A DNA stretch of 64,000 bases from contig JACQCT010000027.1 of NCBI GenBank assembly GCA_016201435.1, positions 1 through 64,000 on the forward strand, given 5' to 3'. Of the stretch, positions 1 to 64,000 are shown one piece after another. The position numbers and the translations under genes were made by a program. A model generated the notes under the pieces. The model saw only the letters and a list, made by a program, of their open reading frames with translations. It ran no database searches and had not been told where the DNA came from. This stretch comes from Nitrososphaerota archaeon. Lineage in GTDB: Archaea > Thermoproteota > Nitrososphaeria > Nitrososphaerales > Nitrosopumilaceae. Numbering within the stretch: the stretch's first letter is position 1; the number at the start of each line of letters is the position of its first letter.

Positions 1-235
1 CTACTGTAAAGTCCATTGGTCTCATCCAGAAGATTGCTTTTGTTGGGCAAACTCCTATACATGCACCGTCTGAGATGCATCTTTCTGGATAAAAGACAAA
101 TGCTTTACCCCTCTTCCAGCCTTCTACTGGTTTTACTCTTAGTACGTCAGGGCCTAGTGATGTACAGATCTCTACGCAGAGTGCACATCCTATACACATT
201 TGTTCGCCTATATCGGGTATTATTCCAACTGGCAT
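1..235 (-). CDS. Ferredoxin, 4Fe-4S type (C-terminus cut by window edge)
   Basis: Reading the minus strand from an ATG at 235 gives 78 residues that run off the left edge without a stop. The protein has an N-terminal CIGCALCVEIC cluster motif (C-x2-C-x2-C-x3-C) and a second CISDGACIGVCP motif (C-x5-C-x3-CP), the layout of a small bicluster ferredoxin that carries electrons in the cytoplasm. The second motif shows three cysteines in this stretch, so one cluster may be 3Fe-4S or may take its fourth ligand from the first motif. The frame is open upstream to a stop at 290-292, but 235 is the first ATG. The redox partner cannot be seen. Confidence 0.85.
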   Translation of the reverse strand, partial: MPVGIIPDIGEQMCIGCALCVEICTSLGPDVLRVKPVEGWKRGKAFVFYPERCISDGACIGVCPTKAIFWMRPMDFTV

Positions 236-397
236 ATTCAGTATTAATTCGCTAACGGATCTTAATATAACTTGCTCAAAATAACTGAGTTATAACGGCG
301 TTTGTAAATTTTATAACAGTGTTAAAATTTTATTTGAAATCATTAGCTTATTCTAAATTTTTAGAATGAGTCAGATGTATTACATGCGATCAATGTT

Positions 398-410
398 TTT
401 TTATAATTTA
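398..410 (+). promoter_or_regulatory. TATA-like box of the parvulin gene
   Basis: The T-rich stretch TTTTATAATTTA lies about 20-28 bases before the ATG at 427, the distance expected if transcription starts at or next to the start codon. No Shine-Dalgarno sequence is present, which fits a leaderless mRNA. Confidence 0.55.
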
Positions 411-426
411 ATTTTATTTTAGAATC

Positions 427-702
427 ATGGCAAACAAAGTTCATTGTGCACACATTCTAGTAGAAAAGCTAAGTCTTGCTCAAGAATTAAAAACAAAAAT
501 TGCAAAAGGTGAAAGCTTTGCAAACCTTGCTAAGGAATATTCAATTGATGGTTCAAAAAAACGAGGTGGTGATCTTGGGTATTTCGGTAGAGGTATGATG
601 GTGTCAGAATTTGAAAAAGCTGCATTTTCTCTAGAAAAAGGTCAAGTTTCAGATATAGTAAAAACTCAGTTCGGGTACCACATAATAAAAAGATTGGATT
701 AG
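427..702 (+). CDS. Parvulin-type peptidyl-prolyl cis-trans isomerase
   Basis: A 91-residue single-domain parvulin that catalyses cis-trans isomerisation of Xaa-Pro bonds. The parvulin signatures are all present: AHILVEK near the N-terminus, KKRGGDLGYFGRGMMV in the middle, and FGYHIIKR at the end. There is no signal peptide and no extra domain, so the protein is a bare catalytic core. This matches the small thaumarchaeal parvulins known from Nitrosopumilus and Cenarchaeum. It starts at ATG 427 behind a TATA-like box and its stop overlaps the convergent downstream gene by 4 bases. Confidence 0.93.
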   Translation: MANKVHCAHILVEKLSLAQELKTKIAKGESFANLAKEYSIDGSKKRGGDLGYFGRGMMVSEFEKAAFSLEKGQVSDIVKTQFGYHIIKRLD

Positions 703-1373
703 AATGGGATTGAATTTGCTGAAATGACAGATCTCATTTTTTTATCTAAAAAATTTAAAACTATTCCTTGATCATTTTTTTCAAGTAAAATCTTTTCACC
801 ATTTTTTGCTTCTATCAGACGTTTTCCAGTAGGAGAAAGTACCCATCCTTCTTCTTTTTTGAATCTAACCATGCTAGTTATCACAACATAGGAATCAGTA
901 CTATATGCCATACTTGCCAGTATCATTACATAAGAAACAACAATCTTGCCAATTTCCTTTTTCTTGTTTAATATATTAAAAAGTCCATTAAGAGAATCAA
1001 TGATCACTACAGATTTTTTAGTGCTCAAATCTACCAAAATTTTTGCCAGTGTTTTATTTAGTGCTTCAAAAGTAGGACTGAATAAAGTAAGATTTTGAGG
1101 AGTTTTAATCATACCAGATGCTATATATCCGCTATACAATAGATCAAGATCCAAGTATAGAACATCTAGTTTTAGATCCTGTACAAGTTTTGCAACAAAA
1201 CCAGCTTTAAGAAATGGATCGGAATACAAAACTGAATTAATTTTATTTTGTGTAAGTATGTTTTGTAAATTCAAAATAATTTCAGCCTTTGGAGCATTAT
1301 CATGATTTTTAAACAACGCTGTACCTAGATAGATCGTAATATAATAATGAATTTGGATTATGACGTTTCTCAA
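699..1373 (-). CDS. RecA/KaiC-superfamily-like protein with degenerate P-loop
   Basis: Up to 224 residues. A Walker-B-like strand is visible (SVVIIDSLNGLF, about residue 120), and the order of strands and helices looks like the RecA/KaiC core. The place where the P-loop should be (VLYSDPFLKAGF) has no GK[S/T], so ATP binding is doubtful. The ATG at 1373 would overlap the divergent gene at 1347 by 27 bases. A TTG within the reading frame near 1319 (before FKNHDNAP) avoids the overlap and may be the true start. Function unknown; the fold call is tentative. Confidence 0.6.
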   Translation of the reverse strand: MRNVIIQIHYYITIYLGTALFKNHDNAPKAEIILNLQNILTQNKINSVLYSDPFLKAGFVAKLVQDLKLDVLYLDLDLLYSGYIASGMIKTPQNLTLFSPTFEALNKTLAKILVDLSTKKSVVIIDSLNGLFNILNKKKEIGKIVVSYVMILASMAYSTDSYVVITSMVRFKKEEGWVLSPTGKRLIEAKNGEKILLEKNDQGIVLNFLDKKMRSVISANSIPF

Positions 1374-2495
1374 GATTTTCCGTTTAAAGATACAATCTAT
1401 CTAAACAATGCATCAACCTCGCTGATGCCGATTTCGAGCATAAAGGCGATGACTGATTTTGTTGTAAGCTATAATGAGATGGGACCGGATTCAAAAAAAG
1501 CAGATAGTTATGTTACAGAAAGGCTATTTCTTGCAAGAAAAGCAATTTCATATTTAATAAAATGTAAACCAGATGAAGTAATCTTTACTCAAAGTACCAC
1601 AGATGGAGTTAACATGGTTGCCAGTGGTCTAAAATTAAAACAGACATCAAATATTATAATTCGTGATTCAAATCATGAACATCCAGCAAATCATTATCCA
1701 TGGGTACGTTTGGCTGAAAAGCTAACAGTAAAAAATTTGAAAGTCAATAATGTTGGTTATTTTGAACTTGAGGAGTTAAGAAAAATAATTGATGGCAACA
1801 CTGGTCTTGTTGTACTAAGTCATGCTCTCTTTAATACAGGTGCAATTTTACCTGTAGAACAAATTGGAAACATTCTAGCTGAAAAAAATATTCCATATTT
1901 TATAGACGTAGCACAAACAGTTGGTTGTCTTGAAGATGTTGATGTAAATAAAATCAAGTGCAATTTTATGTCTTTTAATGGTTCAAAGTGGCTTTGTGGT
2001 CCTATGGGAACTGGAATATTTTTTTGTAAAAAGGAATCAAATGAAATGCTAGAACCACTTCAGGTGGGTGGAGAGTCAGCCATATTTCATGAAGGTAAGA
2101 TTACCTACAAGGAGATGCCAGCAAAATTCCAGGCTGGATTTCGTAATTGGTTCGGTATAGCTGGTCTTGAGGCATCTATTGTCTATTTGTTAAGATTGGG
2201 TATTGAGAATGTTAGAAAAAAGAACATCAAACTTGCCAACATAATGCGTGAAGAGCTATCAAGAATTCCAGGCGTTATTTTGTATGGACCTGAAGAATCG
2301 GAGAAAAGAACAAGTATAGTTTCTTTTTCACTTCTAAACCAAGATCCAAAGATTGTTGTAGAAAGACTTGAGAAACAAAATATGATTCTCGCAGTGCGTG
2401 AAATCTTTACTCAAAAAGTGATCAGGGCTTCAATGCATTTTTTTAATACAGAAGCTCAAATCCTGAAGGTCGTAGATGCAATCAAAAAAAGTTAG
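1347..2495 (+). CDS. Aminotransferase class V / cysteine desulfurase-like PLP enzyme
   Basis: A 382-residue fold-type I PLP enzyme of the SufS / isopenicillin-N-epimerase group. The NNASTSLMP N-terminus, FTQSTTDGVN cofactor loop, the YFIDVAQTVG strand with the cofactor aspartate and the Schiff-base lysine in NGSKWLCGPMGTG (about Lys214) are all clear. The conserved cysteine loop of true cysteine desulfurases is missing: the C-terminal part reads VREIFTQKVIRASMHFFN. A role in sulfur mobilisation is therefore not supported, and lyase, epimerase or transaminase chemistry is just as possible. It is divergent from the RecA-like gene. Confidence 0.82.
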   Translation: MNLDYDVSQDFPFKDTIYLNNASTSLMPISSIKAMTDFVVSYNEMGPDSKKADSYVTERLFLARKAISYLIKCKPDEVIFTQSTTDGVNMVASGLKLKQTSNIIIRDSNHEHPANHYPWVRLAEKLTVKNLKVNNVGYFELEELRKIIDGNTGLVVLSHALFNTGAILPVEQIGNILAEKNIPYFIDVAQTVGCLEDVDVNKIKCNFMSFNGSKWLCGPMGTGIFFCKKESNEMLEPLQVGGESAIFHEGKITYKEMPAKFQAGFRNWFGIAGLEASIVYLLRLGIENVRKKNIKLANIMREELSRIPGVILYGPEESEKRTSIVSFSLLNQDPKIVVERLEKQNMILAVREIFTQKVIRASMHFFNTEAQILKVVDAIKKS

Positions 2496-2496
2496 T

Positions 2497-2757
2497 TTAT
2501 TGTTCTTGTTCTTCTATAACCATCATTGTTAAGGTTGAATACACTTTGTCTATTTTTCTAATTTTGTTTGTTATTATATTTCGTAAAAGATCCATATTGT
2601 CTGCTGTTATTTTTACAATTATATCATATACACCGTATACTCCTTGGACTTCATATAGAACAGTTTTGCCCTCCTTATCCAGTATTTCTTTAATTTTCTG
2701 AATGATTTCTACGTCAGAGCCCAAATCAGAATTTAGTAAGATATAGGTTGTAGGCAT
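2497..2757 (-). CDS. Stand-alone Lrp/AsnC ligand-binding (RAM) domain protein
   Basis: About 86 residues from ATG 2757 (MPTTYILLNSDLG). The protein has the beta-alpha-beta-beta-alpha-beta RAM fold of Lrp/AsnC regulators with the typical VQGVYGVYDIIVKI ligand-site segment, but it has no DNA-binding HTH. Such proteins usually form small-molecule-binding oligomers or modulate full-length Lrp proteins. An earlier in-frame start at 2778 adds seven residues, but the TATA-like TTAAATATT at 2779-2787 would then sit right at the start codon, so 2757 is preferred. The gene is convergent with the PLP enzyme and leaves one base between the stops. Confidence 0.85.
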   Translation of the reverse strand: MPTTYILLNSDLGSDVEIIQKIKEILDKEGKTVLYEVQGVYGVYDIIVKITADNMDLLRNIITNKIRKIDKVYSTLTMMVIEEQEQ

Positions 2758-2775
2758 AAGGTAATTCTCGTTGCA

Positions 2776-2787
2776 CAATATTTAACC
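2776..2787. promoter_or_regulatory. Shared TATA-like element between divergent genes
   Basis: The AATATTTAA stretch lies about 25 bases from both ATG 2757 (minus) and TTG 2809 (plus). It is nearly symmetric and could serve both directions as the TATA box of leaderless transcripts. Confidence 0.4.
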
Positions 2788-2808
2788 TTAACCACCAGGA
2801 TATCAAAA

Positions 2809-3480
2809 TTGATTAGTTACACTGATAAAACAAATTTAATGTCACCATTAGATCTTACACTAGAAATTTCTGCAAAGCTTCCAAGTTTTCCCGGATCGCC
2901 ACGACCTCGATTTATTTCGTGGGCGACGAATAAAAAAGACGGTTATAATCTTGAACTTATTTTTTTGAGTTCACATTCAGGTACACATATTGATGCGCCA
3001 TTTCATTTTATAGAAAAAGGTCTAAAAATTGATAAAATTCCACTAAGAAGGCTTGTCACTAAGGCAATTTTATTTAAAATAAAAAAACGTGCAAATGAAG
3101 CCATCACTAAACAAGACATTATTGAATTTGAGAACAAACATGGTAAATTACAGACAAATTCAACTCTAATCTTTGCCACAGGTTGGTACAAGAATCTATT
3201 AAAGAAATATTATTTTACAAAAAATCCAGGAATTTCAATATCTGCAGCAAAATATTTAGTAAAAAAGAAAATAAGTTTGGTCGGAATAGATTCACCAAGT
3301 ATTGATTTGGGTTCAGATTCAAGATTTTTGGCACATCATCAACTCTTAAACAATGGCATCTTAATTTTAGAAAATTTATGCAATTTGGAAAAAATTTCAG
3401 GAATACATTTTAAGCTAATTGTTTTGCCTTTAAAGTTAAAGGGAACTACAGGATCACCTGTACGTGCAATTGCTCTTTAG
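2809..3480 (+). CDS. Cyclase / kynurenine-formamidase-like metal-dependent hydrolase
   Basis: A 223-residue protein of the cyclase (KynB-like) family. The metal-binding signature HSGTHIDAPFHF (about residues 54-65) is intact, followed by a later LVGIDSPSID segment typical of the family. Members hydrolyse amides such as N-formylkynurenine or cyclic imides; the substrate here is unknown because no pathway genes are adjacent. The start is a TTG at 2809, supported by the TATA-like AATATTTAA about 26 bases upstream; ATG 2839 is an alternative that removes ten residues. Confidence 0.8.
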   Translation: MISYTDKTNLMSPLDLTLEISAKLPSFPGSPRPRFISWATNKKDGYNLELIFLSSHSGTHIDAPFHFIEKGLKIDKIPLRRLVTKAILFKIKKRANEAITKQDIIEFENKHGKLQTNSTLIFATGWYKNLLKKYYFTKNPGISISAAKYLVKKKISLVGIDSPSIDLGSDSRFLAHHQLLNNGILILENLCNLEKISGIHFKLIVLPLKLKGTTGSPVRAIAL

Positions 3481-4541
3481 AAAACAAATTGAAATCTATT
3501 TCGTTTATAATTTTCTGCTAATTTTCCAGTTATAGGTATTTTATTTCCACAAAATTTGCAGTTGTTATTTTCATCCATATTCCAGCCTTGGATATCAAAG
3601 CCATATCTTTTGACAACTATGTTCTTACATTGAGAACAGTATGTATGTTCTAGTGGATGACCTGGTACATTTCCAAGATACACGTATGTTAGTCCTTCTT
3701 TTTTTGCAATTTCGTAATGTTTTTCAAGTGTCTTGATTGGTGTTGATTCAAACTCCATCATTTTGTAATCCGGGTGGAATCGTAAGAAATGAATTGGCAT
3801 TTCAGGCCCAAATTCATCATAAATGAACTTACAAAGCTTGGTCGCATGTTCTAAATTATCGCCAACCTTTGGAACTATTAAATCAGTTATTTCTACATGA
3901 ATCTTGGTTTTATCCCTAATTTCTTTTAGAGTATCAAAGATTGGTTTTGGATCAGGAACTCCGATGTATTTTCTAGTGAAATCAGGTTCAGCATTACCCT
4001 TAAAATCAACAGTAATACAATCAAGAAATTCATCCATCATCTTTACTGTTTGTGGCGTATCGTAGCCATTTGATACAAAAATATTGAAGAGTCCTTTTTT
4101 TCTTGCAATAACCCCACAATCACGTGCAAATTCGATGAAGATTGAGGGTTGGTTATAGGTATAGGCTATTCCGTCAGCGCCATATCTTAGGGCTTGATCT
4201 ACTACTTGTTGAGGAGTCATTTCAGTTCCTTCTACTTTTCTTCGTTGACTGATGTCATAGTTTTGACAATATTTGCACAGCCAATTACAACCAGTAGTAG
4301 CTATGGAATAGATGCTAGTGCCAGGTCTGTAATGAATAACTGGTTTTTTTTCTATAGGATCTACATGACCAGTAATTACTTTGCCATAAACAAATAACTC
4401 AAGTTTTCCGCCTTTGTTTCCTCTAATACCACAAAGGCCAATCTGTTCTTTACCAATTTCACAATATCTAGCACATGCTGTGCAACGTACCTTCTCATTT
4501 GGTAGCTTTTCATACAGTATTGCTTCTTTGGACGTCATCAT
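3477..4541 (-). CDS. amrS: AmrS-type radical SAM protein
   Basis: A 354-residue radical SAM enzyme with the cluster motif CNWLCKYCQN (C-x3-C-x2-C). An N-terminal CTACARYCEIGKEQIGLCGIR cysteine region and a C-terminal zinc-ribbon-like CSQC...CKFCG part frame it. This architecture is that of the AmrS component of the AmmeMemoRadiSam trio (earlier annotated as pyruvate-formate-lyase-activating-like). The other two members, AMMECR1-like and Memo-like proteins, are not in this window. The substrate is not known. It overlaps the convergent cyclase gene by 4 bases. Confidence 0.85.
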   Translation of the reverse strand: MMTSKEAILYEKLPNEKVRCTACARYCEIGKEQIGLCGIRGNKGGKLELFVYGKVITGHVDPIEKKPVIHYRPGTSIYSIATTGCNWLCKYCQNYDISQRRKVEGTEMTPQQVVDQALRYGADGIAYTYNQPSIFIEFARDCGVIARKKGLFNIFVSNGYDTPQTVKMMDEFLDCITVDFKGNAEPDFTRKYIGVPDPKPIFDTLKEIRDKTKIHVEITDLIVPKVGDNLEHATKLCKFIYDEFGPEMPIHFLRFHPDYKMMEFESTPIKTLEKHYEIAKKEGLTYVYLGNVPGHPLEHTYCSQCKNIVVKRYGFDIQGWNMDENNNCKFCGNKIPITGKLAENYKRNRFQFVF

Positions 4542-4569
4542 TTACTACATGAAATTATCATATAAGCTA

Positions 4570-6702
4570 TTACGTCACTGCATGCATAGAAGTTTTTTCT
4601 GGTCTTAGCTTTTTGATTGCATGCAGTAGATCTTCTTGCGTAATCTTTATGGATTTAACTGATTTTTCTTTGTTGTTTACGTATCGCTTTATTGCAGTTA
4701 TTGCCGCCCTACTACAAACACCCTCAATGTCTGCTCCGCTAAATCCTTCTGTAATTTCTACAAGTGATGCTAAGTTAACATCTTCTGCTAGAGGTTTTTT
4801 CTTGGTATGAATCTTAAAGACATTTTCACGTCCTTTTGAATCTGGTAATGGCACTTCAATTATTCTATCAAATCTTCCAGGTCGCAATAACGCAGGATCA
4901 ACAATGTCTGCTCTGTTAGTAGCACCGATCACTAACACATTATGTAATTCTTCAAGACCATCAATTTCTGTTAGAATTTGTGAAACTACTCTTTCGGTAA
5001 CATGTGAATCTGAACTTCCAGAACCTCTGGCAGGTGCTATTGCATCTATTTCATCTAAGAATATTATGCATGGGGCAGCCTGTCTTGCTTTTCTGAAAAT
5101 CTCGCGTACTCCTTTTTCAGATTCCCCTACCCATTTGGATAAAAGCTCTGGACCTTTAATGCTGATAAAGTTAGATTCTGTAGTATGTGCAAGGGCTTTT
5201 GCGATCAATGTTTTTCCCGTACCTGGTGGACCATACAATAAAATTCCTTTTGGTGAAGCAACTCCTGTATACTCAAATGCCTCTTTATGTTTTAGTGGCC
5301 ATTCAACAGCTTCGTGTAATTCTTCCTTTAGTGACTCTAATCCTCCAACATCATCCCATGTGACATTTGGAACTTGAACCAGTACTTCTCTTAATGCAGA
5401 TGGTCTTACTTCTTTTAGTGCATCTTTAAAGTCATCATCAGTAATCACAATTTTTTGTAAAATTTTTGCTGGAATTTTTTCTTCTTCAAGATCTAATTCG
5501 GGTAAGATTCTTCGTAATGATCTCATTGCTGCCTCTTTTGCAAGCATTTCTAAATCGGCGCCAACAAATCCATGTGTTACTTTAGCAATTTGATCGAGGT
5601 TAACTTTGTCATTAAGAGGCATACCACGTGTATGAATGTCCAAGATTTCTTTTCGGCCTGCTTCATCTGGTATTCCAATCTCAATTTCACGATCAAATCT
5701 TCCAGGTCTTCTTATTGCAGGATCAAGTGAATCTGGTCTATTTGTTGCTGCAATGACAACTACCTTGCCTCTTGATTTCATTCCATCCATCAAAGTCAAT
5801 AATTGCGAAACTACTCTTTTTTCTACTTCACCAGTAACTTCTTCTCTTTTTGGAGCAATCGAATCAATTTCATCAATGAATATTATACTTGGAGCACCTT
5901 CTTCTGCTTGCTTGAAAATATCACGTAGTCGCTCTTCGCTTTCTCCATAGTATTTTCCAATAATTTCAGGTCCACTAAGAGAAATGAAATGAGAGTTTGT
6001 TTCTCCAGCCACTGCTTTTGCTAATAATGTCTTTCCTGTACCAGGAGGACCATACAATAATACTCCTTTTGGTGCTTCCACGCCTAATTTTTCAAATAAT
6101 TCAGGATGTCTCATTGGAAGCTCTACCATTTCACGTATCTTTTGAACTTCTTTCTTTAATCCCCCTAACTCGTCATAAGTAACTCGTGGGATGGTGTGAT
6201 CAATTGCCTTAGTCATACTACCTAACTTGAATTTAGTTTGCTCAGTTATGATGACTGGTCTTGATGGAGTAGTACTTGTTACAATTAACTGAGTTTTAGC
6301 GCCAAGCTGTGTTGTTACAATAAGTGTATCCCCATTTGTTAAAACATGATCATCATAGTTTGCTTGCATGTATTCTTGTAATCCTTCTTCACTTAATTTT
6401 TCAATGGGAGATAGAACTACTTGTTCTGCTTCTTTTGCGTCTACTTTTTTTACAGATACCTTGTCATTTATGCCGGCATTGATGTTATGTCGTGTTAATC
6501 CATCAATCTTTATTACTCCTGTGCCATAATCTTCTGGAGAACCAGACCATAACTTTACATGGCTTTTTCTATTGCCAATAATTTCTAAAATTTGGCCAGT
6601 CTCCCAGTTATTATCCTCAACAATTTTTGGATCTACTAGTGCAATGCCTTTGCCTACGTGGCGTTGTGAAATTTCTGCTATTTTTAATATTATTTCGCTC
6701 AT
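4570..6702 (-). CDS. cdc48: CDC48/VAT-type AAA+ ATPase
   Basis: A 710-residue double-ring AAA+ unfoldase. Residues 1-160 form the CDC48 N-domain (double-psi barrel plus second lobe). Two AAA modules follow, each with GPPGTGKT (first at 218-225, second about 495), a DEID Walker B, arginine fingers (RRPGRFD and LRPGRFD) and SRH motifs. It extracts and unfolds proteins for the archaeal proteasome. The C-terminus is short and lacks the eukaryotic HbYX-like tail. The hsp20 gene lies 30 bases upstream, and GGTGAT is placed seven bases before ATG 6702, so translation is SD-led within an hsp20-cdc48 operon. Confidence 0.97.
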
Positions 6703-6705
6703 AAT

Positions 6706-6712
6706 TTAATCA
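6706..6712 (-). promoter_or_regulatory. Shine-Dalgarno of cdc48
   Basis: On the minus strand GGTGATT precedes ATG 6702 with normal spacing and can pair with the CACCUCC end of archaeal 16S rRNA. This is what an internal operon gene would need, in contrast to the leaderless first genes. Confidence 0.55.
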
Positions 6713-6732
6713 CCATAAAAAATGGGGTGGAT

Positions 6733-7233
6733 TTATTCAACCTCCACAGTTTTTCCTTTTAGTTTTTCGTCTTCTTTCAGTTTAAATCGTACTTCAAGAA
6801 TTCCGTTAGCATATGTTGCCTTTACAGAATCCTCGTCTACCTTTTGTCTTATAGGTACTTTAGCACTGTATTTTTTCTCACCATGTTCTGCATCAAGATT
6901 TACTGTGCGTCCTTCAACTACGATCTTGATGTCTTTCTTTTCTACACCTGGCATTTCAGCTACAAGTTTCAGAACCTTTTCTTTGTCATCAACTAGAACG
7001 TCAACAAAAGGTTCCCTGACATCAGATGTGGGTAGAAGTGCTGGTTTTACGTTTCCATATTCTTTTATGATTGGTTTACCGTCTGACCCAATTGTCATGG
7101 TATATCCATAATAGTATGGACCGTAGGTCTGGAGGTTGCCTGAATCCTTGAACTCTTCGAATATATCGTCCATATTCATGAATGGTCTAGACATTCTTCT
7201 GAAGAGGTTGTCGAATTCGTCATTTAGGAACAT
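6733..7233 (-). CDS. Hsp20 small heat-shock protein
   Basis: A 166-residue alpha-crystallin-type chaperone. Residues 1-70 are an aromatic, Met-rich N-terminal arm. The alpha-crystallin domain follows (EPFVDVLVDDKEKVLKLVAEMPGV to the C-terminus) with the ANGILEVRF signature. The C-terminal I-x-I/V anchor seems to be replaced by KTVEVE. It holds unfolding proteins for refolding or disposal, and its gene is the first of an operon with the CDC48 unfoldase, which links holding with extraction. A 22-bp palindrome sits between its TATA box and start codon. Confidence 0.93.
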   Translation of the reverse strand: MFLNDEFDNLFRRMSRPFMNMDDIFEEFKDSGNLQTYGPYYYGYTMTIGSDGKPIIKEYGNVKPALLPTSDVREPFVDVLVDDKEKVLKLVAEMPGVEKKDIKIVVEGRTVNLDAEHGEKKYSAKVPIRQKVDEDSVKATYANGILEVRFKLKEDEKLKGKTVEVE

Positions 7234-7249
7234 GTCATAATCACTTACG

Positions 7250-7278
7250 TAATGTAATATGTATTACATTATATATAG
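7250..7278 (-). promoter_or_regulatory. hsp20-cdc48 promoter with perfect palindrome
   Basis: TAATGTAATA at 7250-7259 and TATTACATTA at 7262-7271 form a perfect 10-bp inverted repeat with a 2-base spacer. On the minus strand it lies between the TATA box (CTATATATAATG, about 7269-7278) and the hsp20 ATG at 7233. A repressor bound here would block preinitiation-complex assembly or RNA polymerase entry. It does not resemble the published Pyrococcus Phr heat-shock operator. Confidence 0.7.
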
Positions 7279-7313
7279 TTTTTGGGAGTAGAATTAGTAT
7301 TCTTACATAAGAC

Positions 7314-7323
7314 TATTATATAT
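7314..7323 (+). promoter_or_regulatory. TATA-like box deciding the start at 7345
   Basis: TATTATATAT lies 22-31 bases before the TTG at 7345 and downstream of the first possible start (7282). A leaderless transcript from this box would exclude the 21 upstream codons. Confidence 0.5.
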
Positions 7324-7344
7324 GACAATAGATATTGTTTATGT

Positions 7345-8004
7345 TTGAAGACTACAAATGTTTCGGTACCAGATGCCGTACGTGAAATTATCACTAGGAA
7401 CCGCTCAATCTACGATTGTATAAAGATGGATTTGATAAACTACACAGCCCTTGCCGTAAAGATCCAAAAAGATGTAGAATCTCAGGTTGGTCCTGTGAAC
7501 CTGAATACCATTGTTGTTGCAATCAAAAGATATGCGGATTCATTTGAGAAAAAAGATGAGGTTCAACAAGAATCTGTTTTAAAAAATTCCAGACTTTCAT
7601 TAACCGATGGAATTGTTGATATAAAATTTTCAACTGATGAATTTGGGGCAAATGATACTGCTGCACTTATGGATAAATTTACACAGATAGATCCCGATTA
7701 TGAATTTTTTAGATTTACAGATTCATTTAGAGTTTTAACTGAAGACATATTGGATGTAAGAAAACTTTTAGAGTCATTCCCATTTCAGAAAAACAATTTT
7801 CAAACAGGATTAGCAAAAATCAGTATACGTGTTCCAGAATCTCAAAGTGGCTCGGATATAGTTTCTTATGTATCTGAAATACTGCACAGCAGTGGAATAG
7901 AACTTGTAAATGCCTTTTTTGGCCAAGATGATATCATAATTGTACTAAAGGAGAAAGACGCTGCCAGAGCCTATGAAATTTTACGCTCAGAGATTTCAAG
8001 ATAG
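7345..8004 (+). CDS. Thaumarchaeal protein with ACT-like C-terminus, function unknown
   Basis: About 219 residues from TTG 7345 (KTTNVSVPDAVREIITRN). The N-terminal half reads like a small HTH-type helical domain (SIYDCIKMDLINYTALAVKIQKDVES, then VGPVNLNTIVVAIKRYADSF). The C-terminal part (GLAKISIRVPESQSGSDIVSYVSEILHSSGIELVNAF) looks like a beta-alpha-beta ACT or ACT-like regulatory fold. This combination suggests a sensory regulator, but that is inference. It is divergent from the hsp20 operon. Confidence 0.7.
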   Translation: MKTTNVSVPDAVREIITRNRSIYDCIKMDLINYTALAVKIQKDVESQVGPVNLNTIVVAIKRYADSFEKKDEVQQESVLKNSRLSLTDGIVDIKFSTDEFGANDTAALMDKFTQIDPDYEFFRFTDSFRVLTEDILDVRKLLESFPFQKNNFQTGLAKISIRVPESQSGSDIVSYVSEILHSSGIELVNAFFGQDDIIIVLKEKDAARAYEILRSEISR

Positions 8005-8049
8005 AACTTTGTATATCTAGTTATTCTAAATATAAAATACAGGAAATAT

Positions 8050-8367
8050 TTAGACACCAAGAGATTCTGGCTTTGAAATTTCTAAAAAGACATTATCTCC
8101 TACCGAAAGTCCAAGTTCTTTGTATTCACGCATATCTAGTTTAATTGAAGTAATTCCCCCTGCCTGGCCAAACATCCCCCCAGACATCATTTTGTTAAGG
8201 CCTTTTACCATGTCATCCATGTTCGTAAAACCCATAACATTTGAACCAAAAGGAGACATTGGCTGGTTTTGCTCTCTAAAATCCTTAGGTGATGAGAGAG
8301 AAACTACCACATATGGAGCACCATCAGGCGCAGCATCAATACGAACTACTACGTACTCTTTCTTCAT
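8050..8367 (-). CDS. Conserved hypothetical protein with Met/Gly-rich linker
   Basis: 105 residues. The protein starts with a beta-rich MKKEYVVVRIDAAPDGAPYVVVSLSSPKDF segment, has a Met-, Gly- and Asn-rich middle (about residues 36-70), and ends with a short domain (SIKLDMREYKELGLSVGDNVFLEIS) that resembles a swapped-hairpin or AbrB-like barrel. There is no signal peptide, membrane segment or catalytic motif. I do not recognise the family. It stands alone between two plus-strand genes. Confidence 0.7.
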   Translation of the reverse strand: MKKEYVVVRIDAAPDGAPYVVVSLSSPKDFREQNQPMSPFGSNVMGFTNMDDMVKGLNKMMSGGMFGQAGGITSIKLDMREYKELGLSVGDNVFLEISKPESLGV

Positions 8368-8451
8368 ATAGTCTTACCAGTTTTTATGATATTTTATTGT
8401 TCTCCTTAGTATTTTTGTTTAATATTTGAAGGCATGAAAATCAGACCCATA

Positions 8452-8460
8452 GGATATAAC
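8452..8460 (+). promoter_or_regulatory. TATA-like box of the NDH-2-like gene
   Basis: GGATATAAC is centred about 28 bases before ATG 8484, consistent with a leaderless transcript. Confidence 0.45.
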
Positions 8461-8483
8461 CAGCAAACTGGGTTTAAGTGTAA

Positions 8484-9842
8484 ATGTCTGAAGGAAAGAA
8501 AAGAATTCTGATTCTAGGTGGGGGATTTGCCGGAGTAGAATGTATGCGAAAATTAGAGTCATATTTTATGAATGATACCGATATCGAAATAGCTCTAGTA
8601 AGTGAAGACAATTTTCTTCTTTTCACTCCCATGCTTCCTCAAGTAGCATCAGGAATGATTGAGACCAGGCATGTTGTGATACCAATCAGAACATTGTGTA
8701 AAAAAGCCATATTTTATGAAGCTCAAATCAAAAACATTGATCCTTATGGAAAGATTGTAACTCTTACTGGAACTAACGAACGGCGTGGTATTTCTTTACA
8801 TTATGATTTCCTTGTTATTGCATTAGGAAGTCAAACGAATTTTTTTGGAATTGATAAAATGGAAGAGAGGGCATATTCTATGAAGACGCTAAACGATGCA
8901 GTGGTTTTACGAAATAGAATAATAGACATGTTAGAGCAAGCAGAAAACGAAAGCGATCCAATTCTTAAGAAAAGTTTACTCACCCTTGTAATAGTTGGAG
9001 CTGGATTTGCAGGAATTGAAACAGCTGGTGAGTTAAATGACTTTGTACAAGATGCAAGAAAATATTATCCAAATATAAAAAAAGAAGACATTAGGGTAAT
9101 TGTTTTAGAAGCCGTCTCGTTTATCTTACCAGGATTTAATGAAAAGTTAGCTAAATTTGCACTAGAAAAACTAACACAGCATGGAATAGAGGTTAAACTT
9201 GGCAAGAAACTTTCAAGTTTTTCCGGTTCCGAGGTAATAATAGAAGACGTGGTTGATCCAAATAAAACTCCAGCAAGCCAACCTGTTATCGAATCAATTC
9301 AGACAAGAACTTTGGTTTGGACTGCAGGTATTACCCCAGTTGATATAATAAAAAAATCTGTCTTTAAGACAAATAGGGGAGGAATTGTTGTAAACGAATT
9401 TTTGGAAGCTTCAGATTTTCCAGAAGTTTTTGCCATTGGAGATTGTTGTTATTTACTAAATCCACAGACCAATAGACCATATCCCCCAACTGCACAAAGT
9501 GCAGAAGCTGGAGCAAAAATTGTGGCATATAATTTACAAGCTATAATAAAAAATAAACAAAAAAAGAAATTTGAGTTTTCTTCAAGAGGCCAGATGGCAA
9601 TTATAGGAAAGAGATCAGCTATTGCAACCATATTTGGATTACATTTGCATGGTTTTGTAGCATGGTGGATTTGGAGAACAGTCTATCTTTCTAAAATTCC
9701 AAGACTTGACAAACGAGTAAGGATTTTTGTTGATTGGACTATAGATCTGCTCTTTGACAGAGACATATCCAGATTGAAAATCTTTAGACGTGAATTACCT
9801 ATGGAATACAAAGAACTTGATGAAGTTGATGATGTTTGGTAA
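8484..9842 (+). CDS. NDH-2-like NAD(P)H:quinone oxidoreductase
   Basis: A 452-residue flavoprotein with two dinucleotide folds. An FAD site GGGFAGVECMRKL lies at about residues 11-23, an NAD(P)H site VGAGFAGIETAGEL at about 170, and the second FAD contact VFAIGDC at about 315. The GYPPTAQ-like segment (PYPPTAQSAEAGA) and the amphipathic C-terminal part (HGFVAWWIWRTVYLSKIPR) that peripherally binds the membrane are typical of type II NADH dehydrogenases. It probably transfers electrons from NAD(P)H to the quinone pool without pumping protons. Single-gene unit. Confidence 0.9.
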   Translation: MSEGKKRILILGGGFAGVECMRKLESYFMNDTDIEIALVSEDNFLLFTPMLPQVASGMIETRHVVIPIRTLCKKAIFYEAQIKNIDPYGKIVTLTGTNERRGISLHYDFLVIALGSQTNFFGIDKMEERAYSMKTLNDAVVLRNRIIDMLEQAENESDPILKKSLLTLVIVGAGFAGIETAGELNDFVQDARKYYPNIKKEDIRVIVLEAVSFILPGFNEKLAKFALEKLTQHGIEVKLGKKLSSFSGSEVIIEDVVDPNKTPASQPVIESIQTRTLVWTAGITPVDIIKKSVFKTNRGGIVVNEFLEASDFPEVFAIGDCCYLLNPQTNRPYPPTAQSAEAGAKIVAYNLQAIIKNKQKKKFEFSSRGQMAIIGKRSAIATIFGLHLHGFVAWWIWRTVYLSKIPRLDKRVRIFVDWTIDLLFDRDISRLKIFRRELPMEYKELDEVDDVW

Positions 9843-9854
9843 AAAGAAAATCAT

Positions 9855-10553
9855 TCATGAAGAGTTTTGTGATTTTTTAAGAGATTTTTTTCTTTTGATT
9901 AAAATTCCTACAGCTGTACCTATGCCTATCATAATTCCTACACCTATACCAATTTCAAATGTAAAGTTGGTTGATGATTCATTTGATTTATTTGAAACTA
10001 TTTGAAAGGAATTTAGGACATCATCAAAGTTTTGTAATTCGTCGTCAAAATGTTTTTCCTGATTTGCATAGGTAATTGCATAGAATTTGTCGTTTGCTGA
10101 TATGGTAGCTTCTTTAAATTTTATTATGAATCCCTGATTTTGGGATATGAATTCACCTTTTGATTCTGAAATATCCGCATCATATCCATTGATTTTTTTG
10201 GTTTCATCAGATAAGAAAATCAACCTACCGGCATCAACAGCAGGCTGAAGTCGTGTTTTCTCATCTTTTACATATTCTTCAAGTAAAGTTCCATTCGAAT
10301 TTATAACAGAAATCGAGATGGCTGGTGCGAATCCTTCTATTTTTGGACCAACTACAACAACATCAGGTGCATTTGGCTGTGTCTTTTTTAATTCTTGTAC
10401 TGTCCAATTATCTGGCGGATGAAAAGAAAATCCTAATGGTTGGTTAGCATAATTTCCTGTTTCTTCTGTAGAGTTGGAGCTTGCAAATATTTGAGGTGTC
10501 AAGCTTACAAAAAGAAGAAAACAAATGCTTGACACAAGAATGTTAAAACGCAA
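9855..10553 (-). CDS. Secreted PsbP-like protein with C-terminal membrane anchor
   Basis: 232 residues. A signal peptide covers about residues 1-24 (ending PQIFASS). An extracellular domain begins GFSFHPPDNWTVQEL, like the start of PsbP/DUF1795-type domains, and ends in the SFQIV strand. A hydrophobic anchor with glycines (IGIGVGIMIGIGTAVGILI) and a basic tail KRKKSLKK finish the protein. It is therefore an outside-facing membrane-anchored protein. Function unknown. Convergent with the NDH-2-like gene. Confidence 0.78.
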   Translation of the reverse strand: MRFNILVSSICFLLFVSLTPQIFASSNSTEETGNYANQPLGFSFHPPDNWTVQELKKTQPNAPDVVVVGPKIEGFAPAISISVINSNGTLLEEYVKDEKTRLQPAVDAGRLIFLSDETKKINGYDADISESKGEFISQNQGFIIKFKEATISANDKFYAITYANQEKHFDDELQNFDDVLNSFQIVSNKSNESSTNFTFEIGIGVGIMIGIGTAVGILIKRKKSLKKSQNSS

Positions 10554-10633
10554 TAACTGAATTCGCCAACCTCTATAATAAAAGCCAATTGTAAAATTTT
10601 GTAGATTATATTACGACGTTGAAAAACAAACAT

Positions 10634-11335
10634 ATGGGAGAAGTTTATGCTGTAGGAGTAGGTCCTGGATCTCCTAGATACATCACTGATGTCGTAAAAG
10701 AAATAATACTATATTCTGATATAGTAGTTGGATACAAATACACACTTAAAACAATTGAGAGACTTTTGGTCAATAAAGAAGTGCATGAAATAACCATGCA
10801 AGATCAAGAAGAAATCTATCAGAAAATTGCAAAAACATTGGGTGATAAGACATTAGTTGTTCCATTCACTGGGGATGTGAATTTCTCGGAATCTGAAGTT
10901 GTAGACAGACTAATTGAGATTTTTGGAGATGTGCAAATAATTCCTGGCATTAGTTCTATTCAAGTTGCAGCATCAAAAGCAAGAGTGCCTCTTGATAAAA
11001 GCAAAGTGATCACTATGCACATAACTACAAGTATTGAAGAAAAAAAGATCGAACTGCAAAAGGCATTATTAGATGGATATAGTGTGGTACTCGTACCAAG
11101 ACCTTGGCCTAAAGATCCCTCTAAACATTTTATGCAGTCTGAGATTGCTTTTTATTTGAAAGATCATGGGTTTGATACCTCAAAAATAAAAGTTCATGTT
11201 TTTGAATTTTTAACTACAGAGAAAGAGACTTCGTTTGTAGGTATGGTTAAGGATTTGGAGGGAAAACAGTTTTCAGATCTTTCAGTAATGGTTTTTGATC
11301 AAACAAAACTTGAATCATACATTAATTTTAAGTAA
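10634..11335 (+). CDS. cbiE: Cobalt-precorrin-7 (C5)-methyltransferase CbiE
   Basis: About 233 residues of the SAM-dependent tetrapyrrole methylase fold. Family motifs are the N-terminal VGVGPGSPRYIT loop, the TGDVNFSESEVVDRL segment in place of GDP-type loops, and the IIPGISSIQVAASKARVP segment that is characteristic of CbiE. It methylates C5 of the corrin ring in anaerobic-route cobalamin synthesis. A TTG at 10619 is possible, but TATA-like GATTATATTA (10603-10612) sits about 26 bases before ATG 10634, so the later start is used. No other cobalamin gene is adjacent; CbiT is not fused. Confidence 0.87.
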   Translation: MGEVYAVGVGPGSPRYITDVVKEIILYSDIVVGYKYTLKTIERLLVNKEVHEITMQDQEEIYQKIAKTLGDKTLVVPFTGDVNFSESEVVDRLIEIFGDVQIIPGISSIQVAASKARVPLDKSKVITMHITTSIEEKKIELQKALLDGYSVVLVPRPWPKDPSKHFMQSEIAFYLKDHGFDTSKIKVHVFEFLTTEKETSFVGMVKDLEGKQFSDLSVMVFDQTKLESYINFK

Positions 11336-11346
11336 ATAATTTTGAT

Positions 11347-12978
11347 CTAGTGTAGTCCAGGATTATGAGATGGGGCTGCTATTATTTGTGAAGAGGAAGG
11401 TGGAATTGAAACTATAACTCCATTCATCCATGTATATGTTGGATCATAAAACCTGATGATTCCTACATCATTTAGTGTAAATTGAAATGATTGTCCTGGT
11501 GCAAGAACACCACTGTCAAATTTTCCATCTGGTGTAAAAGGATTATCTGGTTTTTGTGTACTTATTCCACTAAGAACTCTGTGAGATACTGTATCATTGT
11601 TTGTCCAAATTATGGTGGCGCCAGGAATGATTTGTAGATCGGTTGGTAAGTAATAGTGATTGGTATAAAGTTGGTTTTGTTGTGATGCAGAACCTTGAGA
11701 TTGATATGAACCTGGTTGTATGCTTATTTGAATGGGTTTGCTTTGTGTTGATGTTTGTGAAATTGATGATATCACACCGTTAATCCATGTGTATGTTGGA
11801 TCATAGAATGTTATAGTTCCTATACGACTCATCGTATATTGAAATATTTGTCCTGGTAGAATAGTACCGCTGTTAATTTGTCCATCTGGTTGAAATGAAG
11901 GTGCGTTTGCTGTTGGATTAGCAGTTCCACCCTGTCCTTGTGTTGTTGTAGATAAAATTCCACTAAGAAGTGTGTGTGATACAGAGTCGTTGTTTGTCCA
12001 AACAATGGTAGTGCCAGGTGTAATTTGTATGGAAGGTGGAGAAACAACTTGTCCTGACTTCATAGTTGATGCTCCTTTTAATATTGAAATTTGAGTTGTC
12101 TTTACTTGTGTAGTAATTTCTGATTTTGATGTTATGGCACCTGACATCCACAAATACGATGGATCATAGAATGTTATAGTTCCAACACTATTTACTGTAA
12201 ATTGAAATGATTGTCCTGGTGCAAGAACAGGACTGATGATTTGTCCATCTGGAGTAAGTGAGGCTTTTGCATTTGTTGTTGATGTGGATATAACTCCGCT
12301 TTCAATTTGGTGTGGTACAGAGTCGTTGTTTGTCCAAACAATGGTAGTGCCAGGTGTAATTTGTATGGAAGATAGTGAGAAAAAAATTTGGTTATTAGGA
12401 CTGGATGAACCAGATACAATGCTTACTTGGATTGTATTTCCTTGTGATGTTGGAGTTTGTGTCGGTGTGGTTTGTGGTGGAGTAACGCTAGAAATCGTTG
12501 AAGCTATTTTTGCACTGTAAGCTACCTGAAATGGTTCAGCTGTGCCAGTTATCTTTCCTGTAAAGTAATAAACTGAGCCTTCTTGACTTGTTTGAACTAG
12601 TCTCCCAAATATGTTGACATGAATTGTGTCACCGTTTGAATTTTGGGCATCACCTGTAATCACTATAAATTGTCCATTACGCAATAGTGTCGAAGTCCAA
12701 ATTCCAGAATTAAGATAATTATTGCCAGAAATAGAAACTAGACCATTCTCTAGTGTTACCGGAGTGTTGCCATTGTTATTAGCCCCTGTAGAAAACTGTA
12801 AATCAATCTCAGAATTTTGAATGGTTTGGGTTCCTACTACAAAACCAGTGGCTTGTAATAGATACTTGTTATCTGATACTAATTGAGAATAAGCATGAGG
12901 TAATGAGATTGTCAGCAATATTCCTGTAATTGAGATTAGTAAAATTAATCCAAGTTTCATTATTGAATTAAAGTTCAA
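11347..12978 (-). CDS. Secreted protein with three cupredoxin-like repeats lacking copper ligands
   Basis: 543 residues with a signal peptide ending near AYS (residue 31). Residues about 35-160 form a separate beta domain, followed by a Thr/Pro/Gln linker. Three plastocyanin-like repeats occupy about 183-283, 295-404 and 415-524. Each has the strand PGTTIVWTNNDSV and the first copper-type histidine (SVPHQ, SVSHT, TVSHR). Where active cupredoxins have a Cys-x-x-His loop, all three read FYDP[ST]Y[LT]W, so the cysteine is Asp and the second histidine is Tyr. The fold is kept, but type-1 copper binding looks lost. Probably cell-surface or periplasmic, with a structural role. Confidence 0.85.
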   Translation of the reverse strand: MNFNSIMKLGLILLISITGILLTISLPHAYSQLVSDNKYLLQATGFVVGTQTIQNSEIDLQFSTGANNNGNTPVTLENGLVSISGNNYLNSGIWTSTLLRNGQFIVITGDAQNSNGDTIHVNIFGRLVQTSQEGSVYYFTGKITGTAEPFQVAYSAKIASTISSVTPPQTTPTQTPTSQGNTIQVSIVSGSSSPNNQIFFSLSSIQITPGTTIVWTNNDSVPHQIESGVISTSTTNAKASLTPDGQIISPVLAPGQSFQFTVNSVGTITFYDPSYLWMSGAITSKSEITTQVKTTQISILKGASTMKSGQVVSPPSIQITPGTTIVWTNNDSVSHTLLSGILSTTTQGQGGTANPTANAPSFQPDGQINSGTILPGQIFQYTMSRIGTITFYDPTYTWINGVISSISQTSTQSKPIQISIQPGSYQSQGSASQQNQLYTNHYYLPTDLQIIPGATIIWTNNDTVSHRVLSGISTQKPDNPFTPDGKFDSGVLAPGQSFQFTLNDVGIIRFYDPTYTWMNGVIVSIPPSSSQIIAAPSHNPGLH

Positions 12979-13016
12979 AGTTGTATTTAATTAATAGGTA
13001 AAATTTATCAACATAA

Positions 13017-13747
13017 TTAGGCAATTCCTGGCTGCTTGTCTTTCCTAGTCAGACCATTCATGTAGTTCATTTGCTGTTCCATGAACTTTTTCCTTTTTTC
13101 TTCTTCCAAGTCTTTCATGTCTAATGGTTTTATTTTCAGTAATTCTAAAAGTTTGACAAGGATTGTTTGCGTTGCTTTTGGTTGTATGATATTTGGATTA
13201 TCAATTTCCATAAGAATGCAAATACTATCAAGTTTTTTTCTTTTGCAATACCAAGCACCAATCCATTAAAGCCAGTTATCTGTCCCTTGCCATTTAGAAG
13301 TTCGATCTTTTGTTTTTTTAGTAGATTAGTAAGGTTAGTTGATGATGCAACACCAAATAACTTGGGTTCTGCAGGACTAGGAGATCTTAGTGCTGCTCCA
13401 ACGGAGTATAGTGTATTGACTTTGAGTTTTTTAGCCATGTTAACTACCTCATAACACAATTCATACAATCTTCTTGGATCTGAGGGATTAAATTCGCCAG
13501 AAAAAATTACAAGGTTTTCTTTTTCACAATAATGAAATTTGTAGCTTGATTGATTATATTGAATCAGACCTTTTTCATAAGACACCGCAGGAGGCCAAAA
13601 TGCATAGATTTCAGCAAACAATTTCGCTTTTAGTTTTTTTACAAGAAAGTCCATTCCCATTCCTGCAACATTACCCATGTCAGGAAGGGCTGCAATCATG
13701 TTTGGATTTTTTAATTTTGGAAGAGTGTGGATTTTTAGACCAAGCAT
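13017..13747 (-). pseudogene. PAC2-family protein (proteasome assembly chaperone-like), split by a frameshift
   Basis: Two overlapping frames encode one protein. The upstream part (from ATG 13747) carries the PAC2 core: MIAALPDMGNVAGMG, a middle YSVGAALRSPSP segment and FNGLVLGIAKEKN. The downstream part (to 13017) continues as LDSICILMEIDNPNIIQPKATQTILVKLLELL, which is how archaeal PAC2 proteins normally continue. The frame changes at the A7 run within about 13231-13238 on the minus strand; one extra A restores a single ORF of about 243 residues. PAC2 proteins help proteasome assembly or act as ATP-grasp-like partners. Real mutation or a base-calling error cannot be told apart here. Confidence 0.8.
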
Positions 13748-13783
13748 TATTGTTTTATATTTTATGTTAAAATAAAAACGAAT

Positions 13784-14317
13784 CTAAGATTCTAGATGAA
13801 TGTTGGATCCATATTGACTTATCATTGTAGCTTCGATGAATCCTCCCGCAAGTAGAAGGGCAATTGCAATTCCTATTTCAATTATGGTTGGTCGAATTTC
13901 CTGTTTTAGTGGATTTTTTTTAATTATACTCCAGATGAGGATGAAGCTTCGAGACATTCCTATAGAATAAGCTGCAAGTTCCATTACTCCAAAGGGAGAT
14001 ACGATTAGGATAGTTATTGGTGGTATATTGGCAAGTAATGGGGATGAAGATGCAATGGCACTAAAAGCAATGCCTGTTGATGCGGATGCAAATAATCCCC
14101 AAACAATTCCAAAACCTGGAATAAACATTGGTAATCCAATTGAAGCATTATGTACAAATATTCCAATTGCGTCAATTCCTTGTACTGCCTGTTCAAATTC
14201 TTTGAGAAATGTTTTAGCATCTTCTGGTGATATGTTGATTTCAGCACCTATAGAAAATGATGTAGCAAAAATACCAACAAAGATAAACCCAATTAAAATT
14301 CTTTTTTTCTTTAACAT
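13784..14317 (-). CDS. SpoIIM-like integral membrane protein
   Basis: 177 residues with four to five hydrophobic segments. The family-type order is visible: an N-terminal membrane segment, a helical stretch with FVHNASIGLPMFIPGFGIVWGLFAS, then PPITILIVSPFGVMELAAYSIGMS, and the last EIGIAIALLLAGGFIEATM segment that is typical of the SpoIIM/DUF95 group. Archaeal members are not linked to sporulation and their function is unknown. The start ATG 14317 lies just behind a short upstream gap and is divergent from the DP1 gene. Confidence 0.85.
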   Translation of the reverse strand: MLKKKRILIGFIFVGIFATSFSIGAEINISPEDAKTFLKEFEQAVQGIDAIGIFVHNASIGLPMFIPGFGIVWGLFASASTGIAFSAIASSSPLLANIPPITILIVSPFGVMELAAYSIGMSRSFILIWSIIKKNPLKQEIRPTIIEIGIAIALLLAGGFIEATMISQYGSNIHLES

Positions 14318-14396
14318 GTTTTGAGTTGAATTAAACTCTATTTGAGGGTTGATGGTTTGAAACAGATTTAATTAAAAGTTCTATTATGAGTCCTTG

Positions 14397-15824
14397 ATGA
14401 AAGAAGACGTCTCATCTGTGTTGACCTATGCATTAAGCAGGGGTTTCCAGATTCATCCTGATGCTTTTAAAATCCTTGAAAAAATTGATGTAAAGGAGCT
14501 TGAGAGAATAATCAAGCAAGTAGTAAGAGAAAAAACAAAACAAAACTTGTTTTTGATAAATCAAAATGATTTGAAAATGTTTGTTGATTCTGGAATTGAT
14601 GAAAACATAGAAAATAATCATGTAATTTTATCAGATCCTACAAAAAAAATTACTTCAGCAGAAGGAATTGATGGTTTTAGTGCACTTTTTGCAAGCCGGT
14701 ACTCAAAATTATTAAAAATAATCTTGCAGAGGTCTCAATCTAAAAAACTAAGCCCTATAGATACCATCAAAAGCGGTAAAATCAAAGAGGAGGTTTTTGT
14801 AGCCGGCCTTTTGATGGACCGAAAGATAGACAGGGATGTGACAAAACTAGTTGTAGATGACCCTACGGGGTCCCTTGAGGTATTGGTGTTTAACAAGGAC
14901 CTCCAAGAGACGGTAAATTCTCTCCTAATGGACCAGTTCGTAATGTTTACAATTGTTCCGGGGAAAAATGGTGGTTTTATTGTAAAAGATTTGGTTGTGC
15001 CAGACGTTCCAGACCACGTGACAAATCGTTCAAAGACAGAGACCTATGCCGTTTTGATCTCTGATTTGCACGTAGGAAGCAAATATTTCATGGAAAAGGA
15101 GTTTGCCGAATTTGTCGAGTGGCTCTCAAGTCCAGACCCAATAGCAAGGAAGGTTCGTTTTGTTCTAGTTGGTGGTGATGTGGTTGATGGAATCGGGATT
15201 TTCCCAAATCAGGACAAGGAGTTGCTTTTGGTTGATACCAGTGAACAGATGTTAAAAGCAGCTGAATTGCTAGACAAAATTCCAAAACACATCAAAGTTT
15301 TCATAATTCCGGGAAACCATGATCCAGGTAGAAGAGCTCTGCCCCAGCCTGCAATTCCAGAAAAACATAATATGACTTTGTGGAATAGGGAAAATTTCTT
15401 CATGTTAGGTAATCCTTCCATGATAGAGCTAAATGGCGTCAAAATTTTGATGTTTCATGGACAAAGCTTGGATGATGTTGTTGGAACCACACCTGGTCTT
15501 AGCTACTCACAACCTGCAAAAGCAATGAGGGTTTTACTAAAAGCAAGGCACCTAAGCCCTATCTATGGAAAACGAACTCCAATTGCACCTGAGACAGAAG
15601 ATATGATGGTGATAAATGATGTCCCGGATATTTTTCATTCAGGGCATATCCATGTTGTTGATCTTGATATGTACAAAGGCACGCTTATTGTAAACTCTGG
15701 AGCTTGGCAAACACAGACAGCATACCAAACAAGTGTAGGAGTCACACCAACTCCAGGAATTGCCGTGATTGTAAATTTAGCAACGATGAAGGTTTTTACC
15801 AAAGACTTTACTGAAAAAGAATAA
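14397..15824 (+). CDS. dp1: DNA polymerase D small subunit DP1 (3'-5' exonuclease)
   Basis: 475 residues. An N-terminal helical domain (about 1-100) is followed by an OB-fold (about 125-195) and the calcineurin-like phosphodiesterase domain with all metal motifs intact: DLHVG, GGDVVDG, IPGNHDPGR, HGQS and HSGHIH. It provides proofreading and holds the large subunit DP2. An in-frame TTG three bases earlier (14394) is possible; TATA-like ATTTAATTAAAAG is about 26 bases before ATG 14397. The gene lies 1.3 kb from the candidate origin and 4.2 kb from the DP2 gene. Confidence 0.96.
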   Translation: MKEDVSSVLTYALSRGFQIHPDAFKILEKIDVKELERIIKQVVREKTKQNLFLINQNDLKMFVDSGIDENIENNHVILSDPTKKITSAEGIDGFSALFASRYSKLLKIILQRSQSKKLSPIDTIKSGKIKEEVFVAGLLMDRKIDRDVTKLVVDDPTGSLEVLVFNKDLQETVNSLLMDQFVMFTIVPGKNGGFIVKDLVVPDVPDHVTNRSKTETYAVLISDLHVGSKYFMEKEFAEFVEWLSSPDPIARKVRFVLVGGDVVDGIGIFPNQDKELLLVDTSEQMLKAAELLDKIPKHIKVFIIPGNHDPGRRALPQPAIPEKHNMTLWNRENFFMLGNPSMIELNGVKILMFHGQSLDDVVGTTPGLSYSQPAKAMRVLLKARHLSPIYGKRTPIAPETEDMMVINDVPDIFHSGHIHVVDLDMYKGTLIVNSGAWQTQTAYQTSVGVTPTPGIAVIVNLATMKVFTKDFTEKE

Positions 15825-15837
15825 TGTTATTTTAATT

Positions 15838-17082
15838 TTATATTAAATCTTCAAGTGTTAGATCTTCTTTGAATGCTTTTTTGACCGTATCAGGTTGTAG
15901 TGTAAGGCTGAATTTTTTTGTCCTTCCATGCATTCCCTGATGAATGATTTTCCCTGATATCAGACCTGTCATCTCTATTTCACTGAGTATTTGGGTGACG
16001 CGCCTTTGGGTAAGTTCCTTTTGTCTAATTATTTTGCAGAGGTTTTTGTAAGAATGGTAAATTTCTCCCGTTGTAGTTCCATTTGCTTTCATTACAGCCA
16101 AAATTAGCAATTTTTCATGTAGTGGGTAAGAATTGAGTGCAGTGGTTTCCTTGTCTTCTTCCATTTTTAGTGAAGCTTTTCTGATGTGTTCTTCTTTGAT
16201 AGAGTCTGCCTGTTCCCGTTCTGCTATTTCTCCTGCAACACGTAAGAGATCAATGGCTCGTCTTGCATCCCCATGTTCTTGGCCTGCCATTGCAGCACAG
16301 AGGTTTATTGCTGCCTGCTCAATTGCTTTGGAAATGAATGCGATTTTGATTCTTTCTTCAAGAATTTCTTTGATTTGTCCTACACTATAATTTGTAAATA
16401 CAATTTCCTCTTCACTTAGGCTACTTAAGACCCTAGGATCTAATCTTTCTTTGAATGTAAGATCGTTTGAAATGCCTACTAGTGTAAGTGAGCCTTTCTT
16501 GAGTCTCTCATTTGCTCTGGTAAGTGAGTAAAAGACGTCTTTGCCTGTTTTTGATACTAGCTCTGCGAGATAATCAATCTCATCTATCACAAAGACAGTG
16601 TTTAATCCATTTTCACCAATTGCCAAAATTATACGGTTGAATATCTCGCTAATTGAAAGCCCTGTTGTTGGAAACTCTTTTTCTCCTCCCTTGTCTAATA
16701 GCTGTCTACCTAGTTTTATCAACAAGCCGTATAAGGTACCCTCCTCTTTTGCATTAGCGCAAAGTAGTTGGATAGGAAATGATCCTTCCTTTACTCTTTC
16801 TTTAATCTTGTTTAGGACTTTGGTTACAACTAGAGTTTTACCTGTTCCAGGTTTTCCATATACTAGTAAATTGGATGGACGTGCTTTCTTCAATAAAGGT
16901 AGTAGAGATTGAGTGACTTTTTTTTGCTCGTCTTCACGGTGCAATATTATATCAGGAACAAATGTAAAATGCAACACTTCTCTGTTTTTGAATAATGATT
17001 TGCCGCTTTGTGCATCATCTAATAATTTATCAATAGAATCTTTTACCATTAACCCACACACCAGTGTTTCTTCTCTGTCCAC
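15838..17082 (-). CDS. cdc6: Origin-binding initiator Orc1/Cdc6
   Basis: Up to 414 residues. AAA+ core with Walker A YGKPGTGKTLV (about 74-84), Walker B FVIDEIDYLAEL, a sensor-2 type EHGDARRAIDLLR segment and a C-terminal winged helix (KELTQRRVTQILSEIEMTGLI) that contacts origin DNA. The GTG at 17082 or ATG 17049 (MVKDSIDKLLDDAQ) could be the start. TATA-like TATTATC near 17098-17105 favours a transcript beginning around 17075-17082. It points away from the repeat-rich region at 17.1-17.5 kb, the usual place of an archaeal origin. Confidence 0.95.
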   Translation of the reverse strand: MDREETLVCGLMVKDSIDKLLDDAQSGKSLFKNREVLHFTFVPDIILHREDEQKKVTQSLLPLLKKARPSNLLVYGKPGTGKTLVVTKVLNKIKERVKEGSFPIQLLCANAKEEGTLYGLLIKLGRQLLDKGGEKEFPTTGLSISEIFNRIILAIGENGLNTVFVIDEIDYLAELVSKTGKDVFYSLTRANERLKKGSLTLVGISNDLTFKERLDPRVLSSLSEEEIVFTNYSVGQIKEILEERIKIAFISKAIEQAAINLCAAMAGQEHGDARRAIDLLRVAGEIAEREQADSIKEEHIRKASLKMEEDKETTALNSYPLHEKLLILAVMKANGTTTGEIYHSYKNLCKIIRQKELTQRRVTQILSEIEMTGLISGKIIHQGMHGRTKKFSLTLQPDTVKKAFKEDLTLEDLI

Positions 17083-17121
17083 ATATGGATTCTATCTTTG
17101 ATAATACAATTAGAATAGAAT

Positions 17122-17523
17122 AACTAAACCAAATTTAGTTTATCATTAATTATTTTTATTTTCTTTAAAAAAATATTTTTTAATTAAGCTAGAGTGGAAG
17201 TATTGGTGTGTGGGTATGCCTAGAACAAAGTTAACATCATGTGAACAAAATGTTAAACTGGATGTGGAAAAGCCTAATTTGACCCCTTTATTTCCACTCT
17301 AGGCGTGAAGTTAGGTCTTAACAATGTTAAGGTTGTAAAATAGACCCCTATATTTCCAGTCCAGGCATGAAATTCATCCATATTGTGGTATAAAGGGAAA
17401 GTGCCTAGTTAAGGTGCCAAAACAAATCAGGCGTGGGCTAGGCAGTGAATGTTAACAAACACACTGGTTAACAAATATTCTTTGATCTGTTCAAGTGTTA
17501 AGGTGTTAACTCAATCGATCACA
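17122..17523. other. Candidate replication origin: repeats and AT-rich tract beside cdc6
   Basis: A 400-base gene-free stretch between cdc6 and the winged-helix gene. It has an AT-only tract (about 17141-17187), an inverted pair CTAGAGTGGAA (17189-17199) and TTCCACTCTAG (17292-17302), and two direct copies of a 32-base unit at 17281-17312 and 17343-17374 (GACCCCTTTATTTCCACT... and GACCCCTATATTTCCAGT...). At least four GTTAAC hexamers are present (17230, 17451, 17467, 17505), two of them as GTTAACAAA 16 bases apart. Near cdc6, AACTAAA/TTTAGTT forms a further inverted repeat. The layout of repeats around an AT-rich tract next to orc1/cdc6 is what archaeal origins show. Confidence 0.7.
17281..17374 (+). 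repeat. Two direct 32-base repeats in the candidate origin
   Basis: Copies begin at 17281 and 17343. About 26 of 32 positions agree, with shared cores GACCCCT, TATTTCCA and AGGC followed by TGAA. They could be initiator-binding boxes; they do not match an ORB consensus that I can state with certainty. Confidence 0.65.
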
Positions 17524-17922
17524 ATGACAAGAAAAAAGATCAGGATTGACCTAGAGGACTCGGAGGGAGCCAAATACAACTTTAGCCTAGAAGGCAATGT
17601 AACTAGGGATAAAATGTTAAAAATATTCGAATTAATGGATTTAATCAATATTGAAGAGTCAGAAGAATCCCCTCAACTAGACTCGATTGGCTCCAAAATA
17701 TGGTATATGGTAGACAAGCATTTCCCAATGGGCAAGTTTACCTCATCTGAGATACTTGAAAAATATGAGGATGAATATGGAAAACCCATTAAACTTAGCA
17801 TAATATCCACATACCTGGCTAGGTTTGCCACAAAAGGCAAGATAGTCAGGGAAAGGCAAGGTAGGGAGTGGGCATATCAAATAATCAAACTGGCCCAGAA
17901 ACAACGGCATTTGGAAACTTAG
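17524..17922 (+). CDS. Winged-helix-like protein next to the candidate origin
   Basis: 132 residues from ATG 17524 (MTRKKIRIDLEDSEGAKYNFSLEG). An upstream in-frame ATG at 17449 would run through the origin repeats and is not preferred. The C-terminal half (SKIWYMVDKHFPMGKFTSSEILEKYEDEYG, then IISTYLARFATKGKIVRERQGREWAYQII) looks like a winged helix with a recognition helix and a basic wing. Such a protein beside an origin could be an accessory initiator or regulator, but no family is recognised. Its last four bases overlap the convergent AbrB-like ORF. Confidence 0.75.
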   Translation: MTRKKIRIDLEDSEGAKYNFSLEGNVTRDKMLKIFELMDLINIEESEESPQLDSIGSKIWYMVDKHFPMGKFTSSEILEKYEDEYGKPIKLSIISTYLARFATKGKIVRERQGREWAYQIIKLAQKQRHLET

Positions 17923-18074
17923 GAAATTATAGCTTTTTTAATAACAAGACAGTCCTGCTCCATTACCACCCTAACATAATCGCCTTTTTGTAGTTGTAGG
18001 TATTTTCTAAACTGTATTGGGATTGAGATGGTTCCACCTGAGGTGATCTTGATCAACTCTTCATTTATGGGCAT
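17919..18074 (-). CDS. AbrB/SpoVT-like 51-residue DNA-binding protein
   Basis: A short minus-strand ORF from ATG 18074 encodes 51 residues. It reads MPINEELIKITSGGTISIPI followed by QFRKYLQLQKGDYVRVVMEQ and ends DCLVIKKAIIS. The K-x-T-x-x-G-x-I-x-I-P and L-x-x-G-D-x-V pattern is the swapped-hairpin AbrB fold. Such proteins are small transcription or chromatin-type regulators or antitoxins; no toxin gene is adjacent. It is convergent with, and overlaps, the origin-side winged-helix gene by four bases. Confidence 0.8.
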   Translation of the reverse strand: MPINEELIKITSGGTISIPIQFRKYLQLQKGDYVRVVMEQDCLVIKKAIIS

Positions 18075-18174
18075 GTCATGAAATAGTTAATTTACATATT
18101 TAAGATTTTATTATTATATGAAATTATTATAAAATTATGTTTTATGATGTGAATGTGTAGGATTTTTGGTCAAA

Positions 18175-18786
18175 CTAGGGTTGGGGGGCTAATTTGGTAA
18201 TACCTAATTTTGCCTTACCCTTATCGGTAATGTAATAGGTGAATGGTTTGGTCTGCATGTTTCTTTCCACCAAACCATCATCAAAAAGCTTCTTCATCAT
18301 ACGTGATGTGTGTTCTCTAGTACGTCCTATTGTGATTTGTATATCACGTGATGTCATAGGTTTTTCTGTGATTAATCTTAAAACATAATCTGTAGCATTT
18401 CCAAAATTCATATTATGCATACGCTCCTTTGGTTTCTCTTCTTGGGCACTTGAGACTACCCCCTGCTTCTCTACCCTTACTTCTTTTGGCTTTGGGATGG
18501 GAGCCTCTACCTCTTCAACTTCTTTCAATAATTCAATAGAATCCATATGTATTTTCATATCAATTAGTTGATTTTCATAATACTGTAGGCGCTCCGTATA
18601 GGATTTTAGAAGATCTGACTCGGTCCTTATGAGAGGTTTTACTTTGTTGTAAATGACTATTGCAATAATGCCCAACACAAATGCAATAAAAATACCAATT
18701 ATAGTACCCACATCAGGTATATCTACTAACATCACTAGATTTTGTATATCTATGTGATTTATCATGTTTGAGTAAAACTTCTTCAC
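18175..18786 (-). CDS. Membrane-anchored winged-helix regulator
   Basis: 203 residues. One hydrophobic segment (about 26-48, GTIIGIFIAFVLGIIAIVIYN) is followed by a predicted coiled coil (SDLLKSYTERLQYYENQLIDMKIHMDS), a Pro/Glu/Lys linker and a C-terminal MarR-like winged helix (NATDYVLRLITEKPMTSRDIQITIGRTREHTSRMMKKLFDDGLVER). A DNA-binding domain tethered to the membrane suggests a one-component sensor or a link between membrane and chromosome. It sits 0.7 kb from the candidate origin. Family name not known to me. Confidence 0.75.
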   Translation of the reverse strand: MKKFYSNMINHIDIQNLVMLVDIPDVGTIIGIFIAFVLGIIAIVIYNKVKPLIRTESDLLKSYTERLQYYENQLIDMKIHMDSIELLKEVEEVEAPIPKPKEVRVEKQGVVSSAQEEKPKERMHNMNFGNATDYVLRLITEKPMTSRDIQITIGRTREHTSRMMKKLFDDGLVERNMQTKPFTYYITDKGKAKLGITKLAPQP

Positions 18787-18857
18787 ACATTACATATCAA
18801 TCACAAATATGCTTTATCACTAATTTTATACAAGTATTATTCTAAAATATGTAAAAA

Positions 18858-19220
18858 TCACACTCTACAGGCACGATCTACCAACTCACCTATCACAAAC
18901 ATGATTTCTTCTTCCTTTTCAGGAAAGACATCACTACTTTGTATCACAGAAACCTGTTCAGAGAGCTTTGAAATCACATCAATATCCTCAGGAACAAGTA
19001 TGCCTAGGCCCCTTAGCAATATTACTGAATAGTATAATCCAATTAACTTATCCCTTGACTGCTTTACCTGTCTGAAATAAGCCCCTTTACTTATAGTAAA
19101 CTGGGTCTTGTGTAGGTTCAACTGATTTAAAATAATTTCAATTTGTCTTTCTGTAAATAATGATTTTTTTATAATTTGTCTTATTATATTGCTAGAAATT
19201 GGATTTGGAGACTCAGCCAT
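18858..19220 (-). CDS. Conserved hypothetical helical protein
   Basis: 120 residues from ATG 19220 (MAESPNPISSNIIRQII); an in-frame start at 19250 adds ten hydrophobic, Cys-rich residues that fit poorly. The content is mostly helix (SLFTERQIEIILNQLN, then QSRDKLIGLYYSVILLRGLGIL, then ISKLSEQVSVIQ), possibly a small HTH. No enzymatic motif or family is recognised. A perfect 16-bp palindrome lies just upstream of the start. Divergent from the GGGP synthase gene. Confidence 0.65.
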   Translation of the reverse strand: MAESPNPISSNIIRQIIKKSLFTERQIEIILNQLNLHKTQFTISKGAYFRQVKQSRDKLIGLYYSVILLRGLGILVPEDIDVISKLSEQVSVIQSSDVFPEKEEEIMFVIGELVDRACRV

Positions 19221-19223
19221 AGC

Positions 19224-19239
19224 TATACAGATCTGTATA
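19224..19239. promoter_or_regulatory. Perfect 16-bp palindrome before ATG 19220
   Basis: TATACAGATCTGTATA is its own reverse complement. It ends four bases from the start codon at 19220, inside the space of the divergent promoters of the hypothetical gene and the GGGP synthase gene, and could be a repressor operator. Confidence 0.5.
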
Positions 19240-19284
19240 CATACCTTCAATTAAACTTTAAATGAATACCCAATAACCAGTCTT

Positions 19285-20034
19285 ATGCCAAACGTAGAAA
19301 GCTATCTCAAGACTACTCTAAAGAGAAAAAAGGCACTGCTCCTTGTGTTAATCGATTCTGAAATATCTGAAGTAAAATCTGCAGTCAAGCTTGCAAAAGA
19401 GGTTGAGAGGATAGGAGCTTCTGCAATACTTGTCGGAGGTTCGTCTGCAACAGATCAGCTTGGCATGGCCCAGACTGTAAAGATACTAAAGAAATCTCTC
19501 AAGATTCCAATTATCTTGTTTCCAGGAAATGTTACAGGTGTTGTACCAGGAGCTGATGCAATCCTGTTTAGTTCTCTTTTGAACTCTGATAACCCTTATT
19601 TTATATCACAGGCTCAGGCACTAGGAGCTCCTAATGTACTCAAGTTTGGTTTGGAGCCACTTCCAACAGCATACATCATAATTGGTGAGGGAACATCGGC
19701 TTGGTTTGTGGGTTCAGCAAGGACCATACCATTTGAGAAATCAAACCTGGCAGCAATGTATGCCCTTTCTGCCCAATTCATGGGAATGAGATTTGTCTAT
19801 CTTGAGGCAGGCTCTGGGGCAAAATCTAACGTAAAACCAGAGATGGTTGCAGCAGTAAGGAAGGTTTTCAAGGGCTTTTTGATAGTAGGTGGGGGAATTA
19901 AGAGTCCTCAAACTGCAGCTGAGATAGTCAAAGCGGGCGCTGATGCCATTGTTATTGGTACCATGCTTGAGAAGGGCGGTAGCCTCAAGACTCTAAGCGA
20001 TATTGTAAAAGCCATCCAGACTGTAAGGAAGTAA
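19285..20034 (+). CDS. Geranylgeranylglyceryl phosphate synthase
   Basis: 249 residues, a TIM-barrel prenyltransferase of the PcrB/GGGPS family. Substrate phosphate loops are visible: ILVGGSSATDQ, VVPGADAILFSSLLNS, YLEAGSGAKSNV and VGGGIKSPQTA, with AIVIGTMLEKGG at the C-terminus. It joins sn-glycerol-1-phosphate with geranylgeranyl diphosphate, the first ether bond of archaeal lipids. It is separated by one base from the DP2 gene and is probably co-transcribed with it. Confidence 0.95.
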   Translation: MPNVESYLKTTLKRKKALLLVLIDSEISEVKSAVKLAKEVERIGASAILVGGSSATDQLGMAQTVKILKKSLKIPIILFPGNVTGVVPGADAILFSSLLNSDNPYFISQAQALGAPNVLKFGLEPLPTAYIIIGEGTSAWFVGSARTIPFEKSNLAAMYALSAQFMGMRFVYLEAGSGAKSNVKPEMVAAVRKVFKGFLIVGGGIKSPQTAAEIVKAGADAIVIGTMLEKGGSLKTLSDIVKAIQTVRK

Positions 20035-20035
20035 C

Positions 20036-23000
20036 ATGTCTGAAAATGTAGCATTGAGACTAAACGAAGTCCCAATGCCTGAATATTATTTTGATTATTA
20101 CACCAAGCTTTCTGAAGAGGTCTTTAGAACATTTGAGAGGGCGGCTGCCGCAAAATCTACCTTGGCAGATTCATCTGGAATGGTAGAGCCCAAGATTGCG
20201 TTTGATCTTGCAGACCGTGTCTCCAAAATGCATGACATTGATGTAACTGAACGACTAAGGGCATTGATTCAAAGCACAACAAAAGAACTTGCCGCCTTGA
20301 CCCTTTCTGAAGAGATTGCTTTAGGCAAATACTCTGGACCAGATACCACACTAGAAGAGAGGCTTGATCTTGCAGTAAGGGTAGGTCTTGCCATAGTGAC
20401 AGAAGGCGTTACAGTAGCCCCTCTGCAGGGAATTAGTGAGGTAAAGATAAAGAAAAACCATGATGGCTCTGATTACCTCTCTGTATCATTTGCAGGACCA
20501 ATAAGATCTGCAGGTGGAACCGAAGCGGCATCTACAATGTTGATTGCAGACCACATCAGAAAGATAGCAGGACTTTCTAAATTCCAGGCAAACTCATTTG
20601 ATGATGAGACTGGACGATTTGTAGAAGAATTAAGACTCTATGAGAGAGAAGCTGGAAATTTCCAATATCATGTTCCAGACGAGGATGTTGTAACTGTCAT
20701 ATCAAATCTTCCAGTAGAATTGGATGGTGTTGATACAGATCAGGTTGAAATTGTAAGCCATAGAAACATGACTCGAATCAGCACTAACAGAGTAAGGGGT
20801 GGTGCACTTAGAGTTCTAAATGATGGTCTGATAGGCAAGTCAAGGAAATTGCTAAAACTCATCGAGTTATTTGATCTAGACGGTTGGGACTGGCTAAAGA
20901 GCCTAAAAGGTGCAATTCAGACTGGAGATGAAGATGCTGCATCTCATAGGATGAGAGAGGTCATAACTGGCAGATCCGTCCTTTCCATGCCAAAGAAACT
21001 AGGAGGCTTTAGGTTAAGATATGGACGTGCGTGCAATACCGGCTTTTCCTCAATAGGAATACACCCTGTCATTGCAGAAATTTTGGATCATACCATAGTA
21101 GTTGGCACACAGATCAAAGTTGACATACCAGGAAAAGCCGCAACCATTGCTTTTGTGGATTCCCTAGACACGCCAATTGTTAGGCTGAAAAATGGTAATG
21201 TTGTAAAAATCAAGGACACTCATCATGGCATACAACTCAAACCACAGATAGAAAAAATCCTCCACCTTGGTGATATCCTGATCAGTTATGGTGATTTCTT
21301 GGAAAATAACGCAGAGCTTGTCCCAACAGGTTATGTGGAAGAATACTGGGCTGAAGAGCTAAAAGCAAAGCTTGCAAAATATGAACCTGAAGATCCGCGT
21401 TTGCAATATGTTTCAAAAGCACCAAGCCTAGATGAGGCATTCAAACTCTCACTTGATTTCGGCATCCCACTACACCCTAACTATCTGTATTACTGGGACC
21501 AGCTTTTTGTTCAAGAATTTGAACAAATCTTGAACCCAAAAAAGGCAGATCCTGACTTGATAATCTACCAAAAAAATAGTAAAGAAATTCTTGAAAAACT
21601 TGGGGTACCTCACGAGGTAGCAGGAGATTCAATTTTACTAAAAGACGTGGAGGCAAAGATTTTCTTTTATTTGCTTTTTAGAAAACCCATCAAACTAGAT
21701 GATACCATGACTGTTACCCAGCTTATCACTCAGACATCTGGGATAAAAATAAAAGACAAGTTTTCAACGGCAATAGGGATCAGAGTTGGCAGGCCAGAAA
21801 AGGCTGCAGCAAGAAAGATGAAACCTCCAGTACACACACTATTTCCAATAGGAAGTAAGGGTGGAGCATCACGTGACTTGATTAAAGCGTCAAAGGAACC
21901 AAATTTTTATTGTAACATCAATAATAGATTTTGTAAAAACTGTAACGAACCATCAATTAGCATAGCCTGCCCAAAATGCAAAAACAAGACAACCACACTT
22001 TTTATCTGTCCAACCTGTCGTGATGAGCTAGAGTCTGAATATTGTGAAAAATGTAAGAGAAAAACACTATCCCACACATACAGGTCATTTCCACTCAAAG
22101 AAAGGCTCTATTCTGCACAGGAAAAGACAGGCATTCGTGTTCAGGAACCATTCAAGGGTGTAAAGGAACTCATAAACCAAGACAGAATAGCGGAACCTCT
22201 TGAAAAAGGATTGATAAGACAAAGTCTTGGCCTTTATGTGTTCAAGGACGGAACCATTAGATTTGATGCGACAAACGCACCATTGACTCACTTTAAACCT
22301 GCATGGATTGGAACCAATCCAGAAAAACTTGTGCAACTTGGATATACTTATGACATCAATGGCAAACCCATTACTAGTTCTGATCAGCTAATAGAACTCA
22401 GAATTCAAGATGTCATAATACCACATGAATGTGGGGAATATCTGGTACAGACATCAAAATATCTGGATACGGAATTGGCAAAGCTATTTGGCCATTCTCA
22501 ATTTTACAAAGTAAAAACTACTGATGATCTTATTGGGCATTTAATGATTGGATTAGCTCCACATACATCGGTTGGGATTGTAGGACGAATAATTGGTTAC
22601 ACAAACACACATGTTTGTTATGGTACACCGGTGTGGCACTCTGCAAAAAGACGTGATGCTGACGGAGACGCTGATTCCATAATGCTTCTGATGGACAGCC
22701 TTCTTAATTTCTCAAGACAATTCTTGTCAGACAGAATTGGGGGTCTAATGGACGCACCATTATTGGTACAACCGATTGTCATACCTCAAGAAGTCCAAAG
22801 ACAAGCCCATAACTTTGAGGTGGCAAAGTATTTGCCGCTTTCATTTTTTGAAGCAACACTTGCAAAAGAAAAGGCAAGTGAGATAAAAGATGTTGAAACC
22901 CTAAAGTCAAGACTTGAGACAGAAAGACAATTTTATGGATATGATTTTACACATAATACCTCTACTCTGACAGCATCAAGATCCCGAAGTGCCTATTCCA

Positions 23001-23407
23001 CACTAGGTTCTCTTTTAGAAAAACTAGACATGCAAATTAGAACTGCTGATATCATAAATGCGGTAGACCCAAGTGAGGTTGTTTCTATGGTTATGACAAC
23101 CCATCTCTTACCTGATATTATGGGAAATCTCAGGGCATATTCTGGCCAATCTTTTAGATGTACAGCTTGTGGTGCAAGCTATAGAAGAATTCCACTTGCT
23201 GGAAATTGTCTAGAATGCAGTAACAAACTAATCCAGACCATGACACGACCTTCGGTCCAAAAATATCTCAAGCTAGCAACAAGGCTGCTTGGCAAATACC
23301 AAATTGATCCATACTTGAAAGGAAGAGTGATGTCTCTTTTAGATGAACTAGAATTGGTCTTTGGAAAAGAGGAAGGTAACCAGTCGCTTCTTACAGACTA
23401 TGCCTAG
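20036..23407 (+). CDS. dp2: DNA polymerase D large subunit DP2
   Basis: 1123 residues, the catalytic subunit of family-D polymerase. The DGDADS catalytic aspartates are in RRDADGDADS (about residue 880). There are zinc-ribbon arrays around 625-685 (C-x2-C repeats such as CPKCKNKTTTLFICPTC and CEKCKR) and a last zinc motif CTACGASYRR...CLEC. No intein interrupts it. With DP1 it forms the replicative polymerase of most archaea outside Crenarchaeota. It starts at ATG 20036, one base after the lipid gene, and overlaps the convergent glyA by four bases. Confidence 0.97.
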   Translation: MSENVALRLNEVPMPEYYFDYYTKLSEEVFRTFERAAAAKSTLADSSGMVEPKIAFDLADRVSKMHDIDVTERLRALIQSTTKELAALTLSEEIALGKYSGPDTTLEERLDLAVRVGLAIVTEGVTVAPLQGISEVKIKKNHDGSDYLSVSFAGPIRSAGGTEAASTMLIADHIRKIAGLSKFQANSFDDETGRFVEELRLYEREAGNFQYHVPDEDVVTVISNLPVELDGVDTDQVEIVSHRNMTRISTNRVRGGALRVLNDGLIGKSRKLLKLIELFDLDGWDWLKSLKGAIQTGDEDAASHRMREVITGRSVLSMPKKLGGFRLRYGRACNTGFSSIGIHPVIAEILDHTIVVGTQIKVDIPGKAATIAFVDSLDTPIVRLKNGNVVKIKDTHHGIQLKPQIEKILHLGDILISYGDFLENNAELVPTGYVEEYWAEELKAKLAKYEPEDPRLQYVSKAPSLDEAFKLSLDFGIPLHPNYLYYWDQLFVQEFEQILNPKKADPDLIIYQKNSKEILEKLGVPHEVAGDSILLKDVEAKIFFYLLFRKPIKLDDTMTVTQLITQTSGIKIKDKFSTAIGIRVGRPEKAAARKMKPPVHTLFPIGSKGGASRDLIKASKEPNFYCNINNRFCKNCNEPSISIACPKCKNKTTTLFICPTCRDELESEYCEKCKRKTLSHTYRSFPLKERLYSAQEKTGIRVQEPFKGVKELINQDRIAEPLEKGLIRQSLGLYVFKDGTIRFDATNAPLTHFKPAWIGTNPEKLVQLGYTYDINGKPITSSDQLIELRIQDVIIPHECGEYLVQTSKYLDTELAKLFGHSQFYKVKTTDDLIGHLMIGLAPHTSVGIVGRIIGYTNTHVCYGTPVWHSAKRRDADGDADSIMLLMDSLLNFSRQFLSDRIGGLMDAPLLVQPIVIPQEVQRQAHNFEVAKYLPLSFFEATLAKEKASEIKDVETLKSRLETERQFYGYDFTHNTSTLTASRSRSAYSTLGSLLEKLDMQIRTADIINAVDPSEVVSMVMTTHLLPDIMGNLRAYSGQSFRCTACGASYRRIPLAGNCLECSNKLIQTMTRPSVQKYLKLATRLLGKYQIDPYLKGRVMSLLDELELVFGKEEGNQSLLTDYA

Positions 23408-24726
23408 CTAAGCTTAACGTACTCATAGGCACCAAGCTTGTTCTCAAAGCAATAGTGAACCTTTTGAAAGTCCTTTCTGAACTTCTTTACCTCCACTGCC
23501 ACTCTCTTCTTATCTTTTTTATCGACAACAACTTTTTTGATAAACCTGGCAACCTCTTTCATCTCTGATTCTTTCATGCCAAGCCGTGTAAGCTCAGCAA
23601 CACCAAGCCTTATTCCTCCTGGATGGAAATAGTTTCTTCCCGCCTTGATATCTCCTGGTATGAGTTGCCTGTTTACAATTATGTTTGCTTTTTCTAGATC
23701 GGCCTCAATTTTTCCACCATCACTAAATGAAAGAACGTTTACTACGATTTGATGTGATTTTGTAAATCCTCGTTTTTCTCCAAGAACCCCAAATCCATAC
23801 GAGTTTAATGCTTCTGCAAGTGCCTTTGCGTTCTTTACAACTTGGACTGCATATTTTTTACCAAACTCTAACATTTCTGCAAAAGCAATTGCCTTTCCAG
23901 CCATGTGATGTAAATGATGATTGCTTGTCATTCCAGGAAATGTTGCCTTTTTGATCTCTTCACTATATTTTTCATAAGATACTATCATACCTCCCTGTGG
24001 CCCAAAGAGAGTCTTGTGAGTACTCATTGTCATTGCATCTGCACCTTCACGTAATGGATCTTGGAACTGTCCACCAGCTATCAATCCTGCAACATGAGCT
24101 CCATCATAATTAACAAACATTTTGTATCCTTTTAGAAAATTAGCAAGCTCCTTGACAGGATGTGGGAACAAAAAGACAGAGCCTCCAAACATTGCCATCT
24201 TTGGGGTCCTGCCAGCTTTTTCAAGCTCGATTACCTTTTGTTTTGTTTTATCTACATCAATTGACATTTCTTCGGCATCAAACGGATAAAATTCAATATC
24301 TAATCCATGAACCAAGCCTGCAGTTCCAGAATGCTCTTTTTTACCATGAGAGATGTGTCCTCCTGATGGAATTGATGGTGCAAGCATTACATCACCTGGA
24401 TTTGAAAAAGCTGAATAAATGGAAAGATTTGCCACAACACCAGAAATTGGCCTTACATCAACAAACTCTGCCTTGAATAGTTTTTTACCTAATTCTATGC
24501 ACTTGAATTCTACTTTATCGATATAGGTACAACCTGCATAAACACGCTCGCCTGGCCACCCTTCGGCATATCTATTTGCAAAGTCAGAGATCGTTGCCTC
24601 TCTGACAGCAGGACTTGGAACATTCTCACTTGCAATGAGTGGTATTGAATTTGCAAACCACTCATTGTGAATTTTGAGCAAAGAAAGTACCTCCTTATGA
24701 GATTCTCTGGGTGATAATTTTGCCAA
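23404..24726 (-). CDS. glyA: Serine hydroxymethyltransferase
   Basis: 440 residues, a fold-type I PLP enzyme converting serine and a C1 carrier to glycine. Typical segments are IASENVPS, YAEGWPGERVYAGC, the DGAHVAGLIAGGQF strand and the Schiff-base lysine in TMSTHKTLFGPQGG. C1 carriers in archaea may be tetrahydrofolate or tetrahydromethanopterin; the sequence does not decide this. Single gene with a TATA-like TAATTTAAAAA about 25-30 bases upstream of ATG 24726. Confidence 0.96.
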   Translation of the reverse strand: MAKLSPRESHKEVLSLLKIHNEWFANSIPLIASENVPSPAVREATISDFANRYAEGWPGERVYAGCTYIDKVEFKCIELGKKLFKAEFVDVRPISGVVANLSIYSAFSNPGDVMLAPSIPSGGHISHGKKEHSGTAGLVHGLDIEFYPFDAEEMSIDVDKTKQKVIELEKAGRTPKMAMFGGSVFLFPHPVKELANFLKGYKMFVNYDGAHVAGLIAGGQFQDPLREGADAMTMSTHKTLFGPQGGMIVSYEKYSEEIKKATFPGMTSNHHLHHMAGKAIAFAEMLEFGKKYAVQVVKNAKALAEALNSYGFGVLGEKRGFTKSHQIVVNVLSFSDGGKIEADLEKANIIVNRQLIPGDIKAGRNYFHPGGIRLGVAELTRLGMKESEMKEVARFIKKVVVDKKDKKRVAVEVKKFRKDFQKVHYCFENKLGAYEYVKLS

Positions 24727-24828
24727 TGAACTGTCCGGCCAACTTTCCTAATTTAAAAACATCGATTAAAATTTTGAAAAACGGTTTAATTTTTGAAATT
24801 TCCCAGTTTATGGGGTTTTTGAGTATAA

Positions 24829-24840
24829 AGATATAAAAAG
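24829..24840 (+). promoter_or_regulatory. TATA box of the thermosome gene
   Basis: AGATATAAAAAG is centred about 29 bases before ATG 24864, with a purine-rich context typical of a strong archaeal promoter. Confidence 0.6.
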
Positions 24841-24863
24841 GGAAAATTGGGCTTCAATGAACT

Positions 24864-26546
24864 ATGTCATTACAAAATTCGCAAGGCGGAATTCCAGTTG
24901 TTATACTAAAAGACGGTGCACAACAGACCAAAGGTCGCGATGCCCAAAAAAATAACATTACTGCTGCAAAACTAATTGCAGAGATAGTCCATACAAGCCT
25001 TGGTCCAAGAGGAATGGACAAGATGCTTGTTGACTCTTTAGGCGATGTTACAATTACAAACGATGGTGCAACAATTCTCAAAGAAATTGATGTCCAGCAT
25101 CCTGCAGCAAAAATGCTAGTAGAAATATCAAAAGCAACCGATAATGAGGTCGGAGATGGAACAACATCCGCAGTAGTTCTTGCAGGTGCATTACTAGAAA
25201 ACGCTGAATCTCTCATACTACAAGAGGTTCACCCAACAATTATTGTAGATGGATATAGAAAAGCAGCACAAAAGACAAAAGAACTTTTGGCAAAAATTGC
25301 AGACAAGGTATCCCCAACAGACAAAGAGATCCTTGACAAAATTTCAAAAACAGCAATGCAAACAAAACTTGTTAGAAAAGACTCTAGCAATCTTGCAGAT
25401 ATTGTAGTAAAGGCTGTACTTGCCGTAGCTGAAAAAACAGAAGATGGTTATGTCGTAGATATTGATGACATCAAAGTAGAAAAGAAAGCAGGCGGTTCCA
25501 TAAAAGATACTTATCTCACAAAAGGAATTATACTTGACAAAGAAGTTGTTCATAGCGGCATGCCAAAAAAGATTGCCAATGCAAAGATTGCACTAGTTAA
25601 CAGCGCACTTGAGATTGATAAAACTGAGTTTGATGCAAAAATCAACATATCAAATCCACAACAAATGAAATCATTTCTGGATGAAGAAAACAAGATGATC
25701 AAAAACATGGTGGACAAAGTAATTGCATCTGGCGCAAACGTATTGCTATGTCAAAAAGGCATTGATGATATTGCACAACACTATCTTGCAAAAGCCGGAA
25801 TACTTACAGTAAGAAGAGTAAAAGAAAGTGATCTTTCAAAACTTGCCAAAGCAACTGGTGCAAGAATGGTAACAAATCTTGATGACCTATTTGAAAAAGA
25901 CTTGGGTTCCGCAGAAAACGTAGAAGAAAGAAAAGTAGAGACAGACAGATGGGTTTTCGTTGAAGGATGCAAGCATCCAAAAGCTGTGACCATTCTTGTC
26001 AGAGGAGGATCACAAAGAGTTGTTGATGAAGTAGAAAGATCAGTTCACGATGCACTAATGGTTGTAAAAGACGTAATGGAAAACCCAATGATTGTAGCTG
26101 GAGGAGGTGCACCAGAGACCTATGCTGCAACAAAGCTTAGAGAATGGGCAAAATCACTAGAAGGACGTGAACAACTAGCCGTAGAAAAATTTGCAGACTC
26201 ACTTGAAGTAATACCTCTCACACTTGCTGAAAACGCAGGCATGGATCCAATTGATACCTTGGCATCACTACGCTCAAGGCAACTCAAAGGAAACAAATGG
26301 ACTGGAATAGATGTAATGAAAGGTATAGTCACAAGCATGCACTCTACTGATATCTTTGAACCACTTTCTGTGAAAAACCAAATTGTCTCATCTGCTACTG
26401 AGGCAGCATGTATGATTTTAAGAATTGATGATGTAATTGCCATTGCAAAATCCTCCGGTCCTCCACCTGGTGCAGAAGGAATGGGCGGTATGGGTGGAAT
26501 GGGCGGTATGGGTGGAATGGGCGGTATGCCACCCATGGACATGTAA
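24864..26546 (+). CDS. Thermosome subunit (group II chaperonin)
   Basis: 560 residues. Chaperonin signatures are [24 protein letters not shown] near the N-terminus, [14 protein letters not shown] with the catalytic Asp of the ATPase, the apical domain in the middle and GGGAPE near residue 415. The C-terminal tail is a run of Gly-Gly-Met repeats ending PPMDM, as in other group II chaperonins, and points into the folding chamber. No second subunit gene lies in the window, so hetero-oligomer composition is unknown. Confidence 0.97.
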
Positions 26547-26609
26547 AGTCCATACCAGATCCTATATTCTCATCAAAGGTTTATTTGCCGACTCTTGTTA
26601 CAAATTTTT

Positions 26610-26891
26610 ATGCAACTTGGCGGCGGCTCAAAAATTCTTGCTGGCGCAAAATATATCTATTTGATATTTTTCTTTGCACTGCTTTCTGGAATGTTTTATC
26701 CTGTAATTACACATACCAATGGTGATAATGTCGTTGAAGGAGTGCTGATTCTTTTTGTTGGCCTTGCAGGTGCAGTATCGATATACAAGGCAGGTACATC
26801 TGACAAACACCAAAAAACCTATCTTATTACGGGTCTTGCAATTTTATCTGTATCCTTGTTGCTAGTATATGCAGCACTAGGAAAACTCTAG
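26610..26891 (+). CDS. Small membrane protein, three hydrophobic segments
   Basis: 93 residues from ATG 26610 (MQLGGGSKILAGAKYIY); the in-frame start at 26595 adds five residues. Hydrophobic stretches lie at about 16-36, 47-63 and 73-91, separated by short loops (THTNGDNVVE, KAGTSDKHQK). No family recognised. Its end overlaps the convergent glnA by four bases, which supports that the ORF is real. Confidence 0.65.
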   Translation: MQLGGGSKILAGAKYIYLIFFFALLSGMFYPVITHTNGDNVVEGVLILFVGLAGAVSIYKAGTSDKHQKTYLITGLAILSVSLLLVYAALGKL

Positions 26892-28381
26892 ATGTCAAAA
26901 TATAGATAGAATTCATGTGGGTGTGGTCTAATTGAGACCTCATGCTCATCCTTTCTTTCTAATTCAATGATTTTGTCAAGTACATCATTTGAAAATATTG
27001 GATTGAGAAACTTTCTATCGCTTTCAAGTGCATCAAGTGCCTCACCAAGTGTTGCAGGTAAAGACTTGATTCCTCTCGCATCAAGCTCTTTTCTGCTCAT
27101 TTTGTAGATATCTTCATGAATAGGATCTCCTGGCTCTATTTTCTTTTTAATTCCATCAAGACCCGCAGCTAGAACGGCAGAAAAGACAAGATATGCGTTT
27201 GATGAAGGATCAGGAGCTCTGAACTCTAATCTTTTTAATTTTGCATATTTTTCTCCCTTAAAGTGTGCGGGAATTCTTACTATTGCAGATCTGTTTCCTG
27301 GACTCCATGCGACATAGACTGGAGCCTCATATCCTGGAACCAATCTGTGATACGAGTTTGTTGTTGGTGCTACAATTGCAGCAAGTGCTCTTGCATGATT
27401 CATGATGCCACCACAAAAATATCTTGCAGCTTGACTGATCTCATCTTTATCATCTTTGTCAAAAAATGCATTCTTATCATCTTTCCAGAGGCTGACATTG
27501 GTATGCATGCCAGAACCCGCATCCATGGAAATTGGTTTTGGCATCATGGTTGCAACTTTGTCATACTTTACTGCAACATTTCTTACAACATACTTGTAAG
27601 TTTGTGCTCCGTCTGCTGAATTTGTTAGATGATCATACCTGATATCAATTTCACACTGACCTGCAGTTGCAACTTCATGGTGATGGTTATCACATAAAAT
27701 ACCGAAATTTTCATTCAAAATGTCAACACACTCATTTCTATATTCTGTTAATGTATCAGACGGGGTGCTTGGATAGTATCCCTTTTGCAAGGCCATGGGG
27801 TAGCCTTTTCCTTCTTGGCTCCAGGGGGCTTCTTTTGATTCGATTGAATATGACTGACCTTTGTATGGTGTCAAGACATCCCAGGAAATCTTGTCAAAAA
27901 CGAAAAACTCTACCTCTGGTCCCCAATAGCTGTAATCAAACCCTTGCGTCTTGAGATATTTTTCTGCCCTTTGTGCTATGCCTCTGGGATCTCGTTCAAG
28001 TCTACCCTTATCCCATCCCCAATAAACATCACAAATCAATCTCGCGGTTTTACCGTTTGTCATCCAAGGGATGATGGCATATGTATTTGGATCTGGCTTA
28101 AGTACCAAGTCAGAATCATCCACGCTAGCAAAACCAACAATTGAGGAACCATCAAGCTTTGGCAAACCATCTTGCATTTGTTGTGGAGTAAACAAGCTGG
28201 CTGAAATTGTAGTGTGATGGAATCGTCCTAATAATCCTGTAAACTGTAAATCAATAAATTTTATTTGTTCATGTTTTATCTTAGCAAAAACTTCATCAGC
28301 TGAATAAGAAATTGATACAGGTTCTCCACCAATCACTTTATATGGCAATTTAGTTCCTTGAACATAACACAAGGAGTCCAT
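26888..28381 (-). CDS. glnA: Glutamine synthetase
   Basis: 497 residues of the GSI type. The beta-Grasp N-terminal domain (IDLQFTGLLGRFHHTTI) precedes the catalytic domain with WGPEVEFFVFD, GQCEIDIRYD, SMDAGSGMHTNVSLW, APTTNSYHRLVPGYEAPVY and RIP...RLEFRAPDPS. It assimilates ammonium into glutamine with ATP. The usual adenylation-site tyrosine region cannot be judged. It is divergent from the GINS gene with only about 25 bases between start codons. Confidence 0.96.
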   Translation of the reverse strand: MDSLCYVQGTKLPYKVIGGEPVSISYSADEVFAKIKHEQIKFIDLQFTGLLGRFHHTTISASLFTPQQMQDGLPKLDGSSIVGFASVDDSDLVLKPDPNTYAIIPWMTNGKTARLICDVYWGWDKGRLERDPRGIAQRAEKYLKTQGFDYSYWGPEVEFFVFDKISWDVLTPYKGQSYSIESKEAPWSQEGKGYPMALQKGYYPSTPSDTLTEYRNECVDILNENFGILCDNHHHEVATAGQCEIDIRYDHLTNSADGAQTYKYVVRNVAVKYDKVATMMPKPISMDAGSGMHTNVSLWKDDKNAFFDKDDKDEISQAARYFCGGIMNHARALAAIVAPTTNSYHRLVPGYEAPVYVAWSPGNRSAIVRIPAHFKGEKYAKLKRLEFRAPDPSSNAYLVFSAVLAAGLDGIKKKIEPGDPIHEDIYKMSRKELDARGIKSLPATLGEALDALESDRKFLNPIFSNDVLDKIIELERKDEHEVSIRPHPHEFYLYFDI

Positions 28382-28406
28382 GATTTAAGTATTATTGGGT
28401 GTGCTG
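28382..28406. promoter_or_regulatory. Compact divergent glnA/GINS promoter
   Basis: Only about 25 bases separate ATG 28381 (minus) and ATG 28407 (plus). GATTTAAGTATT sits at the right distance for the plus gene, so the glnA TATA box must lie inside the GINS coding region. Confidence 0.4.
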
Positions 28407-28964
28407 ATGTCAGAAACAAAAAAAATTGATGTAAATTCATTGTACGCCGTCTTACAGCTTGAAATTGAAAATGATCCTGTCCAAGAAATTGATCCAGATC
28501 TTTATTCCCGTATAGGCGAGTTAATTGGTAATTTAAAAAATCAAGGATATGATGGGATAGAATCAAAAATCAAAGATTCACTTGTAAAGATAATAGCAGA
28601 CATGACTACACTTCTTTTAAAAATAAGAATTGAAAAGGCCATAAAATCAAAGGAACTTGATTATTCAAATTTGCTTGATGAAGAAAGATTCATCTTGGAT
28701 TCTGAAGATGAATTACGACAAAGAAAGGAAATTATTCTTGCAGCTACACTAAACGGCAGATTAAAACTTCTTGAGACAGTAGCCAACAGTCACAGGTCAC
28801 GAGCTATTGTAATACGATTCCTAAAACCAATAGACCAAATCATAGGCTCTGATTTACAAAAATATGGACCGTTTGATGCAGAAGACGTGGCAACACTTCC
28901 CTTTGAGAACGCCCTTGCTCTCATCAAAAAGAAAATTGCTGTAAAAATAAGCTGGGAAGACTAG
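28407..28964 (+). CDS. GINS complex subunit (Gins51/Sld5-like)
   Basis: 185 residues from ATG 28407. The N-terminal alpha-helical A domain includes LDEERFILDSEDELRQRKEIILAATLNGRLKLLE. The small C-terminal B domain KYGPFDAEDVATLPFENALALIKKKIAVKI is the order found in archaeal Gins51 (Gins15) proteins. GINS links the MCM helicase with Cdc45/GAN-type nuclease and primase at the fork. A TTG at 28395 would add four residues. MCM and the second GINS subunit are not in the window. Confidence 0.85.
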   Translation: MSETKKIDVNSLYAVLQLEIENDPVQEIDPDLYSRIGELIGNLKNQGYDGIESKIKDSLVKIIADMTTLLLKIRIEKAIKSKELDYSNLLDEERFILDSEDELRQRKEIILAATLNGRLKLLETVANSHRSRAIVIRFLKPIDQIIGSDLQKYGPFDAEDVATLPFENALALIKKKIAVKISWED

Positions 28965-28993
28965 AAATTACACCTGATATCTCCTAAGAATAA

Positions 28994-29266
28994 ATGCATA
29001 ATGGGGTTCATCTGGGTACCTATTTTCTGATCATACTTTATCCAGTTGCAGGACTTTTTATTATTGAGATGATATGCAGGGCAGCAAAAATCCCATCATG
29101 GATTAAACTTGTAACTCAAGCAACAATGTGTGTTGGCTTTGGCATAGTTTATCTTACAATGCAAATTGCTCACTGGCTTACTGGGGGGGTTTTGTTGGCT
29201 TTGGCATTTGCATTATTCTATCAGGCAAAACTTTCCAAACTAAATCCAGAAAGGGCACTTTACTAA
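28994..29266 (+). CDS. Small membrane protein, hypothetical
   Basis: 90 residues with hydrophobic segments at about 9-27, 36-58 and 63-78 and an outside-type His-Asn N-terminus. No family is recognised. It follows the GINS gene by 29 bases and overlaps the convergent AN1 zinc-finger gene by four bases. Confidence 0.6.
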   Translation: MHNGVHLGTYFLIILYPVAGLFIIEMICRAAKIPSWIKLVTQATMCVGFGIVYLTMQIAHWLTGGVLLALAFALFYQAKLSKLNPERALY

Positions 29267-29490
29267 TCACGAAATTTATTCAAAACTCTTTTGAAAATGC
29301 TTTGACGTCCAATTCCCTTATCGCGTTTTACACTATTTTGGCCAAATCTTTTTGCTCTGATCTGATGGAGTTTAACACATCTGTGGCCCTCTGGTAATCT
29401 GTGGTCTGCACAAAATTTGTCTTTACAGTAATTGCATTCAAAAGGCAAGTCTTGCTTTTCACCACAATATGCACAATTAAACTGCTCCAT
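29263..29490 (-). CDS. AN1-type zinc-finger protein
   Basis: 75 residues. The AN1 pattern is complete: FNCAYCGEKQDLPFECNYC, then KFCADHRLPEGHRC, giving paired Cys/His zinc sites, followed by a basic tail KRFGQNSVKRDKGIGRQSIFKR. Archaeal AN1 proteins are short, cytoplasmic and of unknown function; eukaryotic relatives act in stress and ubiquitin pathways. Single gene convergent with the small membrane protein gene. Confidence 0.88.
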   Translation of the reverse strand: MEQFNCAYCGEKQDLPFECNYCKDKFCADHRLPEGHRCVKLHQIRAKRFGQNSVKRDKGIGRQSIFKRVLNKFRD

Positions 29491-29601
29491 ACAATAATTA
29501 AAAATTCACACTAAATTAGTGTTAGGGAACTTAGTTCTCAGTAACACCAGATCAACAAAACATATTTACACAATATATTATGATAAAAAACAGATTTTCA
29601 A

Positions 29602-30342
29602 ATGTTAAAAGACAAAGTAGCAATTGTAACTGGTGCAAGTAGTGGAATAGGTTATGCTACTGCATTATCTCTTGCAAAAGCAGGAGCAAAAGTGGCAATT
29701 GCCGCTAGAAGAGTAGATCGATTAGAGGAATTACAAAAAGAAATTACAAAAAATGGTACTGAATGTATAGTTGTACAATGTGATGTGACAAAACGTAAGG
29801 ACTGTCAAGCACTAATTGATGCTACAATAAAAAAATGGAATCGCGTAGACATTTTGATTAATAATGCTGGAATTATGCCTCTGAGTTTTGTTAAGAATCT
29901 AAAAGTTGACGAGTGGGAACAAATGGTTGATGTCAACATCAAAGGAGTGCTTTTTTGTACCGCCGCTGCCGTCTCACACATGATTAGCCAGAATTCTGGC
30001 CATATCGTAAACATCTCATCAATTGCGGGGAGAATTGTATTTCCATCAGGTAGTGTTTATTGCGCAACAAAGTATGCTGTAAGAGCTTTCAGCGAAGGGC
30101 TACGACAGGAACTAAGTGCAAGAAACAAAATTCGAGTGACAACAATAGAACCAGGCATTGTAGCAACGGAGCTTACCAATACCATCACTGACAAATCACT
30201 AGAGGCTTTTGTAAAACAATCAAAAGAAATTGAAGCACTACAAGCAGAAGACATTGCAAACTCGATCATGTTTGCATTAGAATCTCCATTGCGCATGAAT
30301 GTTAATGAAATTACAATAAGACCAACAACACAAGAAAGATAG
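29602..30342 (+). CDS. Short-chain dehydrogenase/reductase
   Basis: 246 residues, a classical SDR. The cofactor loop TGASSGIGYA is at about residues 11-20, the NNAG motif follows, and the catalytic Ser and Tyr-x-x-x-Lys are in ISSIAGRIVFPSGSVYCATK. The basic residues AARRVDRL after the second strand favour NADP(H). Substrate unknown. A TATA-like TATATTATG lies about 26 bases upstream. The TAG stop overlaps a GTG that may start the next flavoprotein gene. Confidence 0.93.
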   Translation: MLKDKVAIVTGASSGIGYATALSLAKAGAKVAIAARRVDRLEELQKEITKNGTECIVVQCDVTKRKDCQALIDATIKKWNRVDILINNAGIMPLSFVKNLKVDEWEQMVDVNIKGVLFCTAAAVSHMISQNSGHIVNISSIAGRIVFPSGSVYCATKYAVRAFSEGLRQELSARNKIRVTTIEPGIVATELTNTITDKSLEAFVKQSKEIEALQAEDIANSIMFALESPLRMNVNEITIRPTTQER

Positions 30343-30358
30343 TGTTAGGTGTTAGAAA

Positions 30359-31501
30359 ATAAATCCAACAAACATTCTGATTCTAGGCGGGGGATTTGGC
30401 GGTCTTGCTGCAGCAAATGAGCTAAGGCAAAATCTTTCATCCGAAGTCAAAATTACTATAATTGATAAAAAAGATTATTTCATGATGGATCTGGTAAAAC
30501 TATGGATCCTTAATGGAACAAGAGAATTTGAGTATTCAAAAAAACCTTTGGGAACTATAACCAAAAAGGGAATTGATTTTATCAACGAGGAAATAATCAA
30601 GATAAACCCACAAAACAAAACCGTTACAACAAAATCAAAAGAACTACCATATGATTACCTAATAATTGCACTTGGAGTAGATCTTGATCCAGAACAAATT
30701 CCAGGTCTTTCAAATAACGGATTAATCTTGTACGAGCTAAAAGACGTCCCAAAAATTCATGATGCAGTAAAGAGAATGAAATCAGGCAAGATAGCAATGG
30801 CAATAATGGGCTTGCCTTACAAATGTCCGCCAGCTCCCTATGAGGCAGCTCTTCTCATAAGATCGATGCTAAAAGATACTGGTGCCAGTGATTCTGTAAA
30901 AATTGATTTTTACAGTCCAACTCCAATAACACTTCCTGCAGGTGGCCCTCAAGTGAGCGAAGAACTATTACAACTTTTAAAATCAAATAACATCGAGTTT
31001 CATGGTTCACATAAAACAATCTCTGTTGGACCAAAGACACTCAAGTTTGAAGAATCTGTAGCTGGCTTTGATCTTCTTATAGCAGTTCCACCACACAAGA
31101 CTCCACCAGTTGTGGTTGAAGCGGGCTTTGCAGAAAAAGGAAAATTCATTGCAGTTGACAGAACCTGTAAAACAAATTTTGAAAATGTCTATGCAATAGG
31201 GGATGTGAATCAAATCATGGTAACAGATAAAATTGCGGTTCCAAAGGCAGGAATCTTTGCAGAAGGAGAAGGTGTTACTGTTGCTAGAAATATTATATCA
31301 AAAATAAAAAGCGAACAAGAAAAAGAGATCTTTGATGGCAAAGGAGGATGTTTTGTAGAAGTTGGCAAAAAAATTGCAGGATATCTGCAAGTAGACATGT
31401 TTGCTACTCCAAATCCCACTACCTTACTCCAGCAACCATCAGAAGAACATTTTGCAGACAAGGAAAAATTTGAAAAAGACAGACTGGCAAAGTGGCTGTA
31501 A
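30359..31501 (+). CDS. SQR-like FAD-dependent NAD(P)H/sulfide:quinone oxidoreductase (start uncertain)
   Basis: The frame encodes INPTNILILGGGFGGLAAAN and continues into MMDLVKLWIL..., so the FAD-binding N-terminus lies upstream of the first ATG (30482). No ATG, GTG or TTG occurs in frame between the stop at 30353 and the glycine loop. An ATA at 30359 with GGTG seven bases upstream, or a GTG at 30342 joined by one missing A in the AAAA at about 30356-30359, would each give a full protein. PNPTT-type C-terminal and IGDVNQIM segments and a CPPAPYE motif are visible. Probably a membrane-associated quinone-reducing flavoprotein following the SDR. Confidence 0.75.
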   Translation: MNPTNILILGGGFGGLAAANELRQNLSSEVKITIIDKKDYFMMDLVKLWILNGTREFEYSKKPLGTITKKGIDFINEEIIKINPQNKTVTTKSKELPYDYLIIALGVDLDPEQIPGLSNNGLILYELKDVPKIHDAVKRMKSGKIAMAIMGLPYKCPPAPYEAALLIRSMLKDTGASDSVKIDFYSPTPITLPAGGPQVSEELLQLLKSNNIEFHGSHKTISVGPKTLKFEESVAGFDLLIAVPPHKTPPVVVEAGFAEKGKFIAVDRTCKTNFENVYAIGDVNQIMVTDKIAVPKAGIFAEGEGVTVARNIISKIKSEQEKEIFDGKGGCFVEVGKKIAGYLQVDMFATPNPTTLLQQPSEEHFADKEKFEKDRLAKWL

Positions 31502-31503
31502 TG

Positions 31504-32193
31504 TTAAACTGATTTTGCAAATTTTTTTCTGTAAATAAATCCAACTATACTTGAACCAACAAAGGTTGCAGTCAAGTACAACCACAAATCATTTACAAAA
31601 CCAGAAAACAACGCAGGGGCCAGGGAACGGGCAGGATTCATAGATGCCCCTGAGATAAATGACAAGAAGAAAATATCAAGACCTATTATTCCTCCTATTG
31701 CAATTCCACTAAATCCTCTCAATCCCTTCGTATGAACAACTGCCAAAATTACTGCCATCAATAATGCCGTGGTTAGGATTTCAACACCAAATATGAGAGG
31801 AACTGGAAAATGATAATCTGGCGCGTTTGCGCCTAGATTTGCCTCTGTACCTATAAAATATTTTACAAAAATGCTTCCTAGAAACGCACCAATTATTTCT
31901 GCAGCAAAATATACTGGCAGGAGATTTTTTGGCATATGTTTTGTAACAAGATAACCTATTGTTACTGCGGGATTGAAATGTGCCATTGAAACTTTTCCAA
32001 AAGCATAAACCATCAAAGCAACTGCAACAGCAGGTGCTAGTGCAACAAACCACAAACCAAATGTTCCTATATATTTTGCATCTAAAACTACTGAACCAGT
32101 AGCAAGTACAACTATAACAAACGTACCAATTAGCTCAGCAAAGAACTTTTTTTGATTTGAGGATAAACTGTTTAGCCTAGAGGCTTGCGACAA
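31504..32193 (-). CDS. Aquaporin / MIP-family channel
   Basis: 229 residues, six membrane segments and two half-helices. Both NPA boxes are intact: MAHFNPAVTIGY (about 70-81) and SGASMNPARSLAPAL (about 185-199). MIP channels pass water, glycerol or small neutral metalloids. It overlaps the arsenate reductase gene by 17 bases in the same direction, so a role in moving arsenite is likely. No ArsB or Acr3 pump is present nearby. Confidence 0.93.
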   Translation of the reverse strand: MSQASRLNSLSSNQKKFFAELIGTFVIVVLATGSVVLDAKYIGTFGLWFVALAPAVAVALMVYAFGKVSMAHFNPAVTIGYLVTKHMPKNLLPVYFAAEIIGAFLGSIFVKYFIGTEANLGANAPDYHFPVPLIFGVEILTTALLMAVILAVVHTKGLRGFSGIAIGGIIGLDIFFLSFISGASMNPARSLAPALFSGFVNDLWLYLTATFVGSSIVGFIYRKKFAKSV

Positions 32194-32578
32194 GTTCCCT
32201 TACCTTTATTTCAATTTCATCTCTGATTTTTCTGACCTGTTCTATTGGTTTGCCTTTTGGATCCGGAATATCCCAATCTATTACATTGTTTACAAATAAC
32301 GCGGGACAGGATTCTTTATCCATACATCCCATGTTTACAACCTTTGCAGATTTTTTTATCATCTCGTCAGAAAGTACTTTGGGCTTTTGTCCGGTTATGT
32401 CTATTCCAACTTCTTTCATTACCTGAACTGCAAGTGGATTAATTTCATTAGTAGGTTTTGTACCTGCACTTTGTGGCAAAAATTCTGGCACCGCGAATTT
32501 TCTAAAAAAACCTTCTGCCATCTGACTTCTTCCAGCATTTTCTACACATACAAAAAGAATTTTTTTTGGCTCAGACAT
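32177..32578 (-). CDS. arsC: Thioredoxin-coupled arsenate reductase ArsC (LMW-PTPase fold)
   Basis: 133 residues from ATG 32578 (MSEPKKILFVC); the longer in-frame start would run through the operator. The P-loop CVENAGRS holds the first cysteine and arginine of the C-x5-R site. A second pair CMDKESCP in the middle has the two resolving cysteines typical of thioredoxin-dependent ArsC. It reduces arsenate to arsenite. First gene of an arsC-aquaporin operon. Confidence 0.9.
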   Translation of the reverse strand: MSEPKKILFVCVENAGRSQMAEGFFRKFAVPEFLPQSAGTKPTNEINPLAVQVMKEVGIDITGQKPKVLSDEMIKKSAKVVNMGCMDKESCPALFVNNVIDWDIPDPKGKPIEQVRKIRDEIEIKVRELVASL

Positions 32579-32585
32579 GTAATGC

Positions 32586-32609
32586 TTATATAAATCCATA
32601 TTTATATAA
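32586..32609. promoter_or_regulatory. Divergent ars operator with built-in TATA boxes
   Basis: TTATATAAAT (32586-32595) and ATTTATATAA (32600-32609) form a perfect inverted repeat around CCAT. The right half is at about -24 to -31 from the arsC ATG at 32578; the left half is at about -29 to -36 from the arsR ATG at 32622. Each arm can be the TATA box of one gene. A bound ArsR dimer would block both promoters. Confidence 0.7.
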
Positions 32610-32621
32610 AGATTAATTGAT

Positions 32622-32924
32622 ATGAATGGTTTGACCCTGCTAAAATGTATCTGTGATGAGACACGCTTTAGCATACTTGAACTGCTTCAAAAGAACAAGG
32701 AACTTTGTGTCAATGACTTGGTTACCAAACTAAAAAAAGACCAACCGCTAGTTTCTCACCATCTAAGAGCTTTGAAGGAATGCAACATAATTCATTCAAG
32801 AGGAAACGGAAAGATGACAATGTATTCAATTTCTAACAAAGAGACGGCAAAATTAATTGCAAACATTACTAATGCTGGCGAAAAGATTGCCACAATTTGT
32901 AATGATCCTTCATGCTGTCCATGA
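32622..32924 (+). CDS. arsR: ArsR-family winged-helix repressor
   Basis: 100 residues with the ArsR fold: CDETRFSILELLQKNKELCVNDLVTKLKKDQPLVSHHLRALKECNIIHSRG. The usual ELCVCDL arsenite-binding CxC of the recognition region is only ELCVND here. Extra cysteines lie at the N-terminus (KCICDE) and in a C-terminal ICNDPSCCP tail, so metalloid binding may be arranged differently. It is transcribed away from arsC-aquaporin over a shared palindromic promoter and probably represses both. Confidence 0.88.
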   Translation: MNGLTLLKCICDETRFSILELLQKNKELCVNDLVTKLKKDQPLVSHHLRALKECNIIHSRGNGKMTMYSISNKETAKLIANITNAGEKIATICNDPSCCP

Positions 32925-32996
32925 TTTTATGATGCAACACAGTAAATTCTAATTGTAATCTTGAACAAGAATTTTTTTATTTTCAATAAATCCCAC

Positions 32997-33006
32997 GATT
33001 TAATAA
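32997..33006 (+). promoter_or_regulatory. TATA-like box of tRNA-Pro
   Basis: GATTTAATAA lies 24-33 bases before the first base of the tRNA, as expected for archaeal tRNA promoters. Confidence 0.5.
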
Positions 33007-33029
33007 TTTCACCATTATCAGCAACTTGA

Positions 33030-33104
33030 GGGGCCGTAGTCTAGCTTGGTCATGATGCTAGCCTGGGGTGCTAGAGGTCGCCGGTTCAAGTCCGGCCGGC
33101 CCCA
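33030..33104 (+). tRNA. tRNA-Pro (GGG anticodon)
   Basis: The 75-base gene folds as a cloverleaf. Acceptor GGGGCCG pairs with CGGCCCC, followed by discriminator A. The anticodon stem is CTAGC/GCTAG around loop CTGGGGT with anticodon GGG. The T-arm is GCCGG-TTCAAGT-CCGGC. No intron and no encoded CCA are present, so the CCA-adding enzyme encoded 3 kb away is needed. The 3' end is five bases from the convergent alkA stop. Confidence 0.95.
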
Positions 33105-33109
33105 TTACA

Positions 33110-33718
33110 TTATCCAATCTTATCAAATTTCTGTAGACTCTTCCACAAATACCAAGTTGCGACACTTCGATAGGGTTTCCACCTGACACCGATCTCCTCT
33201 ACCTCCTTTGGTTTTGGCAATTCTGACAGCGAAAATGCCATCTGCACTCCTTTTCTTAATCCGAGATCTCCTGTAGGCAATACGTCTAGTCTTCCAAGTG
33301 AAAATATCAAAAACATCTCAGCAGTCCATCTACCTATTCCTTTTACTTGAGTGAGGTGTTCGATGACTTGATCATCAGTCATCTTGGATAAAGATCTCAT
33401 CTTCAACTTTCCATCCTTGATTTTTTGTGCCAAATCTTTCAGATACTCTACTTTCATACCTGAAAGGCCAGCTGAGCGCAGCTTGGCATCTTTTGTATCT
33501 AGTATGTGACTAGCTGTTGGAAATTTTGGATAAATTTTCTTGAATCTTCCAAATATTGCTTCTGCAGCTGCACTTGCAAGCTGTTGTGATATGATGGATT
33601 CTACCAAAACTGCAAAATGGTTATTTCTTTTTTTAATCTGGTAATCTCCTACATACTCAATAATTTTCACAAGTTTTGGATCCTGTTTTAGGAAGCCAAC
33701 TGCCTTACGATTTGTCAT
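33110..33718 (-). CDS. DNA-3-methyladenine glycosylase, AlkA/HhH-GPD type
   Basis: 202 residues. The helix-hairpin-helix and Gly/Pro-rich loop with catalytic Asp are in LTQVKGIGRWTAEMFLIFSLGRLDVLPTGDLGLRKGV. It removes alkylated bases in base-excision repair. The N-terminal beta domain of larger AlkA proteins is absent. Last gene of a minus-strand operon, one base behind the CDF transporter gene. Confidence 0.92.
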   Translation of the reverse strand: MTNRKAVGFLKQDPKLVKIIEYVGDYQIKKRNNHFAVLVESIISQQLASAAAEAIFGRFKKIYPKFPTASHILDTKDAKLRSAGLSGMKVEYLKDLAQKIKDGKLKMRSLSKMTDDQVIEHLTQVKGIGRWTAEMFLIFSLGRLDVLPTGDLGLRKGVQMAFSLSELPKPKEVEEIGVRWKPYRSVATWYLWKSLQKFDKIG

Positions 33719-33719
33719 G

Positions 33720-35078
33720 TTAGCTTGGTTCCGGATGTATCGTAATTACTGCATTTTTAATTTGGTTCTTTATTTTGTATTCAATTTCTGATACAATATC
33801 ATGTACCCTTTCAACTGATAGATTTCCATCAAATGAGCAATCTATGTCTATTTTGAAAATGTTTTGAAGCTGGAATGTTATAACCCTGCCAATTTTTTTA
33901 ACTGATGGATACTCTTTGATGGTTTTTGTAATCTGTTCCTCGATTGATAAATCCTCAACAGGTAAACTCTTTGGTATTGAGACATATGGTTCAAGATGAA
34001 TTGTGATGTGATTAATGTTAGGAACTGCATTTCGGATCTGGAGTTCTATATCATCTGAAATTTTATGAGCTTCTTCAAGGTGCATATTTCTATCTACCAT
34101 GACATGCAAGCTTATGAAGAGGCCGTCACTTGAAGTTGTAGAATTAACGTTGTGTATTCCTTCAACTCCTTTTACTGTAGAAGCAACATGGCTTACCTTG
34201 TAATCAATTGGTACATCTTTCCATGTTGGTTCAAAATGAACTGTAACATTGGAATTTGCAATAGAGTTTTTGATATTTTTTTCTACATCACTACTGATCT
34301 TGTGCGCTTCTTCAAAGCTTGCTGCACCGCTCAATGATATTTTTACCTCGGCAAAAATTTCGCTACCTGATCTGCGCATTTGAACCGAGTCTGTATTCAT
34401 TACCCCTTCTGTTTTGTTTACAATGTCTTGTACCTGTCTTACCATGCCTGCAGGAATTGCATCAGTTAATTCTAGAGCATTTTTGTGAATCAGCTTTATG
34501 CTAAGAGCAGCAAGAAATATTCCCAAAATTAATGCTGCAGCAAAATCTCCTTGGTAATAACCAATTGTAACCAACAAAATTCCAACTAGCGCTACCGATG
34601 TTGAACCCATGTCCATAAATGCGTGATAAAAATCGACCCGTAAAGTAGGGCCCTCAGTTTTTTTCAATGCTCTTCTAAGAATTCCAATTCGAAAGGCATC
34701 AGAACAAAGTGTGTATACTGCTGCTCCAATTGCCATTACTCCTGGTACAACAGTGGGAGGCGGGCCTTGCATTCTGGAAATAGACTCGTAAATGAAAATG
34801 ACTGCAATTATAAGAATAATTACACCGCCAATAAAACTGCCCATTGTCTCGATTTTACCATGACCATATGTATGCTCACGATCGGGAGGTTTTGAAGCCC
34901 ATTTTGCTGCAACAAGCAGAATGGCAGTAACAATCGAATCTAGAACAGCATGAATACTGTCTGTGACTAGCGCAAGACTGTTTGAAAATACTCCTATTGT
35001 AAGCTCTACCACAAATGCAGAAATTATTACAGCCAGTGAAATCCTAAGAGTTTTTGTTTTAAGATTTTGCAAACTCAT
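33720..35078 (-). CDS. Cation diffusion facilitator transporter with extended C-terminus
   Basis: 452 residues. The N-terminal 200 residues hold six membrane helices; metal-site motifs are DSIHAVLDS (second helix) and HAFMDMGS (fifth helix). The C-terminal cytosolic part is unusually long and contains about three tandem ferredoxin-like dimerisation domains (about 205-290, 295-375, 380-450), each with a GV.N...V...G..I and V.VHFEP or ITIHLEP/ITIHPEP strand pattern. It exports divalent ions such as Zn, Mn, Fe or Co. Overlaps the upstream kinase gene by four bases. Confidence 0.9.
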   Translation of the reverse strand: MSLQNLKTKTLRISLAVIISAFVVELTIGVFSNSLALVTDSIHAVLDSIVTAILLVAAKWASKPPDREHTYGHGKIETMGSFIGGVIILIIAVIFIYESISRMQGPPPTVVPGVMAIGAAVYTLCSDAFRIGILRRALKKTEGPTLRVDFYHAFMDMGSTSVALVGILLVTIGYYQGDFAAALILGIFLAALSIKLIHKNALELTDAIPAGMVRQVQDIVNKTEGVMNTDSVQMRRSGSEIFAEVKISLSGAASFEEAHKISSDVEKNIKNSIANSNVTVHFEPTWKDVPIDYKVSHVASTVKGVEGIHNVNSTTSSDGLFISLHVMVDRNMHLEEAHKISDDIELQIRNAVPNINHITIHLEPYVSIPKSLPVEDLSIEEQITKTIKEYPSVKKIGRVITFQLQNIFKIDIDCSFDGNLSVERVHDIVSEIEYKIKNQIKNAVITIHPEPS

Positions 35079-35842
35079 GCTTTTTGTAATCCCAACACTT
35101 GCAACACATCTTCAAAGTTTTCACGTGAGTGATCATTTTTGTATTTTTTTAATGAAGCAATCAGTTTTTTCCTATTAGGCTCTTTGATTATTTTTTTTAC
35201 CAAATTTGCAATACCTGAGCCAATGAATATGCTCTGGGTTGCTGATGTGACATTTGAGGTTCTCCTATTTACACTAGCACTTTCAAAATCAATTATGCAA
35301 ATTTTCTTGCCAACTATAACATGTTTGTGGATGTGACTTAGCTCACCGTGATCAAGGCGAATTTTATCCAAACTATAACAATCTTCAAGCACCTTTAGTA
35401 TGGTAGACCTAAGTTTTGCGGCACTACCTTTACCCTTTAGATCCCTAATCCAATCGATTATCTTTTTGCCTTCAAGATACTCCATTATTATGAAATTTTT
35501 GCTACTGTCTATCAGCTTTGGACCAACATCTACTTCGTTTGCCAGCCTTAGAAGCTTTGCTTCACTTTCCATTTCAGGTCTGCTTGCATCCATCCTGCGA
35601 ATTTTCAAGGCCACTGATTTTTTTCCTTGATTTGACAAGACCACAACGCCAACATATCCCTTACCAAGAACAGGAACGTTGTTTAGTGTAGTCGTTCCAG
35701 TAAATGAGACTCCTTTAATTCCAAGTTTTTTGAGTTCCGTGATTCGTTTTGAAAGTTCATTTCTTGTTGCCTTTGGATAACCTAGAATTGAAGAATATGG
35801 TTCTATGGCAAGCTTGCTAAGGGAAACTAAAGAAGAGTCCAT
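35075..35842 (-). CDS. RIO/Bud32-like protein kinase
   Basis: 255 residues. A kinase N-lobe with GKGYVGVVV glycine loop, VALKIRR lysine strand and a Glu-rich C-helix (ESEAKLLRLAN) is followed by a C-lobe with a variant catalytic loop DHGELSHIHKHVI and a metal-binding IIDFESAS in place of DFG. An extra N-terminal helical region of about 45 residues precedes it. It probably phosphorylates proteins, perhaps in ribosome or RNA metabolism given its cca and thpR neighbours, but the target is unknown. The start at 35842 overlaps cca by 26 bases. Confidence 0.8.
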   Translation of the reverse strand: MDSSLVSLSKLAIEPYSSILGYPKATRNELSKRITELKKLGIKGVSFTGTTTLNNVPVLGKGYVGVVVLSNQGKKSVALKIRRMDASRPEMESEAKLLRLANEVDVGPKLIDSSKNFIIMEYLEGKKIIDWIRDLKGKGSAAKLRSTILKVLEDCYSLDKIRLDHGELSHIHKHVIVGKKICIIDFESASVNRRTSNVTSATQSIFIGSGIANLVKKIIKEPNRKKLIASLKKYKNDHSRENFEDVLQVLGLQKA

Positions 35843-37145
35843 CTGTAGTGGTAAGCTCTGTCAGAGCCTTTTTAATGGATTTGCTTGCAGCTTGTCTTCC
35901 ATCAAATACCCTAAATCCTCGTTTGATATCAGATACCAGACCACTTGGGACGCCAGATTCTGAAAGATTTTTTTTCAAAAGATTATTCAAAAAAAGTTTG
36001 GCATCATGGAATGGTCTGTCTTGCAGCGATAAAATTTTTCCAGATTCGTTAACCCATAGCAATTTGTTTTTGTGATTTTTTGCAATAAAACTCTCTGATT
36101 CTTTTTTTCTTAAAACTTCGGGGCCATTTTTTATCATGAACTTTTCAATTTTTGGCAAACGCAATAAGAAAATCATTGCGGCTTCTGACTTTTCATCTGT
36201 GACAGAAGACTTGCGCAATACATCAAAGCCTGCAAGCTCAAGCTGGCCTGAAATGGCAGTTGTCGCTCGCTTTATTTGGCCCCAAATTATATCAGGACTG
36301 CGAGGTTTGTAATTGAATTTAATAATTATTGTACTATCAAGATTTTTTCTGTTTGGGCGTAATGGATTTGGTTTGAAAAATGACAATGACGGTTTTTTCA
36401 AAAATGATCGCGCAGACAGAACAAACTTGCCTACACTTTCTGCTGATATCGCAGTTCCAAGGTTTCTGTTGCTGTCTATTGGATCTATTATCACAAGTGG
36501 TGTTTCAAATTTCTTGGTCGGGGTTCCTATGATTTGGTTTTGTACAAAATTTGAAGCAGCCTCTAGTACTCCAAGAAAACTTTCATAGTGTAATACGAGA
36601 ACCTCAGCAACATAGCCGCCAAAGCCTTCTTTGGCAATCTCTGCACCGTAAATGTCCATAGCCGTTAGAAATTTTTTTAACAGTCTTACTTCGTCTTTTT
36701 TTGCCTGGTCAAGTGATTCTAGTATGAATTTTGTGTGAAAAGAAGACCTGTCTGCAGCACTTTTCCATTGGCCTGCTTCTACATCATAGCAGGGTACTAC
36801 GTTTACCAAGGTGCCTTTAACAGACGCCTCTACGTATGGATGATCTGAATACCTGACATATGGCTTGAATTTTTTTAGAGCATCAAAACCAATTTTTTTT
36901 CCAACTGACTCGAAAGTTTTTTCATCGGTATCTTTTTTCAGTTTTACAAAAATGTCCAAATCAACTTCGCCTTGAAGCCAAGTTCCTTTTGCATAGGAAC
37001 CGCCAATCTCTACTCCTACAACATTGGGAAATTTGGCAGCTTGTTCTTTTACTAATTGTAGTGAATATTCTGCTAGTTCCTTCATTGTTTCTTGTTCTTT
37101 TGCGGTAGGTATGGTGAATTTTTTGACCTGATCTAAAACTTTCAT
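35817..37145 (-). CDS. cca: CCA tRNA nucleotidyltransferase (archaeal class I)
   Basis: 442 residues. The nucleotidyltransferase signature GGSYAKGTWLQGEVDLDIFVKL with catalytic aspartates is at about residues 48-69. The central and C-terminal PAP/Archaeal-CCA domains follow (VIIDPIDSNRNLGTAIS, then WGQIKRATTAISGQLELAGFDVLR). It adds or repairs the 3' CCA of tRNAs; the tRNA-Pro gene in this window lacks an encoded CCA. Its start overlaps thpR by four bases. Confidence 0.95.
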   Translation of the reverse strand: MKVLDQVKKFTIPTAKEQETMKELAEYSLQLVKEQAAKFPNVVGVEIGGSYAKGTWLQGEVDLDIFVKLKKDTDEKTFESVGKKIGFDALKKFKPYVRYSDHPYVEASVKGTLVNVVPCYDVEAGQWKSAADRSSFHTKFILESLDQAKKDEVRLLKKFLTAMDIYGAEIAKEGFGGYVAEVLVLHYESFLGVLEAASNFVQNQIIGTPTKKFETPLVIIDPIDSNRNLGTAISAESVGKFVLSARSFLKKPSLSFFKPNPLRPNRKNLDSTIIIKFNYKPRSPDIIWGQIKRATTAISGQLELAGFDVLRKSSVTDEKSEAAMIFLLRLPKIEKFMIKNGPEVLRKKESESFIAKNHKNKLLWVNESGKILSLQDRPFHDAKLFLNNLLKKNLSESGVPSGLVSDIKRGFRVFDGRQAASKSIKKALTELTTTDGLFFSFP

Positions 37146-37684
37146 TTTGCTTTTATCACCTGTAAATCAGTGTATATAGGTCCGCTAGGAGTTAAGATAC
37201 TTTTCTTAAACTTTAGCTCAGTAATGGTATCATGACCTAGCTGAATTGTCTTTAACTTGTCCAATTCCTTGGAAACATCGCCAATATTGTTTTTGATTCT
37301 AAAGATGGTCAGATGCGGCTTGAATGGTTTGTCACTTTTGAATCCAAGCGGTCTAAGTTTTTCTTCGACTTGTTTTGCAAGCTTGACAAGATTTTGTGAT
37401 GCAGTATCATCTACACCAATCCATATGACACGTGGAAACCTAGGATTTGGAAATGCACCAATACCATTGAAGCTTATCAGGATTGGGCTAAATGTAATTG
37501 ATTTTAATGCCTCTGTTATCTTTGGAGCAATCTCATCTGATACCTCACCTAGGAAAAGTAACGTAAAGTGCATGTTTTCTTTGCTTACTGGTTTGGCTTT
37601 GATCTTTAGGTCTGACTGAAGTTTTGCAATATTGTCTAGTACCTCATTATTTTGAATCTCTACAGCTACAAAAGTTCGCATCAC
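37142..37684 (-). CDS. thpR: RNA 2',3'-cyclic phosphodiesterase ThpR
   Basis: 180 residues of the 2H phosphoesterase fold. The two His-x-Thr motifs are MHFTLLFLGEV (about residues 40-50) and PHLTIFRIK (about 128-136). It opens 2',3'-cyclic phosphates or acts on 2'-5' linked RNA. First gene of thpR-cca-kinase-CDF-alkA; the tie to cca is found in other archaea. Confidence 0.92.
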   Translation of the reverse strand: MMRTFVAVEIQNNEVLDNIAKLQSDLKIKAKPVSKENMHFTLLFLGEVSDEIAPKITEALKSITFSPILISFNGIGAFPNPRFPRVIWIGVDDTASQNLVKLAKQVEEKLRPLGFKSDKPFKPHLTIFRIKNNIGDVSKELDKLKTIQLGHDTITELKFKKSILTPSGPIYTDLQVIKAK

Positions 37685-37754
37685 AAGTTTTTTGGCAATC
37701 TGTTTATAATGATTTCCGGTAGCTTCATAGACTGGAAATTCTCAGCTAGCTAGC

Positions 37755-38303
37755 GTGACAAAGCTTATCGTCTGTCTTACTGGGATGCCAGGAGCTGGCA
37801 AGTCCACAATAGCTGATGCTCTAAAATCAAAAGGATTTGATAAGATAACAATGGGCGATGCTGTTAGGGCAGAAGCTACTAGGAGAAATATTTCTCCTAC
37901 TGGAGAAAATTTGGGCAAGCTGATGCTTGAGATTCGAGAAAAAAATGGGCCCGGTGCAGTTGCAGAATTGATAAAAGATCAAATTGCAAACTCAAAATCT
38001 GAAGTTATTTTAATTGATGGGGTACGTTCCATTCCAGAAGTTGAGGTACTAAAAAAATTTGGAACAGTAAAGATTCTTGCAATTCACGCATCTGGTGATA
38101 CTAGATTTGGATTTTTAACTAATAGAAAGAGATCAGATGATCCGGAAAACCGCGGCGAATTTGTCAAGCGAGACTCTAGAGAAATAGGAGTTGGGATGAG
38201 TGAATCAATCGCACTTGCAGATGAAACTTTATCCAACAACAATCTCACAATTCCACAACTAATTGATTCTGCCTATAATATCATAAAAGGTTGGATAAAG
38301 TGA
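37755..38303 (+). CDS. UPF0200-type P-loop nucleotide kinase-like protein
   Basis: 182 residues. The P-loop TGMPGAGKSTIADALKSKG (about residues 9-27) and the DGVRSIPEVE segment define the UPF0200 group, related to dephospho-CoA kinase and adenylate kinase. The substrate is not known. Starts at GTG 37755. Its TGA stop overlaps the GTG of the next gene as GTGA, which indicates translational coupling. Confidence 0.88.
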   Translation: MTKLIVCLTGMPGAGKSTIADALKSKGFDKITMGDAVRAEATRRNISPTGENLGKLMLEIREKNGPGAVAELIKDQIANSKSEVILIDGVRSIPEVEVLKKFGTVKILAIHASGDTRFGFLTNRKRSDDPENRGEFVKRDSREIGVGMSESIALADETLSNNNLTIPQLIDSAYNIIKGWIK

Positions 38304-38704
38304 AAATTCCCGATGTTACCTGCAAGATAGAAGCATATGCAGCTGTAAATCCTTCCGAAGATCCAGAAAAAGTTCGACTAGCAGTATCACATGTACTTTT
38401 AGATGCAAATTACAAATACGAAGATGGTAGCATCAAAGCTACCTCAAAGGATCTTCAATCTCTTGCAAAAATTTATGACACAATTAGATCACGCAGGGTC
38501 ACAAGAACATACAGACGGCAGATGAGATTTCATACCCATGATACTACCACGTGGTTTTATCTGAACAAGCAAGCTGCATTTGTTGATGTGATAGCAATAT
38601 GCGAAGAAGCAGAAGAATCTCCCATGGGGCCAATCAAGATAATAATGCATTCCGAAGAGATTCAAAAAGTAATAGACTGGCTAGTTCCTGAATCTACTGA
38701 ATAG
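38300..38704 (+). CDS. UPF0201 RNA-binding-like protein
   Basis: 134 residues from GTG 38300 (KIPDVTCKIEAYAAVNPSEDPEKV); TTG 38291 is possible but would overlap more. The N-terminal beta-alpha-beta domain and the IRSRRVTRTYRRQM basic segment match the UPF0201 family, whose structure resembles RNA-binding folds. It commonly lies next to UPF0200 in archaea, which supports both calls. Function unknown. Confidence 0.87.
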   Translation: MKIPDVTCKIEAYAAVNPSEDPEKVRLAVSHVLLDANYKYEDGSIKATSKDLQSLAKIYDTIRSRRVTRTYRRQMRFHTHDTTTWFYLNKQAAFVDVIAICEEAEESPMGPIKIIMHSEEIQKVIDWLVPESTE

Positions 38705-38715
38705 AGATTTTTACA

Positions 38716-38919
38716 ATGGGCTCTGAAATACTAGAAAAAGAAAAACAGGCACTTACACCCGAATCTGGATTTAATCTTGTAGGAATCGATCCATTTGGGT
38801 CTGCAGGAAACACGCTCTATCTGATAGAACATTTTGAAAAATACCAGGATGCATTAAACGCAAAAAAGGAAAGAGATAACCCTGACGAATATTTGATCTT
38901 GTACCCTGGTGCATCATGA
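38716..38919 (+). CDS. Small hypothetical protein
   Basis: 67 residues (MGSEILEKEKQALTPESGFNLVGIDPF...). It follows the UPF0201 gene by 11 bases in the same direction and is probably in the operon. One or two short beta strands and a helix (IEHFEKYQDALNAKKERDNPD) are suggested, ending DEYLILYPGAS. No family recognised. Confidence 0.6.
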   Translation: MGSEILEKEKQALTPESGFNLVGIDPFGSAGNTLYLIEHFEKYQDALNAKKERDNPDEYLILYPGAS

Positions 38920-38961
38920 ATTTATTAAAATTTTTAAACTGCCAAATATTGTAAAGTGGAG

Positions 38962-40479
38962 TTACAGTACTATAGTAAAGCAAACTGTATTGCTTATTCC
39001 ATTTTTTACTACATCAACAACATTATGACATCCCAATTTAGTTGCACTAGAAGGTATCTGAAAGGTAGTCTTGAATGAACCCGTGCTGTTTGCAGTGATG
39101 CCAAATTTTACTATGGTGCCGTCAAATATTACAGCGATATTTGTTTGATTTTGACCAAATCCATTGCCAACAATTTGCACAACATCATTTGGGTGACCAG
39201 AACTTGGAGTAAGGTAGATTGGGATGAGTGTAGCTAGATCGCTCTGGCTCAGTGGAATAGGTCTTGGAGGCAGAGGAGCTTGTGTGAAATTAAATGCATT
39301 GAGTAGATTGCTTGCGTTCTGGTCCCGTGCAGTCAATGAAGGCAGATTATATCTCCATTCTATGAATTTCAATATCGATTCAAAATCATAAGGGGTATGG
39401 TCTATGTAGCCTGACTTTGCGTAAGGCGAGATCATGATTGCAGGAACTCGTATGCCATTTCCAAACTTGTCAGGAGTTGGAGGGACAATGTGATCATAGA
39501 ACGCTCCATATTCATCCCACGTTATAATTATAACAGTACTATTCCATTGCGGGCTGTTCATTACTGCATCAACTATTTTTGTTACCCAAATCATTCCGAC
39601 TCGTGTACTTGCTGATGGATGTTCACTGTGGTAAAAGTCAGGCATTACCCACGAGACTTGGGGCAATGCATTGTTTTTTAGATCAGTAAAGATTTGATTC
39701 TGTGGAGCAAAATGCGGTACGTAGCTGCTTGTGTACGAGGAAAATTTTGCTGAAAATGGATTCCATCCAGTAAAGACCTTGCCACTATTTTTTGCGTTAT
39801 TGTAGCCATTTACTTGAAACGCTGACTCGTAATACTTCCAGCTTATGCTGTTATTCATAAAGAGGTCAGCAATGGTCTTGGTGCCATTTGCCTCTGCAAG
39901 ATATTGATTTTGGACTGCCGGGCTTGAATTTTTTCCTACGGTATAATTGAATGATATCTCTGGTGATGTTCCTGCTACAGCATACCAATGATTTGGAGCA
40001 CTTTCTCCTGGCACACTAGAAAAAAAATTATCAGCTAAAACATAGCGGCCTGCAAATTTCCAGTAATTGGGTATGGTCTTGCTGTCGTAATATGACATTG
40101 CGTTATTGTCCTTTGCAACTATCACAAAACCGTCCATCTTCCCGTTATCAATGCATGTTGAGGCATTTTGGTACGAGTGAGGCATTTCGGTACTTGTGAA
40201 ATTAGTAGTTAGAAAAGGTTTGACACAACCCTTGGTGAGATTCTGTGGGTCAATTGGCACGCACGTATTAGCAGGTATTTTATTGGCTCCAGGATAAGTC
40301 CCAAAATAATTATCAAAGCTATGGTTTTCCTGCATGATGATTACGATATGCTTGATCGGGTTATCGGATCCAGTGGTTCCATCTACGGTTTGTGCCATCG
40401 GCAAAATGTACAACAGTATGGATGTTAATGAAATAATTATTGATGCAAGAATCGTACTATGAAAGATTTTGTTTTTCAA
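38962..40479 (-). CDS. Secreted phosphoesterase (phospholipase C / acid phosphatase type)
   Basis: 505 residues. A signal peptide covers about 1-33. The catalytic domain starts HIVIIMQENHSFDNYFGTYPGA, the metal site of the AcpA/phospholipase C group, and has further motifs DNFFSSVPGESAPNHWYA, IITWDEYGAFYDHIVPP and VPAIMISPYAKSGYIDHTPYD. The last about 90 residues (PIYLTPSSGHPNDVVQIVGNGF...) look like an IPT/TIG-type Ig fold. It probably scavenges phosphate from esters outside the cell. Transcribed alone. Confidence 0.9.
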   Translation of the reverse strand: MKNKIFHSTILASIIISLTSILLYILPMAQTVDGTTGSDNPIKHIVIIMQENHSFDNYFGTYPGANKIPANTCVPIDPQNLTKGCVKPFLTTNFTSTEMPHSYQNASTCIDNGKMDGFVIVAKDNNAMSYYDSKTIPNYWKFAGRYVLADNFFSSVPGESAPNHWYAVAGTSPEISFNYTVGKNSSPAVQNQYLAEANGTKTIADLFMNNSISWKYYESAFQVNGYNNAKNSGKVFTGWNPFSAKFSSYTSSYVPHFAPQNQIFTDLKNNALPQVSWVMPDFYHSEHPSASTRVGMIWVTKIVDAVMNSPQWNSTVIIITWDEYGAFYDHIVPPTPDKFGNGIRVPAIMISPYAKSGYIDHTPYDFESILKFIEWRYNLPSLTARDQNASNLLNAFNFTQAPLPPRPIPLSQSDLATLIPIYLTPSSGHPNDVVQIVGNGFGQNQTNIAVIFDGTIVKFGITANSTGSFKTTFQIPSSATKLGCHNVVDVVKNGISNTVCFTIVL

Positions 40480-40608
40480 GTACCAACCTACAGATGAACA
40501 GTTTTTTCAATGTTAAAAGGGTGATCATTATTTCTTAATGTAACAATGAACAAACTGGATCCAAAATAAAACCAAGATTAAAGTGAAACCATACCAGTTT
40601 GCATAATT

Positions 40609-40618
40609 TCATTTATAG
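40609..40618 (+). promoter_or_regulatory. TATA-like box of the polysaccharide deacetylase gene
   Basis: CATTTATAGT lies about 26-35 bases before TTG 40644. Confidence 0.4.
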
Positions 40619-40643
40619 TTCCACAACCATAGGATAGGAACAA

Positions 40644-42083
40644 TTGAAAATAAAGACAATATGTAATATTATTGTTACAATTTTAATTTCATCAGGTTTT
40701 ATCCCAACTGTTGCTGGTGTAACATCCACTCCAAAATATGATGGTACTATAGGAGTGGTAACAGTTGCATTTGATCACGGATTTAAAGATCAGTACCAGC
40801 CCATGCTTTACATGAAAAATAATAATATGTCAGGGACCGTATGGGTCGTAACAAACCGTTCTACAACAATACATCCAAATTTTATTCCGTGGAACCAGCT
40901 TCAGTCTGTATATGACATGGGATTTGAAATGGCATCTCATTCAAGAACCCATATACCAGAAGGAAGCGGGCTATCAAATAATACGTTGTATTCAGAGATT
41001 TATGGCAGCAAGCTAGACCTTCAAAACCAAAGATTCAGGGTATGTGGTTTTGTACCTCCAGGGAACCACGTAAATGCAACAGTCATATCAATCATAAAAA
41101 ATTTTTATAATTATTCTGCAGAGAAAGGAAATCAAAATACCATTGACTACATAGCACAGTCTGCAAACCAGAACGGAATCCCATTTGTCAACGCATCTGG
41201 AGTGTCAGATATTAATCCCACTCCGTCTAGTGCTTTGCAAAACTTTACTGCCGTCAAATCTGCAATAGATTACGCAACACAGACAAGATCATATCTTGTT
41301 ATTCATTTTCATGATATAGTAAATACAACAAGCAATGCTGTATTGCAATATCCTTCTACTTTTTCATTGTTCCAGCAGACAATTGATTATCTCAAGTCAA
41401 AATCTGATTCTGGATTACTAAGAGTGGAAACAACAAGCCAAGCTTTAGGATTTGGGCTTCAGTGTGAACTAGCTTACAAAACATCTACCACTTCTTTAAC
41501 GATAAATTCAATCTCCAATGTACCATGGGGAAATCCTGTAACAATCACAGGCAGACTCACTAACAGTACTGGAATAGGAATAGCAAATGAAACGATCTCA
41601 TTTAATGGAACAGGCACAACAAATCTGTCACAGGCAGTTACCAATGGAACTGGATTTTTCCTCTCTTCTGGCAAAGCACCAAATACAGTTGTATCTGGGT
41701 GGAAAGTCCAAGCTCACTTTGCAGGCGATTCAAAATATCTTAATTCTGACTCTACAACCAATTCATACAGTACACTAACGCATCCTACTGTACTTGCACT
41801 ATCAATTCAACCTGTCACAGTCTCTTCTGGAGGTGCTTACAAAGTGACAGGAGCATTGAAGGATCAGGTAACTGGCACATTGTTGGCCTCCAAGACCATA
41901 TCGTTCAAAGGAATGTCTCCTATTGTAATTAGCAATGCAGCAACGAACACCTCAGGAATATACGTAGTTTCAGGACTTGTAGCTCCAAATAATCCTGGAG
42001 CATACAAAATTCAATCAAAGTTTGCAGGTGATTCACTTTACAGTGGTTCAACATCACAAGTAAAGACTCTTACAGTTTCATAG
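40644..42083 (+). CDS. Secreted polysaccharide deacetylase with two Ig-like repeats
   Basis: 479 residues starting at TTG 40644 with a signal peptide of about 24 residues. The NodB-type domain (about 30-265) has VTVAFDHGFKDQY, ASHSRTHIPEG and LVIHFHDIVN, giving Asp, two His and the later His. Two Ig-like repeats follow (about 275-375 and 380-479), each with ...KVQAHFAGDSKYLNS or KIQSKFAGDSLYSGS endings. It may modify surface or foreign glycans. Divergent from the secreted phosphoesterase. Confidence 0.88.
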   Translation: MKIKTICNIIVTILISSGFIPTVAGVTSTPKYDGTIGVVTVAFDHGFKDQYQPMLYMKNNNMSGTVWVVTNRSTTIHPNFIPWNQLQSVYDMGFEMASHSRTHIPEGSGLSNNTLYSEIYGSKLDLQNQRFRVCGFVPPGNHVNATVISIIKNFYNYSAEKGNQNTIDYIAQSANQNGIPFVNASGVSDINPTPSSALQNFTAVKSAIDYATQTRSYLVIHFHDIVNTTSNAVLQYPSTFSLFQQTIDYLKSKSDSGLLRVETTSQALGFGLQCELAYKTSTTSLTINSISNVPWGNPVTITGRLTNSTGIGIANETISFNGTGTTNLSQAVTNGTGFFLSSGKAPNTVVSGWKVQAHFAGDSKYLNSDSTTNSYSTLTHPTVLALSIQPVTVSSGGAYKVTGALKDQVTGTLLASKTISFKGMSPIVISNAATNTSGIYVVSGLVAPNNPGAYKIQSKFAGDSLYSGSTSQVKTLTVS

Positions 42084-42199
42084 TATAAGGTGGGTCCAAA
42101 ATTGTTCCTAGTGGTATAATTTCACTAGATCTGCGCTTGAACCAATCTATCTTATTTTAAAAAGTGAGGAACTAAACTAACTAAATAATTTCCCCATTA

Positions 42200-42994
42200 T
42201 CACTTTGTTATCACATTTTGAATACATATTGGATTGCCAATGCAGTGAAGATTTGCACCAGTAAGATCAACACCCTTTATGTCAGCATCATGAAGATTGG
42301 CATGCCAGAGATTAGCATTACGAAGAATTGCACCTTTGAGAAGAGCTTCGGATAGATCTGCTCCTGAAAGATCAGCTCCTGTAAGGTCTACACGTGTCAT
42401 TTCACTATAACTAAGATTTGCCCCTGAAAGTTTTGCATTTGTAAAGTTAGCTATCATAAAATGTCCATTTTTTAGATTGGCGCCTGTTAGGTCAGCTCCT
42501 ACAAGGATGGCAGCATTTAGGTTAACAAATCTACCATCTGCATTTGTGAGATTAGCATAGGAGAGATTTGCTGATGCTAGCTGAGTAACTATCATCTGGG
42601 CATTTTGAAGATGGGCACCAACTAGATTAGTGCGATAAAGATATGCCTTGCTGATGTTTGCGTGTTCAAAGTTAATATTTGAAAGATTGCCACCGTGAAG
42701 ATTAGCGTGGTTTAGGTTAGCCCATGAAAAATCACAATTGGTCCAATTGACCTTTGGAAATGTTCTCTCAGCACAGTTTTTAGCTGGCACATCTGAAACG
42801 GGTTTTACTGGAGGATCGTTTTTTTGTACTTGAAACATGCCATGCTCAATAAGATACCTGACTCCTTGCATATGCTCTGAATCATTCCTTTCTTGCGCAT
42901 AAACTGTCAAGAAAGAAGGTAGTATTAGCAATATGGAAAAAATTGAAACTGTTCCAATCATTAACAAAGAAATATTTTGTGAAATCAGTTTCAT
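42200..42994 (-). CDS. Secreted pentapeptide-repeat protein
   Basis: 264 residues, signal peptide to about residue 33. From about 85 to 255 the sequence is a run of A(N/D)LXX-type pentapeptides (for example ANLHGGNLSNINFEHANIS, then ADLTGANLKNG, then ADLSGADLSEALLKGA). These make a right-handed quadrilateral beta-helix. Two cysteines before the repeats and one near the end (CIGNPICIQ) could form disulfides outside the cell. Binding partner unknown. Confidence 0.92.
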   Translation of the reverse strand: MKLISQNISLLMIGTVSIFSILLILPSFLTVYAQERNDSEHMQGVRYLIEHGMFQVQKNDPPVKPVSDVPAKNCAERTFPKVNWTNCDFSWANLNHANLHGGNLSNINFEHANISKAYLYRTNLVGAHLQNAQMIVTQLASANLSYANLTNADGRFVNLNAAILVGADLTGANLKNGHFMIANFTNAKLSGANLSYSEMTRVDLTGADLSGADLSEALLKGAILRNANLWHANLHDADIKGVDLTGANLHCIGNPICIQNVITK

Positions 42995-43111
42995 TAGGGC
43001 AAGCTAATTGTGGCAGATATTTAATCCGTTTATTAGAAATATTTTCTGAAACCAATTTTTGATTCTAGTGATGTGGAATAGCATTGCAAAATAAAAACAG
43101 TAATCTGAAAA

Positions 43112-43831
43112 TTATTTGTCCACTATTGAGAGAAGCTCAGGCAACGCCTTTGCAGATGTTGACCTAATGGATAGATCCATGCTTTTAGACATTAGAGTTT
43201 CCTCGGGATTTACCTCAATTATGGTAGCTCCATTTTGTTTTGCATAAACTGGTAACATGTTTGCAGGCGATACTGCAAGCGAGGTACCTACTACAAACAT
43301 CATATTGCACGAATTTGCTTGCATCATAGCTTCACCCCAGACATTTTGTGGTAATGCTTCACCAAACCATACCACGTCAGGTCTTAGCATTTTACCACAT
43401 TTGCAGATAGGTGGAAGCTCTGAAAAACTACCTGTTATCTTTTCTCTAAAATCACAGACAGTACATTTTATTGTGATAATGCTTCCATGTAATTCATAGA
43501 CCTGGCTACTTCCTGCTCTTTGGTGCAATCCATCTATGTTTTGAGTAAGAACACGAACCTGCTTGTATTTTTCTAAATCTGCTATGGTAGTATGACCTGC
43601 ATTTGGCTTTGCAGCAAGTATGTTTTTTCTTCGTTCCTCATACCATTCCCATACCAGCTTTGGATTTTCATAAAAAGCATCTATTGTGGCAAGCTGCATG
43701 GCATCATATTTTCTCCACAGGCCATCTTTTCCCCTAAAAGTAGGAATGCCGCTTTCTTGGGATATACCAGCACCAGTGACAAAAACAATTTTTTTCGCGT
43801 CAAGTAATTTGTCAGCTATTGATTCAAACAT
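43112..43831 (-). CDS. Sir2-family NAD-dependent protein deacylase
   Basis: 239 residues. NAD-binding GAGISQESGIPTFRG, the TQNIDGLHQRAGS active site with catalytic His in ELHGS and a four-cysteine zinc site (CTVC...CKCG) are all intact. It removes acyl groups from lysines, in archaea possibly from chromatin or metabolic enzymes. Last gene of the prs-trm-rnz-sir2 operon, two bases behind rnz. Confidence 0.94.
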   Translation of the reverse strand: MFESIADKLLDAKKIVFVTGAGISQESGIPTFRGKDGLWRKYDAMQLATIDAFYENPKLVWEWYEERRKNILAAKPNAGHTTIADLEKYKQVRVLTQNIDGLHQRAGSSQVYELHGSIITIKCTVCDFREKITGSFSELPPICKCGKMLRPDVVWFGEALPQNVWGEAMMQANSCNMMFVVGTSLAVSPANMLPVYAKQNGATIIEVNPEETLMSKSMDLSIRSTSAKALPELLSIVDK

Positions 43832-43832
43832 T

Positions 43833-44732
43833 TCATTTAATGTCTATTTCTAAAAGATCCTTTGCTGCTATTACGGAACCATGGATGGTTTGAGCCTCTT
43901 TTACTAGAATTTCAGCATCGTCATATCTTGCAGAAAAGTGAGTCAGGATCAAGTTTGAGACACCAGCCTTTTTTGCTAATTCTGCAGCCTCTTTTGCTGT
44001 AGAGTGGAAATTTTCTTTTGCCTTTTCTTTTAGCTCATCTGAATATGTGGAATCAAATGTTATATAATCACAGTTTTTGAAAAATTCTTCAAGCTTTTTA
44101 GTTGGCCTTGTGTCACCAGATATTCCAATTTTTTTACCTGGCCGCTTTTCACCCATTACATCAGATGGCTTGATTGTTTTATCTCCAACCTTGATTTCTT
44201 GTCCTCTCTGAAGCTCATGCCAGAGATTGCCTTCTGGAATTCCTAACGCCTTCGCTTTCTCCAGATAAAACTTGCCAGGCTTGTCCTTTTCATGAAACAC
44301 ATATGAATATGCGGGAATGGAATGTTCCGCCTCACAGCAATGTATCGTATATAATTCATCATCAAGCACAATTCCCTCTTTTATCATCATTATTCTAACA
44401 GGAAATGTAAGACCAAAGTTTAGCACCTTTAGATTTGCTGCCATAAAATCCTCAATCCCCTTTGGACCGTAGATGTCAATTGACTCGGTTCTGTTTTGCA
44501 AAGACATTGTCTGCAACAATCCCAGTATACCAACAACATGATCGCCATGCAAATGTGTGACAAAGATCTTCATCTTTTTGTTCCAGCCAATCTTTGATTT
44601 TAGAAAAGATACCTGTGCACCTTCGCCTGCGTCAAACATCAGAATCTCCTTGTCCAATACTAGACAAATACATGTCATGCCACGGTTTTCTGTTGGCATT
44701 GCTGCCGATGTTCCCAAAAATACTAGCTTCAT
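43833..44732 (-). CDS. rnz: Ribonuclease Z
   Basis: 299 residues, metallo-beta-lactamase fold. The metal site [14 protein letters not shown], further histidines in [10 protein letters not shown] and LTHFSARY, and the GISGDTRPT loop follow the RNase Z order; the flexible exosite arm lies in the middle. It cuts tRNA precursors 3' of the discriminator base before CCA addition. Overlaps the upstream methyltransferase gene by four bases. Confidence 0.95.
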
Positions 44733-45673
44733 CTTACTACTATAGTCCTAGTCAAACTCTTATGCCTATAGATATCATATTTTTTTGCCGGGTTTAATTC
44801 TATCTGGTCCATTATTCCCTTTTTGTACATGATGGCAAGCTTCTTTTTCTTTGGCAATATGGAAACAAAATCATGTAAGAGTTTTTTTGGAGACTGGGAT
44901 GACTTTGAGGAATTACCATATGGCAAGTCAGTTACAATCCCATCTATCTTGTCTTTGATCTTTTGCAGGTGTTCGTATCCTGCGTTGATTATTCTAGAAT
45001 TAAACCCGTTTGAGGACAGGTTCTTTTTTGCAATATTGCACATTTTTTCATCAAAATCAATTCCAATGGAGTGTATCCCCATTGATTCAGCTTCTAGCAA
45101 TATGGTTCCAGAGCCACAAAAGGGATCACACAAAGTTTCTTTTTCATGTAACCCTGATAGATTCACCATAGCTCTGCTAAGCTTCCAGTGAAGCTCCGAA
45201 GATGACTTTATTACTTTTTTTGGTCTTGGAGGATCTGAAATCTTGGTAGTGTATCCGATATAGCTTTGTGAATCTGTAAAAATAAGATAGACAGTTAGTG
45301 ATGGATTTGACAAGGAGACCTTGGCTCCCGAAGTCTGTTTTATTGCAGCGCCTGTTGTTTTTTCTATATCGGATAGATTCATCTTCTTTGATGTCAAATT
45401 AATTGCTCTACAGGCAAATGTTTCTGGTTTGTGCATAAGGGAGAGATCTACCTCTGAGAACAAATCAGAAAATGTGCTTGCTATCTTTCCTGCAGTTCTC
45501 ACAAAAGTGGCTCTCTGAGATATTTTACTCCATGGAATAGTAGAGTTTGTTATTACTAGTCTGGAATCTGTCTTGAATGATGTCTTGGCATCATAGCTTT
45601 TTGATATTGCAATTATCTCATCTCTTGCAAGCTCGACATTTTCTCCAGAAACTAGAAAAAAGCTTTGAGGCAT
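44729..45673 (-). CDS. tRNA (guanine10-N2)-methyltransferase, Trm11/TrmG10 type
   Basis: 314 residues. A THUMP-containing N-terminal half is followed by a SAM-binding domain with [18 protein letters not shown] and catalytic motif DLPYGNSSK (the D/N-P-P-Y position). This is the archaeal enzyme methylating guanosine 10 of tRNA. It lies between prs and rnz with one- to four-base overlaps. Confidence 0.9.
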
Positions 45674-46557
45674 TATACGATTGCCTTTGCTATTATAGGA
45701 GACACATCAACTAGTCCGGTCTTTCCAGGAATTGTATTTGTGCTGATTATTTTTGAGACTCCAGCTTTTCTGATCCTCTTTTCTGCATCTCCAATCAGCA
45801 ACGCATGTGTGCAAGCTGCATAGATATTTCTACACTTTTGTTTTTTTAGAAATTCTGCAGCCTTTACTATACTCCCGCCGGTGCTTATCATGTCATCAAC
45901 CAGAATCAAGTCTCTTCCTTTGACTTGTTTTTGGTTTTTTGATCTAATCTGTACCATTCCATTCTTTTTGTCTCGATGTTTATCTAGTGCGATAAACTTT
46001 ACACCAAATTGATTTGCAAAGTCTCTTGCTCGTGTGATTCCACCACAGTCTGGTGAAACCACAAGAGGATCTTTGAGATTTAATTTCTTGAAATATTTTA
46101 CTAATTCTGGTATTGCAGAAACATTTCTTGCCGTAATTTTAAAATGATTCAGTGCCATTTTGCTGTGAATGTCAACTACAATTACTTTGGTCGCACCTGC
46201 AGTTTTGAAGATATTTGCTATAATTGACATGGTAACTAGCTCTCCTGGAAGAAATTCCTTGTCTTGTCTTGCATATCCGAGATATGGTATTACAGCAACG
46301 ACTTGAGACGAGTATTTTTTTGCCTTTGAGACAAGTGAAAGCGCTTGGATTAGGTTAGAATCAACTGGCGGATATGTTGATTGTACTATTACGATTTTTC
46401 CATTTGGTTTTCCAGAAATTGTTATCTTGCTTTCCCCGTCTGGGAAAATTCGTAATTCTGATTTTAGATACTTTGCCTTTAGTTTTTTTGCTATTTTTTT
46501 AGCAAGGTCCTCCGAAGCTTTTCCGCCTATTACCGTATAACTAGCCAACAAACTCAT
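45673..46557 (-). CDS. prs: Ribose-phosphate pyrophosphokinase
   Basis: 294 residues of two PRTase-like halves. The AVIPYLGYARQDKEF loop binds ATP; the PRPP motif is DLILVDDMISTGGS. It makes PRPP from ribose 5-phosphate and ATP for nucleotide synthesis. It is shorter than bacterial Prs, as in other archaea. First gene of the operon; the start at 46557 is the first ATG. Confidence 0.95.
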   Translation of the reverse strand: MSLLASYTVIGGKASEDLAKKIAKKLKAKYLKSELRIFPDGESKITISGKPNGKIVIVQSTYPPVDSNLIQALSLVSKAKKYSSQVVAVIPYLGYARQDKEFLPGELVTMSIIANIFKTAGATKVIVVDIHSKMALNHFKITARNVSAIPELVKYFKKLNLKDPLVVSPDCGGITRARDFANQFGVKFIALDKHRDKKNGMVQIRSKNQKQVKGRDLILVDDMISTGGSIVKAAEFLKKQKCRNIYAACTHALLIGDAEKRIRKAGVSKIISTNTIPGKTGLVDVSPIIAKAIV

Positions 46558-46659
46558 TCGAGTTGCGAGTTATTCTTAAGTTTTGAGGGTATGTGGATAA
46601 CTTACGGTTCGAATCTGATAAGATCCAGAACTATTTTGGGCATAGTATGGTTCCGCTTC

Positions 46660-46740
46660 TTAATCAAGAATGATCTTTTCTGGTTCTGTCAAGTTATCAG
46701 CACATTTCATAAATTTTCTCCTTGTAACGTGTCTACTCAT
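46660..46740 (-). CDS. Possible 26-residue basic ORF coupled to upstream gene
   Basis: ATG 46740 overlaps the upstream stop as TAATG and opens a 26-codon frame MSRHVTRRKFMKCADNLTEP... ending TAA at 46660. The overlap suggests translational coupling, but the ORF is short and could be chance. Confidence 0.35.
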   Translation of the reverse strand: MSRHVTRRKFMKCADNLTEPEKIILD

Positions 46741-47003
46741 TATTCATCAATCACAGAGTTTACAATACCGCGTATGATTTTTTTACGATTTTTTACTACA
46801 TATTCAGCACCAATTTTCTTTATTGCCAATTCAGGATTCGTCAAAAGATCATTTATCAATTCTTCATCCTTAGTTTGTTTACGTTTTCTAGATTTAGTTT
46901 TTGGTTTTATTTTCTTTTTTCGTAGACGTGAGATCAATGTACGAGTATATTCTGCTAAATACACAATTGAAGCCACAGTAGAAGGAATATCTGGTAGGCT
47001 CAT
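46740..47003 (-). CDS. Hypothetical basic protein
   Basis: 87 residues. A short helical N-terminus (MSLPDIPSTVASIVYLAEYTRTLISRL) is followed by a very basic KKKIKPKTKSRKRKQTKDEE stretch and a helical C-terminus. This looks like a nucleic-acid-contacting protein, but no family is recognised. It follows the zinc-ribbon ORF by one base and overlaps the 26-residue ORF. Low-content region with accessory character. Confidence 0.5.
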   Translation of the reverse strand: MSLPDIPSTVASIVYLAEYTRTLISRLRKKKIKPKTKSRKRKQTKDEELINDLLTNPELAIKKIGAEYVVKNRKKIIRGIVNSVIDE

Positions 47004-47004
47004 A

Positions 47005-47154
47005 TCATTTCAAATTGTTGTAATCCCGATACTGTGTATGACCATTTGGGCATTTGTATGCCATAGGTGTTCTATTGGGTTTACTATCTCCCTGTATAGT
47101 CATGGTTACTTGTGAAAATACTATCATTTCTAATCCACATTCTCGGCAGATCAT
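47005..47154 (-). CDS. Small zinc-ribbon-like protein
   Basis: 49 residues from ATG 47154 (MICRECGLEMIVFSQVTMTI...) with C-x2-C and CPNGH zinc-type pairs. A longer in-frame start at 47217 exists, but an AT-rich ATATCTAATA-type box near 47178-47187 fits the shorter one. No family recognised. Confidence 0.5.
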   Translation of the reverse strand: MICRECGLEMIVFSQVTMTIQGDSKPNRTPMAYKCPNGHTQYRDYNNLK

Positions 47155-47267
47155 ATTTTGTAATAGTCTATTAGATATTTGGATATTATTGATCGTACAC
47201 AATTTTTCGTTTGTCAATTCTTTTGATCCTCGTCATGGAGTTTAAAGAATAGTATGGATTTGATCGT

Positions 47268-47762
47268 ATGGCGATAAACTTGATAGACAAACTTCGGGAA
47301 TTTTGGAATAGAAAACCAATTACTCGTAATGCTCTCATAATGATGGGCATTTTGTATTTGCCTGTTGCATTTCTGCATGAATTTGGACATTATTTGGTTG
47401 GTGTCCATCTTGGTTCTCTATGCGGAATGAAGATGGATTTTTTGGGGTTTCATGTTTATTGTTATCCTCTACCCTCAACTGATTCTTTGTATCTGCCATT
47501 AGGTGGAATTTTCGGAATGATTGGAAGTTTGTCTTTACTATCATTCAAAAGAATACGCAGTAATAGAGGTTGTTTGATTGGCACATCTACAATGGCATTC
47601 AACCATTTTCTACAATTTTTTGGTGAAACATATGAAACCAATCGGTATTTACATGATCTTACCTTTTCTATGTTACTTGGCATCCTTCTTAGTATTTTTC
47701 TCATCTCTTTTATCATAATCTATAATCCAAAGTTTCGCCACAGAACAAAAGACAAATCCTAA
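47268..47762 (+). CDS. Small membrane protein with HEFGH zinc-protease motif (M50-like)
   Basis: 164 residues. The HExxH motif is in LPVAFLHEFGHYLVG (about residues 31-45), inside or next to the first hydrophobic segment as in M50/site-2-type proteases. Further hydrophobic segments lie at about 80-95 and 130-152. The usual third ligand motif (N/D-x-x-P-x-x-x-x-D-G) is not seen, and a stretch NHFLQFFGETYE is in its place. It may be a reduced intramembrane protease or a non-catalytic relative. Confidence 0.6.
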   Translation: MAINLIDKLREFWNRKPITRNALIMMGILYLPVAFLHEFGHYLVGVHLGSLCGMKMDFLGFHVYCYPLPSTDSLYLPLGGIFGMIGSLSLLSFKRIRSNRGCLIGTSTMAFNHFLQFFGETYETNRYLHDLTFSMLLGILLSIFLISFIIIYNPKFRHRTKDKS

Positions 47763-47801
47763 TCCTTGCAGACAAAATAAATTTTAAATCCTTCAGTAAC
47801 T

Positions 47802-47827
47802 GGTCCGAGTCTGTTGAGACCCAGACC
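47802..47827 (-). terminator. Hairpin downstream of the Hint-protein gene
   Basis: On the minus strand GGTCTGGGTCT and AGACTCGGACC pair over 11 positions around CAAC, the two non-Watson-Crick positions being G-U. On the plus strand the same positions would be A-C mismatches, so the structure belongs to minus-strand RNA. It begins 74 bases after the stop at 47901. Confidence 0.5.
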
Positions 47828-47900
47828 TGACATTTTAGATTCACTAGTGAAGCTGCGTAATCTTGTATAGAACCGAAAATTCGAAGGTCATTTTATTGAA

Positions 47901-49769
47901 TTACTTTAGTGTACTTCCAACCAAAATACCATTAGCCCAATAGTTTCCTGTTTGGCTATCTGGTAAAATATCATATGTAAAGTGATACTTGTATTGTACT
48001 AGTTCTATTGATTTTACTGTAGAACCATCATACGTTTCTCCAACTTTGAGGTCTGCAATTATTCTGTTGTCATAAGTTGGATGATTTGGTGATACAAACA
48101 ATTCTCTTCCATCAGCTAGTTGTAAGTCTATCACTTTATGAGTGTCACCTACAAACACATTGTTAATCTTGATGACATTGGATTTGATCATTGTTCCGTT
48201 TGAATCTGTAGACCATACAATCGTGCCATCTCTGATGTCCTTGACATTCACATTCCCGTTTGGTGTTTTTATCATAGAATCGGCCGATAGACAAATTGGA
48301 CATTCAATCAGTCCCTGAGATGGTATGGATAAAATGCTAAATGTGGCTGTGGTTTCATTGGTTGAAACAAGTGTGAATGTATGTCGAGTTGAAGTAAAAC
48401 AATCCTGCTGTGTATAAAATAATTTTCCAACTGGGATTGTTTCTGTTCTGGTCTTGTTGTCACACAAAGGATAGCAGCTATAATATTGAACTTCTACGGA
48501 GCTTGGCATTATTTGTTTAATCGAGTACTCGAAAATTTTTTGCCCTATTTTTAAGACCTGCGTGCTTGCCACAGGATTTGGGCCTGGCGCAGCAGAAGTG
48601 GGAAGTACTATTATTGTAAAGTTGATTGTATCAGTTAAAGTGCCTTGTACAGGTCCACTTTGTGTTACTTTTGCGGAACCGTGAAATGTTCCAGGTCTGG
48701 TACTGGAATATGTATGCTCCAGATACGTACCGGCATTTCCGATTGTACCGTCTCCAAAATCATAATCAACTGTCATCATATACATTGGAGGTTCCCCAAG
48801 CGGATTGCTGTCCATCATAAGAAAACCAACAGCGGTATCATTGCCTCGATTTGGTGAATTAAAGTTGGGAGTTGTTATATCTAATGTAGCAAAGGTCTGT
48901 CCTCTAATGGTTATCAAAGTTCTGTCGGTATGGACTGGACTTGGAGGAGGCAATGTAACCGTATTTAGTTGTGGCTGTGGTGGTATTGATGGGTTAAAAT
49001 TTTCTCCCCATCCACGTTCAACAAGCTTCTGTGCTGTTTGTGGTTTTACACAAGCTGGAGAATTGTCAGATAATTTCTTTATCAATATTAGACCATCACT
49101 ACATTTGACAAGATCAGCTGACAAACCTTGTTCAGTCTGTTTTTTTGGAGATTGAAATATTGCAACAGGAAATTCAGGTATAGGTGAAGTTACTATTGAC
49201 AGATCGCGCATGAATATGGAATGCTGTGAGAAATGGGTTGAGAAAAGTGGTGAGAAATATGGGATCAAAACAAGTATCTGAGCTCCACTTTGATTGACAA
49301 TTATTGCAAAGCTCGGTTTATCAGTACTTTTAGCATGTAAGATAGAATCGATATCTTGAACAGATTTCATATGCCAACCATCATAGATTATTCCGTCGTT
49401 CTTTAGCTCTTGTACATTTACGTTGGCGCTGCTTAGATTAATAAGCAAAACTTTTGGATCCGTCTCGACCGTTGTATCTACGCTTATGTTAATACCATCT
49501 TCTGGTATACTGCGCCAGGAAATGGAGACGTTGTCGTCTAGTGATTTTGTTTCTATGTTGGGACCCTTGAAATCTATCTGCGCGACAATTGCATGGTTAT
49601 CTATTGCTTTGTTAATGCTTGCCATGGATTCGATTGTACCATTCAAAACTGTATTTATTCCACTTGTCATTGTGTGTGAGGTAGCATTTTGTGCAAATGC
49701 TAATGGGATTATTGAAACTGAGGACAATAGAACTGAACCAAAAAATAATGCCTGCCAGGAAAGATGCAT
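47901..49769 (-). CDS. Secreted protein with PKD-like domain and C-terminal Hint domain
   Basis: 622 residues. Signal peptide to about 26 (ending AFAQ). Beta-rich extracellular part to about 250, a Pro-rich linker, a PKD-like region (MMTVDYDFGDGTIGNAGTYLEHTYS, about 330-385), then a Hint domain from Cys493 (CLSADSMIKTPNGNVNVKDI) to the C-terminus. Hint features are the leading Cys, LADGRELFVSPNHPTY with His563, and the closing YWANGILVGSTLK. There is no C-terminal HN-Cys/Ser extein junction, so N-terminal autocleavage at Cys493, as in Hedgehog or BIL-type domains, is more likely than splicing. Confidence 0.85.
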   Translation of the reverse strand: MHLSWQALFFGSVLLSSVSIIPLAFAQNATSHTMTSGINTVLNGTIESMASINKAIDNHAIVAQIDFKGPNIETKSLDDNVSISWRSIPEDGINISVDTTVETDPKVLLINLSSANVNVQELKNDGIIYDGWHMKSVQDIDSILHAKSTDKPSFAIIVNQSGAQILVLIPYFSPLFSTHFSQHSIFMRDLSIVTSPIPEFPVAIFQSPKKQTEQGLSADLVKCSDGLILIKKLSDNSPACVKPQTAQKLVERGWGENFNPSIPPQPQLNTVTLPPPSPVHTDRTLITIRGQTFATLDITTPNFNSPNRGNDTAVGFLMMDSNPLGEPPMYMMTVDYDFGDGTIGNAGTYLEHTYSSTRPGTFHGSAKVTQSGPVQGTLTDTINFTIIVLPTSAAPGPNPVASTQVLKIGQKIFEYSIKQIMPSSVEVQYYSCYPLCDNKTRTETIPVGKLFYTQQDCFTSTRHTFTLVSTNETTATFSILSIPSQGLIECPICLSADSMIKTPNGNVNVKDIRDGTIVWSTDSNGTMIKSNVIKINNVFVGDTHKVIDLQLADGRELFVSPNHPTYDNRIIADLKVGETYDGSTVKSIELVQYKYHFTYDILPDSQTGNYWANGILVGSTLK

Positions 49770-49873
49770 AGTTTGTAAAGGTACTAAAATGCATATAGGC
49801 TTTGATTAAATCTGAATTGAACTATCTAGATATAATGAATTGCGTAATCTCTATACAGACTACGAAGATAGCA

Positions 49874-49932
49874 AAGCTTAGCTGTTTTCCTTTACCAGCT
49901 AAGCTTGCTTTTCTCTGTGGACTCGGTCCACA
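49874..49932. terminator. Two tandem perfect hairpins between Hint gene and nuclease pseudogene
   Basis: AAGCTTAGCTG (49874-49884) and CAGCTAAGCTT (49896-49906) form an 11-bp perfect inverted repeat, followed by GCTTTTC. Ten bases later TGTGGAC (49916-49922) and GTCCACA (49926-49932) form another 7-bp one. They lie 3' of the minus-strand nuclease (stop 49963) and may act as terminators or be leftover element ends. Confidence 0.45.
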
Positions 49933-49962
49933 TACTGGTTCTATATCTTCGATGTCTTCAAT

Positions 49963-50494
49963 CTACTTTTTAGAAGAAATTACTAGTTTCAATAATTTCC
50001 ACTTGAGCATTTTCACTATTTGATCCGTATCAGTAATTCCTTCCAAATCTTGCAAGGTTATCACAATAATACGACATCCATCACGTAACACATCTGAAAT
50101 TTCTGCATAGGCGTCTTTTTCCCTTGATTCATCACCTGAGATTCCAGAACGTGCAACAACAATCCCCAAACTCAAGCCTTTATTCTTTAATTTTCTTGCA
50201 AACCAGTTCAATTCACTCCCCAGTTACACGTTTAGCCCAATTCTTGCATTCTACTGCAATAACTGGAGGTAGGAAATACAAACCATTACGTGCCTGATCA
50301 TTCCAAAAAATCAAATCAATTTCATGAATCTTGGATCTGTTACGTACGTTTCTTCCTTCAAGTGAGACACCAGGAATTTTTTCAAAGATATAACAAAATG
50401 CATCTTCAAGTTGTCTGCCTTTTTCAGTTGTACTTGATTTTAAATCAAAACAAGCAAAAAAACGTCTAATTTTAGCATTATCTACTCTAACCAT
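49963..50494 (-). pseudogene. Mrr-like PD-(D/E)xK nuclease, frameshifted
   Basis: The first frame (ATG 50494 to TGA 50213) carries GRQLEDAFCYIFEKI, HEIDLIFW and VECKNWAKRV, the Asp and Glu-x-Lys of a restriction-endonuclease-like core. The second frame continues SELNWFARKLKNKGLSLGIVVARSGISG to 49963. Removing one base at the GGGG run about 50214-50219 joins them into one protein of about 176 residues. The family acts on foreign or modified DNA. A strong AGGAGGTGAA at 50501-50510 precedes the start by six bases, so the gene was built for SD-led translation. Confidence 0.7.
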
Positions 50495-50825
50495 CTAGTT
50501 TTCACCTCCTGTCAATACATCGGAATTTTGGATATCTACTTTGGAAGAATTTTTTCTTTTTTCTTTATAGATATACCATATCATAAAAATGACTGAAATT
50601 ATTCCAAATAAAACAAGTAATCCAATCCAAGACTTTGAGTTTGTTTTTTGAGTAGGTTCTGTTGTAAATTGAGGAAGATCACTCTATATCTTCAATTTGC
50701 CAATTAGGTTTCAAATTGTAGTATGAATTTATATTCATTTTTCTTGGTTTCTTATCACGACCCCTTTGACCCCTGTACTTTGGAACATATGACAGAGTAT
50801 ATTCAACGAGTTTTCTTTTTCTCAT
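50495..50825 (-). pseudogene. Small tail-anchored membrane protein, apparently frameshifted
   Basis: ATG 50825 opens 48 residues (MRKRKLVEYTLSYVPKYRGQ... NWQIEDIE) ending at TGA 50679. A second frame, open from 50683 to TAG 50495 but with no start codon before its membrane part, encodes SDLPQFTTEPTQKTNSKSWI, one membrane segment (GLLVLFGIISVIFMIWYIYK) and a basic tail EKRKNSSK. A one-base shift near 50684 would make a single 110-residue tail-anchored protein. Its stop is one base from the nuclease ATG. Function unknown; two separate ORFs cannot be excluded. Confidence 0.45.
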
Positions 50826-50855
50826 TTTTCCTTCGTAAGCTTGCTAAATGATAAC

Positions 50856-51030
50856 ATAGAAAAAATCAATCATAAAACAGAATAAATCAATCATAACACA
50901 GAAAAAATAATTAATTTGGATAGAATAAATCGCTGAATAAACATTCCAATTAATTAAATTCGTGCCTAAAACAGGCATAAAGTCAATTTAATCATAAAAT
51001 ACCCACATTAATTAAATTCCAAGATACAGA
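50856..51030. repeat. AT-rich spacer with short direct and inverted repeats
   Basis: The spacer before the BtuF-like gene repeats AATCAATCATAA followed by A/C-ACAGAA twice (about 50866 and 50886), has ATTAATTAAATTC twice (about 50952 and 51009), and a small GCCT-AAAAC-AGGC hairpin at about 50972-50984. No ORF or RNA fold of note was found. Confidence 0.4.
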
Positions 51031-51063
51031 ACTTTAAAGCAGATTATAATATCATTATTTTAA

Positions 51064-51984
51064 ATGCCAAACAGAATTGTCTCCTTTCTTCCTAGTGCTA
51101 CGGAGATACTGTATGAGCTAGGTGTTGGGGATCAAATTGTCGGCGTAACACACGAATGCAACTATCCAGAGCAAGCCAAATCAAAACCACGCGTAATTCA
51201 TTCTTCATTTGATCCTGATACCATGACAAGCCAGGAAATAGACAACAAAGTTGTAGATCTAATGCATTCTGGAAAAGACATTTACATTTTAGATGAAGAC
51301 ATGCTAAAAAAAGCAAACCCAAATCTTATCATTTCCCAAGGCATATGCGAAGTATGTTCCCCTTATACAAAAGAAGTCAACAGGGCAGTTTCCATTTTAC
51401 ACAACAAACCCGAAGTCCTAATTTTAGACCCAAAAAATCTTGAGAACATTTTAGACAACATCATCACAATTGGAAACAAGGTAGGGAAAACAAAAGAGGC
51501 TGAAAAGCTAGTCCTGGAACTACAACAACGAATTCAATACGTAAATCGCAGATCAATTGAACCACCAAAAAGAGTTCTTTGTATAGAATGGCTTGATCCA
51601 TTATTTATCGCAGGTCACTGGGTACCGCAAATGGTAGAAATGGCTAGTGGAATTCCTCCAAACTGTAGTGGTGATACATCAATACGCATGAAAATTGAAG
51701 AAGCAATAGAGCACGAGCCTGATCTTATAGTTCTCATGCCATGCGGATTTAATATCAAAAGAACCATTCTAGAATACGAAAAGCTTTCAAACAATCCAAA
51801 ATGGAAATCACTTGATGCTGTTAAAAACAACGAAGTCTACGCAGTAAATGCAAACGAGTATTTCAGCAAGCCAGGACCAAGGACAGTAACAGGCCTTGAA
51901 ATTTTGGCAAAAATAATACAACCAAAAACATATGCAGATTTAACAATCCCAAATGATTCATTTCAAAAGATTACGAAAAATTAG
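51064..51984 (+). CDS. BtuF-like cobalamin-binding / periplasmic-binding-fold protein
   Basis: 306 residues of the TroA/BtuF fold. The first strand RIVSFLPSATEILYELGVGDQIVGVTHECNYP and the later ILDEDMLKKANPNLIISQGICEVCSP segment are typical of the cobalamin-binding branch. There is no signal peptide or lipobox, so the protein looks cytoplasmic, unlike true BtuF of an ABC importer. No permease or ATPase gene is adjacent. It may store or chaperone a corrinoid. Confidence 0.82.
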   Translation: MPNRIVSFLPSATEILYELGVGDQIVGVTHECNYPEQAKSKPRVIHSSFDPDTMTSQEIDNKVVDLMHSGKDIYILDEDMLKKANPNLIISQGICEVCSPYTKEVNRAVSILHNKPEVLILDPKNLENILDNIITIGNKVGKTKEAEKLVLELQQRIQYVNRRSIEPPKRVLCIEWLDPLFIAGHWVPQMVEMASGIPPNCSGDTSIRMKIEEAIEHEPDLIVLMPCGFNIKRTILEYEKLSNNPKWKSLDAVKNNEVYAVNANEYFSKPGPRTVTGLEILAKIIQPKTYADLTIPNDSFQKITKN

Positions 51985-52010
51985 ATATTAGGTTACAAGT
52001 ATATCATTTC

Positions 52011-52847
52011 ATGGATCTAGTCTTCTCTGACATTCACGCAGACATTGATGGATTGGAATCAATCCTAAATATGGCATCAAGCAGTGATTTTGTAAAAAAA
52101 TATAGCAATTTTTCTCGAATCATAAACCTTGGCGATGTATTGGAGAGAGGCATATATCCAAAACAAGTAATTTCCGAACTGCAATCATTAGAAAAAAATT
52201 ACCCAATTGTTTCTGTCATAGGAAACCATGACGAGGCATTTTTGTACAACAAGATGATTGGAGCTAGTTCAATCGAAAGCATGGATGCACATGCAAAACT
52301 ATCCAATGATGATATTGCATTTTTCAAACAAAACAATGACGGAACATTTGGCCAGCAGCTATACACAGATAAAAAAAACAAGCTATTATGCGTTCACGGT
52401 GGACCGCTAGATCCAAAAAAAATCACACCAAAAAATGCAAACGACGAATCCTGGCTATATCACAGGTCATGGCAAAGGCTTACTCCAGAGGATTTTGAGT
52501 TCTTTAGCTATTCTGGGTATCATTACAAGGCAGCTTCAGCATTTGATGAGGCAAAAAACAACCAATCTAGTATCATTTTGTGTGGCCACCAGCACGAAGA
52601 GACAGCTCTCATACAAGATGGAGAAATTCGCGAAATCTATCGTTCTCTAAAGGTAACGCAAGAAAAAATAGCAAACCACATCCTAGAAAAAAGAGAGATA
52701 GAAATCAATCCATCACACAACTACATCATAAGACTAGGCCTTGGCGGACCGGCTGGAAAATATGGAGGAGGACATGCAGATCCACACTTTGGCATAGTAC
52801 AATATGATCCAAAAAAAGTAACACTATTTACGGTAAAATCAATCTAG
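52011..52847 (+). CDS. Calcineurin-like metallophosphoesterase
   Basis: 278 residues. Metal motifs are FSDIHADIDGLE (D-x-H), NLGDVLERGIYP (GD), IGNHDEAFL (GNHD), CVHGGPL and CGHQHEE. The insert and C-terminal extension do not show a known domain. It may hydrolyse nucleotides, phosphoproteins or diadenosine compounds. It follows the BtuF-like gene by 26 bases and precedes the hemerythrin gene by five. Confidence 0.92.
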   Translation: MDLVFSDIHADIDGLESILNMASSSDFVKKYSNFSRIINLGDVLERGIYPKQVISELQSLEKNYPIVSVIGNHDEAFLYNKMIGASSIESMDAHAKLSNDDIAFFKQNNDGTFGQQLYTDKKNKLLCVHGGPLDPKKITPKNANDESWLYHRSWQRLTPEDFEFFSYSGYHYKAASAFDEAKNNQSSIILCGHQHEETALIQDGEIREIYRSLKVTQEKIANHILEKREIEINPSHNYIIRLGLGGPAGKYGGGHADPHFGIVQYDPKKVTLFTVKSI

Positions 52848-52852
52848 AAAAC

Positions 52853-53392
52853 ATGAGCGCAACAGAATCACTTCGTAATGATCACAAACAAATCAAACGA
52901 CTAGAAAAAATCATCACACAATGCTACACCAAATTATACGCAGGACAAGACATTCCGTTTTCCGATATAGAACAAATGATAATTATAATGTCAGAGTTTT
53001 TAGATGCAATCCACTATTCCAGAGAAGAAGACGCATACTTTGCATGTGTTGCAAGCTATGACACCTTGAAAGAAGAAATAAGGGGATTTATGATAGAGCA
53101 CGAGTTTGCAAGAAGGATTGCAAAAAGCATATCCACACATTTACAAAGCTGGAAAAAAGGAAACAACGAACGCGAACCTGTAGCAAGATTTCTCAAAACC
53201 TATGCTGTTTACCTAAATGATCACATCACAAAAGAAGACCGTTTCTTTGACATTGCAGAAAAAGAAATCTTATCCCAAGAAGAAGAAAAATTAATGTACG
53301 AGGAATTTCGTGCTGTCACTGCTATAACCACAAAACTAGATGAAATGTTGGATTTGATTTCTGGATTGGAACAAAGGCCCTGGATGAAGTAA
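52853..53392 (+). CDS. Hemerythrin HHE domain protein
   Basis: 179 residues. The four-helix-bundle metal ligands are seen as LRNDHKQIK, AIHYSREED, IEHEFARR and NDHITKEDRFF. It should bind a di-iron centre and sense or carry O2 or NO, or act in iron repair. Probable operon with the metallophosphoesterase gene. Confidence 0.9.
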   Translation: MSATESLRNDHKQIKRLEKIITQCYTKLYAGQDIPFSDIEQMIIIMSEFLDAIHYSREEDAYFACVASYDTLKEEIRGFMIEHEFARRIAKSISTHLQSWKKGNNEREPVARFLKTYAVYLNDHITKEDRFFDIAEKEILSQEEEKLMYEEFRAVTAITTKLDEMLDLISGLEQRPWMK

Positions 53393-53490
53393 TTATTCCT
53401 CAAAGACAGATTTTACTTTGGGATAAACAGAAGCATCTTCTTTTTTGGACTGATATCTTGTTTTCATAATTCTACTACAAAGCCAGAATT

Positions 53491-53500
53491 ATTATATATC
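53491..53500 (+). promoter_or_regulatory. TATA-like box of the CARF-HTH gene
   Basis: ATTATATATC is centred about 38 bases before ATG 53533 and only 17 before ATG 53512. A transcript starting about 26 bases downstream would begin after 53512, so 53533 is the better start. Confidence 0.5.
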
Positions 53501-53532
53501 ATCACCATAGTATGCAGACTGTACATACTATT

Positions 53533-54276
53533 ATGAACAACATTGCAAACCTGCGTGTCCATATTGCACCAGTGGGTTTTGAGGTAGACAGGGTAGTAAT
53601 TCCTGCAAAAAACATGAGGGCAGACAAGGTCTGGCTCCTAGTTCATGACAACCCGTCTGAAGACAAGGGCAAGCCATATACTGAAAAAATGCTAAGCGAA
53701 TTTAAAAAAATGAATATCAAAGTGGAACTAGCCAAAGTTGACAGACTAAACCTCTTTCAAATAATCAAAGCTGTCAAAGAAATAGTTGAAAAAGAAAAAA
53801 ACAACGACATTTACATCAATGTCGCATCTGGCTCAAAAATACATGCCATCGCATGTATGATGGCAAGCATGATCTTCAACGACAAACAAAACATCAAGCC
53901 ATTTTATGCAGAAGCAGAGCGTTATGCAGCATTTGAAGGCAAGCAACAATCTTTTGGAGTAAAAAAAGTGATGCCACTGCCTACATATGAAATTCACACT
54001 CCAAAGCCAGTTTTAGTACAGGCTCTAAAAATAATCAAAGAAAATGGAGGAAAAATAACCAAAAAAGAAATGGCAAAGCTTGTCTATGAAAACAAGCTAA
54101 TTGTTGTAAATGCAAGGGAAGAAAACTTTCAGCAAGCCAGATTTGCAAGCCTTGACAAAAACATCATCCAGCCATTGCTCCAGGAATGGAAGTTTATTGA
54201 AATTGAACAAATTGGAAGAAATCGCTGGATAAAAATAACACCAGAAGGTCTTGGTGCAGAGGAATTTCTTACGTAG
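53533..54276 (+). CDS. CARF-like Rossmann domain plus winged helix (DUF6293/HFX_2341-like)
   Basis: 247 residues from ATG 53533. Residues about 1-145 form an alternating beta-alpha domain (VHIAPVGFEVDRVV... KVWLLVHD... IYINVASGSKIHAIACMMASMIF). The NVASGSK loop stands where CARF domains bind cyclic oligonucleotides or other ligands. Residues about 160-245 are a winged helix (ALKIIKENGGKITKKEMAKLVYENKL, then FIEIEQIGRNRWIKITPEG). Csa3-type CRISPR regulators share this order, but no CRISPR genes are seen here. Ligand and targets unknown. Confidence 0.78.
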   Translation: MNNIANLRVHIAPVGFEVDRVVIPAKNMRADKVWLLVHDNPSEDKGKPYTEKMLSEFKKMNIKVELAKVDRLNLFQIIKAVKEIVEKEKNNDIYINVASGSKIHAIACMMASMIFNDKQNIKPFYAEAERYAAFEGKQQSFGVKKVMPLPTYEIHTPKPVLVQALKIIKENGGKITKKEMAKLVYENKLIVVNAREENFQQARFASLDKNIIQPLLQEWKFIEIEQIGRNRWIKITPEGLGAEEFLT

Positions 54277-54481
54277 TAAGCTCTGGTTTTATTGTCCACG
54301 CTATTGCCATGCCAATAAATGGAATGGAAACAATGGCTGCAATTTCTACATAGGCCCTATACTGTTCGCTGTGTGCAGGATCAGGGTGTGTTAGAAGAAT
54401 GGGCACTGGAAGCGCACATGCAAACCAGACAATAGATAACATGATTATAATTTTCAGTGATCTCTTTTTTCGTGGCGTCAC
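54269..54481 (-). CDS. Small two-helix membrane protein
   Basis: 70 residues with a basic N-terminus (MTPRKKRSLK), one hydrophobic segment (IIIMLSIVWFACALPVPILL) and a second (IAAIVSIPFIGMAIAWTI). No family is recognised. It overlaps the convergent CARF-type gene by eight bases. Confidence 0.55.
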   Translation of the reverse strand: MTPRKKRSLKIIIMLSIVWFACALPVPILLTHPDPAHSEQYRAYVEIAAIVSIPFIGMAIAWTIKPELTT

Positions 54482-54523
54482 GGTATAATTTTGGTATTGG
54501 TTCTATTAATTTGATTAGTATGA

Positions 54524-55267
54524 TTATCTTGCAGCCATGCCGCCATCTAGAGGCAGGACAGCTCCTGTAGCCCATGAGGAGTCGTCTGAGGCAAAGTACA
54601 AAATTGCCTTTGCTACATCCTCAGGTGTTCCTATTCTACCTATGGGATGTTCTGATACTGCCATGTCTCTATCTGATTCTGTACTAAGATATGGCTTTGT
54701 CATGTCAGTTTCAACCATACCAGGGCAAACACAATTTACTCGAATTTTCCATTTTGCATATTCTATTGCCCACGCCTTTGTAAGCAACACCAGTGCGCCC
54801 TTTGATGCAGTATATGCGTCTGCTTCAAAATTTTCAAATGCCTTCAGACCAGCATCAGATGAAACATTGATGATGCATCCGCCATTTTTTTCCATGTGTG
54901 GTATTACAGATTTGGTAAAGCGAAACTGTCCAGTCAAATTTACATCAATTACTTCATTCCATTCCTTTTCTGAAATTTTGTGCAACGGTTTTACTTCAGG
55001 AAAAATTCCAGCATTGTTTACCAAAATGTCTATCTTGCCAAATTTTTCTACTGTCTTTTTTACAACATTTTGTACGTCTGTTTCATTTCTGATATCGCCC
55101 GAAACAGGAAAAACATTGCCAATCTCTTTTGCGGTGTCTTGCAGTTTTTTTGGATCCCTTGATGTTATGGTTACATTTGCACCTTCTTGTACGAAAAGTT
55201 TAGCCGTTGCTTTTCCAATTCCCCTGCTGCCACCTGTTATGATGGCAACTTTTTCTGCTAGTTTCAT
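54524..55267 (-). CDS. Short-chain dehydrogenase/reductase (FabG-like)
   Basis: 247 residues from ATG 55267 (MKLAEKVAIITGGSRGIGKA); a start 15 bases earlier is less typical. The cofactor loop TGGSRGIG, the NNAG motif, catalytic Ser in NVSSDAG and YTASK are intact, and PLDGGM at the end is typical of FabG-like reductases. Probably NAD(P)-dependent ketone or alcohol conversion; substrate unknown. Confidence 0.93.
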   Translation of the reverse strand: MKLAEKVAIITGGSRGIGKATAKLFVQEGANVTITSRDPKKLQDTAKEIGNVFPVSGDIRNETDVQNVVKKTVEKFGKIDILVNNAGIFPEVKPLHKISEKEWNEVIDVNLTGQFRFTKSVIPHMEKNGGCIINVSSDAGLKAFENFEADAYTASKGALVLLTKAWAIEYAKWKIRVNCVCPGMVETDMTKPYLSTESDRDMAVSEHPIGRIGTPEDVAKAILYFASDDSSWATGAVLPLDGGMAAR

Positions 55268-55298
55268 AAAATGAAATACCACAAGTGGCTTTTTAATT

Positions 55299-55727
55299 TT
55301 AGAGCTTTATTCCAAAAGTAATGTGGCGATTTAAGACAAAGTTCACACCAGATGCTATTATTATTGAAACCAAGGCAGCCAAAAGATAGTACATGGCAAA
55401 CCTGTCCACAAATATGAAATTGAAGCCAAGCTGAATTAACATACCGACAAGACTTATTCCAATAAACTTGCCGTACATGAAAATAGTTCTTTGCTTTACC
55501 ATTGAATCCTTGAAGGTCCAGGTTTTGTTTAGTATGAAATTTGTTGTCATGGATAGATAAATCGCAATTGCCGATGAGAGGAGGTACCACAATCCCACGT
55601 ATTCTTTTAGCACATAAAGGAGACCAAGATTAACCATTACACCACTTGCGCCAACTAGATAATACTGAAAAGCATGTTTTGCAAAAAGGGAAAATCTTTC
55701 TGATCTTTTCTGTTCCCCTACTGCCAT
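55299..55727 (-). CDS. GtrA-family membrane protein
   Basis: 142 residues with four membrane segments. The family pattern LVGASGVMVNLGLLYVL, then TTNFILNKTWTFKD, and the C-terminal NFVLNRHITF is clear. GtrA-like proteins help move lipid-linked sugars across the membrane for surface polysaccharide or glycoprotein modification. Separated from the downstream SDR gene by 31 bases. Confidence 0.88.
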   Translation of the reverse strand: MAVGEQKRSERFSLFAKHAFQYYLVGASGVMVNLGLLYVLKEYVGLWYLLSSAIAIYLSMTTNFILNKTWTFKDSMVKQRTIFMYGKFIGISLVGMLIQLGFNFIFVDRFAMYYLLAALVSIIIASGVNFVLNRHITFGIKL

Positions 55728-56000
55728 GTTTCTACCAAGATTTAGTGACTTAATAAATCCTAAAACTCTACAATTTCAGATCTATGAATTAGACAAATCA
55801 TCAGTATCACATCAAAACTAAAACTGATTTTTGATCTAAAAAATGATTTTTATTCATTTGACATTCCATAAAGTTTAGATCATAATTATATAATTTTGTT
55901 AAATTCACAACAAATTGTAAAAAAATTCTTACAAAGTGATAAATAGTTCAAAGACATATACTAAAACATGCAGAAAGATACCAAATCTACTGCTTGAATT
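55728..56000. other. AT-rich intergenic region before the RNA candidate
   Basis: No ORF with coding character is seen. The stretch holds the GtrA promoter side (55728-55780), AT-rich DNA, and near its end a TATA-like ACATATACTA (55954-55963) that may serve the candidate RNA at 56001. CCAAATCT at 55981-55988 is the inverse of AGATTTGG at 56013-56020. Confidence 0.5.
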
Positions 56001-56088
56001 GCGTGGTCCCGCAGATTTGGTGTTGAAATCCCCGCTATCGGTCGGATTCATAAGAGGTAATCTCTGCTATTCTGACGGGGGGCCACGC
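56001..56088 (+). ncRNA. Candidate structured RNA, unassigned
   Basis: A GC-rich block of 88 bases stands out in AT-rich surroundings. Its ends GCGTGGTCCC and GGGGCCACGC pair over ten positions with one G-U, which is a match only on the plus strand. Inside, GATTT and AAATC close a small hairpin. CAATTATTTCTT follows directly and may be the termination tract. No tRNA T-loop (TTCRA) and no long ORF is present. It is not tRNA or 5S rRNA as far as I can tell. Confidence 0.5.
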
Positions 56089-56091
56089 CAA

Positions 56092-56511
56092 TTATTTCTT
56101 AATCAAATCAACAGATACACTACCAAGTGTACTGCCATGCGGATTGATCTTGATCTGGATTTCTTGGTCCTGCAGAACTCCTATCACTTTGTTACCAAGA
56201 TAATCCCAGGTATAGTAACTTGAGATTCCAGTATTATGTAAAGTTCCTTGAAGACTAAAATCCTCATTGTAGGAAAAATTTCCTTTCAACGAAATTGAAA
56301 GATTTTGTGGGCTGTCACCGTTTGGTACAAAACTAAATTGATATGTTCCCTTTTGGATTTTGAAATTATCTGTAAATGTCCCATTATTGTAAAGTTTGGG
56401 ATCTGCTAGTGTTACATGATATATGGTACTGGTTTGATTTTTAGGCTGTAATGAAATTGCAATTGCTACGGCAATAATTACCGCAGCTAGAATATAGACA
56501 GCTTTTCTCAT
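56092..56511 (-). CDS. Secreted or membrane-anchored beta-rich protein
   Basis: 139 residues. N-terminal hydrophobic anchor or signal (about 4-21, AVYILAAVIIAVAIAISL), then a beta-sandwich-like domain (FKIQKGTYQFSFVPNGDSPQNLSISLKGNFSY ... NKVIGVLQDQEIQIKINPHG). No family recognised; probably located outside the cell. Convergent with the RNA candidate. Confidence 0.65.
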   Translation of the reverse strand: MRKAVYILAAVIIAVAIAISLQPKNQTSTIYHVTLADPKLYNNGTFTDNFKIQKGTYQFSFVPNGDSPQNLSISLKGNFSYNEDFSLQGTLHNTGISSYYTWDYLGNKVIGVLQDQEIQIKINPHGSTLGSVSVDLIKK

Positions 56512-56545
56512 CAGTATATGATTGGTTTTTGGGTATGTTAAAAAA

Positions 56546-57460
56546 TTATAGTTTAAGGGATTCTTTGAGCCCTTTGTACCTGTTTCTTATGGTTACCTCA
56601 GTTACTCCAGCTGCCTGTGCAACATCTTTCTGAGTTTTGTTCTCGCCGTTCATCACACAAGATAGGTACAATGCAGCTGCAGCAAGTCCCATTGGATCTT
56701 TGCCAGCAGAGATTTCAATTTCTGCAGCATCTTTTAGTATCAACAATGCTTTTCGTTTTGTCTTTTCACTCAAACCCGCTTTACTTGCAATTCTTGCTAC
56801 ACATTTTATAGGATCTACTACTGGCATCTTTAGATCAAGTTCTCTTAAGAGTAATCTGTAGCACCTTGCCACATCCTTTCTTTTTATGTTAATTCCATTT
56901 GCAACATCGGTTAGAGTTCGTGGAGTTTCAGTATCTCTGCATGCAGCATAAAGTGCAGCTGCAACTAGTCCTGGAATCGATCTACCTCTGACAAGGCCTT
57001 TGTCCAATGCCTTTCTGTAAATGTATGCTGTTTTTTCTATGACAGCATCTGAAAGCGCAAGCTTGTCTTTTAGTCTATCAAGCTCACTGAATGCCTGTCT
57101 AAAATTTCTATCAACTGGTTCGTGAACTTGGCTTCTACTGTCCCAAGTTCTGAGTCTTTCTATTGTGCTTTTCATAGATGCCGATAGAGGTTTTCCAGAG
57201 GCATCCTTGTCTGCAGGACCAATAATTGTTGCTAGTCCCATGTCGTGCATTGCAAGTGATGTTGGAGTTCCAGTCCTACTTCGATCCTCATGTTCTTCTT
57301 TGGAAAAAGATCTCCATTCCGGACCTGACTCCTCTACTCTTTCAGTTAAAACAAAACCGCATCCACCGCAGAACATTTCTCCGGTAGTACTATCAGTAAC
57401 CATTGGACCTTTTCCACAACGTGGACAGCGTCCACCTCCACTGAAAGATTCGCGCGTCAT
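56546..57460 (-). CDS. tfb: Transcription initiation factor TFB
   Basis: 304 residues from ATG 57460 (MTRESFSGGGRCPRCG). A zinc ribbon CPRCGKGPMV...CGGCGFVL, a B-reader/linker region, and two cyclin repeats (about 115-205 and 210-300) with the helix SIPGLVAAALYAACRDTETPRTL are intact. It recruits RNA polymerase to TATA-TBP. A longer in-frame start at 57517 is not supported; TATA-like CTTTTATTA lies at the right distance for 57460. Thaumarchaea usually carry several TFB copies, so this may be one of a set. Confidence 0.95.
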   Translation of the reverse strand: MTRESFSGGGRCPRCGKGPMVTDSTTGEMFCGGCGFVLTERVEESGPEWRSFSKEEHEDRSRTGTPTSLAMHDMGLATIIGPADKDASGKPLSASMKSTIERLRTWDSRSQVHEPVDRNFRQAFSELDRLKDKLALSDAVIEKTAYIYRKALDKGLVRGRSIPGLVAAALYAACRDTETPRTLTDVANGINIKRKDVARCYRLLLRELDLKMPVVDPIKCVARIASKAGLSEKTKRKALLILKDAAEIEISAGKDPMGLAAAALYLSCVMNGENKTQKDVAQAAGVTEVTIRNRYKGLKESLKL

Positions 57461-57871
57461 ATAATATCTAATAAAAGTTTCGGTCAAACGACAATAAAAA
57501 GGTTTAACTATTACCACAGATTGAAATTATTGTTACAATAATATAGTTAATATAATAAAATAAGAAATTTCTAATTAAAAATATATAAAATTTATAAAAA
57601 TAACTATTCTTTTTAATGTCGATATGAATCATTTTTTAAGAAATTTAATGGAATCATCTCATCTATTGGTTTTCTGATAATTGTTTTGAAAATGTCTCAA
57701 ATTAATTTTCTCTCTCAATGAGACAAATTCGATTCAGAAATTTTAAAATTAGTTTGGTCTCATTTTTGTTTTTGAAAATAATTTTTGATTTGAAAAACTA
57801 TTTTTGATGCCAAAAACTCCCAAATGCAAATATTTAAATACAATTTTTTTGTTTGAACGACATTAAATAAA
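57461..57871. other. Long AT-rich intergenic region between TFB and zinc-finger ORF
   Basis: No ORF is supported. The stretch holds the TFB promoter, A/T-only tracts and GTCTCA (about 57695) facing TGAGAC (about 57719), with another GTCTCA about 57757. TATA-like TATTTAAATA at 57831-57840 serves the small zinc-finger ORF. Confidence 0.5.
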
Positions 57872-57982
57872 ATGGAAAAATGTCCACTTTGCTGTGAATC
57901 ACAGCAATCACAAACTGCACTGGCGATTCACATAAAGAAAATCCATCCGCAGAGAAACGTTGCGATGCAAATAGCGCAATAA
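57872..57982 (+). CDS. 36-residue C2H2 zinc-finger protein
   Basis: ATG 57872 opens a 36-codon frame MEKCPLCCESQQSQTALAIH followed by IKKIHPQRNVAMQIAQ, TAA at 57982. C-P-L-C, then Leu at the classical position, then H-x4-H-P is a complete C2H2 zinc-finger pattern. TATA-like TATTTAAATA is 32-41 bases upstream. A single-finger protein of this size may bind DNA, RNA or a partner protein. Confidence 0.65.
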   Translation: MEKCPLCCESQQSQTALAIHIKKIHPQRNVAMQIAQ

Positions 57983-58187
57983 TTCTTTGCTTCTAGGATA
58001 GGTTCGTAGGATGTATCCAATTTAGGTTATCCACGAATTTTCATATTTTTGTTATAAAATCATGAAAAAACATTGTTTTTGGATATGTTGATACACGAGA
58101 CAGAGCATAGTTTTGTTAGCTAAATTTAGCATACTGTGAACCTCATTTCACACCTTTAATTAATAACAAATTTTCTTAGTCGTTACC

Positions 58188-58826
58188 ATGACAACTTTCA
58201 CAAACAACTGGCAAAGACCACAGACACCAAGCATTGGTGAAAGATTCAATGATGCTATAAAACCAAAAGGTGCACTAAAGCCAAGAATGGAGACTGCAAT
58301 AAAAAGACTTCAGACTCAAATTTCAAAATTAGATGGAATGATTACAAAACTAAAACAAAGAGATGAAAAACTTTTCAAAAGAATTGTAGTTGCAACACAA
58401 CAACATGATCTTACCGCTAGCAAAGTTTTATCAAAAGAATTAGCAGAGGTACGCAAGGTAACCAAGCTCTTAGGAAATGCAAGAATGGCACTTGAGCAAA
58501 TTGAGCTCAGACTCAGCACATTCCATGATCTTGGAGACACTGTTGTCACTATCATGCCAACAATAGGTTTGATGAAGAACCTCAGATCATCACTGATCAA
58601 ATTCATGCCCGAAGCAGATCGTGAGCTAGGTGGAATGACTGAAATGCTCAACGGTTTGATGACAGACACATTCCACGGTGGTGACTTTGGAATCGATTCA
58701 GAAGCAACAACCGAGGAATCAGAAAAGATACTCCAAGAGGCAGCAGCAGTTGCAGAGGCGGCAGTAAACGACAAACTACCATCCATGCCTGCTGGCCAAG
58801 GCCAATCTTCTGCTCGCTACATCTAG
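58188..58826 (+). CDS. cdvB: CdvB/ESCRT-III (Snf7) family protein
   Basis: 212 residues. Helical, basic N-terminal half (ALKPRMETAIKRLQTQISKLDGMITKLKQRDEKLFKRIVV) and acidic C-terminal half (SEATTEESEKILQEAAAVAEAAV) are the charge layout of ESCRT-III proteins. It polymerises on membranes in Cdv-type cell division. No CdvA or CdvC gene is adjacent, so it may be one of several paralogues. There is no clear C-terminal MIM motif in the last residues (GQGQSSARYI). Overlaps the convergent MFS gene by four bases. Confidence 0.9.
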   Translation: MTTFTNNWQRPQTPSIGERFNDAIKPKGALKPRMETAIKRLQTQISKLDGMITKLKQRDEKLFKRIVVATQQHDLTASKVLSKELAEVRKVTKLLGNARMALEQIELRLSTFHDLGDTVVTIMPTIGLMKNLRSSLIKFMPEADRELGGMTEMLNGLMTDTFHGGDFGIDSEATTEESEKILQEAAAVAEAAVNDKLPSMPAGQGQSSARYI

Positions 58827-60091
58827 TCAGTTTTATCTGATAGCCTATAGCGAAGATATATTCTAAACAAAGCAAAAGAGGCAACTAGGATTCCAGAGGC
58901 AACAACATATGCGATTGTATATCCAAACGAATTTGCAAGCTGGCCAGTACATAAGGCACCGATAAAAAGACCAACTGTTGTAATTGAGCTGTTCACTCCA
59001 AGATATTTTCCTTCAAAACCCTGTGGAATACTTTTGAAAAAAATAATTGAAGTTGCAGTACTAAAAATTGAAAAAGCAATAACCATTAAAGAAGCTGAAA
59101 TAATTGCTACTGCAAAAGACCCCTGGCCTATTACTATTGGAATAAACAATCCCGCTATTACTACAGCAGCTATTCTTGGTGCATATGATAACGATATGGA
59201 GCGTTCCTCTCCCATTTTTGATATAAATCGTGGGGCCAAAAAGAAAACTGAGATCATTGCTGCAGTTTGAATCATGTAAATCAAAAAAACATCAGAGTTT
59301 GAAAATCCATATTTTTTTAGAAATGGTGTAAAGGCTGTAAAATAGATATTACTGCCAAGATAAAATAAAAAATTGGTAATATAGAAAACGCCTATTTCGT
59401 CAGTTACTTTTCCCTTGAAAATTGTAATTATATGCTTATAATCATACAACTCTGGAATTCTTGGGAAGTCAACATGGAAATGTGAAAATACATACCGTAA
59501 ACCATAGATTGAATGCGCTATGCTACTTCTTTCCAAATGGAATTGGGATTCTTTGATTGTCATACTAAGACCCATTGTCGCTACACACGATGCCGCACAT
59601 ATCAAAAAATATGGTTTTAAATCAAAATACACACTTCCGATAGTACCAATTATCATAGCACCAAACATACCAAAAGTTCCAATTATTGAAGTTCTTGCAA
59701 ATAGCCATCTCCATTGATTTTTATGAATGGATTCCATTACAAGTAATTGCGTCACAGGATTTTTGCCTACTATAAAGAAACCAAGTAGAGGAGAAATTAC
59801 ATAAAGAACGTTAATACTATTTGTAAAATACATCATAAGACTACAAAGCATTACAACAAAAAAAGAGACTAAAAGAACGATTCGCCGTACATGAAATCTA
59901 TCTATTACTTTTCCCCAAAATATTGAACCAAAAGCTGAGGCTCCATTTTGAATAGCAACAATAATTGCAATTTCACCAATATCTCCTCCAAGAAAAATTA
60001 CATACAATGGGATGACGGTACTTAGACCTTGGGTGGCAATGTTTGAAGGAAAAAGATACCATATCCACTTACTGTTCTTTGTACTAGACAT
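58823..60091 (-). CDS. Major facilitator superfamily transporter
   Basis: 422 residues, about twelve membrane segments. Loop motif FGSIFWGKVIDRFHVRRIVL between helices two and three is the A-motif of MFS transporters. A long cytosolic loop lies in the middle (HVDFPRIPELYDYKHIITIFKGKVTDE). The substrate is unknown; it resembles drug or sugar efflux members. Confidence 0.87.
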   Translation of the reverse strand: MSSTKNSKWIWYLFPSNIATQGLSTVIPLYVIFLGGDIGEIAIIVAIQNGASAFGSIFWGKVIDRFHVRRIVLLVSFFVVMLCSLMMYFTNSINVLYVISPLLGFFIVGKNPVTQLLVMESIHKNQWRWLFARTSIIGTFGMFGAMIIGTIGSVYFDLKPYFLICAASCVATMGLSMTIKESQFHLERSSIAHSIYGLRYVFSHFHVDFPRIPELYDYKHIITIFKGKVTDEIGVFYITNFLFYLGSNIYFTAFTPFLKKYGFSNSDVFLIYMIQTAAMISVFFLAPRFISKMGEERSISLSYAPRIAAVVIAGLFIPIVIGQGSFAVAIISASLMVIAFSIFSTATSIIFFKSIPQGFEGKYLGVNSSITTVGLFIGALCTGQLANSFGYTIAYVVASGILVASFALFRIYLRYRLSDKTD

Positions 60092-60189
60092 TGATTTTGA
60101 TACTCACAATACAGTCCTATTATTGTATAATACATTCTAATAATTTCCATAAATTTGTCGATTTTAATTAAAGCAAAGTTGATGGGAAA

Positions 60190-60427
60190 AATTTAATCAT
60201 GCATGAGCGTGTATTGCACACGCCAAGCGTAAGGTAGAATCCTTTGCGGGGATCCATAAGCCTGTTGATGACCTTTGTCATCGTTTCTTGGGAGTCTTTC
60301 ATCCCATAGACTGACTTAGTCCTTTTGTGCGGAAGGGTTTTTCCTTGACCGCGTCGCCTGTTTTCTGCATGACGCCTATCTTGGAAGGATGTTCCTTTGA
60401 TAGGGACATACCATACGTGATTAAATT
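60190..60427 (-). ncRNA. Candidate structured RNA of about 220-240 bases, unassigned
   Basis: A GC-rich block bounded by an inverted repeat (AATTTAATCATGCATG at 60190-60205 and CATACGTGATTAAATT at 60412-60427). Read on the minus strand it has successive hairpins: CCTATC..GATAGG enclosing AAGGA-ACA-TCCTT, GCGTC..GACGC, GCGG..CCGC, TGGGA..TCCCA, GATGAC-AAAG-GTCATC, GGATCC..GGATTC (paired only on minus, by one G-U) and GCGTGT-GCAAT-ACACGC. Size and structure fit a housekeeping or regulatory RNA. I could not place the conserved motifs of RNase P or SRP RNA. Confidence 0.5.
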
Positions 60428-60524
60428 ATTTAAGGTTTTATGCAAATTTGAGTTTAAAATTTCAAGATTTTTTTAAAGTATGTAGTTACTATATCATTAT
60501 ACAATTTTTCTTGAAAATTATTCA

Positions 60525-60899
60525 ATGAATACTTTTATGATACACTTGCATAAAAGCGACATGACAAAAGTAATGGATCTTTATCATATGATATACGAAT
60601 CAAACTTGGAGAGCAAGCTTGAGCAGATCTTAGTTGGATTGACAAAAGATAGTCAATCACCAGAAATTGAAGAAGCAATACGCAAGTTTCTGCTGTTTGT
60701 CAAACACGCATCTGAGAATTTTTGGGAAACATTTCACAATGCAAAGACATACCAAGAAAGGCTAGAATGTTATTATCAATTCTCAAAAAACCAATGTCTT
60801 GCCACTGAGGTCTTGATAGGAGATTTGGATTCTGTTTCTTCTGAACTTGATATTAAGGAAAACCTAAGTTCAATGCTAAAAGAAGGTTTTACTTTCTAG
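60525..60899 (+). CDS. Hypothetical helical protein
   Basis: 124 residues; ATG 60561 (MTKVMDLYHMIYESNLESKL) is an alternative start. It appears all-helical (EEAIRKFLLFVKHASENFWETFHNAKTYQERLECYYQFSKN) with two cysteines. No family recognised. It is convergent with the coiled-coil gene, leaving one base between the stops. Confidence 0.6.
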   Translation: MNTFMIHLHKSDMTKVMDLYHMIYESNLESKLEQILVGLTKDSQSPEIEEAIRKFLLFVKHASENFWETFHNAKTYQERLECYYQFSKNQCLATEVLIGDLDSVSSELDIKENLSSMLKEGFTF

Positions 60900-60900
60900 G

Positions 60901-61470
60901 TTAGAGCGAAGATTCAGATTTTGGACGTGATTCCTTAAATTTTTCTATCTTATTACCTTCTTCATTTACTATGCTATCAATGGACATGAGTTTTTCCCGC
61001 AGATTATTAATCATAGTACCCACATCATCTGCTTCTTTTTCCACATCTGTTCTTTTTTGTTGCAGTACTTTGATTCCATGTCTTTCCTCATCAATATACT
61101 GACCTACCTTGAGTAACTTCTCTTTCAGATTTTTAATATCAACAGATTCGTCTTCAATACTCTTCTCAAGTTTTGTACGCTTGTCCTTGAGATTCTTAAT
61201 TAATAGCCCAACGTAATCTATTGCTTCTTCGAGTTTTGTTCGCTTATCCATGAGCGATCTTATTCCAATATCTTCAGTTGGTTGACTCATGTTGAATTGT
61301 TCAATAGATTCCGGTATTTTTACTTGTTCAACGGCTTTGTGCTCAAATTTTGTAGATTCTACATTATTAGCCTCAAAAGGCATGTCTTCAACCATAACAC
61401 TACTTTCGGGTTCTTTTTCCGAGGAAAATTCATTTAATTTATCACGGTTTTTTTTGAACCTCTCAAACAT
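60901..61470 (-). CDS. Coiled-coil protein with five 21-residue repeats
   Basis: 189 residues from ATG 61470 (MFERFKKNRDKLNEF); a start at 61497 would add nine hydrophobic residues. The first 80 residues are acidic and likely disordered. The rest contains five tandem units of exactly 21 residues: DKRTKLEEAIDYVGLLIKNL-K, DKRTKLEKSIEDESVDIKNL-K, EKLLKVGQYIDEERHGIKVL-Q, QKRTDVEKEADDVGTMINNL-R and EKLMSIDSIVNEEGNKIEKF-K. Three heptads per unit make a regular coiled coil. Probably a structural or scaffold protein; family unknown. Confidence 0.8.
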   Translation of the reverse strand: MFERFKKNRDKLNEFSSEKEPESSVMVEDMPFEANNVESTKFEHKAVEQVKIPESIEQFNMSQPTEDIGIRSLMDKRTKLEEAIDYVGLLIKNLKDKRTKLEKSIEDESVDIKNLKEKLLKVGQYIDEERHGIKVLQQKRTDVEKEADDVGTMINNLREKLMSIDSIVNEEGNKIEKFKESRPKSESSL

Positions 61471-61497
61471 ATTGCTTATCAATAATGTAATTTGCAA

Positions 61498-61718
61498 TAT
61501 ATAAAAAGTTAATAGATTCGCGCATTAGACACTTGACCTCATTTTCCAAATATTTGATATAATCTTAAACAAATGATTTTTTACAAAAAAGACAAAAACC
61601 TGAATAGTGTTACTTGCAACCATACTGGATTCTTAAGTTTGTTTAGATTGTAAAATTGAATAGCTGATCAGATTTTATATGGTATAAATTCATGGGAATT
61701 TAGGAAGGAGGTGCAACG
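61498..61718. other. Leader region of the TRAM gene and promoter of the coiled-coil gene
   Basis: No gene is seen apart from the mini-ORF ATGGGAATTTAG at 61692-61703 (Met-Gly-Ile-stop). TATA-like TTTTATATGGTATAAAT at about 61673-61690 serves the TRAM gene. Confidence 0.5.
61702..61711 (+). promoter_or_regulatory. Strong Shine-Dalgarno of the TRAM gene
   Basis: AGGAAGGAGGTG precedes ATG 61719 by seven bases and is fully complementary to the CACCUCC end of 16S rRNA. The stop of a three-codon mini-ORF lies in its first bases. Confidence 0.75.
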
Positions 61719-62060
61719 ATGAGCTATAACGAAGGCGGTTTTGGCGAAAGATCTGATAACCGAGGCTACGGCGGCGATAGAGGCTACAGCGGCGGTCGAA
61801 GATTTGGCGGCGGCGGTAGACGATTTGATGACAGGCCAAAACCAGTAGAAACCGGCAAGGAATACGACGTATCCATAACAGAAATTAGTAGAAAGGGAGA
61901 TGGTATTACAAGAATAGATGGCTTTGTGATATTTGTCAAAGGTGGACAAGTAGGACAAAATGCAAAAATCAAAGTCACTCAAGTGGGTGGACGATTTGCT
62001 ACTGCTGAAGTAGTAGGAGAAGGTTCTCCACAACCTAAAGCAGAATCAGCATCTGAATAA
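61719..62060 (+). CDS. TRAM-domain RNA-binding protein with Gly/Arg-rich N-terminus
   Basis: 113 residues. Residues 1-43 are a low-complexity Gly/Arg/Tyr/Phe tail (RGYGGDRGYSGGRRFGGGG). The TRAM domain follows (GKEYDVSITEISRKGDGITRIDGFVIFVKGGQVGQNAKIKVTQVGGRFATAEVV). Archaeal single-TRAM proteins act as RNA chaperones, like cold-shock proteins. The strong SD leader suggests high expression. The RGG-type tail may aid RNA binding or condensation. Confidence 0.9.
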   Translation: MSYNEGGFGERSDNRGYGGDRGYSGGRRFGGGGRRFDDRPKPVETGKEYDVSITEISRKGDGITRIDGFVIFVKGGQVGQNAKIKVTQVGGRFATAEVVGEGSPQPKAESASE

Positions 62061-62111
62061 GTGCTATCCAACTTACCAAAAACTAATTTTCTTTCCTAAT
62101 TTTTCTTATTT

Positions 62112-62495
62112 CTATAAACGTATGGTTTTCTTTTTAATTAATTCCACAATTTCCAGTTTTCTTTTAATGTCAATATCTGACTCTATTGTAACGTATACTG
62201 TTTTTCGCTTTGGATATACTACAATTTGAGTCACTTTTTCACGTTCAATATGGACATAGTTTACCGGTCCTAAGCTTTTGTCAAACTGCTTCCGCATCTT
62301 CCTTCTAAGTGCAACTTGTTTACAAAAATGCTCCTCCTCTCTTTGGGTTTTAAGCGAAGTTTTTCCTTCCTTCATGATGGCCTCAGATATGTTTCCTTTA
62401 AGATCTATTATTGCCGCAAACCTCATTCCAGGATCTATTGACAAGATGTCTTCTACGATAGGAATTAAATGTGCATTGCCGTTGCCATTTTTCAA
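62112..62495 (-). CDS. Thaumarchaeal DUF6659/roadblock-like protein
   Basis: 127 residues. An N-terminal helix and strand pair (HLIPIVEDILSIDPGMRFAAIIDLKGNISEAIM) and C-terminal strands (PVNYVHIEREKVTQIVVYPKRKTVYVTIE) suggest a roadblock/longin-type fold. Many thaumarchaea carry paralogues of similar proteins; I believe the family is DUF6659 but could not check. Function unknown. Confidence 0.6.
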   Translation of the reverse strand: MKNGNGNAHLIPIVEDILSIDPGMRFAAIIDLKGNISEAIMKEGKTSLKTQREEEHFCKQVALRRKMRKQFDKSLGPVNYVHIEREKVTQIVVYPKRKTVYVTIESDIDIKRKLEIVELIKKKTIRL

Positions 62496-62696
62496 GTTAT
62501 GTCATGTCAGATTTTAAACTCGGTAAATATGTCTTGTTTTTTAATTATATGATCGCTCTACCATATAGGCACGTTAAAGAAAAAATTGTTGGATTTGTAG
62601 CAATAATCAAACTAGAACAATCTAGTACCTAATCACACATGTTTTTGTTTAATTTTGACGATCTAGCATCTCTATTAACCTCATTTTGCTTCTTGT
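62496..62696. other. Intergenic spacer before RNA candidate
   Basis: No ORF is supported. The only items seen are the promoter side of the 62112-62495 gene and a weak TATA-like TCTATTAACC near 62670-62680, placed about 26 bases before the GC-rich block at 62699. Confidence 0.4.
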
Positions 62697-62698
62697 AG

Positions 62699-62796
62699 GC
62701 AAGTTGGCTACCCAAAAAGAGCCAGAGTCGTTTGGCGCGTTGGGTTATAATTCCGTAATCGGGGGGTTTGAAGCAAAACCTCCAATTCTTTTTAAT
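62699..62796 (+). ncRNA. Candidate small RNA with terminator-like 3' hairpin
   Basis: A GC-rich block begins GGCAAGTTGGCTACCC. ACCCAA (62709-62714) pairs with TTGGGT (62740-62745). At the 3' side GGGGGTTT (62762-62769) and AAACCTCC (62776-62783) pair over eight positions with one G-U, a match only on the plus strand, followed by AATTCTTTTTAA. The block has no ORF. The 3' pattern, hairpin then CCAATT and T-rich tract, resembles that of the 56001-56088 candidate. Confidence 0.45.
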
Positions 62797-62951
62797 TAAA
62801 CAACCGTTAGAATCCCTCTAATTTTAGTCGCCCCCGCCACACAAATAGATAATTTTTGGCAATTTCAAACTATGAAACACCTGTTCCGCTAGCCGTTCCG
62901 CTATGGCATTTCACGATGTCCCTGATAAAACATTGCTTCTATAGAGATGGC

Positions 62952-63239
62952 ATGTCAAAACAGCAATACAGATCGGAAATGGGCATAATCGCCGATATTT
63001 TAGGTGTAACTATGGACGGAGGTACACAAGGCGTAATTGTGTCTGCTATTTCTAGACGAGCAAACCTGTCGCACTATGCAGTGCTTGAAAAGTGTCAAAA
63101 ACTAATTGATGCAGGTCTAGTAGAATCAATGAAGGACAACAGAAATCGACTATTTACGATTACTGAAAAAGGGATCAGATTCTTCCAAGAATTCCAAAGA
63201 TTCCAAGATATTGTCCAGATGATGAACCTAAGGTATTAA
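62952..63239 (+). CDS. Winged-helix DNA-binding protein
   Basis: 95 residues from ATG 62952 (MSKQQYRSEMGIIADILGVT). The frame is open upstream to a TTG at 62856, but the added residues look unlike this family. Helices GVIVSAISRRANLSHYAVLEKCQKLIDAGLV and the wing VESMKDNRNRLFTITEKG are those of the small archaeal winged-helix regulators (PF14947-like). It is followed after three bases by the secreted-protein gene and may share its transcript. Confidence 0.8.
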   Translation: MSKQQYRSEMGIIADILGVTMDGGTQGVIVSAISRRANLSHYAVLEKCQKLIDAGLVESMKDNRNRLFTITEKGIRFFQEFQRFQDIVQMMNLRY

Positions 63240-63242
63240 ACC

Positions 63243-64000
63243 ATGGAACAAAAGGCACAGTTGGTTCAAGCAGAGTATGCATTACCCGAAGGAATGCTTT
63301 TTGTAAGGATCACATATATCCTGTCAACAATGGTAAACGCTCCTGTCGTAGCAGTATGCTTTTTTTTAATAACCATCTCGTCATTTACCCAATATTCTTT
63401 TAGTTATAATTCAACTAAGGTTCTTGATTTTACCATTTATGCAGACGGTACTGCTCATGTTTTTTATCAAACTAATGCGGATCCACAATCACCAGATGCT
63501 ACAATAGAACTATTTGGAAACACAACTGATAATTTTGTGGTTCAGGATGAAAATGGCACTTTACTTTCTAGCAAAATTAACACAAATTCAGCAATAATCC
63601 AAACGCTCGGATCTTCTGTGATTAAGATTGATTATGATACAGCTGATCTTGTGACAAAAAGTGGTAAAACATGGACATTTCATGTTGATTCACCTACTGA
63701 TTTCTCTTTAGTCTTACCAAAAAATACAGTAATTGTTGGAATGAGTACTTATCCACTTAATATGCAAATTGTTGATGATCAATCTCTTATCACTCTCCCA
63801 AGTGGACCTGCTGACATTAGTTATGTATTTGGAGTTTTAGGTACAAGCCAAACTGCTACACTTGCTATAGAAAAAGCTCAAGATTTTATTAACAATATTA
63901 ATTCAGAAGGAATCAAGACACCAATGGCTACTGCAAAACTTGCAGACGCCAATTCTGCATTCAGTCAAGGCAAGTATTCAAACGCAGAGGTTCTTGCTAA
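63243..64000 (+). CDS. Secreted/membrane-anchored protein (C-terminus cut by window edge)
   Basis: ATG 63243 opens a frame that runs off the right edge after 252 residues. A hydrophobic signal-anchor lies at about 34-50 (APVVAVCFFLITISSF). The outside part is beta-rich and Thr/Asn/Asp-rich (VLDFTIYADGTAHVFYQTNADPQ, then SVIKIDYDTADLVTKSGKTWTFHVDS), and a helical part follows near the edge (TLAIEKAQDFINNINSEG, then ADANSAFSQGKYSNAEVLA). No family can be given from the visible part. Confidence 0.75.
   Translation, partial: MEQKAQLVQAEYALPEGMLFVRITYILSTMVNAPVVAVCFFLITISSFTQYSFSYNSTKVLDFTIYADGTAHVFYQTNADPQSPDATIELFGNTTDNFVVQDENGTLLSSKINTNSAIIQTLGSSVIKIDYDTADLVTKSGKTWTFHVDSPTDFSLVLPKNTVIVGMSTYPLNMQIVDDQSLITLPSGPADISYVFGVLGTSQTATLAIEKAQDFINNINSEGIKTPMATAKLADANSAFSQGKYSNAEVLA

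Follow-up and report, generated by a model that had tools for sequence, protein, structure and literature searches.

Hint domains located at the C-terminus of exported proteins and unable to splice are of an already known kind, illustrated by Hedgehog and related domains, and few proven roles have been assigned to non-intein Hint domains in prokaryotes. With respect to their chemistry, Cys1 and the residues at positions B:7, B:10 and F:4 are those assigned to the first, N-terminal, step of splicing (PMC4031507), and the definition of the BIL domains of type A includes a C-terminal His-Asn (PMC4031507, PMC7765530). A bacterial group of C-terminal Hint proteins, left unnamed, was reported by Buerglin in 2008 from Myxococcus, Stigmatella, Reinekea, Photorhabdus, Serratia and Yersinia (PMC2362128).

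A gene located in the window, i.e., the whole stretch of 64,000 nucleotides analysed from contig JACQCT010000027.1 of a Nitrososphaerota archaeon of the ammonia-oxidising type, encodes a predicted exported protein terminated by such a domain. This domain belongs to a scattered family, which invariably terminates exported proteins of many bacteria and a few archaea, and whose fold, conserved residues, architecture and distribution are established here. The family is apparently undescribed: in the literature searched, which left most subscription journals outside, so that a prior mention elsewhere is possible, neither the family nor its fixed x-S-[TS]-L end, its CPIC junction, its spread into archaea or its fusion to a PEFG-type domain was found. 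It is probable, in our opinion, that the C-terminal Hint domain of the exported protein processes itself through a thioester at Cys493, subsequently taken over by another nucleophile, in a reaction devoid of splicing in which Cys490 would be engaged in a disulfide bridge.

Compared to the Hog domain of Hedgehog (PDB code 1at0), the window protein shares the C-terminal location of the Hint domain in a secreted protein, the Cys1 acyl-shift machinery, the lack of a C-terminal Asn and the overall fold (Foldseek E 2.2e-5, TM-score of 0.67 on the target). It differs by the prokaryotic origin of its family, by a weak sequence match (E 0.28 for the family profile), and by the end of its chain at Lys622, 4 residues past the ANGILVG motif, whereas a sterol-recognition region follows the Hint domain in Hedgehog. 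The parallel with Hedgehog drawn in the initial annotation thus holds for the putative chemistry but not for the sterol-recognition region. The BIL domains (PDB codes 2lwy and 6y75) are, alongside the inteins, the best structural matches, and similarly occur in variable host proteins with no productive splicing expected; however, the present family lacks His-Asn, always occupies the end of the protein and possesses a fixed x-S-[TS]-L tail, so that the likeness to BILs, also proposed initially, is a loose one and does not extend to type A. The Class 1 inteins (gp41-1, PDB code 6qaz, and Cat, PDB code 6dsl) have Cys1, His B:10 and Asp F:4 in the same blocks A, B and F, but the window family has neither His-Asn nor C-extein and is not inserted in a conserved protein. 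Finally, the group of Buerglin resembles the present family by its C-terminal Hint domain, the signal peptides of some members and two conserved upstream cysteines, but the six members listed for it come exclusively from bacteria, the Chloroflexota not being among them; compared by description, the two groups may or may not be identical (PMC2362128).

Layout of the gene and its exported protein

The open reading frame, which starts with an ATG codon and encodes 622 amino acids, coincides exactly in its coordinates (47901-49769, here on the minus strand) with the one initially annotated, and its translation recovers the other landmarks that had been pointed out, namely the last 130 residues beginning at Cys493, the NHP block, which corresponds to S560-P-N-H563-P, and the ANGILVG motif (residues 612-618), after which only STLK precedes the stop codon (Table 1). 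The putative signal peptide likewise stands on the basis of the sequence, as a single hydrophobic stretch of approximately residues 6-26 ending in AFA-Q; residues 7-26 form the hydrophobicity peak of the whole protein, and the hydrophobicity scan of the 622 residues revealed no transmembrane-like stretch beyond it. The PKD-like domain is less secure, with a match to PKD_4 that exists but remains weak (about 19 bits for a cut-off of 27). Two domains had escaped the initial annotation, a WING-49 domain and an N-terminal domain of the PEFG-CTERM type.

Table 1. Location in the window of the gene and of the features of the encoded protein.
Feature	Position	Strand	Basis
Whole gene, 622-residue predicted exported protein with C-terminal Hint domain	47901..49769	-	ORF and translation
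Putative signal peptide, residues 1-26 (...LAFA-Q)	49692..49769	-	Sequence; hydrophobicity
N-terminal domain, residues ~43-204	49158..49643	-	Alignment at 35-43% identity; PEFG-CTERM matches in homologues
WING-49 domain, residues 208-255	49005..49148	-	NF058652, E=4.3e-20
Weak PKD-like domain, residues 331-383	48621..48779	-	PKD_4, E=0.0015, below cut-off
Pre-Hint beta domain, residues 404-489, contains Cys457	48303..48560	-	Alignments; model strands; cysteine co-occurrence
CPIC motif, residues 490-493 = Cys(-3), Pro(-2), Ile(-1), Cys1	48291..48302	-	Conservation, 73 members
Hint domain, residues 493-622	47904..48293	-	Profiles, AlphaFold model, Foldseek
Block B, S560-P-N-H563 (positions B:7 and B:10)	48081..48092	-	Conservation in 73 + 33 members
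Block F, T598-Y-D600 (Asp F:4)	47970..47978	-	Conservation in 73 + 33 members
S619-T620-L621, at the intein Asn and +1 positions	47907..47915	-	Conservation in 73 + 37 members

The N-terminal domain (residues 43-204) resembles the last domain of four PEFG-CTERM-like proteins (L193, L194, L195 and L009) from the same genome and its relatives, in all of which a PEF(P/G) motif is succeeded by a hydrophobic helix and then by a basic C-terminal tail. The TIGR04296 profile matches L009 above its cut-off of 25 (30.2 bits) and the three others below it (14.7-21.8 bits), and gives no match with the N-terminal part of the window protein. One of these proteins, encoded at positions 2085-2711 (-) of L193, shares its juxtamembrane domain with the stretch 49158-49643 (-) of the window. 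In the window protein, the domain ends in IPEFPVAIF, lacks both transmembrane helix and basic tail, and is directly followed by WING-49; with a PEF motif that is internal only, it is not a PEFG-CTERM protein. Judged from these alignments, it resembles the product of a fusion, by which the sorting tail would have been swapped for a tail bearing the Hint domain. In this respect, it shares with the archaeosortase/PEFG-CTERM system the N-terminal domain and the PEF motif, and both would process a C-terminus outside the cell, but the PEF, helix and basic end of that system need a sortase, whereas the Hint tail would be self-acting. The genome contains an exosortase/archaeosortase-like gene (PF09721, 26.1 bits for a cut-off of 25.7), located at positions 1435-2379 (-) of L196, which is likely its archaeosortase; the stretch FWPSAGVHS of the encoded protein is free of cysteine where the active-site cysteine of exosortases would presumably be expected.

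Fold and distribution of the family

Taken as a single sequence, the Hint domain is recognized by profiles with modest strength, although above chance: the isolated piece of 139 residues scores 25.1 bits with TIGR01445 (intein_Nterm, cut-off 24.5), and Pfam Hint_2 matches at E=2.6e-5, slightly under its cut-off. Searched against the PDB, the family profile retrieves first the consensus intein Cat (6dsl, 1.8e-7) and then a BIL (2lwy, 9e-5). The AlphaFold model of residues 404-622 has a mean pLDDT of 89, with values of mostly 94-98 in the Hint blocks, and its top Foldseek matches are all Hint folds (best E 7.7e-8), comprising BIL2 from T. thermophila (6y75), the Ssp DnaB and gp41-1 inteins, the BIL from C. 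thermocellum (2lwy) and Hedgehog (1at0). Taken together with Cys493, Ser560-x-x-His563 and Asp600, the residues typical of the HINT superfamily, the profiles and the confident model identify residues 493-622 as a Hint domain of this superfamily, and both the profile search and the structure prediction bear out the fold initially proposed. A polymorphic-toxin identity was dropped, the whole genome giving no match to PT-HINT (PF07591) at E <= 0.001, and no second Hint domain of the same kind occurs in the genome at E <= 1.

A scan for two short motifs, covering about 85,000 species genomes, yielded 80 loci, distributed among archaea in the Nitrososphaerota (mostly Nitrosotalea), the Micrarchaeota, a Woesearchaeon and a Bathyarchaeon, and among bacteria in many Chloroflexota and candidate-phyla bacteria, in addition to Melainabacteria, Myxococcota, Bacteroidota and others. 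Depending on the phylum, profile searches of genome samples found the domain in 5 of 300 genomes (window's phylum, the other weak matches being intein-like, partial and inside long frames), 29 of 251 (Chloroflexota) or 6 of 141 (Myxococcota). The sample of the phylum around a Woesebacteria genome contained it in the seed genome alone (1/287), and carriage in the candidate-phyla bacteria is therefore patchy. The layout, first described as uncommon in archaea, is indeed infrequent there, but it is the standard layout of a family that crosses phyla and has a stronger representation in the Chloroflexota. A tree built on 134 columns, few enough to leave the direction of any transfer undecided, brings the archaeal sequences together within a single supported set (21 rows, SH-aLRT 96), which also includes the candidate-phylum bacterium L070; the nearest relatives of the window protein are two thaumarchaeotal sequences, L090 and L094.

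The Hint domain is terminal in every family protein examined, behind varied cargo and N-termini that are signal-peptide-like or lipobox-like. In a Zambryskibacteria sequence (L046, 2513-4411, +), for example, a PQQ glucose/sorbosone dehydrogenase domain and a dockerin precede the same C-terminal Hint domain. A viral origin was discarded, no relative being found in viral_contigs and the viral fold matches consisting mostly of inteins and other Hint proteins; similarly, no plasmid-borne relative was detected by tblastn with a Chloroflexota Hint domain as query. The idea of a dedicated partner gene was also given up, none recurring beside the family loci, where the widest ORF cluster comprises 7 loci and starts response-regulator-like. 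The lack of a gene travelling with the Hint domain is as expected if the domain acts in cis.

Conserved residues and the lost splicing end

The main alignment comprises 73 members sharing 27-62% identity with the window protein. All of them carry Cys493, Ile500, His563, Thr598, Asp600, Gly608, Tyr610, Ala612 and Thr620, and 72 carry Ser560, the same count applying to Ser619. Since the search motifs spanned S-P-x-H-P and T-G-x-Y-W-A-x-G, conservation at these places is partly due to ascertainment; Cys493, Thr598, Asp600, Ser619 and Thr620 are located outside of them. A second set of 33 members, mostly from the Chloroflexota and a few of them repeating the first set, was collected by profile instead of exact motif, and displays Cys493 in 32/32 and Ser560, His563, Thr598, Asp600 and Ser619 in 33/33, with Thr (31) or Ser (2) at position 620. 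When additional Myxococcota are included (n=37), all sequences end in Ser, Thr (32) or Ser (5), and a hydrophobic residue, 1-17 residues before the stop. Besides the invariant Cys493, the CPIC motif retains Pro491 in 71, Cys490 in 63 and Ile492 in 59 of the 73 members. Block B of the family has Ser where inteins mostly have Thr, which counts against the proposed chemistry. Between close relatives, dN is far under dS (e.g., 0.06 and 0.44 between the window protein and L090).

At the other end, x-Ser619-[Thr/Ser]620 takes the place of His-Asn and the chain stops 0-20 residues further on; in the window protein, Gly618-Ser619 occupy the His-Asn positions. The lack of an HN-Cys junction reported initially therefore applies to the protein as well as to its family. 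The protein has neither the His-Asn followed by a C-extein with Cys, Ser or Thr that characterizes Class 1 inteins nor the C-terminal His-Asn of type A BILs; the blocks A, B and F without His-Asn agree with type B, a combination common to other non-splicing Hint domains and thus insufficient for an assignment. Splicing is excluded because His-Asn is replaced by x-Ser-[Thr/Ser] and the C-extein is absent. As the residues of the N-terminal chemistry are kept and His-Asn has uniformly become x-Ser, the N-terminal half of the reaction appears selected without the C-terminal half.

A decayed intein which lost its C-extein would account for a fold and a sequence closest to those of inteins and BILs, but this origin is highly improbable, owing to the x-S-[TS]-L end common to all full-length members examined from many phyla, the lack of any His-Asn member among them, and the purifying selection. 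The conservation could instead reflect a structural or binding role without cleavage, the Hint fold being dead and kept at the C-terminus for its stability, as a domain for surface or binding functions. No activity being known, and Thr598, Gly608, Tyr610 and Ala612 being conserved beyond the known catalytic set, such a role deserves mention, but we consider it unlikely: a dead domain should first lose Cys1, His B:10, Asp F:4 and CPIC, whereas the three residues are invariant down to 27% identity in several phyla and the context of the scissile bond is conserved as well. The expectation, expressed in the initial annotation, that Cys493 would serve for cleavage or esterification and not for splicing is thus supported by conservation and structure, and a cleavage or acyl transfer at this residue is to be expected.

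Cysteines of the junction and proposed fate of the extracellular part

No further cysteine follows Cys1 in 91 of 97 members. Cys(-3) never occurs in these 97 members without another upstream cysteine, typically located at -29 (SNGC), around -34 (GYxCEG) or around -113 (FFCDPD), the pre-Hint context varying from one to the other. In L085, L089, L097 and L186, a Tyr stands at -3 and the upstream partner is also missing, and L100 similarly lacks both. Among the members with Cys(-3), the cysteines other than Cys1 are even in number in 67 and odd in 16, a parity taken as supportive only, the lipobox filter being crude and some odd counts possibly holding an uncounted lipobox Cys. Because Cys(-3) and its partner occur and vanish together, this pattern, which had also escaped the initial annotation, suggests a disulfide bridge between them, leaving Cys493 as the sole free thiol; in the window protein, the simplest reading pairs Cys457 with Cys490, besides Cys432-Cys436 and Cys223-Cys240.

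A different pairing is known from the MoaA intein of Pyrococcus abyssi, in which a disulfide between Cys-3 and Cys1 was reported to act as a redox trap (PMC3922620). By virtue of this precedent, and of a CPIC spacing that is exactly that of Cys(-3) and Cys1, a Cys490-Cys493 disulfide that would keep the exported domain blocked until its reduction, thereby adding a level of control to the main reaction, is retained as a rival, albeit an improbable one, disfavoured by the co-occurrence of Cys(-3) with an upstream cysteine and by the mostly even counts, which point to the other pairing.

According to the preferred mechanism, in which the acyl shift, the cleavage and the disulfide are inferred, the protein would be exported and fold outside the cell, where Cys493, aided by Ser560, His563 and Asp600, would attack the Ile492-Cys493 bond and convert it to a thioester by an N-S acyl shift, the scissile bond being probably held in place by the Cys457-Cys490 disulfide. 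The thioester would then be resolved by a second nucleophile, either water, a surface nucleophile or Thr620, and residues 27-492 would be parted from the Hint domain with a free C-terminus or with their C-terminal carbonyl joined to the nucleophile. In inteins, an Ile at -1 generally slows N-terminal cleavage. The -1 residue of the family, which is mostly Ile, thus counts against a ready cleavage, and by analogy the prevailing Pro-Ile at -2/-1 may slow down plain hydrolysis.

The nucleophile could also belong to the tail itself, the acyl group passing from Cys493 to the hydroxyl of Thr620 to give a branched ester which, for want of a terminal Asn, would persist and tether the extracellular part. 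The Thr of position 620 in 73/73 members (Thr or Ser in the profile-found set), the near-invariant Ser619 and the +1 Cys/Ser/Thr that serves the same step in inteins are in line with such a transfer. Nevertheless, the hydroxyls of Ser619 and Thr620 could be purely structural and, to our knowledge, branched esters occur as intermediates and not as end products, so that it has, to our mind, a low probability.

Returning to the preferred processing at Cys493, attachment to a surface nucleophile is slightly favoured over plain release for the window protein, in view of the membrane-sorted family from which its N-terminal domain derives and of the sorting tail that it has itself lost. However, the Chloroflexota members often appear already anchored as lipoproteins, and this speaks against anchoring being the purpose of the family in general. 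A prokaryotic counterpart of Hedgehog, in which the Hint domain passes the chain bound to Cys1 on to a lipid or glycan of the surface, another acceptor or Thr620 and replaces, in the present protein, the PEFG-CTERM tail of the archaeosortase system, is conceivable but doubtful; if true, the Hint domain would be a sortase-free C-terminal sorting tail of exported prokaryotic proteins. In any case, a sharply defined family that has kept no more than the initial half of the chemistry of splicing offers a clean test of Hedgehog-like C-terminal processing in prokaryotes, which would bear on archaeal cell-surface biology and could yield a compact self-cleaving tag working outside the cell.

Some other elements surround or accompany the gene. 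WING-49, a domain of about 49 residues with two cysteines (KC...PACV), occurs at about 20 places in the genome, and also in relatives, within otherwise unlike proteins. No tRNA was found near the Hint gene, and neither of its neighbours matches Pfam above cut-off. The adjoining one (47268-47762, +) encodes a small membrane-like protein with a HEFGH motif as in M50 metalloproteases, and the other consists of two adjacent short ORFs of 93 and 82 residues in different frames (49963-50494, -), which read like a single nuclease-like protein split around 50212, possibly by a frameshift, or like overlapping genes.
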